Source: Diadema setosum (taxonomy: Eukaryota > Echinodermata > Echinoidea > Diadematoida > Diadematidae). Taken from it: 64,000 nucleotides of DNA. Every line of letters begins with the position of its first letter. Within the stretch, counting starts at the first letter, position 1. Both the position numbers and the translations under genes were made by a program. The notes under the pieces were generated by a model. That model did not search any database, was not told the DNA's origin, and was given only the letters and a program-made list of their open reading frames with translations. This document shows, in pieces, positions 1 to 64,000 of this stretch. The DNA lies in contig NC_092698.1 of the NCBI RefSeq assembly GCF_964275005.1, positions 22,871,809-22,935,808 on the forward strand. Direction: 5' to 3'.

Positions 1-76
1 TATAGATATGAATGCCACTCGAGAGAAATACACCTGTTTGCACGAAGTCAAATACATTTCAGGTTCATTTTCCCTC

Positions 77-133
77 CCACTCTCTCTCTCTCTCCCTCTC
101 TCCCTCTCTCTCTATCTCTCTCTCCCTCTCTCT
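77..133. repeat. CT-rich simple repeat in the 3' flank of the Rab-like gene
   Basis: An imperfect (CT)n tract lies downstream of the minus-strand stop codon at 227, probably in the 3' untranslated region. The polyadenylation site would lie beyond or near the window edge; I see no certain signal. Confidence 0.75.
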
Positions 134-226
134 GTACACAATGAAGACTGTTCTCTTCCTTTCGTCTTCCTCCTAGACTTTACACGGGGCGTTTTCTTCG
201 CACTGAGCAGTCATCATAGCCGTTCA

Positions 227-3200
227 TCACGACAACGAAGAACAGCAACTCGATTTCCCGCCGTGTCCGTCGTCGTCCTCCTCCTCCTCGAAGGTGCTAC
301 CACCAGCTGCCTCAGCCTTCTCTCGCAGCATCTGAAGGTGGGCCGGGAAAGCAGTGATGTCAGCTGACTGACGTCGACTGGTGTCGTAGTCCTTGATCGC
401 CATCCCCGACGCACTCGTGCTCTTCGCGAGCGAAATGAGAGCCAGGGCCACCCGTAGAAAGGCCTCCGACACGCCTGCGTCAGAGAACCAGATAAGGAAT
501 GCCAGGATGCGGATATAACACATATAACTTCATTGGGTCGGGAGCTACTTGTATATATGACTGACTGTAAACATTTGTTGGCACCATATTGAAAACGCTG
601 CAAATCATTTTTTTTAACTTTATACCCCATTTTTAAAAATATTATATCCCTTTTTTTATCTTTCTTTTTTGCTCTCCCTTTTTACAGTATTATCATGGAA
701 TACTGTGATTTCTGTTTGTATTTATTCTTGTTATGCAACTGTTATGAAAATCAATGAAGACATAAATGAAAAAAAATAATAGCGTGTTTTGTTTTGTTTT
801 GTTTTTTTGGATCAAGCGTTTGTCAGTATCTTCCATGGTATACCATTCATATCATGTATATAGGACAAAGGAATGCTGCATACTTGACAATCTGCTCCTC
901 CTTCGGCGTAACAGTTGAGACTTTCAATTGATGAACATTTTTACAGTGGTATTTTTCTTCTTTCCTTCAACGGAGCGTTTGTTTACAGTCAGAAATTTTT
1001 ACTGAACATAACTGGGACTATACGGATTCATGCTATATTTGTGCTAAGCATTTGCAAATAAATATTTCATATTATTTTTCTCTGAGTGGTTCACAATTTA
1101 CAAGCTTGCTTTTTAGTGGACCTCTCAATTATTTTTTTTTTCTCAACTGAAGCATGACTTTGTATTTTTTGCCAGTATGCATGCATATATTTTATCTGCA
1201 TCATTTATCCTTTGCAAAGTCTAATGTACATGACTGTACAAGTTTATGATATAATTCCTGATTATTCCTGATTTATTCTGTGTTGCTTTTTGTTGGAAAA
1301 AGAAGAATAAAAGATAAATGAAATGAAATGAAACGCTAAGTGATATGCCTATGGATATCAATACCTTCATCTTTCAGCGCCGAGGTCTCGAAGAAGAGTG
1401 CGCCGATGCTGGCGGCGTACTGCAGGCCTTCCTCGGCCGATACCTGCCTGTTGTCAGCCAGGTCACATTTGTTGCCAAGGATGCAAATCACTGATACAGA
1501 CGGAAAGAGAAATCGAGAAAAATGGTGACCATTTTGGCCATGACTTTGAAGTCATGGCACTATACACGATCGCACCTGACAATATTTGCGGTTACCGCGA
1601 CTCCAGGGGCATTCAACTCGCAATAAACTGTAGATTTATGGTTCTTTCTTTGGCAACTAAACGATTGCTTATTGCAACGGTTGTAAACCTTTTACCCAAT
1701 GGGAATACATTCATAATTTTATGATATGTATTTTATATTTGAAGAGTTTGTTCGAAAAAACCGATAAGTCCATATTTGCCAAATGGAGATATTTGCGATT
1801 AAAGGTCAAGAAAAATAAAGAGAATAATAAGAAAATTTTTGCTTCTTTTGACCATAACTTCAAAAATGTACCTTTATATCTAGTGACCAATATATCATTT
1901 AAAAGGTATTATTTTGTACTTTATCACAGAGACCGTACTTCAAAATCTTCAAAAATGGACTTATCGGGTTTTGCAAACAAACTCTTCATTTTTTATTATT
2001 TTTGTTTAATATTTTTTTTTATTTATTAGTCACTTTATCTGAAAATGTTCATAGTATCCTGTGAAATGTTTTGCCAGATTTTCTCAGGACATTCAAGGAT
2101 CGTTTTTATTTTTGTGAAACGTAAAAAACGCTCATGATACACTCTCTTATACAAAACACGAAACTCACGCTTTCTCTAATTTGCCAACAGAAGCCTTATA
2201 ATCGACTACGCTGGTCAACTCATAAGTTAATTAAGTTTTGATAATTACCTATAGGACCGTCGATATTCTTTTCAAGCTCTGGAAAAGGGGAAAAAGGACA
2301 ATGATTATAGATGGTTATCATCCATTTAACGTTAACACAGTGTATGATTAAGCTATGCAAACCTACTCGAGGGCATTCAACAGGATGCAGATTGCGTAAG
2401 CCTTTATTACTTTTTTTTTCTTATTAGGCCTAGATCTCTTGAGAACATTCTCAGAGATATTGAAAATAAAGTGCGTCAAACTCACTGCATTTATCAATGC
2501 GACCTATATTAATTTCGCCGAAACTGACAATATTATCAACTCATTTCCTTTTCACTCTATATTTTAGTGGATTGCAGGTTAAAAGTAATATGTTGGAACT
2601 CTATATGACTTACATTGTCTTTATCACGCTATAATTCCCGCCATTCTCCACTACATGGTCATTGATTCTACACACCACTTTTCATTGAGACGTAAAGGCG
2701 AAACCCCAAAACAACACTGCGCGAAACTATACTAAACAATCATGATATAGTAATTATTACAAGCGCCAAAAATTTATAGCGTCACCAGAAGGGGGCCCGT
2801 TGCATAAAAGATACTATTATGGTAACTTTGCCATCCAATGGTAACTACCATGGTAACAATGCTCAACAGCCAATCAAAATCAAGAATTTCATGGAAGTTA
2901 CCATTGGATGGCAAAGTTACCATAATTGTAACTTTTATGCAACGGGGCCCAGTACTCAGCAGGGAGTACATGTATCGTATTCTTTAAGCTAAGCTTAGAA
3001 ACATTAGGTATCATAATCAAAGAGAGGTGATGAAAGAGAGAAAATGGTCAATTTTGTCTTCGTCTGCTTTACACTCTCTGTGTACGGTGCAAATTTATCT
3101 GGAATATCAAAGTTTTGAGAATTCTGGACTGCATCCCTCTGACCTTCTGACCACAGCTTCATGTTCTCGAAAGTGCGGGAATCCGTGATGTCGTAGACGA

Positions 3201-6200
3201 GAAAGGCCGCGTTCGACTTGCGGTAGTACATTGGCGCCATTGAGCGGAACCTCTCTTGGCCGGCCGTGTCCCACAGCTGTAGCTTGATCCTGTGATTGTC
3301 TACGTTCCTGATGATGAAACAAGCGTCACAGACAAGACTTACAAGACACGTTAGTAAGGGCATTAGTAAGAATTACCCAGACATAGTACCTTTGGAATAG
3401 TCTACTAGCCCGAGTCGATAGCCGATTGAGGGTGATTGGACTGCTTCGAAGGTACCAACTGTAGGTAGTACCGATACCATGACGTAATGCCCGAACAAAA
3501 CGACGTTCATTATTTGCTTTATAAAATGATGAACAGATTCTGGTTGTTTGATAAATCACCTTCATCGCGATGAATTAAAACGATGAAATCTCGCCCGTTC
3601 ACCACCGCGGGGTGACAGTTCTAATGACCCGTCATACTTTATGTATGAAGGGTCGTAAGCGGAATTACGTGTTAGGCAATAAAAATTCCTGGTCACGTGC
3701 TACCTGTCAACAAATCATCAAGATCTTCTTCATCATTTTATAAATATGAGTATAATCTTGTACATCTCTGCCCCATAATGAGAATGATGAATGATAATCA
3801 AAGAGTTCTATGGCAAAAACATACCCTTGATATGAGGACTCAAATAAAGATGTTTGAAACAATACAAATATCGTCATAATATTAAGGAGGATGAAGACAT
3901 CACGAATTAATGATGATGTCATAATACTTAGCAAGAGATGAAATGATGGCAATAATGATGACAAAAATTATGTAACAACATCAAATACTCATGAAATATG
4001 TTATTTATAGTTGTTCCCATTCAGGAAAAGTATAACAAAGTGCAGTAAAAAGCTGGCAAATGTCATAAATTCCACATAACAATATTTTCTCATCATAAAA
4101 TCAGCGAATTATATACATCTTTATGCTTTTAAAACATCGATAAGTCACCACTTAAAGTCTGTTAGGGCTAAACTCATGACAAAATTGAGAAAGACCGCAA
4201 TATAGTCCTTACATCAAATAAAATACATGGCCTTTGCAGCGATACATTCATGATCTCAGGAGCAGCCGATGGCAATGGATTTCAGTGGGAAAAAAAAAGC
4301 TAGTCGGCCACTTATTCCTTTTCTCTTCTTGTACATTTTGTTTGTTCGGTTTTCAGCTGCATTTCAAAACTCATCAACTTGCTATCGGTCACAATAAACG
4401 AGTATATTATATATAAGACAGAAAATGGTAGATGGATCATCATAAACATGATACTACTGTGTACCCTTTTTCTTACATTTTAAACGTAAAGAAGGATGCT
4501 CCAACGGTTGGGCTGACCTGCTTACTGAAGATTTTGCCCACATACCTCACCACAATACTCGTCTTCCCGACACCTTTTTGTGGAAAACAGAGATAAGAAG
4601 TGGGTAAGTGTACAATCATTAATTTGGAGAACGCATGCACGGAAACACAATACTCAAACACGAATATCATCAATATGTACATTTATTTATATCACACACA
4701 CGTAAGTTTGCATATGCGTGTATATGAACGTATGTATATCTGTATAGTCACTTATTGTTGCACGCGCTCACACTTCAAGGTTTCTATCTATATTCTTTCT
4801 AGTGCCACTTAAGCACTTCTGGGGTAACAAAAAAGTGTGTGTGTGTGGGGGGGGGGGGGGCAAAGTGGTGGCACCTTATGTATTCCTTTGTACGGTGCAA
4901 AAGTGGGGGGGGGGGGCGGTTCCGCCGCCCCTGTCATGATTACTTGCTTATGCTTGTATTATTATGTCAGCATGCGTATGAATAGGTATGTGTGTTTATA
5001 AATGTCTGCATTTTATAGGCCCCTATGTGCCACGTACTTTAAGGTGAAATTCATGTATTTTTTTTTTTTAATTCAGGCATAGTTAGGTGTGCAGGGATTC
5101 AAGGTAGGCGTTATTTGCAGGCAGATAAGTGAAGGAGTTTCTAAAAATTCCTCAAGAAACTTCTTTACTGTGAAGAATTTTGATTCACTGCGAAGAAGTT
5201 TGATATGATTCATGGATCCATGTTCTATTCATAGGTTAAAGCTTGGTCGCCCATAAGCGAAGCCCGGTCGTCGCGACAGAAAAAGAAGAAGAAAAAAAAA
5301 AAAACTTCTGACGATCAACGGTCCTACCAAAAACCTCTAAATTGCTGTACACTGACAACCTCTTCGGAACAAAACGAACAAAAAGAACAAGATCAAAAAC
5401 GTTTAACAACTTCAAAGAACTAACTGCCGACCAGACTAACATTGGCATAGACTGTTGTAAGGTCAAAGACCGTCCTTCGCGTGTAAGTGACCGAGAGTCC
5501 GGATGTGAATCAACAATAATAGTCTCCATGGTAACTAATAATCTCAGAGCAATTTTGCCGGTATGGCCATAGAGGGGGTGCTTTCAGTTGTTAGGCGGTC
5601 CGTGCCGGCTTAAAATGGTTTATGCATTACAACGCGGGTGAACTATTCCATGCATTAGGTGTAACATGAGCAAACACTGGTCTGCAATAAAGTCTCTGTC
5701 AGTGTCAAATTTAGATAACATGACAAAACTGTCACGTGGAAATTATGATAATGATTACTACATAGAAATACCTGTAGTTAACTGCGGCCGCAAGGACAGA
5801 CGTAAATACGTTAATGTACGACGACAAGAGTGAAAATGAATTCAGCGAGTTATTTGAATGAAGCCTTTTTATGTACTGAGTTCAGGATCGTCTAGTTCTC
5901 AGAGGTAAAATGTTTCCCTGTATCAATCCTGTATAACCATAACCTCGACATTTACAGCGCTTGAAATTTCATGACAGGCGATGGACTGTTTCTGTTTTGT
6001 ATTTACATGTAAGTTGTATCGAATAATTCTTTTCCGACAGCCTGATAGGGATAGCAACGAACCTTTCAATTCACCTGCTCCCTCCAATGAAGTTTCTAAC
6101 GCAGGAATGCACCGTGATTGTTGCTAGGTATAATAATGACAGGCCTCCGCCAGGCTTTGTTGTTAAGGACAACTTCGGTAAACAAAGCATGCATAGAATT

Positions 6201-6325
6201 TGAATACATTGTAAGTATACGGTCTTTATCATTGATAATCGATTGACTGATTAGTTTTAAGGGTTATCGTTCCTAGGCTTACCTTCTTTGCCAAGAATGA
6301 CGACTTTTGCTTCTAATGCCTTCAT
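227..6325 (-). CDS. Rab-family small GTPase (Rab5/21/22/24-like), six exons, 235 aa
   Basis: The exons, in transcript order, are 6325-6283, 4573-4477, 3307-3144, 2278-2249, 1490-1365 and 474-227 (stop included). All introns are GT-AG and all phases match, giving 708 nt. The protein is a complete Rab GTPase that would switch between GDP and GTP on membranes. Visible motifs are the P-loop GKEGVGKT (residues 12-19), switch I threonine in SPTVG (37), WDTAGQE with the catalytic Gln (59-65), NKCD (118-121) and ETSAL (146-150). The tail has an acidic run (EEEEDDD) and ends SCCSSLS, so two cysteines are available for prenylation but are followed by four residues, an uncommon arrangement. LGKE before the P-loop recalls Rab24, while SPTVGASF and APMYYR recall Rab5/22/31; the subfamily is not settled. 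The start codon is the only Met in frame before the P-loop. The divergent neighbour is Rab11. Confidence 0.9.
1150..1335 (+). repeat. LINE 3' tail (CR1/L2-like), in intron 5 of the Rab-like gene
   Basis: This AT-rich stretch ends in AGAATAAAAG followed by repeated AAATG/AAATGA units (about 1311-1333). Short tandem ends of this kind are typical of CR1/L2-group non-LTR retrotransposons and resemble the TTGAA-type tail of the LINE near 39.55 kb. No coding remnant is visible. The call rests on the tail alone. Confidence 0.4.
1741..1990. mobile_element. MITE, ~250 bp, TIR GAAGAGTTTGTT (copy 1)
   Basis: The ends are inverted repeats of about 32 bp: GAAGAGTTTGTTCG... at the left and ...CAAACAAACTCTTC at the right, with CCGATAAGTCCAT inside both. 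A second copy with the same interior, in the opposite orientation, lies at 49617-49862. This copy sits in intron 4 of the Rab-like gene. The superfamily was not identified. Confidence 0.75.
2249..2278 (-). CDS. 30-nt microexon (exon 4) of the Rab-like gene
   Basis: Exon 3 ends in LWSE plus one base and exon 5 starts in VICILGNKCDL. Joining them directly would lose about ten residues of the loop and helix that every Rab has here. On the minus strand a pyrimidine-rich acceptor ending CCAG precedes AGCTTG, and the donor after ATAG reads GTAATT. The 30 nt keep phase 1 on both sides and supply E-LEKNIDGPI, giving LWSEELEKNIDGPIVICILG, which is the expected Rab length and pattern. The exon is far too short to be found by open-frame scans. 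Confidence 0.82.
   Translation of the reverse strand, partial: SLKRISTVL
2791..2951. mobile_element. Palindromic MITE, TIR GGGCCCGTTGCATAAAA
   Basis: The two arms, each of about 60 bp, are near-perfect inverted copies: GGGCCCGTTGCATAAAAG... with TGGTAACTTTGCCATCCAA, and its reverse at the right end. It is in intron 3 of the Rab-like gene. An element with the same outer end, GGGCCCGTTGCATAAAA, is at 22124-22252 in Rab11 intron 2. Confidence 0.8.
4840..4920. repeat. GT and poly-G tracts in intron 1 of the Rab-like gene
   Basis: A GTGTGTG run leads into a G run at about 4848-4860, and a second G run lies at about 4905-4917. The flanking sequence is low-complexity and no coding signal is visible. 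Runs of this kind recur across the window, often next to repeat ends. Confidence 0.7.
6041..6206 (+). repeat. Dispersed ~160-bp repeat (copy 1), in intron 1 of the Rab-like gene
   Basis: The sequence from TTCACCTGCTCC through GTTGCTAGGT to AACAAAGCRTGCATA is shared, in the same orientation, with 33983-34140. The copies differ by many substitutions and small gaps. No terminal inverted repeat, poly-A tail or tRNA-like box was seen, so the class is open. Confidence 0.5.
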
Positions 6326-7070
6326 GATTGACTGAACCAGTAGATGACGTATCAAACGCTACTTATTGCACGTGTTTTCCCCTCTAACCTTGGATCAGCT
6401 TCGATGTAAATCGTTTGTAGCGCTCAAAAGTACTTGGAGATATCTTTAACCAATTCGCTGAAGAAAAAAAAAAACAGTTCCGTTGTTTGTACACGATTTT
6501 GTTGACCATCAGCTTTGTGTTGACTTGCGGTAAACAAAGGCTGAGGTGAATCTATACGGACGCCATCCTTCAGTATTCTGTTGAGTAAAGTTGGAGATTA
6601 ATTAGGACACAGTTCAACGTGGATATCGATGATAAAATTTCACACATCAGGAAAAGCTGTTATAGTTGTTCGAAACCATGTCATGCCCAGCTAGATAGAC
6701 AACTGAAGTATAATAACATATAATTATAATAATGAGATACAGTTCTGCCATGCCTGGCGCTTTTTTCATACGGCTTTTAAGACATTGTTGTGCACAATAA
6801 TTACGGCCACCACAACGGTTTACAACGTACTGCATTTCGACAGTATCCAGTCAGAAGTTCTCGTGGAAGTCGATATTATTTTGGCCTTCTGATGCTATTT
6901 TGGTTATCATACGGCTATTAGGATATTTGTCGTATACAGTCGTGACAATCAGCTGATTTCCGGCCATGAAAACGGACTAATGCATTTAGACAATATCCAG
7001 CCGATTCAAAGCACGACAGAAATTCTCATGGAAGTTAACATTGTCTGTCAATGTCAATGAGCTTTAGGTC

Positions 7071-7272
7071 TATACTCTGTAAGAAAAATAGGTTCAACCT
7101 TGCACATTTATTATGCGTGTGTCACAGTAGCGCCTTTAACGGTGCAAAGTGGCAGATTTAAACATGCTCACTGGTCTGAGAGGTGCAAAGTTGCACCCGT
7201 CGTGCCCGTAGAGGTACAATTTTGTCACACGTAAAGGTTCAAAGTTGAACCTATTTTTCTTCAGAGTGTATA
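7071..7272. mobile_element. MITE, ~200 bp, TIR TATAC(A)CTCTG..AGAAAAATAGGTTCAA, TA-flanked
   Basis: The left end TATACTCTGTAAGAAAAAT and the right end (read in reverse) TATACACTCTGAAGAAAAAT continue into AGGTTCAAC on both sides. The TA at each edge suggests a Tc1/mariner-type target duplication, which is inference. Confidence 0.75.
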
Positions 7273-10169
7273 ATTACTCCTCTATTCGTAAGTTGAATTA
7301 TTCAATTTTCATATGTCATAATATGATAAAGAAAGTGATGAGATAAGCATGCATCATCCTCGCCAAGATAATTATTTTCTTCATAATTATACACACAATG
7401 CTGAAGAACTATGGCAAATCCGGAATAAACAATATCAAAATATTAAGTTCGTCCTATAAAGTTAGTTAAGTATCTACATTCTGAATTCTCTTTCACGTAA
7501 TTCGATTTTTAACATTCGTTTGTATTCAGTCATCCTCTCCGAATTATAGGAAAGGAACATCGATTTCATTTACTTATATCCTAAAGAGAATTTACGACTT
7601 ATTGATTACAATTCCTGAAACACTGAGCGTATGTATATATATATATTCAACTGGCATGCCTTTACGACCATTATACATAATCTAAACACACGCATAAACA
7701 CTAACATTATTACCACTCACAATGTTGATGAACACTTGCACGTTCTTTAAGACCACCTCTTTTCCTGTAAATGATTAAAAAAAAGGAAATACGACTTCAT
7801 TGCTGACTTGAGGATCACTTTCAATTACGTTCAATTCACAACTTGTTTGTGGTTTCATCAAACTTATATTCAAAGCATAAAGAAACAATCTTGTGCACTT
7901 CATCACAATCATGCAATGGGGAAGTAATATGCGGCCTGTACACCTTTGTATATCACCACGGGCAACGGTTTGCACTTGTTTGAAGGTATAGTGTATCGGA
8001 ACAACCAGAAGTCGTAGGTGACGTTTTCCAACATAGGGCCTACTTAAAAACCCTGGTATAGGACCGAAGGATTTCTGGAGACCAAGTTAATCATGTCTTG
8101 ATATAATAAATGACATCATCATTGATGGGTAACGCACGTAGAGTGACACATTGAGCAGGGTCGTTATAACGCCTTCACCAATGACGTAACAGTAACAGTG
8201 CTGATTGGAGGACATAAGCGACTGACGCACTAAATGCCCGTGGGTAAACTGAAGGTGATGTCATCAGTGGTTCTGACAGTATATGAACGTCATCACTATA
8301 ACATGGTCGCATGAAAAACAAAACAAAAACAGAAATAGATATACAGGAAAAAAAATCAATAAGATCATGCTACCGATTCTGGTATATAGAAGGAGTGTCC
8401 TTGACGTCATAACTTAAGACAATTCATCCAATAATGTGCTTATTTTCTAGCTGTTGCTACTATCTGACTCATATACGCTCTTTATCAGAGGGAGTATAAA
8501 AGACCAGAGTGTATCACCATCTGTGTATGTGTCTACAATTTTAGTAAGATGTCAGAGAATGCAATAACGGTGGCTATCGTGTATTCAGTATTTATGCAGA
8601 AATGTCCGTAGAACACATCAGTGAAGTTTGATATTTCGTTCATAAGTTGTAAATGTTTTTAAAAGTTTTAGTTACGTCCGTTTTGTCGCAGTAGTATAGG
8701 CATATGATACTATATAAAGAGAATTCTATATTATCTATATATTTCGAGCATACAGTGATGGAGCACTTGACTTACCTCTTTCAGAAGGGGAGGGTATAAC
8801 ATACACCCTTCGAATGATAATTACCCTGCATGCAATTTAGGAGTGTGTGCTTTTCATAAAACAATAATTTTGAGGAATCCTCTTGTGGAATTTGTGAACC
8901 ACTTTTTTTTTTCTGATACCGTTCTTCTTCTTTGATAGCATGAATTGTTGCAGCCTTCTTAACCAGGAAGTTTAATCGAAATATTTGATAATGCGTCAAT
9001 TTTGAACGGATTTTCTTCAAACTCCACTTAAGGGGTTGTACATTATATATCTCTGCATTCACTGGATCCACGTAAAATGTTTGATGCAAATATACCCTTA
9101 TGTACAACAGCTGAGCATTTTGCACATTAGTATTACTGAATAAACCAAGAACACTGATTGGCCCAAGAACACCGTTTTCCCACTATACCATTACACGAAG
9201 ACAATTACAGACGACACTATTGGCCTGCACCACATTTAACTTGAACTCAATAATCAACGGCTCCCCGCGTTAATTTGAGCATGATATACATAATTATTAT
9301 GTATACTTACAGGAGTGCTATAAAATATGCAATAGATCTGTGGAACTCGTTGTGTTTGATGCTATATAGGCGTTCTCTGCAGTATAGTCAACGAGATTTT
9401 AGCTACAGACGTAATTAACATATTCATTTACTATTACAACTTCCTCTCATTTCTATACTTACCCCTTTACTCTCATGCGCAGGCTGAAGAATACGTGCAG
9501 GAATTCCCCGTTAATTTGTAATGAATCCGATCGATTTCTGCGAAAGACATGTGAGCTATTAATCTTGCAGTCAAGGTGGCTCGAATATTCCATACAAGTG
9601 ATTGGTCCTAAAAGTTCCCCTTACTTATTTAAAGCTATGCATAAAATCCATGCAGAGAATTTAAAGTGGACTTCGGTCCTTTGCAGGCTATGAGACGTTA
9701 TTTTTGTTGAACTTAATTCTCGGAGAACAAATAAAGATTCCAAGCGAAGGGTGAGATCTTATCAACGGCCTTTCAACAATGACGAATTCTAATCACCACT
9801 GTATATGGTAACCCGCAAGCAAGAGGGGCACCAACAAAGAAGTCGAAAATAAACACAGTTTTGTTGTTTTTGGTTATTTATGGCGGCCATTCAGTACGCG
9901 TCATATGAAAACATGTTACATCTAAACTTGTGAGTTAAGCTGTCAATATACATATTTTTAATTCACTACATTAACGAGTACACAGGCTACGGGATCAAAA
10001 TGAAAGTTACTCTATGTTTGAATCTACAATGTAACATTCAAAACGCAAGAAGAGGTTGACAATGCTGCACATACAAACGCACACACGCACAAAATCTACT
10101 TGAAAAATTAAAACACTTATGCAAAAGGTGTAATAAGATTTACTATAGTGTTCCGAGTCCGCCTAGTTA

Positions 10170-10342
10170 ACGACCCCACCCCCCACAAAAAACTGTTTTG
10201 ATATCTTAATACGCACACCCCCCCCCCAAAAAAAAAATAAAATAACAAAACAAAAAGTGTTTTGAGACGATGAGAACATTGACCCCCCCCCCCCCTTATA
10301 TGCATCTATAGCCCTATAAATCGGGGGAGGGGGGGGGAAGGG
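10170..10342. repeat. Cluster of C and G homopolymer runs
   Basis: C runs near 10172-10191, 10217-10227 and 10282-10295 are followed by G runs at 10323-10338. These resemble the poly-G repeat tails elsewhere in the window, and no gene is apparent. Confidence 0.55.
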
Positions 10343-12133
10343 GGCATATTGTGCTCACTACCACATTTCATTATTTTGCCACTCCTACGCCCTTTTATAC
10401 CCAACTTCAACCAAATCTAATGACTTTTTCTTTAAAAAAATATAGCAAACATCTTCATATATAGTTCAGCTATGTCTAATATTGCTGGTTGCCATGGCAA
10501 TCACAAACAGACAACCATGTCAGTCAGATTTCGCTTGTTCTTCTGTTCCAATTTCAGTTAACAATAAATTATGTATAACAGTTCATGGAATGGAGTTTCG
10601 TTTTTGTTTTTATAATGAAGGACCAAATCATGAAGTAATTATGACTTTGAACGGCTCTGAAATGGTCTTACTATTATTTGCAATATTTTTCATGTGAAAT
10701 AGGCATAAAAAAAACTAGATCATAATAGAAACCAGTATCTTCGAAGAAGACCCTTTTACGTTGTATCGTTTTAAATTTTTACCTGATGTAGTATCATTTG
10801 TTTATCATGTTATCCATCTGCAATATCATGGAAATATGAAATGTGATACCAATACATGTAGGCCTACCTATCCAAAACAATACTCTATGTCAAATACATT
10901 TCTTTACATTGCAACAAATAGCATCTCCATGTAGTGACCTTATAAATTTTCATCCATAACAAATTGTGAAGTTCTACTTCCTCTCTTTTATGGTCAATAT
11001 GAAATTGATTGGTCTGAAATAAATTAAGACATGTAGACATCTAGACACAAAGACATGTTTGTTAGATTACAGGTCAGCAGTTGCGATCTTACAAATTTAA
11101 TTTGTTAGAGGGAGACAAATTGAAGAAAATTCCAACCTCAACCTTCACCCCTCTTTAAAGACATTTATAGTTGGGATTAAAAAAAAAAGATAAAGAAAAA
11201 CCATGATTCCTGGATATTTACTTTGTTTTTCTTTATGTTTTGGTGAATAGCGCCCTCAATAGCTATACTTGTGAAAATTTAAATGTAGCGTCATAAGTTT
11301 GAGTTGCTCTACCCATGTGCCAAAGAATATTGACGGTGATACATTTAATAATGAAAGAAATTATACAAAAGCACAATGCCCCCCCCCCCCCCCACCTTGA
11401 GCGTGGAAGAGTCAAAATAGCTTGGGCTTTATATAAAGCTAATGTACCGCCATTGCAGGAAAACCGAATTTTACTGTAGTATCATATTTGTAGTGACACA
11501 AGTATAGATCTCTTTGTTTCGTTTAACTCAATTCTATAGGTCAGTTTGACCTTGAATGGAATGGATTTTCTCTTTTTAACCCCTATCTATACCAAGGAGG
11601 CATACAATTTGCTCGAAGTTCACACACATTCATGCAGTGTGATACCAATATAGACAGCTCCATCATAATATATTGCATACAGGGACATCGTACAACCAAC
11701 TTAAGCACTATAGAGGGAACGAGTCACAAAATTGTTTCCTTATCATTGTGAGGCTCCCCGTCCCCTCATCCCTCATACCTCTACACATCAACGTAAATAC
11801 ATTTAATTTACACACTGTAATGCAAAACCCCCCTCTCGACGAAAATCTGAAGTCAGGGATGATCTTCGCAGGTGTCCACAGCAATCCACATTGTTAACTT
11901 TGACATAGAATAATACATCTTTCTAGTACACTCATCGAGACCAAAGTGGTGATGACCGTAAAACAAACAAAAACACAAAAATGACTCTTCCTATCGATCA
12001 CTATTTTCTAAAACTATGTAATTTTCTAATATTTCATGCTCAATCTAAAACAACTTAATGTGAGAACGTTTAATCGTTGGCTTCTCGCTAAAGTACTTTC
12101 GATTATTGTGATCTTTTAACAATGAAAATAAAT

Positions 12134-12292
12134 CAGGGGCGGATCCAGGAATTCTGTTAAGGGGAGGCGCAACTAATATTTCTGGTGCCACTTCCGGGTT
12201 TTATTTCATTTTTTTCTTTACATTTCTCTTGTTTTTAACGAAAAATAAAGGGGGGCGTGCGCCGGTTGCGCCCCCCTCTGGATCCGCCACTG
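12134..12292. mobile_element. MITE, 159 bp, CAGGGGCGGATCCAG ends, TAAAT duplication
   Basis: The element begins CAGGGGCGGATCCAGG and ends CTGGATCCGCCACTG, its inverted match. The 5-bp TAAAT stands on both sides (12129-12133 and 12293-12297), which is consistent with a target duplication. A second copy is at 14236-14398. I do not assign a superfamily. Confidence 0.85.
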
Positions 12293-14235
12293 TAAATCAT
12301 GCTTTGACTCTGACAAAAAAAAAATAGAAGGAGAGAGGGCTAACAATATCAAGAGACTGGGCAAGGTCTTGGGAAGATTTGATACAGCATGATTATCTAT
12401 TCATCAATGATGACAGTGTAAGTATAATCTCATTTATCAAAATGAGCAGCTTTCGCTTTTCAAGTTACGGCTCGTGATTGAGCCTCATAATGTAAAGAGC
12501 GCCATCATGAGACTTTTACTGACGGCAGTGTCGCAGATTTGCTACTCGAAAATTCTAATTCATTATGAGGCTCTCCAAGAAATATTATTTGTCATCAGCC
12601 GTCATTTCAAATTAAAAACTAAATTTTAAACTAACTTGATAATATGATTATAGTAATAACACTAAAACAATATTAATGGTGATGCCAATGATGATACAAT
12701 ATCATCATTCATGCATAAAATGAAATGAAATAATAATGATGATGTTGATAATGACACTGGCTAATGACGATGCTGATGATGATTATAATAATGACAATGA
12801 TATGAATCATAACGAGAAAAACAATATATCAACAACAACAACAACAACAACAACAACAAACACAGCAAGGTCCATGTAGCAACCGGGAGAAAACAGTGAT
12901 AGTGACTGGATTTAGCATATCTATGTGGGTCATAAAGACACTGAGTGCTCCCCATCAATATTATAGCTCACGTATAGTAGAACCAAGTGCGACCATAATA
13001 AGAGAAGACCAATTGGCTCGTGTTACCAGGTTAAAATCCAGAGTAAGGTCCTATAGGTTTCAAATCGATCACAGCGTCATGACCTCCAAAATATTAAGTT
13101 TGATGTAAGCAATTGACTCTCTAAAGAAAGAAACAATTGAGCATTCATGTAATGACATACACAAACAAAATAAATAAGTAACCAATTAAGTTACTAATTC
13201 ACCAACTAACTGACTGACTAACTAACTAAAACACCAACTTTTATCAATTTGATAATGTCATGTCTCTGAAAATGAAATAGATACTATACATTTCGCGTAT
13301 GCCTGCACCAATGATGCCGAATCGTTTTCATGTTTCCTTGACAGTTAAAAGAAAGAGCGTCAGGTCGCGAACGGAGCCCAATAAACTCTGTTCTGTTTAT
13401 TACTAATTAATTAATATATTATTAGGCCTATTATTTGAGTTCAAAAGTCTCCCTGATTCAGTGAGGCTTTTTCGATCTCTTATCTTCGTGCTTTGATATC
13501 AGCAATTATATCCCGTGGCGATTCTACACTGTTCCGTAAAGTCTGTCCTATATCGTGTGGATGCGGGTGCATGGACTATACTAATCTGCACAAAACTAAG
13601 CAAGAAATCCTGAGTCTCATTGTTGCCCGCAATCAAGTTTTTATATGGGCCCGATTTACCCATGTTGCTCTGTGTACGCCGAATATTTCACGAGGTTTTT
13701 ATTTTCGCACGTCAGATGCTATTCGCGAAATTAAAGACACGCGAAAAAATTACTCTAATCCCGATGTGAATGTGACGTACGCGTGTAGGCCTACATTAAT
13801 CTTCGTGCAGTACAGGACTCCATACGATCGCGAATTTAACCACTCGCGAAATCGTCGGGAATTCCCAATTCGCGAAAATTTAGACTCGCGAAATATAATG
13901 GCGTATACAGGGTATAACCTTCTGCGCGGCTCCACCGGTTGAAGTATCCATCTCATGTATAATAATCTAATAATAGTTAAAATGGTGATGTTGACAAGGA
14001 TCAGTATATCTTAACTATTATCTTCCTTGCCATTATTGTTTACAAACCCGACCGTTCTAAATTCAAGCCGTGTTAGTGAAATTTAGACCCCTCCCCTCTA
14101 TTCATGAATTGAAAGAAAATGATTCATGTTAACACTGAAAACAAATAGGCCAAGGCATATAATATAGGCACTTAGATAATGTAGGCCTATAAAAGCCCAG
14201 AGTTTAGGCTATCTCCGATGATACTGGTAACAATA

Positions 14236-14398
14236 CAGGGGCGGATCCAGGAATTCTGTAAAGGGGGGGGGGGGGGGGCAACTAATATTTATGGTGCCAC
14301 TTCCGGGTTTCATTTCAATTTTTTTAATTTCTTTTATTTTTCAGGAAAAGTAAAGGGGGCGGAGTGCGCCGGTTGCGCCCCCTCTGGATCCGCCACTG
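14236..14398. mobile_element. MITE, second copy of the CAGGGGCGGATCCAG family
   Basis: It has the same ends and interior (TGGTGCCACTTCCGGGTT, TGCGCCGGTTGCGCCCC) as 12134-12292 and the same orientation. It carries an expanded G run near 14264-14278. No clear target duplication is visible here. Confidence 0.85.
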
Positions 14399-15120
14399 AA
14401 GCCTGTCTTATATACATATCGCTATAGGCCTATACTGTAGGACTTTTTTTTTCCGAATTTCAAAGGGAGGGTTTTTGGTTTTTATCACATAGGAGCTCGC
14501 TGTCATGCAACTTACAATAGGTACCAACTATTTTGACAACGCACAAGTGCAAGTATTCTGGACGGCAATTTGAATATTTTCACTTTTTTCATTTTTTTTT
14601 TCTTCAATAAGCCCTGTTTTAACAGAAAAAAAAAGTCCTCGGATCTTAGACATAAACGCACATGATATATTCTAGAGTTCTAGATTGAATTTAAGTGCCA
14701 TTCTTTTTTTATAATCAAAGAACAATAAAAAAGCAACAGCAACGTACCCCTCTTTATCTAGATGAAATATTTCTGTGCAAACGTAATTTCAAACATTGAT
14801 CGCAACGAATCAGCAGGGGACGTGGAACCTCAAATATCAACGCCTACAGTAGATGACATCGAACACACACACTGTACACACACAGTCCCAGTATGTACGG
14901 CCATCGCAGCGCATGACGTCATTCCACTGTGGGCGTCTTGTACGCCGCCATTGTACGGATTTTGAAGGCTAATGTTTATCTCCATACATCATATCTCATC
15001 GTCTAAATCTAGCACCATCAGCGGGTTACCATCATCCAAATTAATCTGCTGGGTTGGAGATATATAGATTCGAAAAGTAGCAGTTCTATTTGTCAAATTA
15101 GTCTCAATCATTACATGTTT

Positions 15121-15202
15121 ATAAGGGAATCCCTACCGGTGACATATCCGGAAGTCACTACTCAGGGGCGTAACCGAACAGGTTGAAGTAGACACTACCA
15201 AG
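15121..15202 (+). promoter_or_regulatory. Probable Rab11 core promoter / 5' leader with ETS site
   Basis: A consensus ETS-type site CCGGAAGT lies at 15148-15155, about 50 bases before the ATG, and there is no TATA box. Housekeeping-type genes often use ETS sites at TATA-less starts. The transcription start itself cannot be read from sequence. Confidence 0.4.
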
Positions 15203-30414
<15,212 letters not shown>

Positions 30415-33400
30415 GATATATTCTTCCTTCATTCTGGCTCCATACTCTCAATGCCGACACACTCAATGGAAAAAAAAAATGAAAAAAAAAAGGAGAGAAA
30501 ATGTTGAGAAAGTTTAAATTCAGAGATAAGATGACAAGTAGATATTGAGAATATTATGTAATATATCCCATGATTGGTCATGTGAGTGGCCTATGTGGGG
30601 GTTAGAAGTAGAAATGGCAGATTCACCGCTTTATATTTTGTACAAATTCTTTTGGTGTGTGTGTGTAAATTACAAGAGACTTGTCAGTGAAACTGTGCGG
30701 TACCAGCGACGGGATGAGACACGCTTGTCAGTACTGCAAGTTGAGAGAACTCTTCTGGGGTGTGAGAGAGAAAGAGAATGACGGGAGCATCTTGCCAAGC
30801 GTAATGTAAACCGTAGCAGAATGTTACACTTGACAGATCTTTCTCGCACTGGCCAAGAGGTGAATGCATTCCATAGGAATCTGTAGGATAAATGAATAGT
30901 CATTTATTTACTGCACACACTGAAGCATGTGTATAAGCTTCATGGGGTTTTGTGTTAACTACCCGTTTGTACATCGCTCTCAAGTCAAACTCAGTTTAGT
31001 AACCCATTTCTTTTTGTATTTAATTCAGGGGAGGGAGGGGGGAGTGATATGATTTTTTATAACGTTTTGCCGTGTCTTAGTCCAAAGGATGCTGTGAAAC
31101 TGATCATGAATACCCTGATCCTTTTTGGTGAAACGATTTGATGAAAAATTGCAGCATCAAATGGTGTAAGTCTGAAATCAATCTCGTTTGTGTTCATAGA
31201 AAAACAAAACAGTGTTCTATACTCGTGTACAATACCCCGTAATGAGTGAGCTGCATAAAACAAATGGGTATTGTGTGGCCTCCCAGCTTGCTTGTAAATT
31301 TTACTCTTAACAAGAATGGGCCAAGTGGTTCATCCCCATTACGACCTAAATTACGCATGTGGCCTTTTTTTTTTTTCAGTACACACTGTATCGAGCATAA
31401 GTGAAGGGGAATTTATAAACTCTCTCTCCATGTACTTGACCTATTGACTACAAAACAAGTTTCATCTAGGGTCGAGCTCCAAATACTAACTCTTATGAGC
31501 TTGTAAACGTCAGGTGAACACCGTCCTTGCAATTGGCCGTGTAGTTAAAATATATCCCAAATGTCACTTACATGGTTTCCCTGGTATCATGAGATAAATA
31601 TGATATAAATATATATATATATATGATGTATACATATTGGAATATATACATAGGCTTCATTTGAAGAAATGTTATTTGTGCTAGTGAGTCAATTTACACT
31701 GAAACAGTGAAGTGAATAATCCACACCTCTTGTTTAGGTCGAGTCTGTCATGTTGAAGACCGAGTTTTCAGAATACAACCAACACATTTAGATGAAGAAA
31801 AAAAAATACTCCTGTTACAGTTTAAACTAGACAAATAAATGGACTGTAATTTCACACTGTTCATAGGATAGAATATTATTTGAAAGTATTGTAATGTTTG
31901 TCATGGTTTTCCTTGAGATTTCAAAAGAGAATGAAAAAGAACTAATTTGATATGTATGTGAGCATTTGTAAATACTGCCATGATTGTATGTGTTTTTATG
32001 CAGTACCTTGGCCGCCATGCTAGAATTATGCTAAGGAATGAGTTAGACACAAAGGATCTGTACAGACTCATAAGGAAACATTTGTTATGAAATTGATTAG
32101 GTGTAGCAGCTACTACTTCTACTACCACTATTACACCAACTACTACTACTACTACTACATCTGTAATATGTGTTATCCGTGAGCATGTCAGTGATTAGAG
32201 TGCACTGCATACCAAACCTAAATTAATGTGTAGGATGTACTTTGTGGCGTGTGATACTTCTTGCAAAGGAGAAATAATCACAATGCATTAGCTTTTCGAC
32301 AAAGACTTTTCATATGCAATTTGTCACATAATTTGTCAAATTGAAAAGAGCATTACCTGCCCCTTCCCCCCCCCACCCTTCCCTCTACATACACACAGAC
32401 AGACACCAATACCACTACCACCACCATCACTTCTCATCCGTATCTATTGGTGGCTTCAAGGCTTTCCTACAATTCTGATGAATGGAAGGATATACTTTTG
32501 ACGCGGTACAGGTTTGAATCGATGGAGTCAATCCGTTGTCTAATGTCAGTACATCATCACCCACATATGCTGTACATTATCTACGAAAGTGTAATAGCCT
32601 TTACGAAGTGAACAAAAGAGATATTACAAAAGAAAATTGCTTGCAAAAGAGAGGGGAGTGCTATGTCACAGGAAATGAGTGTTCTATTTGAATTGAGTAT
32701 TTCCTGTTAATGGGCTGTACTAGCATCTTGTTAACTCCCTAGTGGAGTACACTGTATTGTGAAATGTTCGTTCTAGGTCTGGACCTCGGTGGCACACAGA
32801 CAGGACATGCTATAGAACATTTTTTTTTTTTTTTTTTTTTTTGGTCTGTGTTTTTCCATCCATAACTTCATGGTGTATTTGCAGGTCACTTTGAGTGCTT
32901 GACCCTGTATGCGGCAGAATCCTGTGTGTACCGTTTGGGACATAAACTGTAGCAGTTTCTGTCGGTTTTGTTATTCGCATTCTTCTTTCAACTTTATTTT
33001 CAGCAGTTTGGTGACAGTGGTCTCCAAATGTGAAGTAATGACAGTATGCACTGCACAGTCATGTGCATTGTAGAGGTCTACTTTCAGATTTGTTGTAGCT
33101 TTATTATCCTGAGTGAGATTGTAGAAAACTTGTGCATTAAATAGCACAGCAGAGATTATGAAGTCAGAAGGTACGAGTACAGCTTACAAGATGCATATGC
33201 TTGGCTATGTCCGATAGATGCGTAAATAAGTATAGCTACTTTTTTCTGCTTGTAAATGCTGAGGAATGGAAATTCTAGAGGATTCCATTACTGATATTCT
33301 GCCTTATCCCTGTTAAGAATATGGTCACTGTCAATTGACCACTTCACAAGATTCCAATTTGTTTTGTTTTGCTTTTTTTTCCTTCTGTTTCAAAATCTCC

Positions 33401-33570
33401 CATCTATGAGTTGTTACACTGACTTGCTTCATGCAGTTTTATTTTGTATGTCATGTATCAGCAGTGTTCATACGGTTGTCGAGCAGGTAGTCCTCTTAAA
33501 GAACATCAGTGAAGATGAAGATGTACAATTGTTATTGCTATCTGAATGAATAAAGGATGCATTACCTTTT
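30415..33570 (+). other. Probable Rab11 3' untranslated region
   Basis: No further coding sequence follows the stop. AATAAA signals occur at about 31833-31838 and at 33549-33554, the latter followed by T-rich and GT-containing sequence. I take the region as 3' UTR plus flank; its true end is uncertain. It contains (TA)n near 31608-31624, (ACT)n near 32108-32157 and a T run at about 32820-32842. Confidence 0.45.
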
Positions 33571-33982
33571 TGAGTCTGTTACAAAATTGGGCTATTAAGC
33601 CTTGTCAGTGTCATCACTTGATAAATTTGTCTGTCGAGCCCTGTGGAGTAAATTAGCAGTGCTTATTTGTATGCTTGATCGTGAAACACATGAGTGCATG
33701 GATATTAATCTCACTGAGCAGATATTTTTTGTTTAATGGGAAGAGAATTTTAATGTAAACTGCAACAATATGCAATCCCATAGACAGAGTCTGCCAGCAG
33801 TGTGATCTTAAACAGCTCAATGCAATGAAAGTGAATAAGAATGACTTATGATCGAGAGCTGAAAAGGTAAGAGCTACCCTCGGATAAAATCCCGAACCTG
33901 TGAATTTTTTAAAGGGATCATTTGGTGCAAAATAGACCATTTCTGTAATTTACAATTTATGGATGTTTCTTTTTCTACAGCC

Positions 33983-34140
33983 TAGTAACAAAGTATAATG
34001 TATTTCATTCACCTGCTCCTTCCCAGTAAGATTCATAGCCAGGAATTCACTTGGCTGTTGCTAGGTCTGGCAAGCCTTCGGGCACGCTTTGTGGTTGTAC
34101 AGGCAAATTTTGTGAACAAAGCGTGCATAAAATATGAATC
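33983..34140 (+). repeat. Dispersed ~160-bp repeat (copy 2)
   Basis: It is the partner of 6041-6206, with shared words TTCACCTGCTCC, TGTTGCTAGGT and AACAAAGCGTGCATA in the same order. No terminal structure explains how it moved. Confidence 0.5.
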
Positions 34141-36276
34141 AACAGGATGTGGTATCTGATTCACGAAACATAACATTTTTTTTTCTTACAGTCTTTAAAA
34201 TGTTTCAATATGTTATCCCTTCTGTAAATCTCGCATATCAAAGCAAGCAAATCAAGGGAATGTCATTGATACATTGTACATCTTTAGTGAAGATTTGGCG
34301 GCAGTTTGTGTCAAGCAAATAAGTTGACTCTTTCACAAGTGATGTAATAATGTCCACAGACTGTAAAATTAAAGCATTCAGGCACTCAGTTTGTGGTAAC
34401 ACATACCCACAATAAAGGACGAAGCCTCCCCTATACCCAGAGTGCGAATTCAGTGGTAAATGACTTAAAAGATAATGGACTGCATTTCTTGATGGACTTG
34501 TAGATGTCCACAACTTTTCCTTGAAGGTCATGCCTTTCCCATTTCTGATTTCTTTTCATGCATTAGCCCTGATGGGTGCTGGAGGCATTATTATTATTAT
34601 TACTTTTTTTAAATGCATTTTTAGGTGGAGACCAAAACTAGGCGATAGTTTTGCCATTTATTTCATTGTCTTGTTCAGATATGTACACTATGATTGGAAA
34701 CAAACTAACAAACACACAACCACACAAATACAGATTTGGAGGCATCCATATTAAATTGATGTGATGTTGTTTTCTCCTCTTGCTTTCTCACAGATATGCA
34801 GTTTGTCTCAACTTGGCATATTTGGCATTGCTAATTTTTTTCAAAGTGTCAAAGAACAGTATTGCTTGATCCTCCGTAGAGTTCATGATATCCTCAGCAA
34901 AATGCTAGATGGTAATTGAGCCCAGAGTTGGCAGTAAAAACATGCTTGTAGTGTAGGGCTTTACTGTATGAGAAATAAGGCTCTCCCCCTGTGTACTTGA
35001 CTGATTTCCACTCACTACATTTTTTTCTTTTTGTATGAGAAAATTTCAATATTATATTTATACTGTAAATTTCAGTGAAGCAATTATATGATTCAAATGT
35101 TTAAAGATGCAATTCAGTGGTGTGAATGCTGTACAAAGCATTTAAAGTTTGTACTATCATCAGGCAACTACCATCTGTCAAAATCTTGGTTCGTATGAGT
35201 GTTTGAGTTCATTTGTTTCTTCGGTTGACTATCATTGAAGGTGCATCTGCTTTTCATGTCAACATGTGTTTCAAACAGAAATATATATTGCATCGATAGA
35301 CGTGTGATGATATAAAAGATGATTGTTGCTATATATATATTGATTTTTTGTTTACATCAAACACATGTTAATCTCGCGAGGTGGAAGGCTATTCAAGGAG
35401 AAGTTTGTATTCCTGTTTATGTAAGCAAATGTTGTCCATGTATCCTTGCTCTTTAAGTATTTGAAAATAAATTGCTTCATGGCTGTTAAACAATTACTTC
35501 TTGGTGAAAAGAAGATGTTAGCTAATTGTTGATTTGTTTACTGTGTTCATAGTGTTTGCAGACATGTAAGGCATACTTTCATTGTTTCATCAGTCCTGTC
35601 AATGAGTTGCAGAAGTGAGAAGTGACAGCAAATCTAATTCTGATATAGTAATAAGTGTTTCCATTCCTGCATTTCGTAGGCTTGGCACTTTCATGCTTTG
35701 CTCAGTGGGAATGGCATCTCAGTTTGGTTGGCTGCTCCCACAAATTGAGGGAGGGGAAGCTATCACATCATGTATGTGTTGTGACACCCTCCCTAACCGC
35801 CTCAAGGCACTTATTACATGTATTAAAAATACATTATTTGAAGGATACAATGGTTTCTAACGTATTGTTGCTGTAGTGTTAAATGTGTGTTTAACATATA
35901 TGTTGTACATGATTAGAAAACAAAAATGCTTTACCATAAAAAAAGAAGAAAGAAAAGTGGACTGAATTTGCTCTGAATAACTTATCAACTATAGTGCACA
36001 CAAATTCCTGCTGGAATAGATAACTGGGCATGATGACTTCAACTTAAGTAGCCAATAGGGCCTACGTTGTATAAAAGTTCAGTGCCTCATGGAAATTTAG
36101 CATAACCTGTAGGCACATATGTTGCACATCTTGATTTGGTAAATAAATTTTATTTAGAATATACATGGATAATTTTTGCTAAGAACTCCCATAAAAAATT
36201 AAAAAAATGTTCAATGTATTCATTAATGTATGAGTGAGGTGGGCCTAATAATTATTATTATCATTATTGTTAAATA

Positions 36277-36277
<1 letters not shown>

Positions 36278-36348
<71 letters not shown>

Positions 36349-36375
36349 ATGTGTGTGTGTGTGTGTGTGTGTGTA
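36278..36375. repeat. (AT)n then (GT)n compound microsatellite
   Basis: About 52 bp of AT dinucleotides are followed by about 45 bp of GT dinucleotides with one break. Confidence 0.9.
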
Positions 36376-37314
36376 GAGATGCCAAACTGCTTTAGATGTT
36401 CTTTTGTCAAATGAATATACAGTAGGGTCCTACACTACATATTTGATTTACTGGTAATGAAAATATGTTATTCTTTTTTTTTTTTTTTTTTTTTTTTTTT
36501 GGTAGGTTTTTGGTTGTTTCATCACATTCAAACTAGCAATTAAAAAGTAGTGTTTATTGGATGGGAAATACAATTTGTTTAAAAGCATTCAAATGTTCAA
36601 TGTAATTCTATTGTCTACATTATGCTGTCAGTGCTGGTTGAAAGTAATGCATATATCAGTGACAGGGATAGGCCCTACAGTACAGTGTACCGGGTATGTG
36701 AGTATGCATGTACATGTGTGAGTATACATGTACATGTATTTGGATGCGCCTTGAGCACCACACAGAATGGATTTGGCATAATATAAGTTATGTAATACAT
36801 TGTACTATTATTTTAAACAAAAGCAATGGATATATGAAAAACATCAACTAGAATACAATGTATAGTGGTTTTCTCTTACCCAATTCAAATGAAAGCAAGG
36901 ACAGGATAGCACACTTCCATTTAACAGACATTTTTTTTTTCCAAATAATATTTATTCACTTCCAATCAATATAAGAAATATCAATTCAATACTGTACAAC
37001 ATAAGATAATTGTTTTAAAAATAACTGAAATAATTATACATTTTCATGTTTTAATATAACAATAGAAATGGCAATAATACAGCAATTACTGAAAATTACT
37101 GAAAAAAAATAGAAGAATAATTGAATACCTGAATAAATACCTGTGTGTGTGTTCCCACTGAGAGGGGAGACGTTCTTTCCTTACTAAAAATCAGCTTGCA
37201 GAGAGGAGAGAAGAAATACTTTCCTGAAATAGTGGAAAGTATAAAGAGTAGAGGAGGAAAGCATTTCTCGTTGGATAAGAAACCGTCTTGTATTCATCAG
37301 AAGCAAAATTGACC

Positions 37315-37960
37315 ATGAGGATTGTGAAGTGCCTGACGGAACCCGAGTGTCTACAGGTATCTCCTACACATCAGACTGTATGTAGTCCCATGCGTGACCA
37401 AGTGTGGACACGAAAACTCTCGTCAGCACTGACAAAATGAAGTAACATTGATATAGATATTACACTCATCCGTGTGGCTACGGTGTTGTAAACTGATAAA
37501 CCTACACTCATGGAATGTGTCAGTGTACGCTGAACCTACGAGGTGCCTGCTGTCTTTAACAGTAACTTAACAGATGTCATGACTTTCAATAGTAATGTTT
37601 GGGCATGTGATCTGCGACAGAATAACATGACTTCATAACAAATCAGCATACTGAATCGCCTGTGTGATATATATAGGCCTGTGTGTGTGATACCGTTTTG
37701 AGCTCTCAAGAGCCCTGTTAACTGCATTTTTGCCAATTTTGATGCATTTGCAATACTTTTAGTGCCTCTGCCGTAGTCGTGAAACGAGACTGATTTCCAA
37801 AAAGTCGGCCAAAGCGAAAGCTACTGCAGAAGCGGCAGCCCTTCACTTCAGGCGGTTGAGGACTAGACATGTCTACCTCAAAAGCGGAGCTTTTCTAGAT
37901 GCCATCGAGAGCGCCGTTGAAAGGGCTATTGACAAACATATTACGAAGTTCATTCAGTGA
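37315..37960 (+). CDS. Doubtful two-exon small reading frame, 79 aa
   Basis: The candidate exons are 37315-37356 and 37763-37960. The first codes MRIVKCLTEPECLQ and ends CAG before GTATCT. The second follows an acceptor ending CTTTTAG and opens in the same phase 0. It reads basic and alanine-rich (SKKSAKAKATAEAAALHF), then an amphipathic stretch (LDAIESAVERAIDKHITKFI), then stops. I do not recognise it. The second block lies directly upstream of a LINE reverse-transcriptase remnant, and coiled-coil-like residues continue in other frames after the stop (LDKLEKAI, MERLEHIDGKSLELEMSQN). A decayed LINE ORF1 is therefore at least as likely as a host gene. Confidence 0.25.
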
Positions 37961-39105
37961 CTAGATAAGCTTGAGAAAGCAATACAATAGTACGACCATA
38001 ATGGAACGACTAGAACACATCGATGGGAAATCATTGGAGCTTGAGATGTCTCAGAATGCCAAGGCAGCTGAGATAAAGAGGCTAACTGGGTGTGTTTTAA
38101 ATGGTTTAGATCTTATTTATGTGGACGGAAACAATTTACTGTTTATGATTCTTTTCATTCGTTTTTTAGAATTATTAATACGGGTGTGCCTCAGGGATCT
38201 ATTCTTGGACATTTACTCTTTTTGATTTATGTAAACGACATTGTCAATTCTTGCCACGAATCTCATTTTATTTTATATGCCGATGACACCTCACTCTCTC
38301 ATATGGCCTCTCATAACGATATCAATATTTTGATTGAATTTTTAAACAAAAATCTTTTTCAAGTATATAATTTATTCAAGTGCAATATGCTCACTTTGAA
38401 TATGAGTAAAACGCAATATGTATTTTTTAAACGCGGAGATGTGCAGTATAATACTGATGATATGATTTTGAAAATTGGTGATATACGTTTGAAATTTTAT
38501 GAATCTTTAAATTTTGTAGGTGTTGTATTAAATAGTAAGTTGAGTTGGAATGATCATATTGATTTTGTTTATACAAAAATTTCTCGTTTTATTGGAATTT
38601 TGAATCGACTGAAATATGATTTGCCAAGTTACATTTTGTTCGCTCTTTATAATGCTGATATCTTATCTGTTTTATCTCACTGCAATTCTATCTGGGGAAA
38701 CACGTATTCTTGCCAAACTCAAAGACTTTTTATACTACAAAAGAAAGCAATTCGAATTTGTACAAAGTCAGATTATAGAGCATCAACATCTTAACTTTTT
38801 AAATCCACACTCTTAAATTGCAAGATTTGAATAAAATGGAAATATGTTCCTTTATGCAACGTTTTCATGCTAAAACTCTTTCACCTTATTTACAAAATAT
38901 GTTTTCTGTGAACTCTAATGTACATAATAATCATACCAGATCGTCAAATCATTTTCATCAATGGCGTTTTTTAACTGACAAATATAAATATTCGCTGCGT
39001 CATACTGGTCCCGTTTTATGGAATACTTTAGAACTGAGCAAATTTAATATACAGTTTAATATTTTCAAAAGACAGTACAAGAAAATATTGATTAGTAAGT
39101 AAGTA

Positions 39106-39140
<35 letters not shown>

Positions 39141-39559
39141 TGTATATTATATGTATATATATATATATTTATATATATATGGTATATTGGTCTTTCTTCT
39201 ATTTGCATTATGGTGTTTAATGTTTTTTTTTTATGATTAACTTGATTTTTTTAAAGTACTTGTAAAATTATTATAACGCGGGGTATGTGCAACATAACAA
39301 GCCTATTCTGGCTTTCTACGCGCATACCATTTTCTAATCAACCAAACACACAATGTTAATGAGTTTCTGTTCTTCATGTACCTGTAATTTTGGTTTTCCC
39401 CATGTGTTTTTAATTCTTTTGTCTCTATCATAATCTCGACCTGTTTTGTTGACGTTTCCAATGTTTTTAAACTCACTTTTTGTACAATTTGCTCATATTC
39501 ACATGTATTTTTATATATTTATATATTGGATCGGAAACAAAGATTGAATTGAATTGAAA
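37763..39559 (+). mobile_element. Decayed non-LTR retrotransposon (LINE, CR1/Jockey-type group)
   Basis: Frame 38090-38794 carries the reverse-transcriptase core: WFRSYLCGRKQF, GVPQGSILG and YADDTSLS with the catalytic Asp pair, then the thumb region (LSWNDHIDFVYTKISR, LYNADILSVLSHCNSIWG). The C-terminal part continues in another frame at 38818-39102 (LRHTGPVLWNTL). The finger domains and the endonuclease are absent, because ORF1-like coiled-coil sequence (about 37763-38088) joins the middle of the polymerase, so there is an internal deletion plus frameshifts. The 3' tail ends in three TTGAA units at 39544-39558, typical of this LINE group. It cannot encode a working enzyme. Confidence 0.85.
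39106..39180. repeat. (TA)n microsatellite in the LINE 3' region
   Basis: Two TA/TATATG runs are separated by a short spacer, just after the last reverse-transcriptase codons. Confidence 0.8.
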
Positions 39560-39764
39560 GAATGACCCAAGTCCATAAGAGAAGATTTGGGAAAAATATA
39601 AATGAATAAATAACTTTCTACTGCTTTTAGTGTTTTCAGTTATTGGAATGCTATTCATACAAAATTGAATGTAAAACGGTCACTTGAATGATTATCTGTA
39701 TTTGCATGACTTTGTAAATGGTTTCCAAAGACAATAGCCAAATTTGGACTTGGGTCGTTCTTAT
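39559..39764. mobile_element. Short MITE, TIR AGAA(T/C)GACCCAAGTCCA
   Basis: AGAATGACCCAAGTCCATAAG at the left and TTTGGACTTGGGTCGTTCT at the right are inverted matches of about 18 bp. The element abuts the 3' tail of the LINE, so its left flank is LINE tail. Confidence 0.6.
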
Positions 39765-40365
39765 ATTCAGGTATTCAATTTTCAAATCAATCCCCCAAAA
39801 CAGTTCTCCCTAGCTGACCTAACTACCCTTCCTAACCATATCTGTACTGCTTTACTATATGTATACGAAAAGAAAAACACTCCACCCCATACATAATTAC
39901 CTATCCTTTTCTTCCCACCCTTTCCCATCAGTCATTACAATTTCACTATTTTACCACCTAAACGTAACCACTATACGTGTCAAGAGGAGATATCAGGTAT
40001 CGCCGTTGCTATAAAGGAGAAAACACCAAGACCCCCTGCGAGTGGGTGGGAGGGATGACAGTAATCATTTGTAACATTTAAAACACTCTCATTTCAAATG
40101 AAAATCTAATTATTTCTTATAATGGAGATTTTCTTTTCTTCCTCACAAATAATTCACGATATATGCGTAACATATTCTTTAAACCTACCAATGACGGTAA
40201 TCTTGCAACCTTGGCTCAATAAAAAATTTAATTTTCAAAAGAAAATAACAGTAGGGCCTATGCCCATACATACTCCCAGCCAAAGACGCACACATACCAA
40301 TTAGCAATTCGCATACGATGGATAATATACATGTAATTCCCGAGGGGAATAAGAAAGAAAGAAAG

Positions 40366-40383
40366 AAAGAAAAAAAAAAATTG
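40366..40383 (-). terminator. Pol III T-run terminator of tRNA-Lys
   Basis: Just after the tRNA 3' end the minus strand reads CAA followed by ten or more T residues, then CTTTC repeats. RNA polymerase III terminates at such runs. Confidence 0.75.
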
Positions 40384-40456
40384 CGCCCAATGTGGGGCTC
40401 GAACCCACGACCCTGGGATTAAGAGTCCCATGCTCTACCGACTGAGCTAACCGGGC
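40384..40456 (-). tRNA. tRNA-Lys (anticodon CTT)
   Basis: The minus strand gives a complete 73-nt tRNA without an intron. It starts GCCCGGTTAGCTCAGTCGG, has anticodon loop ACTCTTAAT with CTT, T-arm GGTTCGAGCCC and discriminator G. It is nearly identical to the animal Lys-CTT consensus; position 7 is T and pairs with an A at 66, a compensated change. A-box and B-box promoter sequences are intact, and a run of T follows the 3' end on the minus strand as a Pol III terminator. It should be functional. Confidence 0.96.
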
Positions 40457-40787
40457 TACACATCTGCTCAGGCTAGATACAAGTTTATAAACTTCACTTA
40501 GAAGAATTTTGACTCGGACACTTACAAAATATAGTTAATTTCATTACTATGCTACTTTGTCACTTCAGTGGAAAATAACTATTGTTTTCAAGCAAATATG
40601 AAGACATTTTAGCACTCAAATATCTATGGTATCATGTTAAAAACTACATACAATCGGTTGTGCCGTTCATAGTCCCACATATGCATATAGCAGTGACGTT
40701 GACTATCAGGTCGTGAAAGCTGAAACCGCGCGACGACTGCTAGTAGTTGTACGTGTTTCAGACCCCTACGTGTTTGATGTGTATAGT

Positions 40788-40924
40788 AGCGTGGGGTACC
40801 CAAAGAGATTTTTCTCTTCCAGTCATAAACTGGGGAAAATCTCTTTGGGGGTACCGAACGGCGGCGACGTAATCAAAGAGTCAAGCGCACGCAGTGCGCT
40901 CACTGCGTGCGCTTATACTCTTTG
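40788..40924. repeat. Two adjacent hairpins
   Basis: The first hairpin (about 40791-40851) pairs GGGTACCCAAAGAGATTTT with AAAATCTCTTTGGGGGTACC. The second (40874-40924) pairs CAAAGAGT and AAGCGCACGCAGTG with CACTGCGTGCGCTT and ACTCTTTG around a 4-nt loop CGCT. Both contain the CAAAGAG word. No known RNA family is recognised. Confidence 0.6.
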
Positions 40925-41845
40925 GACGTACATTTGTACATATACTCTGCCAATCCCGCTCGCCTGCCTGGTATCTGATCCTAGCGCCTTTATAGTTTTG
41001 GAGCTACTCGCCTACTAGTAGGACTACTTCTTGATACCACTCACTAAGATGGGGGTTTTCTGCAGTAAGATTAATTAGAGATTATACAGTTGTACAGGGT
41101 ACCGGTACCGGTACTAAAGCAGTGGTGTACTAGTGATCACTGCTACGTTGTCTACGACAGGCAAAATCGTGAAATCGGCCCCACCGCAGCGAAGTGTGCG
41201 TGCATCCGTGCGTAAGAAAGCGGGTTAGATTTCGGTTTACTCTAAAGTTACCGTTAGTAGGGTTGTATTTACTGGTTAAATTTAATAGTCCAGGGACATT
41301 AGGAAGTCCTTCCAATAATAAAAGGAAGAAAGAAAAGAAAGAGCAAGGGAAAAACATGCTATGTCGTGGAAATCGGCCCGCCACGAGAAGGAAGGATACT
41401 CTTACTGTACGTGAAAGAAAAGCCCAATGCTATTTAACATGGTATGTCACACAGTTCAGTGGGGCTGGATTCATGAGCAAGCTTGTAACAGCTTGTAATA
41501 CAATGTAGAAGGTTCTGAGTATGCCCGTGCGACCAACCAAGGGAGCCTTGGTAAGACAAATAAAATCTCTCCGGTAGGGGGTACATGTATATGGGTGGGT
41601 ACCATGTGAAGGCTTAAAGAGCAAGTCCACCTTCGTACACACGTGGACTGAGTGAATGCAGCTGACATTGTATATTATCAACACATCAGTGAAAGTTTGG
41701 GGAAAATCGGACAATCCGTTCAAAAGTTATAGGCATTTTCAAAGGGATTGTACAGTTCGGTTGAGATAGGGCTTCATGTTTCCAACATATTATGTTTTGA
41801 TTATGATTTTTTTTTTTTTTTTTTTAAGATAATATCTTGGGTAGT

Positions 41846-42562
41846 ATGGAGTCTTAAGTAGACAGGAAAGTTATGGACAATTATTGCTCATGTATTCATA
41901 AAGCAGGGAAAAGAACCGGGCTCAACAGCCATCTTTTACCGATTCTACACACCACAGCCTCAAACTATAGGAAACTGAAACTTAGATGGGCAGGTCCAGG
42001 GCCAATACATTAATTGCCACACGGGTAGGTCCTGCTCCCAAGTTGAATATTGAAATGCGATAGAGCCTCCGACCAGCGACCTCATCCGTGCACAAGGCCA
42101 GTGTTGCACACTGAAGTAATCTTTCCACTTTTACCTACATTTTTAACCCTACAAGATAGTCTCCCATTAAATTGGGCATAACTCCACATATTCACATGTG
42201 TTAACACAGTGAAAACATTTCGATCTAGGCCTATAGTTTATTATAAAACTGCTGAGATCTCAACTACTGCCGTGACTGAACTATAGAGGCAAAACTACTG
42301 GATCAACATATAGTCCTTTTATCTTCTAGAATACCAGGTTGCACTCACAGTGCATGCCAATTCAGCAGGAATAGCAACTGTTTCGAACAATACAGCAATT
42401 CAACCAAGGGGACCAGCAGCTTGCCACACCCCATTCTTGCCCATCTTTTTCTCAATACGTTCAAAACAACTAAAGAAGTTCAAGGGGCACTGTACTGGGG
42501 TGTCATTACGTGAGCTACCTTATCTTCTATAAAATCAAATAAACCTGCAAAAATCTGTTCCC
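41846..42562. repeat. Long direct repeat, left copy
   Basis: It is shared with 46265-46915 in the same orientation, including AAGCAGGGAAAAGA, CCGGGCTCAACAGCCATC, ATTCTACACACCACAG, CTAAAGAAGTTCAAGG and AAAAATCTGTTCCCC. Small gaps separate the copies. It could be a segmental duplication or an LTR-like arm of a non-autonomous fossil element; no coding domain was seen between the arms. Confidence 0.75.
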
Positions 42563-42789
42563 CGACATCTCCCCCACTTGTTGCCTAGCTGACTATTGAC
42601 AATCACAAAAAAAAAATTAATCTGTTAGAACATATCGGCCTACAATATACATTGTTCCTCGGACTGCTTGGGTATGGAAAGAAAAGATGTGGCTTCTTGC
42701 CATCTCATTTCAGTGGAATAAGGTTATACAGTCATAATGTCACTTCCGAAAATATCAACTCGGTCACTTTGCCCCTCATTGACTCATGT

Positions 42790-45700
42790 TGATCCGGATC
42801 TGGCAGCAGTGAAGGGGCCAGCGTCCCCCTCAGTCATCTGATGTGTCAACAGTAGCAAAAACACTGATGTCTCCCTGCTGGCCTCTGGCAGCAGTGAAGG
42901 GGTCAACATCCCCCTCAATCATCCGATGTGTGAACAGTTGCAACAACACTGATGTCTCCTGGCTGACCTCTGGCAGCAGTGAAGGGGTCAGCATCCCCCC
43001 AGTCATCCAATGTGTCAACAGTCGCAGCAACACCCCACTGACCTCTGGAAGCAGTGAAGGGTTCAGCATCTCCCTCAGTCATCCAATGTGTCAACAATCT
43101 CAGCAACCCTGATGTCTCCCAACTGACCTCTGGCAGCAGTGAAGGGGTCAGTGTCTCTGATCCCTCAGTTATCTGACGTGTCAACAGTCTCAGAAACACT
43201 AATGTCTCCCTGCTGACCTCTGGCAGCAGTGAAGGGATTAGCATCTCCGTCAGTCATCCAATGTGTCAAAAGTCGCAGCAATACTGAGGCCTCCCTGCTG
43301 ACCTCTGGCAGCAGTGAAGGGGTCAGCATCCCCCTCAGTCATCCACTGTGTCAACAGTCACAACAAGACCGCACCGATCTCTGGAAGCAGTGAAGGGGTC
43401 AGCATCTCCCTCAGTCATCCAATGTGTTAACAGTCGCAGCAACACTGATACCTCGCTGACCTCTGGCAGCAGTGAATGTGTCAGCAACCCCCTCAGTCAT
43501 CCGATGTGTCAAGATTCGCAGCAACACTGATGTTTCCTAACTGACCTCTGGCAGCAGTCAAGGGGTCAGCATCTCCCTAACTCATCCAAGGTGTCAACAG
43601 TCGCAACAACACTGATGTCTTCCCGCTGACCTCTGGCAGGAGTGAAGGGATTAGCATCTCCCTCAGTCATCCTACTTAGTGTGTCAAGAGTTGCAGCAAC
43701 ACTGATGTCTCCCTGCCGACATCTGGGAGCAGTGAAGGGGTCAACATCCCCCTCAGTCATTCGATGTTTGAACAGTTGCAACAACACTGATGTCTCCTGG
43801 CTAACCTCTGGCAGTAGTGAAGGGGTTAGCATCCCCCCAGTCATCCAATGTATCAACAGTCGCAGCAACACCCCACTGACCTCTGGAAGCAGTAAAGGGT
43901 TCAGCATCTCCCTCAGTCATCCAATGTGTCAACAATCTCAGCAACCCTGATGTCTCCCAACTGACCTCTGGCAGCAGTGAAGGGGTCAGCATCACCCTCG
44001 GTCATCCGACATGTTAAAGTCTCAGAAACACTGCTAGCTGTCTCCCCGTTGACCTCTGGCAGCAGTGAAGGGGTCAGTGTCTCCCTCAGTCATCCGATGT
44101 GTCAACAGTCGCAGCAAAACTGATGTCTCCCCACTGACCTCTGGCAGCAGTGAAGGGGTCAGCATCCCCCTCAGTCATCCACTGTGTCAACAGTCACAAC
44201 AAGACCCCACTGACCTCTGGAAGCAGTGAAGGGCTTAGCATATCTCCCACAGTCATCCAATGTGTTAACAGTCTCAGCAACACTGATGTCTCCCCACTGA
44301 CCTCTGGCAGCAATGAAGGGGTCAGCATCCCCCTCAGTTATCCGATGTGTCAACAGTCACAACAACACCCCGCTGACCGCTGGAGGCAGTGAAGGGGTCA
44401 GCATCTCCCTCAGTCATCCTATGTGTTAAAGGTGCATGGTCGCGGTGTTTTAGTCAAATGCGTATGCGGGCACACGGCGCAAGTTTCCTATAGAAACCTA
44501 CGCTATCGACTCCTCTTTAGTGCTTACGCTGTGGCCCACTTCCCCGAGTCCGAAGAAGTCCGATACACTGTAGTCAGTGGTCCGATCACAGTTCGGCTCA
44601 TGATTCGGCTGAGGGGGGTGACAGCTTCAGCAAACTTCTTTGGTGATGTCATAATAAGAAGCACATATGCATGCACCCTGGCATTACTACAGACTGTGCG
44701 ATGCGCAGAGAAGACAACAAAGGCAACATTACTTAGCAACACCTACGCACTCTACTCTTGATGACAGGTCAACTTCGGTAATCTTCGTATCAATGCTAAT
44801 GGTGATCCGCAGTATCATCGACAGTGCCCTGTACACTAACGGGACTATGCACCTTTAACAGTCGCAGCAACACTGATGCCTCCCCACTGACCTCTGGCAG
44901 CAGTGAAAGTGTCAGCATCCCCCTCAGTCATCCGATGTGTCACGATTCGCAGCAACACTGATGTCTCCCAACTGACCTCTGGCAGCAGTCAAGGAGTCAG
45001 CATCTCCCTCAGTCATCCGATGTGTCAACAGTCGCAGCAACACTGATGCCTCCCCGCTGAGCTCTGGCAGCAGTAAGGGGGTCAGCGTCTCCCTCAGCCA
45101 TCCGATGTGTCAACAGTCGCAGCAACACTGATGCCTCCCTATTGACCTCTGGCAGCAGTGAAGGGGTCAGCATCTCCCTCAATCATCCGATGCGTCAACG
45201 GTCACAACAACAATGATGTCTCCCTCAGTCATCTGATGTGTCAACAGTCGCAGCAACATTGATGCCTCCCCGCTGACCCTTGGCAGCAGTGAAGGGGTGA
45301 GCATCTCCCTCAGTCATCAGATGTGTCAAAAGTCACAACACTGATGTCTCCCCGCTGAGCTCTGGCAGCAGTGAAGGGGTCAGCGTCTCCCTCAGTCATC
45401 CGATGTGTTAACAGTCGCAGCGGCACTGACCTCTGGCAGTAGTAAAGGGAGCAGTGTCTCTCTCAGTCATCTGACGTGTCAACAGTCGCAGCAACACCCC
45501 GCTGACCTCTGGAAGCAGTGAAGGGGTCAGCATTTTTCCCAGTCATCCAATGTGTCAACAGTCACAACAACACTGATGTCTCCCCACTGACCTCTGGCAG
45601 CAGTGAAGGGGTCAGCATCTCCCTCAGTCATCCACTGTGTCAACAATCACAACAACACTGATGTCTCCTGTCTGAGCTCTGGCAGCAGTGAAGGGGTCAG

Positions 45701-46240
45701 CATTTACCTTGGTCATCCGATGTGTCAACAGTCACAGCATCACTAATGTCTTCCCACTGACCTCTGGCAGCAGTGCAGTGGTCAGTGTCTCCCTCAGTCA
45801 TCCAATGTGTCAACAGTCACAGCAACACTGATGTCTCCCCACCGACCTCTGGCAGCAGTGAAGGGGTGAGCATCTCCTTCGTTCTGTTACCCGATGATGT
45901 GTCAACAGTCGCAGCATCACTGATGTCTCCCCACTAAGCTCTGGCGGCAGTAAGGGGGTCAGCATCTCCCTCAGTCATCTGATTTGTCAACAGTCGCAGC
46001 AAAACTGATGTCTCCCCACTGACCTCTGGCAGCAGTGAAGGGGTCAGTGTCTCCCTCAGTCATCCGATGTTTGAAGAGTCACAGCATCACTAATGTCTCC
46101 CTGCTGACCTCTGGCAGCAGTGAAGGGGTCAGTGTCTCCCTCAGTCATCCGATGTTTGAAGAGTCACAGCATCACTGATGTCTCCCTGCTGACCTCTGGC
46201 AGCAGTGAAGGGGTCAGCGTCTCTTTCAGTCAGTCGTCAC
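42790..46240. repeat. Minisatellite, ~84-bp unit, about 36 copies
   Basis: A recurring unit, CTGACCTCTGGCAGCAGTGA then AGGGGTCAGCATCTCCCTCA, then GTCATCCGATGTGTCAACAG and TCGCAGCAACACTGATGTCT, is repeated with steps mostly of 75 to 88 bp. Units differ by substitutions and short deletions. Most units lack stop codons on the minus strand, which produces protein-like open frames, but length changes shift the frame and I do not regard it as a gene. A 425-bp MITE interrupts it at 44430. Confidence 0.92.
44430..44854. mobile_element. piggyBac-type MITE, 425 bp, TTAA target duplication, inside the minisatellite
   Basis: TTAA flanks both ends (44426-44429 and 44855-44858). Across the element the minisatellite word GTGTTAACAGTCGCAG is split exactly at its TTAA. 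The inverted ends are AGGTGCATGGTCGCGG and, read from the right, AGGTGCATAGTCCCGT. The interior has no transposase. A TTAA target is characteristic of piggyBac-mobilised elements. Confidence 0.85.
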
Positions 46241-46264
46241 AGCAACCCATCCTCGCCACTATTT

Positions 46265-46915
46265 TGTTAGTGTCTTTAGACAGGGATGTTGTGGGTAATT
46301 GTTGCTCATTTATTCATGAAGCAGGGAAAAGAGCCGGGCTCAACAGCCATCTTTTAGGGATTCTACACACCACAGTCTCGTGGGAAACTGAAACCTATGG
46401 GCAGGCCCAGGCCAATGGTTGCCACACGGATGCTCCGAAGCTGATGCGGTAGAGCTGTCAACCAGTGACCCCACCTACACACAGGGTGTTGCACACTGAA
46501 GCAATCTTTCCACCTTTTCTAACCTTACAAATAGTCTCCATTAAATTCACATCATTCACACGTTATAACACAATGAAAACAATTCGATCTATGGTTGAAA
46601 ACTGCTGAGATCTCAACTACTGGACTATGATATACATGTAGAGGCATAACTACTGAATCAAAAGCCTTATTATCTTCCAAAATACCACGTTGCACTCCCA
46701 GTGCATGCCAACCCAAAAGAAGGGACAACCACCTTTTTTCGAACAATACAGTAATTTGCCTAAGGGAACCAGCAGCTTGCCACACCATATTCTTGTCCCA
46801 CCTTTTCTCTGTACGTGTTTAAAACAACTAAAGAAGTTCAAGGAGCACTGTACTGGGGAGTCATTACGTAAGCTAACTTACAAAACCAATCAAACCAGTA
46901 AAAATCTGTTCCCCA
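46265..46915. repeat. Long direct repeat, right copy
   Basis: It is the partner of 41846-42562 and ends at GTTCCCCAGCAAT, exactly where the second-level MITE resumes with AATGAGAAACC. Similarity to the left copy is high but far from identical, so the pair is not recent. Confidence 0.75.
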
Positions 46916-47655
46916 GCAATAATGAGAAACCTGTTATGATAAATGAAAGGGCATATGATTCTAACAGGAATTCAAAATTTATTTGATGAAAATTTGTTTT
47001 GAAATGGCTGAGATATCCCAAACCATCCCAATAAAAGGTGGAACCCACCTTTTATTAGAATCGCTTTGTTTTATTTTGTTTTTGGACTCGGCCATTTCAA
47101 TACCGACTGTCATGAAATAAAGTTTTTCGTCTTAAAATTGTATGTTCTTTAACATTTCATGAAGTGGTTTCTAAGTATCTCACAAAAAAGTTTTGAGCTG
47201 AATCCTCGCCTCGACCAATACTATACCATCCCTTCAAAGTATCTGCGCAGTCACTGCTGGATGAGAAGACTACTACAGTGTATGATGTCACATGCGTAGA
47301 ACGATATAAGGAAAAATTATAAAGACAATTTCACGAATTTTTTTTTTTTTTTTTGGAAAAAAAGTACACATTTTGTTTACTTGTCACTGACGTAAAAACT
47401 TAAATTCCCCCTGCCTTCTGAAAGAGGTAAGTCGATGTTCTTTTATTTTGCGAGAAAGGTGATATGTTGAATTTTCTTAATATTTTCTTTAATCGTTCAA
47501 CACATTTGACATCACAAACTGTAGTAGTCTTCTTATCCAGCAGTGACTGAACAGAAGCTTCAAAAATTCATAACTTTTGACAAATTTTCCTCAAACTCTC
47601 ACTGATGTGTTCTACAAACAAATGAAAATAACTCGGCCATCCTGAAACCTTCATA

Positions 47656-48182
47656 ATAGAATGTGTACATGTGGATCAAGACCAATATGAATGCAGCAAC
47701 ATTATTTGTAGAACACATTGCAGTAATAGTTTAGGGAAATCGAACAATGATAAATCCCGGGCCGTTCAAAAGTTATGAATGTTTAATGTATCTGCGCAGT
47801 CACTGCTGGATGAGTTGAGTGTGTGATGTCACAGGCGTTGAACGAGATAAGGAAAAACTTAAGATTATTTCACATATACATTTTTTGAAAAAGTGCACGT
47901 CACCAACGTATGTTAGGAAGAATATTATTCCCCTGCCTTCTGAAAGAGGCATTAATGTCAAGTATTCTTTTATTATGCGAGAAATGTGAAACTATGTTGT
48001 CGTTGAATATTCTTTCTATACACATATGACATCATAAGCTATAGTAGTCTTCTCATCCAAACAGGAACTTCAAAAGATCAAACTTTTGAATGGATTGATT
48101 TTCCTCAAACTCTTACTGATGTGTTCTACTAATATTGCCGCGTTCACTCAATCAATATGTCTATAAAGTTGAACTTGTCCTA
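47656..48182. mobile_element. Outer palindromic MITE, copy B (uninterrupted)
   Basis: The left arm (GTGTACATGTGGATCAAG, GAATGCAGCAACATTA, TGTAGAACACATTGCAG) is mirrored by the right arm (CTTACTGATGTGTTCTAC, GTTCACTCAATCAATATG, AACTTGTCCTACCC). The inner inverted pair is GTCACTGCTGGATGAG against a decayed partner. It lies head to tail with copy A. Confidence 0.6.
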
Positions 48183-48329
48183 CCCAAATGAATTTTTGTT
48201 CTCATTAGCCTCAGACACATCAGACGCCAACCACAAGACTAAAACAGTAGACTCGTTCACCAGCTGAGATCTACCAGTATTGTGTGTGCGATTAAAAAAA
48301 AGACGAAACAAAACAAAACAAACAAACAA

Positions 48330-48693
48330 AAGACGGGGGGGGGGGGGGGGGTCTCGCGCTCACCTGATCATCGCGAGTTCACCTTCCATGCATTTTTGCA
48401 GACTCTTACCTCAGAAAATTGGAAACTTGGGGTGGGCGCAGTTTGAGAGCTGATGGCATGGTGTCCATTTGCATATCCATCACACTGGTCAAAATACCTC
48501 ACTGTACTTCGAAAGTTGGACTATGCAGTTTGCAAAAAAAAAAAAAAAAAAAAAAAAAAAATAAGGGGGGGGGGGGCTTAAAGCTCTATATCACTTCTGA
48601 TTCATTCTAGAGAAGAATATTACTGTTGTTTTAAAGAAGAAGATTAAAATGTACAATAGGCCCGCATTTGGACACCTCTGCCCTCCCCCCTCC

Positions 48694-48727
<34 letters not shown>

Positions 48728-49450
48728 GACTCGGGGGGGGGGGGGTAGGGCCCACCCCTAGATCTGCAATGAATAAACTTGGAACTACAGTCATCGGTGT
48801 ACTAACTCATGGTATTAATTTCGCTTTATCACTTCTGGTTCTAAGATTTGTAAATATTCCTCAAGGGGGGGGGGGGGGGGCTAGGGGCCCTAAAGGGAGC
48901 ATGGTGCCCTGTTGAACAAATTGATATCCCATCCCCCAAGGGATGTTACATGCCAAGTTTGGTGAAAATCGTTCATGGGTTTTTCAAAAAGATGAGAATG
49001 TACAATTTAGGCCCCCTTTAAGACCCCTCCCCCCACCACCACCCTGGGTCCCAAGGGGGGGGGGGCACTCCTGATTCTGCCGTAAACAACCTCGAAACTA
49101 TACAGTCATCAATGTACTAACTCATATAATAGCATTATTGTTGCTCTATAACTTCTGGTTCTAGAGAAGAAGATTTTTTTTTAAGATTCCATTTTTTTTG
49201 GGGGGGGGGTGGGGGGGGTGGGGGGGTTAGGCCCCAGGGGCCCCCAGGTGGGGCAGGGTACCCAGAAGCATTTGAAAAAAAAAAAATGAGTTCCTATACC
49301 CCAAGGGATGCTACCTGCCAAGTTTGGCGAAATCAGTTGTGGGGTTTTCAAGTATGAAGATGAAAAAAAAAAAGTACGCACAACGCAATGCATGACGCAA
49401 GACGGACGCCGGAGGAAGAGAGATCGCAATAGCTCACTTGAGCTCGCATC
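48330..49450. repeat. Poly-G/poly-A-rich repeat with ~300-bp internal repeats
   Basis: Two or three related modules follow each other. Each contains CCCCCAAGGGATG.TAC.TGCCAAGTTTGG, AACT.CAGTCATC..TGTACTAACTCAT and CACTTCTGGTTCTA with a G run. The block ends AGAGAGATCGCAATAGCTCACTTGAGC, and a weak inverted match to that end (CGCTCACCTGATCATCGCGAG) stands near 48357. It may be one element with TIRs; its homopolymer runs are probably length-variable. Confidence 0.5.
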
Positions 49451-49616
49451 ATAATTCATCTATCAAAAAAAAAAAAAAAAAGCCAAACAAACAAACAAAA
49501 AAAATACGCATATGAATACAACTACAATGCTAACAGTTGTAACTGCATGCAATAAACTCAAGACAGATGTTGACTGCACCTATCATGCTACTCCAAAACT
49601 ATTCCGCAAAAAAGTG

Positions 49617-49862
49617 AAGAGTTTGTTTGCAAAAACCGATAAGTCCATTTTTGAAGATTTTGAAGTACGGTCTCTGTCATAAAGTACAAAATTATACCTT
49701 TTAAATGATATATTGGTCATTACATATAAAGAACATTTTTGAAGTTATGGTCAAAAGAAGCAAAAATTTTCTTATTATTCTCTTTATTTTTCTTGACCTT
49801 TAATCGCAAATATCTCCATTTGGCAAATATAGACTTATCGGTTTATGCAAACAAACTCTTCA
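49617..49862. mobile_element. MITE, ~246 bp, TIR GAAGAGTTTGTTTGC (copy 2, inverted)
   Basis: It has the same ends and interior as 1741-1990, read on the other strand. Shared words include CCGATAAGTCCAT, TATATTGGTCA and TTTTGAAGTACGGTCTCTG. Confidence 0.75.
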
Positions 49863-52370
49863 AGTATAGTCAATCATGTATAACGCCTCTTCAACACTGG
49901 ACAACAGTACTGCAAAAATCATTATAAAAATATTATGATACTGATTAACCATAACTGTGTAGTAACAATACACAAAATCCTGATAGAGAAACACACCGTC
50001 ACTCCTCCAGAGCTGTAACTCGTGGATCACCCTCTAGTGACATCAAAACTTTGGTTCTCCCATTACACGAAACAGAATCCTGATTAGGTTAATCCATCCC
50101 CAAAACTACCACTACCACTTTCTCAGGCCATGCACTATCATTTTATTTTCAAGCACACGCTTACGATATGTGGTCTGAAGCATTTTCTCCTTACAAACAT
50201 TCCCCTTTTTTGGCGAAATATCGGAAAATGTATTGCTCCCGTTCATGTAGCGGACATTCCATGATATACCATCATGATTATTACAGATGATCCATTCATA
50301 CACGAGCTATGTATTCTGATCCATAATTTGTATTCCAGTGAGTTACAGTATTAAGTGAATGATATAGAAGCGATGTTATATAAATGCTTGAATTGGCATA
50401 GAAATGCACGATGTAGAGTTGTGTCCAATAAAAGGATAAGCTGTAGACCAGCCTAAAAATGAATAAACTTCAAAAGAAAGAGAAAATATCCTCTACAAAA
50501 TGATACAAAAATGACAAAATTGTATAAGAAATAAGGAAGATATACGACATTTTGAAATTTCAATATTTTTCGGAAACACTTCTTGATTAGTCCTTATGAA
50601 TATTCAAATGAGCAAGTTGACGATGCCATGCTCTCACATTGGTATGAGAACGTGCCTTTACTTGTATTGGCAAAAAAAAAATAATAATCTGGATTTCACT
50701 ATATAACATACATAAAAAAAAAAATAGATGTGAGGGTTAATTTTGGGGGTGTATTTCTTCTTTAATCAATTCCTGCATAAAAATGTTAGCAAGTTCCTAG
50801 AAACAGATATAGCATCACATATATAACAATTCAAATACTATAGCAAAACAGCCATTACCTGCATATAAGATACTGTAGCCTTTTAATATCTTGCAGGATT
50901 TTGTTCACCTGCAACTGAGTCTGAAAGAATAGACTAACCCAAACTTAGCACGTGCACGGTAAAGTACCTTACTTCAAAAATAAAAACATCGTACGCTCCA
51001 CTGCCCGCTGAGGAAGTTCGTTCCTCACTCTTCCTTACCCATTCCAAACCATTTCATACGGTGTACCACACTCATAACAAAGTAAACATGTAAAGTGCAT
51101 TGTATTCAACATAACATTACTAAACACAAGTGAATAGCCGGTTTCTCTTCGTTAACCAGCTACAAAACTAGTATAAATCCGTGATGCCTGGGAGGTGAGA
51201 TTCACACATCCCCGGTGATGTACTCTCTTCGTGTACAGCACCTAGACACACGACATATCCCATATTGGCTATATAGACTGGACACATATACTCTAGTACT
51301 ATGATGCGACTCATGCCATACCACCAAGTGTCATCGAGAGTCATATTCCCTTTGTTTATCTACCTTAAGTCACATAGTATCTAGTACAAAAGTATATCCT
51401 AACTTACTAATACTATACATAGAATCATCGAGCGTACCTCACAAGACCAGCTCTTTGGATGACTCATTCCAGCAATAGCGTATCCAGTAATCCAACGCAT
51501 TCAAAAACCACGAGCACATCTCAGGAGTGGTGGTCAAGACTTTCCCAAAGGGCCAGTTTGTCTGGCCACTTCACCTCATGAGGGATGCAATATCAATCCA
51601 CCAACTACTTGTCAAGCAGTCACATAACCAACTTTCTACCCGATCAATTGCCTTTTACATTGTACATGTATGCAACTGCAACACACTCTTGAGAACAAAA
51701 ACAAAATACATGTCTTACTATTCAGACTGTGGGGCAGTACTTACTACTATATTTCACCTTTGAATTAGTGGAAGAATATAGAGTGATGAAACTTACTGAT
51801 CAGCTGCTCTCTATCGCTCTTTTAGCATAATTTATAGTGCCTACCACTGTACTCCAGATCCTCCCTTATCTCTGACGGGGGGGGGGGGGGGGGGGGGGTA
51901 GGGGTGGGGGGGGGGGAGGGGTCTCACCTCCCTGCTCTGACACTCTGGCCAAACCTGCTTTCCACACTTGCGTTACACTTTGGCTAAACTCGTATTATGG
52001 GGATAGTGCACATTTCCACTCTCCTACAATCTCATCCCGACAATTGGCATTACGATGTACACACGATGTACACTCTGTTGTCCATCGTATCGTTTGTGAA
52101 AATAAATGCACTTCCATAACGCAAACAAAATTACTTCCATAAAACCCATCTGTGTGTCATAAGTCATACATCCTTGTTGTGCAATGTCTATTGATAATCA
52201 ACGGCAAACTTTGGCAATCTGTGGGAATTATCATGTAATCTTTTTGTTGTCTGTTGGGATTGACGAGGAAACGTCTTGGAACTTGCTCGATGATCAAAGG
52301 AAAGATATGCATATAAAAAAGTTCTAAAAAAAAGGCTTCAACCCAATTTTCTGTTGCCACTAAAAGCCCC
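49863..52370. other. No recognisable gene
   Basis: I see AT-rich unique-looking DNA with no supportable exon, a ~130-bp repeat at 50465-50590 that recurs at about 56558-56680, and G runs at 51876-51916. Confidence 0.5.
50465..50590 (+). repeat. Dispersed ~120-bp repeat, copy 1
   Basis: It contains CTTCAAAAGAAAG, ATGACAAAAT, ATAAGAAATAAGGAAGATAT and TTTGAAATTTCA..ATTTTTCGGAAA. It is matched in the same orientation at about 56558-56680. Confidence 0.5.
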
Positions 52371-52718
52371 CTTTCATTTTTTTTTTTTTTAAGGAGGGGG
52401 GGGGGGGGTTCCGCGACTCATGTTTCTCTTTTTATTTCTTGGCTTTCTTATTGGCTTTCTTCTTTTTTTTTTTCTTTTTTTTTTTTTTTTTGGGGGGGGG
52501 GGGGGGCCGCGGAACCCCCTGAACACCCCCTCCCCCCCCCCCCTTAGTTACGGGTCTGGTTAGGGCACTGGCTTGTTCTTTGAAAAAGTCATGATCCCAC
52601 TTCTGCTGTGCTCGGGATAACAGGTGGTCAAGACAGGATCCTATCATTTCCGTCCCTCATATACACTCCTTGCCTGTTTCACATAATGTTTAATGTGATA
52701 GGGGCTACAGAATGTATG

Positions 52719-52807
<89 letters not shown>

Positions 52808-53035
52808 CGTGCGTGCGTGTCAGATGGGCGGGGGATTGTGGTGGTTTGGTCTGATAGGGGCAATGCCCTCCCCCCCCCCCCCCCGAAAGATCATATAGGT
52901 TTTCTTGTGTGTGTGTGTGTGTGGTTTTTTCCTCTAGGCTTTCTTCTGCCTTTCCCCTGTTCTCTGCAGGTTCCCCCCCCCCCGAGAGAGGGAGAGAGAG
53001 AGAAAATGGGGGGGGGGGGGACTGGCTGCACCCCA
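52370..53035. repeat. Low-complexity block: poly-G, poly-T, ~86-bp (GT)n, poly-C
   Basis: G runs near 52396-52409 and 52493-52507 adjoin T runs. (GT)n spans about 52718-52803 and leads into GTGC units. C runs lie near 52868-52885 and 52975-52983, and a G run at about 53009-53020. All long open frames across it are Cys/Val or Thr/His artefacts of the microsatellite. Confidence 0.85.
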
Positions 53036-53559
53036 CAGCTCTAACACTTGGTAAATGTCTTGGGTGATACTTAAAGCAAAATATAGAAACAAAACAGGGT
53101 AGAACGCAAACACAAGGTAAGTGGGTCATGTTCATGTTTTTTAAGAGTACTTGTCTTGACCTTGCTCCTCATGATGGTATTTCAGAACAAGACAATAGTC
53201 TGGTGAATGTGTGCTCAGAAAAGCAAAGATCTTTGCGTAAATTCTTGTCATATCGTCATATCATAAACATGATGTACATGTACTAATATTGTACAGTTTC
53301 GACCTAGAGAGGGCGGCACATAGAATAAGTAACTAAAAATTGTGCGAATTAGTAACGGATAGTCCATTTTGTTTCTGATCGTTTCTGACTGCTAAACTAC
53401 ATTTATTGAATAATCCTAACTGTCATGAAGGGGCTCACATCCTACAAGTTTTGTCTTTTAAGTGGGTACCTTCAGGGAGCCACCTTCCTGGTCCCTCCAT
53501 TTTTCGAATTTTGCGTATTGCTTACTTCCCTCTCATCACTTCAGTTTTCATGACAATGT

Positions 53560-53708
53560 TATATGATTATCGTAAAAGTTTCTTCAATAACATTGTACAC
53601 TCTTTTCATCTAACATAGTTTTATATACTCACCTTATTTACTGTTACCAAAGAAAGTGATGTCTATATGTTTTTCTCAAAAAATGGAATAAAAATAGAAT
53701 TGAATTGA
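53560..53708 (+). repeat. Possible LINE 3' end with GAATTGAATTGA tail
   Basis: AT-rich sequence ends AAAAATGGAATAAAAATAGAATTGAATTGA, like the TTGAA-repeat tail of the LINE that ends near 39559. No reverse-transcriptase motif is readable upstream. Confidence 0.35.
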
Positions 53709-55980
53709 TATGTGCATGCTTGGAGATAAACTTACTCTTTTTCACACATAGGATTACGGGGGGGGGGGCTAAGATTATCATTACTATATTTTTGGAACTT
53801 TGGCTGAATCCGGTGGGATTGGGTGGATGGGACTTATAAACGTGACAATATAGTATAAGATAATAAATAAAGCTGCATGTACTCTATATAAGCTTGGTAA
53901 TGCAAAATGCTCAATTTTCAATAAAACGCGTAATGACTGATCCCACACACCCTTTAACTGTTACTATTGTCTGAACATCAGGTATCGGACCATGTCCTCT
54001 TCGCACAAAGCGTGCTCGTTTTAGAAGTTCTTTGTCCCGGATTCCATTTACACAATGTCAGAGTATAATTAGATAAGTTTTTTATGATTATTTTTGTTGT
54101 ATTTATATTGTATTCACATTATATTCTTTAGTAATCTGAATTTGTATTGACATATGAACATTAGTATTTTTTTCTTTTTTTTTGGGGGGGGGGGAGAAAA
54201 TTGATGATAAGTATTAGATTTACAGTGTTGTTAGGTATATCAAATGATTTTTCACGGGGATGAATTGATATGAAATTACATTAAAATATGGTGTTTCATT
54301 AAAAGATGCCGGATAAGTTTTACTGTTTGGTTAAGATAGATAAGGTTAAAAGCCATGAGGTTAATAAGTTGTATTCATTGGAAAATATAGTAATAAAAGA
54401 ATATTGGGATATAGGTGAGATGCTGTTTGGTGTATACTGATGATGCAGGAAAGGATATTCATTATATACAATATGTTAATTGTATAAAAGTGATATATTA
54501 TGGTGATGGTTTTTGTGTAGTTGTAAATGTCGGATTAATGTATTATGTTGTTATGGTGGATAGTATGTGATGTTTATTCTGTTGTGATATCCAATTTACA
54601 AAGAATTCCCAGTGTGGACAATAAAGTACTCAATCAATCATTATCCCTCCTTCAGCTGTCGAGGATTGTTGTAACACATAATCATTGGTATGATATTAAA
54701 GTATCTATACCTTCGGCGTATCCTTATCATGCTTCACAATGTATTCCCCTCCATGGTCAAGCTATTATGTTAGATAGACTTTGATACTATTGTATAGAGT
54801 TAAATGAAACTGAGGGAATTTTGGAGTTTTAGTCAAAATAAAAAACTTATAAAATAAAAATACAAATAGCAAGGTTTTATGTTTTCAAATTTAGAGAATA
54901 GAAATTTTATTACGATTAAATTGATATGGAAACTAGCAGGGTTTAGTGTCCTGATTGACTGTATATTGACTGTATCAGCATATAAACATACACTGTTATA
55001 AAGATAATTTTCCCTGAAGGGGCGTGTAATAGTGTCCACCGCATATATACACCTGTCAGACCTGTACTTCACAGTGGAATGGCAGTTCGAGCAGAATTTG
55101 TTTTTCACGACACAGTAAATAGCTAAAAAGTTACATATTTTCAAAGCTGATTTAATGTGGGGCAAAGTGAAAAAAAAAAATGTTTCTTATAATATACCCT
55201 GTATGTATGTTGGTGTGCTGTGTATGTTGGTGCAAGGAGGTATCGCCCACTCGTGTGATATACCTCCTTGGTTTGTGGACGTTATTGTCTGTGTGTGTTT
55301 GTGCATGTTTGTGTGTACATGACGCATTTATGTGTGTCTGTTCTGCGTGTGTTTGTGCATATTTGTATTATGTACGTGTAATTGGTGTCTGTGTACATGT
55401 ATGTCTATGTGTGTGTAAATGTGTCCATGCGCGTCCGAGTTTTGTGTTGATCTTCATAATAAGTCGTTACTTTGGGTGAATTTAAGAGCGCACATTTGAA
55501 TTTCCTATAGTACACGTTTCTACGTTCACTAATAAAACAGTTACAATTCAAGAAACTCAAAGTAACACCGGAGTAACACGCAATGACGAATAAAACAATA
55601 AAGGGATACTTCTTCGTCTTCGGCTTCTTCGTTCACTCCTTAATTCTTATTTTTCTTTTCTCCTCCATCATCATTTATTTTTATTATTCTTCCTGCTCTT
55701 CTTCATTTCTTCTTTTCTTCTCCATCATCTTTTCTTCCTCTTGTTTTTGTTTTTGTTCCTCATCTGTTTTCTTTTCTTCTTTTTCCTTTTCTCACACGAC
55801 TTCTTGCATCTTTTTCCCCTTCTTTTGTTTATATCTTTTTTATCTTAGTTATAAAAGAAATATACTCTGCCTAATTTCAAGTTTCTGGTTAAAACTATAT
55901 AACCGGTATGCCTATATAATATGCCTCGGTGCTTCGAAGGTATGTACTAGCATTTACGAAGTCATCCCATGCAGGAGACC
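53709..55980. other. No recognisable gene
   Basis: This is AT-rich DNA with G runs at 53758-53768 and 54184-54193, a GT-rich stretch at about 55290-55430 and a TTC/TCT-rich stretch at about 55610-55830. I see no exon with coding character. Confidence 0.5.
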
Positions 55981-55984
55981 GTCA

Positions 55985-56320
55985 CCCATGAGTCATGCAG
56001 CCCATGGGCTCGACAATACGCAAATAAGGCCCATGAGTTCGACAGTAGGCAAACAAGGCCCACGAGTCCGACACTGGGCAAACAAGGCCCATGAATTGGC
56101 ACTGAGCTAAAAAGGCCCAGGAGTTCGGCACTATCACGGGGCTTAAGGTGTCAAACTCCGTGGGTCTTTTATGCTTAGTGTCGAACTTGTCGTGGTCCTT
56201 GTTTGCCTAATGTCGGACTCATGGGCCTTATCTGCCTGTAAGTGTCGAGCTCACGGACTGTATGACTCGTGGGCTGTATTACTCGTGGGATGTACGACTC
56301 GCTGCGGGTGTCGAACTCGT
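55985..56320. repeat. Palindromic 29-bp minisatellite
   Basis: The left arm repeats AAGGCCCATGAGTTCGACAG plus TAGGCAAAC about four times (55985-56130). After a ~30-bp centre the right arm carries the reverse complement, for example GTTTGCCTAATGTCGGACTC followed by ATGGGCCTT, again several times (56165-56320). The whole could fold into one long hairpin. Confidence 0.8.
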
Positions 56321-56557
56321 GACGTGTACCCTATTTTCTTTGGGGCTGCACCCCTGAGTGGAAAGTATAACCTAAGGCCTCTACATTTTTTTGGAGTAAC
56401 CTATGCCCATACTAAGTAGTCTTCAGTCAGTTTTAAGTCAGGGCAAAGTATAAGATATCTAACAGTTAAGATGCGCAGTTCTGCTTCACCTATAGAGGTT
56501 TTCGGCCTCGATATGAGTCTTGCACGAGGGCTTGATAGAGAGGAGGTCCACCCCAAA

Positions 56558-56680
56558 ACACTTCAAAAGAAAGGAAACTACATTATATTTCCTACAGAAC
56601 GATATAAAAATGACAAAAATCGGATAAGAAATTAGGAAGATATGTCATTTTGAAATTTCACATTTTTCGGAAAACAAATT
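56558..56680 (+). repeat. Dispersed ~120-bp repeat, copy 2
   Basis: It is the partner of 50465-50590, with shared CTTCAAAAGAAAG, ATAAGAAATTAGGAAGATAT and TTTGAAATTTCACATTTTTCG. Confidence 0.5.
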
Positions 56681-57097
56681 GTACTTAAAAGAAAAAGAAA
56701 TAATATTGTATGTATTAAGAAAGAACGGAGTTTTCGAGTCATATAATTTGTTTGATATTTGGAAAATTGATGATCTTATTATACGATCACTCAGTAGGGG
56801 CTATATGATTGCATATGATTATGATACTGGGAGAATTTTAAAGATATTTTGTAATTAAAGAATCTTGATATGGTTAAAGAAATGTGTATAAACGTTTTGA
56901 GTTATACCTAAGCCGTGTACCAATCAAGAAACGGAGTTTTCCATTTGGAATCGAAGAATGAAACCGATTTGCCTAGGAATCTGAAAGCAATGTCCTTCAC
57001 CAGATTTAAGTTGAATATATAATTTTTTTTTTTCAGTCGTAGATAGGCCTACATTAAGCTTTATATGCTTTGTATAGCCTACATGGGCTTGCAGTTT

Positions 57098-57101
57098 ATA
57101 T

Positions 57102-57170
<69 letters not shown>
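57098..57170. repeat. (TA)n microsatellite
   Basis: This is a nearly uninterrupted TA run of about 72 bp. Confidence 0.95.
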
Positions 57171-57174
<4 letters not shown>

Positions 57175-57296
57175 AAGTTAAAACACGAATGATTTAGCAT
57201 GGAAGTTTTAAGTTCGTGTGTGAGTGGGAACGGGGGGGGGGGGGGGGCTTGGGATGGGTAGGATCCTATGGGGATTGTGATTTGGGGTGCTGTTCG

Positions 57297-57595
57297 TTTT
57301 TCCGAAGGTTCGTTATTCTGAAGGTTCGTTGATCCGAAACACACAAATTCCCTACACCTACAGGTTCGTAAATCCGAAATGTTTAATGCGAACATTTGTG
57401 GCGTTATTCCGAAGGTTCGTTATTCCGAAGGTTCGTTGATCCAAAAATAAAATAGGGTTCACTATTCCGAAGGCCCATTAATCCGAAAATGAAATATGGT
57501 TCGTTACTCCGAAGGTTCGTTAATCCGAAAAATGAATAAGGCTCGTTAATCCGAAAATGAAATGAGGTTCGTAATTCCGAAAATGAAATAGAACT
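57297..57595 (+). repeat. TTCCGAAGGTTCGTTAATCCGAAAA array, forward arm
   Basis: Units of ATTCCGAAGGTTCGTT and AATCCGAAAATGAAATA alternate about eight times with variation. The same units in reverse complement form the array at 60607-61060. The 104-codon Asn/Glu/Pro-rich frames across it are repeat artefacts. Confidence 0.85.
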
Positions 57596-57978
57596 CACTG
57601 TAATGACAAAATACGTTGTCGTAATAAAAAACTGCTTGGATATTACGCAATGAAAATTCGATATTCCTCTGCTGATGGGAAGGATGATACACGTGTATAT
57701 TTTCAGGTAAAGCACGTCGTGTTCCGTGAAGAAGTGTCGTTGATCAAGAATCTTGATTTTAATTCAGTCTGAACAATAACCTGAGCGATTGGATTTATAA
57801 GATTTATAGAGCGTTGGGGACTGTATGATTTTTCTATAGCCTATATCTTCAGACACCCTCACATTTTTAATGCTAATAACAGTAACGACAATAAGACTAA
57901 TGCAGAGAATGATTAATACTATTGGACAAGACTAAAAAGTAACATTGATTGTGGGAATCGCAATAATTATCATTTACT

Positions 57979-58165
57979 AACCTTAACCCTAACCCTAACC
58001 CTAACCCTAACCCTAACCCTAACCCTAACCCTAACCCTAACCTAACCCTATACCCCGGACCCTTTCCTCTTCCCTAACCCTAATCCTAATTCTGAACCTA
58101 ATCCTAACCCTAACCCAAACTCTAACCCTAAACCTAATCCTCACCATAATCTTTACTCTAACCTT
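57979..58165. repeat. Interstitial telomere-like tract, (CCCTAA)n
   Basis: About ten CCCTAA units are perfect at 57979-58044. They are followed by a degenerating part (CCTAATCCTAAC, AACTCTAACCC and similar) to about 58165. This is the vertebrate/echinoderm-type TTAGGG telomere repeat on the other strand. Confidence 0.93.
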
Positions 58166-58168
58166 ATC

Positions 58169-58496
58169 ACAGAGACTCCAACTCTCCCGCTTTCGACGGG
58201 AGATCTCCCGCCGAAAACACATAATTTTTTGCAAAATCCCCCGTTCTCCCGCTTGAGATTTGATTTCTCCCGCCCTGGCTCTTTCCCGTTGCTTTAGTGA
58301 TTTCTTACTTATTGTCATATCGTATGTTGAAAAATAAACCTTACATAGCACGAGAGAGCATCTAGAGCCCTAAGACTGGACCCCGGCCGCAAGGAATTTC
58401 GCGCTTCGCGCACATCAACTTGGAGTCTCCCGTTTGCTAGGGGCTTCAGGCGGGAGAATCTCCAGATCAGAAGGTGCTGGGGGTTGGAGTCTCTGT
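58169..58496. mobile_element. MITE, 328 bp, TIR ACAGAGACTCCAAC, TATC duplication, in the telomere-like tract
   Basis: The inverted ends ACAGAGACTCCAAC and GTTGGAGTCTCTGT are perfect over 14 bp. TATC flanks both sides (58165-58168 and 58497-58500). The interior repeats CTCCCG words, and the sequence after the right duplication resumes ACTAACC. Confidence 0.8.
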
Positions 58497-58616
58497 TATC
58501 ACTAACCAGTATTTAGCGGGGGGGGGGGGGGGTAATTGCCTTAATATACACTGCGGCAGAGCCAGGAGGAACTGGCAGGGGAAGGGGGAAGGGGAATAGA
58601 AAGAAACGTGATCTTA

Positions 58617-58666
58617 AATACATGGTACAGTTTCGGTTGAGATAGGGCTTCAGGTTTCCAACATGT

Positions 58667-58728
<62 letters not shown>

Positions 58729-59088
58729 TGTGTGTGTGTGTGTGTGTGTGTGTGATGAGAAACCTCTTATGAAATATGGAAGAGCATAATGTAGGAGGAA
58801 TTCAAAGTTTATTTGATGAAACTTGGTTTTGAAATGACTGAGATATCCAAAAATATAAGGCAATCCTAATAAAAGGTGGGACCCACCTTTCATTAAGATC
58901 GCTTTGTTTTATTTTGTTTGGGATATCTCAGCCATTTCAAAACCAATTTTCATCGAATGAACTTTGAATTCCTTGCCAGTAGAATTACGTGCTCTTTCAA
59001 TTTTTGATAAGAAGTTTCTCATTATCTCACAAAAAAGTTGGAAACCTGAAGCTCCATCTCAGCCAATACTACATGTAGCAACCCTTTG
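58617..59088. mobile_element. MITE of the second-level family, with (GAT)n(GT)n expansion
   Basis: The arms GGTTGAGATAGGGCTTCAGG + TTTCCAAC and GTTGGAAACCTGAAGCTCCATC + TCAGCC are inverted copies of about 45 bp. A second inverted pair inside (TTTGAAATGACTGAGATATCC and GGATATCTCAGCCATTTCAAA) encloses AAAGGTGGGACCCACCTTT. (GAT)n at 58671-58728 and (GT)n at 58729-58754 have expanded within it. It is the intact relative of the split copy at 41745-47232. Confidence 0.8.
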
Positions 59089-60280
59089 ATTTTGAATGCC
59101 TTCCCTTTTTAAGATGGTGACCGCGGCTCCCCCCCCCCCCAAAAAAAAAAAAAAAAAATCTTAAGTTAAAAAAAGTGATATGCATGCAAACTCACAACTC
59201 GTTTTTTCACTTAACAATGGGTACCCTAACTTGAATATCCAAACAGTTCACCTACCTATGTGTCCAAAATCGGGTTTTCCACAGAAAAGTTGCAGTTTCT
59301 TTTCGTACACAATAGTCATGAAGTTTTATACATACATGTAGGCCTATATATGCATTTCTTCTTAGAAAATAGATAACTAAATGCACATGAAAGGCGTAGA
59401 GTAAAGTCAAGGGAATAGATAAAAATTAAAAGAGATGAGAAAATGAAAGAAATGCACTAGCTGTAATAATAAATGACAGGGAACAAGCTGAAATACAATG
59501 TGGGCCTACATTAAATTCCACTCTTCACAAGAGATTCACTGTTTCTGATGGCTGTAATAACACAAGAACGTATAGATTGCAATATCCTGGGCTTGAACCG
59601 AATGCAAGCATGACTATAGAACTTTTTCAGAACCCTGCGAACGTATTACGACTATAGTTTAAGTGTCATGGCAAAGGCCATATCATAATGGAGTGCATGC
59701 TAAAACGCAATTTACTTTACCTCACGAGAGCTGGAAGTGATACATTGCACTGGCTTACATTTTGAATTTCATGTGTTACCATGTCACACAAACAAGTGGA
59801 AAACTGCACTTAACTTCTCATTGAATTCATGCACAAATTATTTCTTACCTATAGTGACTGATCGGTAGGACAAGTTCGATTACATTCCACTCTTCACAGT
59901 GAAGTTTATTAAAAGAGATGTTACATTTGAAATCTGCTTGTTGAGTATATATGAATGTTTATTTGTTTAATAGCCTTTATTTTTAAGTCCACGCATGACT
60001 GTATGTGTGTGGGTTTTTTTTCCTGCTTGAGACATGTTGGAGTGGCAAAATATTTATGGTAATCATTTCAAAATGAATGTATTACCCTGTCAATTATGAA
60101 GAAGTGAAGAAGGAGTGGGAGGGGCGAGTTCATCCTCCGAAGGAGAAAATACCTCTACTTTCATCATTGATAATACATAAATTATGCACAAATGAAATTA
60201 CAAATTACGACGGCATTCTACGTCGCTGATAAAAGTTTGTATGGAATCGCATGTGTTTGTGTGTGCCTGTTTACGTACAC

Positions 60281-60314
<34 letters not shown>

Positions 60315-60606
60315 ATGTGTTTATGAGTCCAAAGAGAGTATGAGTATGCTGGCATCTCCTTTTCAAAGTGAACATGACTCTCATGAATCGTTATGATGAT
60401 AATGATGAATTTTAGACTACCGACAAACGTGAGGCTATTCAATAGGCGAAGATAATGGGGGTGAGAGCGAATAAGATGGGCTACTTCAAAGGTTTTATGT
60501 ACTTTACCTCAATACACGTATTCACACATTATGCTCACACGTATGAACGAACGTATAAGACAGTACAGTAATTACATCACCATATTTTGTCACTACAAGA
60601 ATTTTA
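59089..60606. other. No recognisable gene
   Basis: It has C and A runs near 59131-59158 and a (GT)n tract at about 60281-60303. The rest is AT-rich without a supportable exon. Confidence 0.5.
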
Positions 60607-61062
60607 CTTTATTTTCGGAATAAACGAGCCTTATTTTATCTTTGGATTTACGAACCTTTATTTTTGGATTAACGAACCTTATTTCATTTTCGGAGTAACA
60701 AACCTTCGGAATAACGAACCTTATTTTGTTTTCGGATCAACGAACCTTCGGAATAACGAGCCTTATTCTTCATTTTCGGATTAACGGACCTTCGGAATGA
60801 CGAACCTTATTCTATTTTCGGATCAACGAACCTTCGGAATAACAAGCCTTATTTCATTTTCGTTTTAACGAATCTTCGGAATTACGAACCCTATTACATT
60901 TTCGGTTTAACGAACCTTCGAAATAACAAACCTTATTTCATTATCGGATTAGCGAACCTTATATCATTTTCAGATTAATGAACCTTCGGAATAGCGAATC
61001 TTATTTCATTTTCGGATTAACGAACCTTTGGAATAACGAACCTTCGGAATAACGAGCTGTAA
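60607..61062 (-). repeat. TTTTCGGATTAACGAACCTTCGGAAT array, reverse arm
   Basis: About a dozen alternating units of TTTTCGGATTAACGAACC and TTCGGAATAACGAACCTTAT are the reverse complement of the array at 57297-57595. The two arms face each other across 3.0 kb. Confidence 0.85.
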
Positions 61063-61199
61063 CCGTGTTTTGTAGCCTGTAAACTCAATTGTTGGTGTGT
61101 TTTTGATGTTGTTTTGTGTTTCCATAGGCCTTCATTTTGATCGGCGTATATCATGCATATACACTTGTAGGCCTATTGTTCCTGTGTGTTCGTAAATTA

Positions 61200-61305
61200 A
61201 CCCATGCAGTTAACCGTGGACTTGTTGAAGAACAGCCTGTGGCTGAAGCAAGTGCCCGCATCAAACCTTGTGTGGAAATAAAATGAATGAATGAAAGGAT
61301 GAATT
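61200..61305 (+). repeat. Possible LINE 3' tail ending in ATGA repeats
   Basis: TGTGTGGAAATAAAATGAATGAATGAAAGGATGAA resembles the tandem tails of CR1/L2-type LINEs seen near 1311 and 39544. No coding remnant precedes it. Confidence 0.3.
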
Positions 61306-64000
61306 GCTTGCAAATAAGCTACATTGTATCAATTGACAGCAGCCGTCACTAGGCCTATATCTATTTACTGGAGAAAACTAGCGAAGGCGCTGTGTATTAT
61401 TTATAATAATATATTCTTCAATATTTATCCAGCAACTCTGTTCACAGTATTAATTTGCACAGCTAGTTTCGCCGAAAATTATATAAAACTTTCTATTAAA
61501 AGAAACGAAAAACCTTTTCCGATTTCCTCTCGACTGAGAATTTGCATCACTGCCAGAGTGAGTATATGCAGCGACGATTTACGCATTACTTTTGCAGTAA
61601 AAAATGAGCAGGGCCTAATGAGCCAGAATATAAAACAGTTTCGTATACATAGTTATGTGCAGACCAGCGGGGAAAACAAAAAATAAAAGTGACAGACCGC
61701 GTGGAGACCTCATTTTCTGGTTGTTGTTTTTTTTTCTGTACATAGCCTGCCTGAGTGGTATTGCATATGTACAGCATAAAAACACAACAAAACAAAACCA
61801 CAAATATTTTCATCTACGTATACATGGAAGAAAGATACCCAAGAAGGTAAGGAGAAAGAAATTAACTCGCATAGTGTTACATGAATTGAGCAGGCCATTT
61901 ACTGGTGCCATGTGTACGATTCATACTGGGTGGTGTTTTCAAAGCGGGGGTGGGGCACAATGACGGAGTCCAGGCCATCTTTATTGCTGTGTACATTTTG
62001 CTGTGGCTGCGTAATAAAATCCATTTCGCCAGCGCACCAATACGAACGAAAAACTCCTCCGAACCCCACTCATCTGCGAACATCATGTCCGTCCCTGCTA
62101 TCAAATATGGTTTGCCGATATTATTTGGTACATCTTGAGATCAATAAACCAAACTCACGATATTATCGTAAATATTAGAAAAAAAATGATCGTTTTTGTG
62201 ACGAGAAACTGCGCGAGGTTGGTGCCATTCAGCGGCGGTCCTTCCCTCTCTCACACACACACGGCCACGGACGGGTACCTGCACACTGACACTGCCAATG
62301 CATGCATGCTATCGCGAGTGTGTGTAGTATTTTTTAGCATAATAAAAAAGGTCGGTTCATTCAGAACATGAGATTCATCCGCGTAATGTAACTAAAATCT
62401 GTATGTCATCAAATGTGTTTTCCAGGTGATAAAACCTAGAGAATGTCTTAATCCAAGAAAGATTTACATTATGTATTCATGTTCCGTCTCTGTGAGGTTA
62501 GAGAGATATTTACGACTGATTGAGGGGATCTACATTTTTTCATTTAAATCTCCCTGTTTTGGAGGTCACAAAGGGTGAAGAGGCATTCAATATGGCGGCA
62601 TCAGTAGACAAGTAATCGTGATGAAAATATTCGAACCCTTTGTTTCTTCAAACGGGCTCATTATCCCGGTAGAATTGTTCCTGCGAGACGTCGTACATTG
62701 TGAGTTCTATATTATTTTTCCTTTTATTGGTTGCTAACTTGCATTTGAAACGCAAAATATGCATGTACATGCAGGTAAATTCCATCGTTTAATTAACAAA
62801 TTACACGTCCGCTTGGCTGAGGAGGTTGAGAGCTGAGCGTGTGCTGCTGCCCTTGAAGCTTGAGCTTTGCTTCACTAATATTCATCTTGACTACCGTATT
62901 TCCATCGCATGTTTTCAGTTAGCACGCAATTTTCTGATTCTCAAATAATGCTGAAAACAATTTTGATATCTACGTGATGTTGGCGATGTTTTCTGTGTGG
63001 TGCGATCCCATGCAAACATTCTGTGTTTGTAACGTGACTTCGAGAGCGAGAGAGCGTGTGTGTGGGTGTGATGTTTGAAAGTGAGAATACGTGCATTGCT
63101 GTAGTGTTAGTGTTGGTAGATAGAACTGAAGCATGAAGACTGTGTAATAGTAATTTAAGTGAAGCAGAAGAGATCACCGTATGAACATTGGTATCAAGTG
63201 GGATTTTATGCTGTTAGTTTGCGAGGAATGAATGACAGAAACATAAAAGGCATTGGTATGTTAGAAACCTCAATTAAAATGATTTATTTGGGAACACAAT
63301 CAATGCGTTGCAATGTCAAAGGTTGCATGTGCAGTTGACAAGAATTGAAGGACTCGCAAGCAAATGTAACACTTGTATGCAACTGACAATTTAGAGCTGT
63401 AACAACATATTGTTCGATGTACTGTAGTGTGAGGGACAATGTAAATATATTTTCGTTCACCTGACTGATAAAAGAATTGAACACCCTGCTCCTCCTGAGT
63501 CATGGATCATTCCCATTGTCAATAAGTCCAACGTCATAATCATGAACAGATGCTTTGACTTCATTATGAATATTGCTCCCTTGTCTAAATAACAGTAGAC
63601 TGATGAAAATCTTCTGACTGATGCTTGTTAATTGTTGTACATAGTATGGAAGATACGTGTATGTGTGTGTATAAATGCAACATGTTTTCTTTTGTTAATC
63701 AGTTGAAATTGCTGCCATCATTATTCACTTGACTCTGCTGATACTTTTTTATGTACAAAAAAAAATTGACAAAAATCTGATGTTTGTGAATTTGTGTTGC
63801 ACTCCACAACACACAGCATGAACTTTAGTCAATGAAAATGTGTGAGAGCATAATGTTAGTATTGCAACTGCAATTTATGGGGACACTCTTTTTATTGGAG
63901 ATTTACTAGCAAAGGACAAGTGAGTTTTTAAATGCATGTTGGCAAATACATTTTTGATGTTCAATGCTTGCTGACTTTTTAAGTCTTTGTATTCCTTTCA
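61306..64000. other. Mostly unannotatable flank; possible gene start near 62592
   Basis: I see no exon with clear homology. ATGGCGGCATCAGTAGACAA at 62592-62611 is followed by GTAATC and could be a first exon of a plus-strand gene whose remainder lies beyond the window. This rests on a start context and one donor only. Confidence 0.2.

Follow-up and report, generated by a model that had tools for sequence, protein, structure and literature searches.

A minisatellite inside nested mobile elements of Diadema setosum, probably carried by a gene-less LTR retrotransposon

The locus and its nested insertions

The window, by which we mean the whole stretch of 64,000 nucleotides analyzed here (Diadema setosum, assembly GCF_964275005.1, contig NC_092698.1, positions 22,871,809 to 22,935,808 of the forward strand), has a G+C content of 39.5%, is eukaryote-like, and contains a Ras/Rab-type GTPase frame recognized by a Pfam match at 3004-3372 on the minus strand. 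A truncated reverse-transcriptase frame (38072-38794; Pfam RVT_1, E 3e-11) and a tRNA-Lys(CTT) gene (40383-40456, minus strand) are located about 3 kb and about 1.2 kb, respectively, to the left of the region described below. This region, from 41617 to 48182, consists of four insertions nested one inside another, in a layout that agrees with the original prediction for this DNA. Repeat-rich genomes commonly contain nested insertions; the present example is instructive and well preserved. Comparison of the window with itself by BLAST, in which pairs shorter than 50 bp and those confined to 42700-46300 were left out of the list, recovered a pair of direct repeats in the centre, the matches between the pieces of an inner miniature element (MITE) and 58.6-59.0 kb, and the match between the right part of an outer MITE (copy A) and its neighbor (copy B). 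In addition, clean uninterrupted sites were obtained upon joining the flanks at the three inner junctions, which are marked by TTAA, ATAAT, and TTCAAAG.

The outermost layer is the interrupted palindromic MITE copy A (41617-47625, the right coordinate being approximate), whose left end reads TTAA followed by AGAGCAAGTCCACC and whose right terminus is not recognizable. Once its pieces were joined at TTCAAAG, copy A shared 428 of 503 sites with copy B (147 gap columns) and 392 of 502 sites with its own reverse complement (106 gap columns); the short left piece is visible in this joined alignment only and is absent from the self-comparison list. Copy B, for which the originally predicted limits of 47656-48182 are kept and whose left terminus is not recognizable, had been described as an unsplit copy right beside copy A. 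Its kinship with copy A is upheld by the alignment, whereas the abutting ends of the two copies appear by eye to be missing: no recognizable termini were seen in the facing ends (about 47625-47670), perhaps as a result of deletion at the junction. About 45 bp of unrelated sequence, also judged by eye, separates the two copies at 47625-47670.

The inner MITE is present as a left piece (41745-41833, ending with ATAAT) and a right piece (46919-47232), both on the plus strand and both aligning to an uninterrupted relative at 58617-59088, with 327 of 403 sites identical and 80 gap columns when the joined pieces are compared with 58.6-59.1 kb. In that unsplit copy, a TGA/TG microsatellite (58670-58754) adjoins the spot at which the other copy was entered by the central block. 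On the outer sides of the two pieces, TTCAAAG occurs at 41738-41744 and at 47233-47239 (plus strand), and upon joining at these heptamers the outer palindrome continues in a form that resembles copy B and the opposite arm of copy A. When each edge was allowed to shift by 4 nt, 121 of 20,000 random placements gave a 7-bp match. TTCAAAG is likely to be the target duplication of the inner MITE. The claim that this MITE, flanked by TTCAAAG, splits the outer palindrome thus stands insofar as the joined palindrome reads on, while the exact extent of the duplication and the MITE termini are uncertain because the 58.6-kb copy ends with ...CCCTTTG, so that CAAAG may in part be sequence of the MITE itself.

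The innermost insertion is a TTAA-flanked MITE of 425 bp (44426-44858, body 44430-44854), situated inside one unit of a minisatellite, with TTAA at 44426-44429 and 44855-44858 and with matching ends AGGTGCATGGTC and AGGTGCATAGTC. Joining its flanks connects ...CCTATGTGTTAA to CAGTCGCAGC... and yields an in-phase array unit, and the array across the restored TTAA site reads GTGTTAACAGTC, a variant of the unit's GTGTCAACAGTC. As overlapping rows reported by Tandem Repeats Finder (TRF) also place the array both to the left (42799-44426) and to the right (44857-46232) of this element, the prediction that this element splits the minisatellite is confirmed.

Terminal repeats, priming sites and interior of the central block

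The block that interrupts the inner MITE extends from 41834 to 46918, is read on the minus strand, and measures 5,085 bp with the TTAA element, or 4,656 bp without this element and one TTAA. It is bounded by ATAAT on the plus strand at 41829-41833 and 46919-46923, and this 5-bp duplication is flush with the TG start of the right-hand terminal repeat. Joining at ATAAT connects AAGATAAT to GAGAAACC, where the intact arm of the 58.6-kb relative reads GAGATAATGAGAAAC, and the inner MITE across the joined site becomes AAGATAATGAGAAACC, much like the relative's intact arm near 59.0 kb. Among random placements, a 5-bp match was found in 451 of 20,000 when the left edge was free by 8 nt and in 24 of 20,000 when it had to be flush. 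The proposal that a direct-repeat block splits a MITE with an unsplit relative at 58617-59088 is thus borne out, since removal of the block restores the MITE and the joined pieces align to the relative.

The direct repeats of about 650 bp that had been noticed on both sides of the minisatellite were recovered by BLAST (41859-42563 versus 46277-46914, 74.7% over 716 columns, E 7.6e-129) and could be refined to a 3' long terminal repeat (LTR) of 734 bp at 41834-42567 and a 5' LTR of 658 bp at 46261-46918, which on the minus strand read TGTCGGGG...CCCAAGAT and TGCTGGGG...CAAAAT, respectively. On that strand they align almost end to end, with 562 identical sites, 76 mismatches, 110 gap columns, and a K2P distance of 0.131; a global alignment gave a K2P distance of 0.134 over 641 sites, with a bootstrap range of 0.108-0.167 for all sites. 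The 3' LTR is the longer one by 76 bp, and many indels distinguish the two. Both start with TG and end with AAAAT or AAGAT rather than CA; TG...CA termini are usual but not universal in LTRs and hence were not used as defining. AATAAA is found at position 605 of about 659, near the end of the 5' LTR, while the 3' LTR has AATACA at the corresponding place and an AATAAA elsewhere, at position 326. The block has, like LARD-type elements, two long direct terminal repeats and a target duplication of 4-6 bp with a restorable target.

Two candidate priming sites were identified at the inner edges of the LTRs. The putative primer binding site TGGCGAGGATGGG (46246-46258, minus strand) lies 2 nt after the 5' LTR and resembles tRNA-Ser(GCT) with a gap of 3 nt: the primer for human tRNA-Ser(GCT) is given in the pertinent part of PMC9072684 as beginning with TGGCGACGAGGATGGG, and 13 of 13 positions agree if three nucleotides are skipped. 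Among the 1,551 TGG positions that the two strands of the window contain, TGGCGAGGATGGG alone reached this score, for which the reference was a human tRNA and not one of the host's own. The scoring used one tRNA species and a gap of up to 3, both chosen after the site had been seen, which makes this null a lenient guide; by our estimate, the probability of a chance match stays small after allowing for about 45 tRNA species and a few start positions. The putative polypurine tract AAGTGGGGGAGA (42568-42579, minus strand) is flush against the 3' LTR, AAGTGGGGGAGA being followed directly by TG, and a tract of such quality precedes 53 of 9,480 TG positions in the window, by a rule that was likewise set after the site was seen and provides a similarly lenient guide.

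The interior between these sites is occupied almost completely by the minisatellite (42799-46245, minus strand; the end reported by TRF is 46232), which has a unit of about 85 bp with 76-bp variants and is split by the TTAA element. The unit with which the array starts, a partial one (GTTGCTGTGAC...GACTGACTGAAAGAGACGCTGACCC), directly abuts the primer binding site, and only 231 bp of non-array sequence (42568-42798, minus strand, polypurine tract included) lies between the array and the 3' LTR. Stops were present in the one minus-strand frame of this short stretch that was read. When the interior was read in all six frames, the longest open stretch had 122 codons on the plus strand and 116 codons on the minus strand. 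Of the six open reading frames searched against Pfam in the window, three overlap the element; two of them had no match and none reached the cut-off, the weak match being TPR_TEX10 (E 0.0057) for 46108-46452, below its curated cut-off. Neither a coding remnant nor a reverse transcriptase was seen in the central element in this partial search of frames and three open reading frames. The array itself is unlikely to be coding sequence, as every 85-bp unit changes the reading frame and the interior has short frames only.

Self-comparison detected no second copy of the central block in the 64-kb window. Pattern scans of a virus DNA collection with pieces of the LTR, the outer MITE, and the inner MITE gave 0 matches, and so did a scan of a prokaryote contig collection with the inner-MITE piece, an absence that says little in prokaryote and virus DNA. 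A 19-base array motif matched four virus contigs once each, which was taken as chance, and no paper in the literature searched contained sequence motifs from the MITEs or from the array.

Arrival and growth of the minisatellite

The LTRs, the target duplication, the priming sites, and the short frames correspond to the parts of a non-autonomous LTR retrotransposon, and we consider it highly probable that the block at 41834-46918 represents one LTR retrotransposon, gene-less and in minus orientation, that carries the minisatellite. The LTR ends other than CA, the gapped primer site, the AATACA of the 3' LTR opposite the AATAAA of the 5' LTR, the length and indel differences between the LTRs, and the single copy in the window speak against this reading, and our confidence in it was lowered very slightly because the null models for the priming sites used after-the-fact rules.

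The array starts right after the primer site; therefore, four insertions are counted, and the array would be the cargo of the third. The original prediction had named the minisatellite as a layer of its own in the nest; the number of insertions and their sequence stand, while the minisatellite is better regarded as part of the direct-repeat element than as a separate insertion. The relative chronology (outer MITE copy A, inner MITE, LTR element with array, and 425-bp TTAA element) is supported because empty sites are restored at the three inner junctions. According to this model, the palindromic TTAA-type MITE would have been entered by the second MITE with duplication of TTCAAAG, the latter would then have been entered by a gene-less, non-autonomous LTR retrotransposon in minus orientation with duplication of ATAAT, and the TTAA MITE of 425 bp would later have inserted into one minisatellite unit of the LTR element. 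Before its insertion, a serine tRNA paired with the site next to the 5' LTR would have served as primer on the LTR-driven RNA, a reverse transcriptase supplied in trans would have copied this RNA, the polypurine tract would have primed the second strand, and the product would have integrated with a 5-bp duplication, as a large retrotransposon derivative. The leader or internal region, made up of the tandem array of about 85-bp units, would have been brought along and would then have duplicated further in place; other copies of the element presumably exist as well.

Whether the array was already present upon insertion can be approached by comparing its units with the LTRs. From 37 anchor matches, 35 units were retained (two matches in one 82-bp unit were merged and the last edge piece of 114 bp was dropped), and one compound unit of 131 bp was left out, resulting in 34 units and 561 pairs. 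The mean pairwise K2P distance was 0.181, or 0.154 without CpG sites. Because 448 of the 561 pairs exceed the LTR-LTR distance (383 of 561 without CpG sites), several units were probably already present when the LTR element inserted, which is suggestive but not proof, as array units may mutate faster than LTRs. Later duplication within the array, apparently in place, is shown by the units themselves, because u22 and u32 are identical over aligned sites and u1 and u2 agree at 84 of 85.

A possible, if rather doubtful, variant of the retrotransposon reading is that the element carried at most a very short array when it inserted and that the minisatellite grew in place afterwards. These young duplications would fit such growth, and so would the median unit distance without CpG sites (0.150), which falls within the LTR bootstrap range that was computed from all sites; the excess of unit pairs over the LTR-LTR distance argues against it, subject to the same reservation about mutation rate, as does the filling of nearly all of the interior by the array, as repeats do in some described elements. 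A further extension of the retrotransposon reading appears fairly unlikely, namely that the minisatellite unit is the element's own leader after the primer site, which was multiplied (perhaps through template switching in reverse transcription) to the point of taking the place of the entire coding interior; retrotransposition itself would then generate minisatellites and scatter them, ready-made, across this genome.

Two explanations without a retrotransposon were also weighed. It is quite improbable that an element or event of another kind, for instance a DNA transposon of composite structure or a segment duplicated in tandem with expansion of an array in between, was inserted in the MITE and resembles an LTR element by chance: the termini other than TG...CA, the gap in the primer site, the lack of a coding remnant in the partial search, and the one copy in the window would be in keeping with such an event, but three features that are each rare in the window, namely the target duplication, the primer site, and the polypurine tract, are found together where they would be expected. 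Least probable is that the inner MITE carried or seeded the minisatellite, a possibility raised in the original prediction, and that the direct repeats arose by a local duplication around the array. This explanation could draw on the low-complexity part of the MITE at the insertion point, with its TGA/TG microsatellite in the 58.6-kb relative, and on MITEs with internal tandem arrays such as Xenopus Xmix with its amplified internal segment Xstir (in the part of PMC6004289 on these elements). It is not supported by the position of the array wholly within a block that has terminal repeats, a 5-bp target duplication whose removal with the block restores the MITE, and a primer binding site and polypurine tract placed where an LTR element needs them; moreover, the window self-comparison listed neither the repeats nor the array as matching the MITE or its 58.6-kb relative.

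With the retrotransposon reading preferred, a minisatellite in a MITE becomes a readable history, in which the array most likely arrived as the cargo of a gene-less retrotransposon. The two LTRs could serve as an internal clock for timing the growth of the array, and the TTAA insertion as a later time mark. If other copies share the array, retrotransposition would directly spread minisatellites within this lineage, similar to what was suggested by the Culex authors in the discussion of such repeats in PMC3286476.

Related elements and neighboring repeats

Gene-less LTR elements carrying tandem repeats are unusual but have already been described. In the sections of PMC3286476 on Culex quinquefasciatus, 38 coding-less LTR families (cqUNK) have tandem repeats between LTRs that are more than 98% identical, together with a primer site, a polypurine tract, and a target duplication, whose length is given in the 38 table rows as 5 bp (26 rows), 4 bp (3 rows), or not determined (9 rows); a Ser primer site is present in 11 of the 38 rows by our count from the table. 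The Diadema element shares all of these parts, and coding sequence, absent from those families, was not seen here in the partial search. Unlike the cqUNK families, however, its LTRs differ at 76 of 638 aligned sites with 110 additional gap columns, and its array begins right at the primer site and leaves little of the interior unoccupied, in what is a comparison of features. Ser primer sites and 5-bp duplications are also common in the Mag lineage of Ty3/gypsy elements, three Culex families of which have tandem repeats in the 5' UTR according to the same sections (PMC3286476). The Ser-type primer site and 5-bp duplication found here are similar, whereas no reverse transcriptase, by which a lineage would be assigned, was seen in the element, and its LTRs of 658 and 734 bp are longer than the 119-304 bp of the Mag rows listed (PMC3286476). 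Similarly, Retand and related plant elements are LTR retrotransposons with internal tandem arrays, some of them non-autonomous, but as described in the relevant part of PMC11963269 their arrays lie between pol and the 3' LTR in a plant lineage with coding regions. In animals, small coding-less LTR elements (TRIMs) were reported in bivalves in the corresponding part of PMC6934838. No echinoderm element of this kind appeared relevant by title or abstract among the matches listed in the literature search.

With respect to the TTAA elements, the 425-bp MITE has the TTAA duplication of Kolobok/T2 elements, and piggyBac likewise uses TTAA. Its termini begin with AG, as in Kolobok/T2 MITEs, and read AGGTG at both ends, unlike the T2 motif AGGRR given in the portion of PMC6004289 on these families. 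Outer copy A shows TTAA followed by AGAGC, and not AGGRR, at the left only, its right terminus not being recognizable; its left terminus AGAGCAAG resembles the AGAGCAAG of Xenopus XKol A6 (PMC6004289).

Several other repeats were observed in the window. Two arrays of 16/26/42-bp units (GGTTCGTTATTCCGAAG...), at 57290-57590 and 60600-61060, are inverted with respect to each other and bracket 57.6-60.6 kb, an interval in which the unsplit MITE relative at 58.6 kb is also situated. The similarity extends by eye slightly past the arrays, as in foldback-type transposons with tandem-repeat arms, and no target duplication was seen by eye around 57290-61060. This arrangement is reminiscent of the sea urchin TU elements, none of which appeared in the literature search. 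About 29 degenerate copies of CTAACC, presumably a permuted form of the common animal telomere repeat, are located at 57977-58149. A dispersed repeat of 261 bp (1734-1994 and 49609-49868, in opposite orientations, 95% identical) is the most alike of the listed pairs excluding simple repeats, and another inverted pair of dispersed repeats, at 19447-19814 and 28098-28452, is 90% identical over 369 columns.
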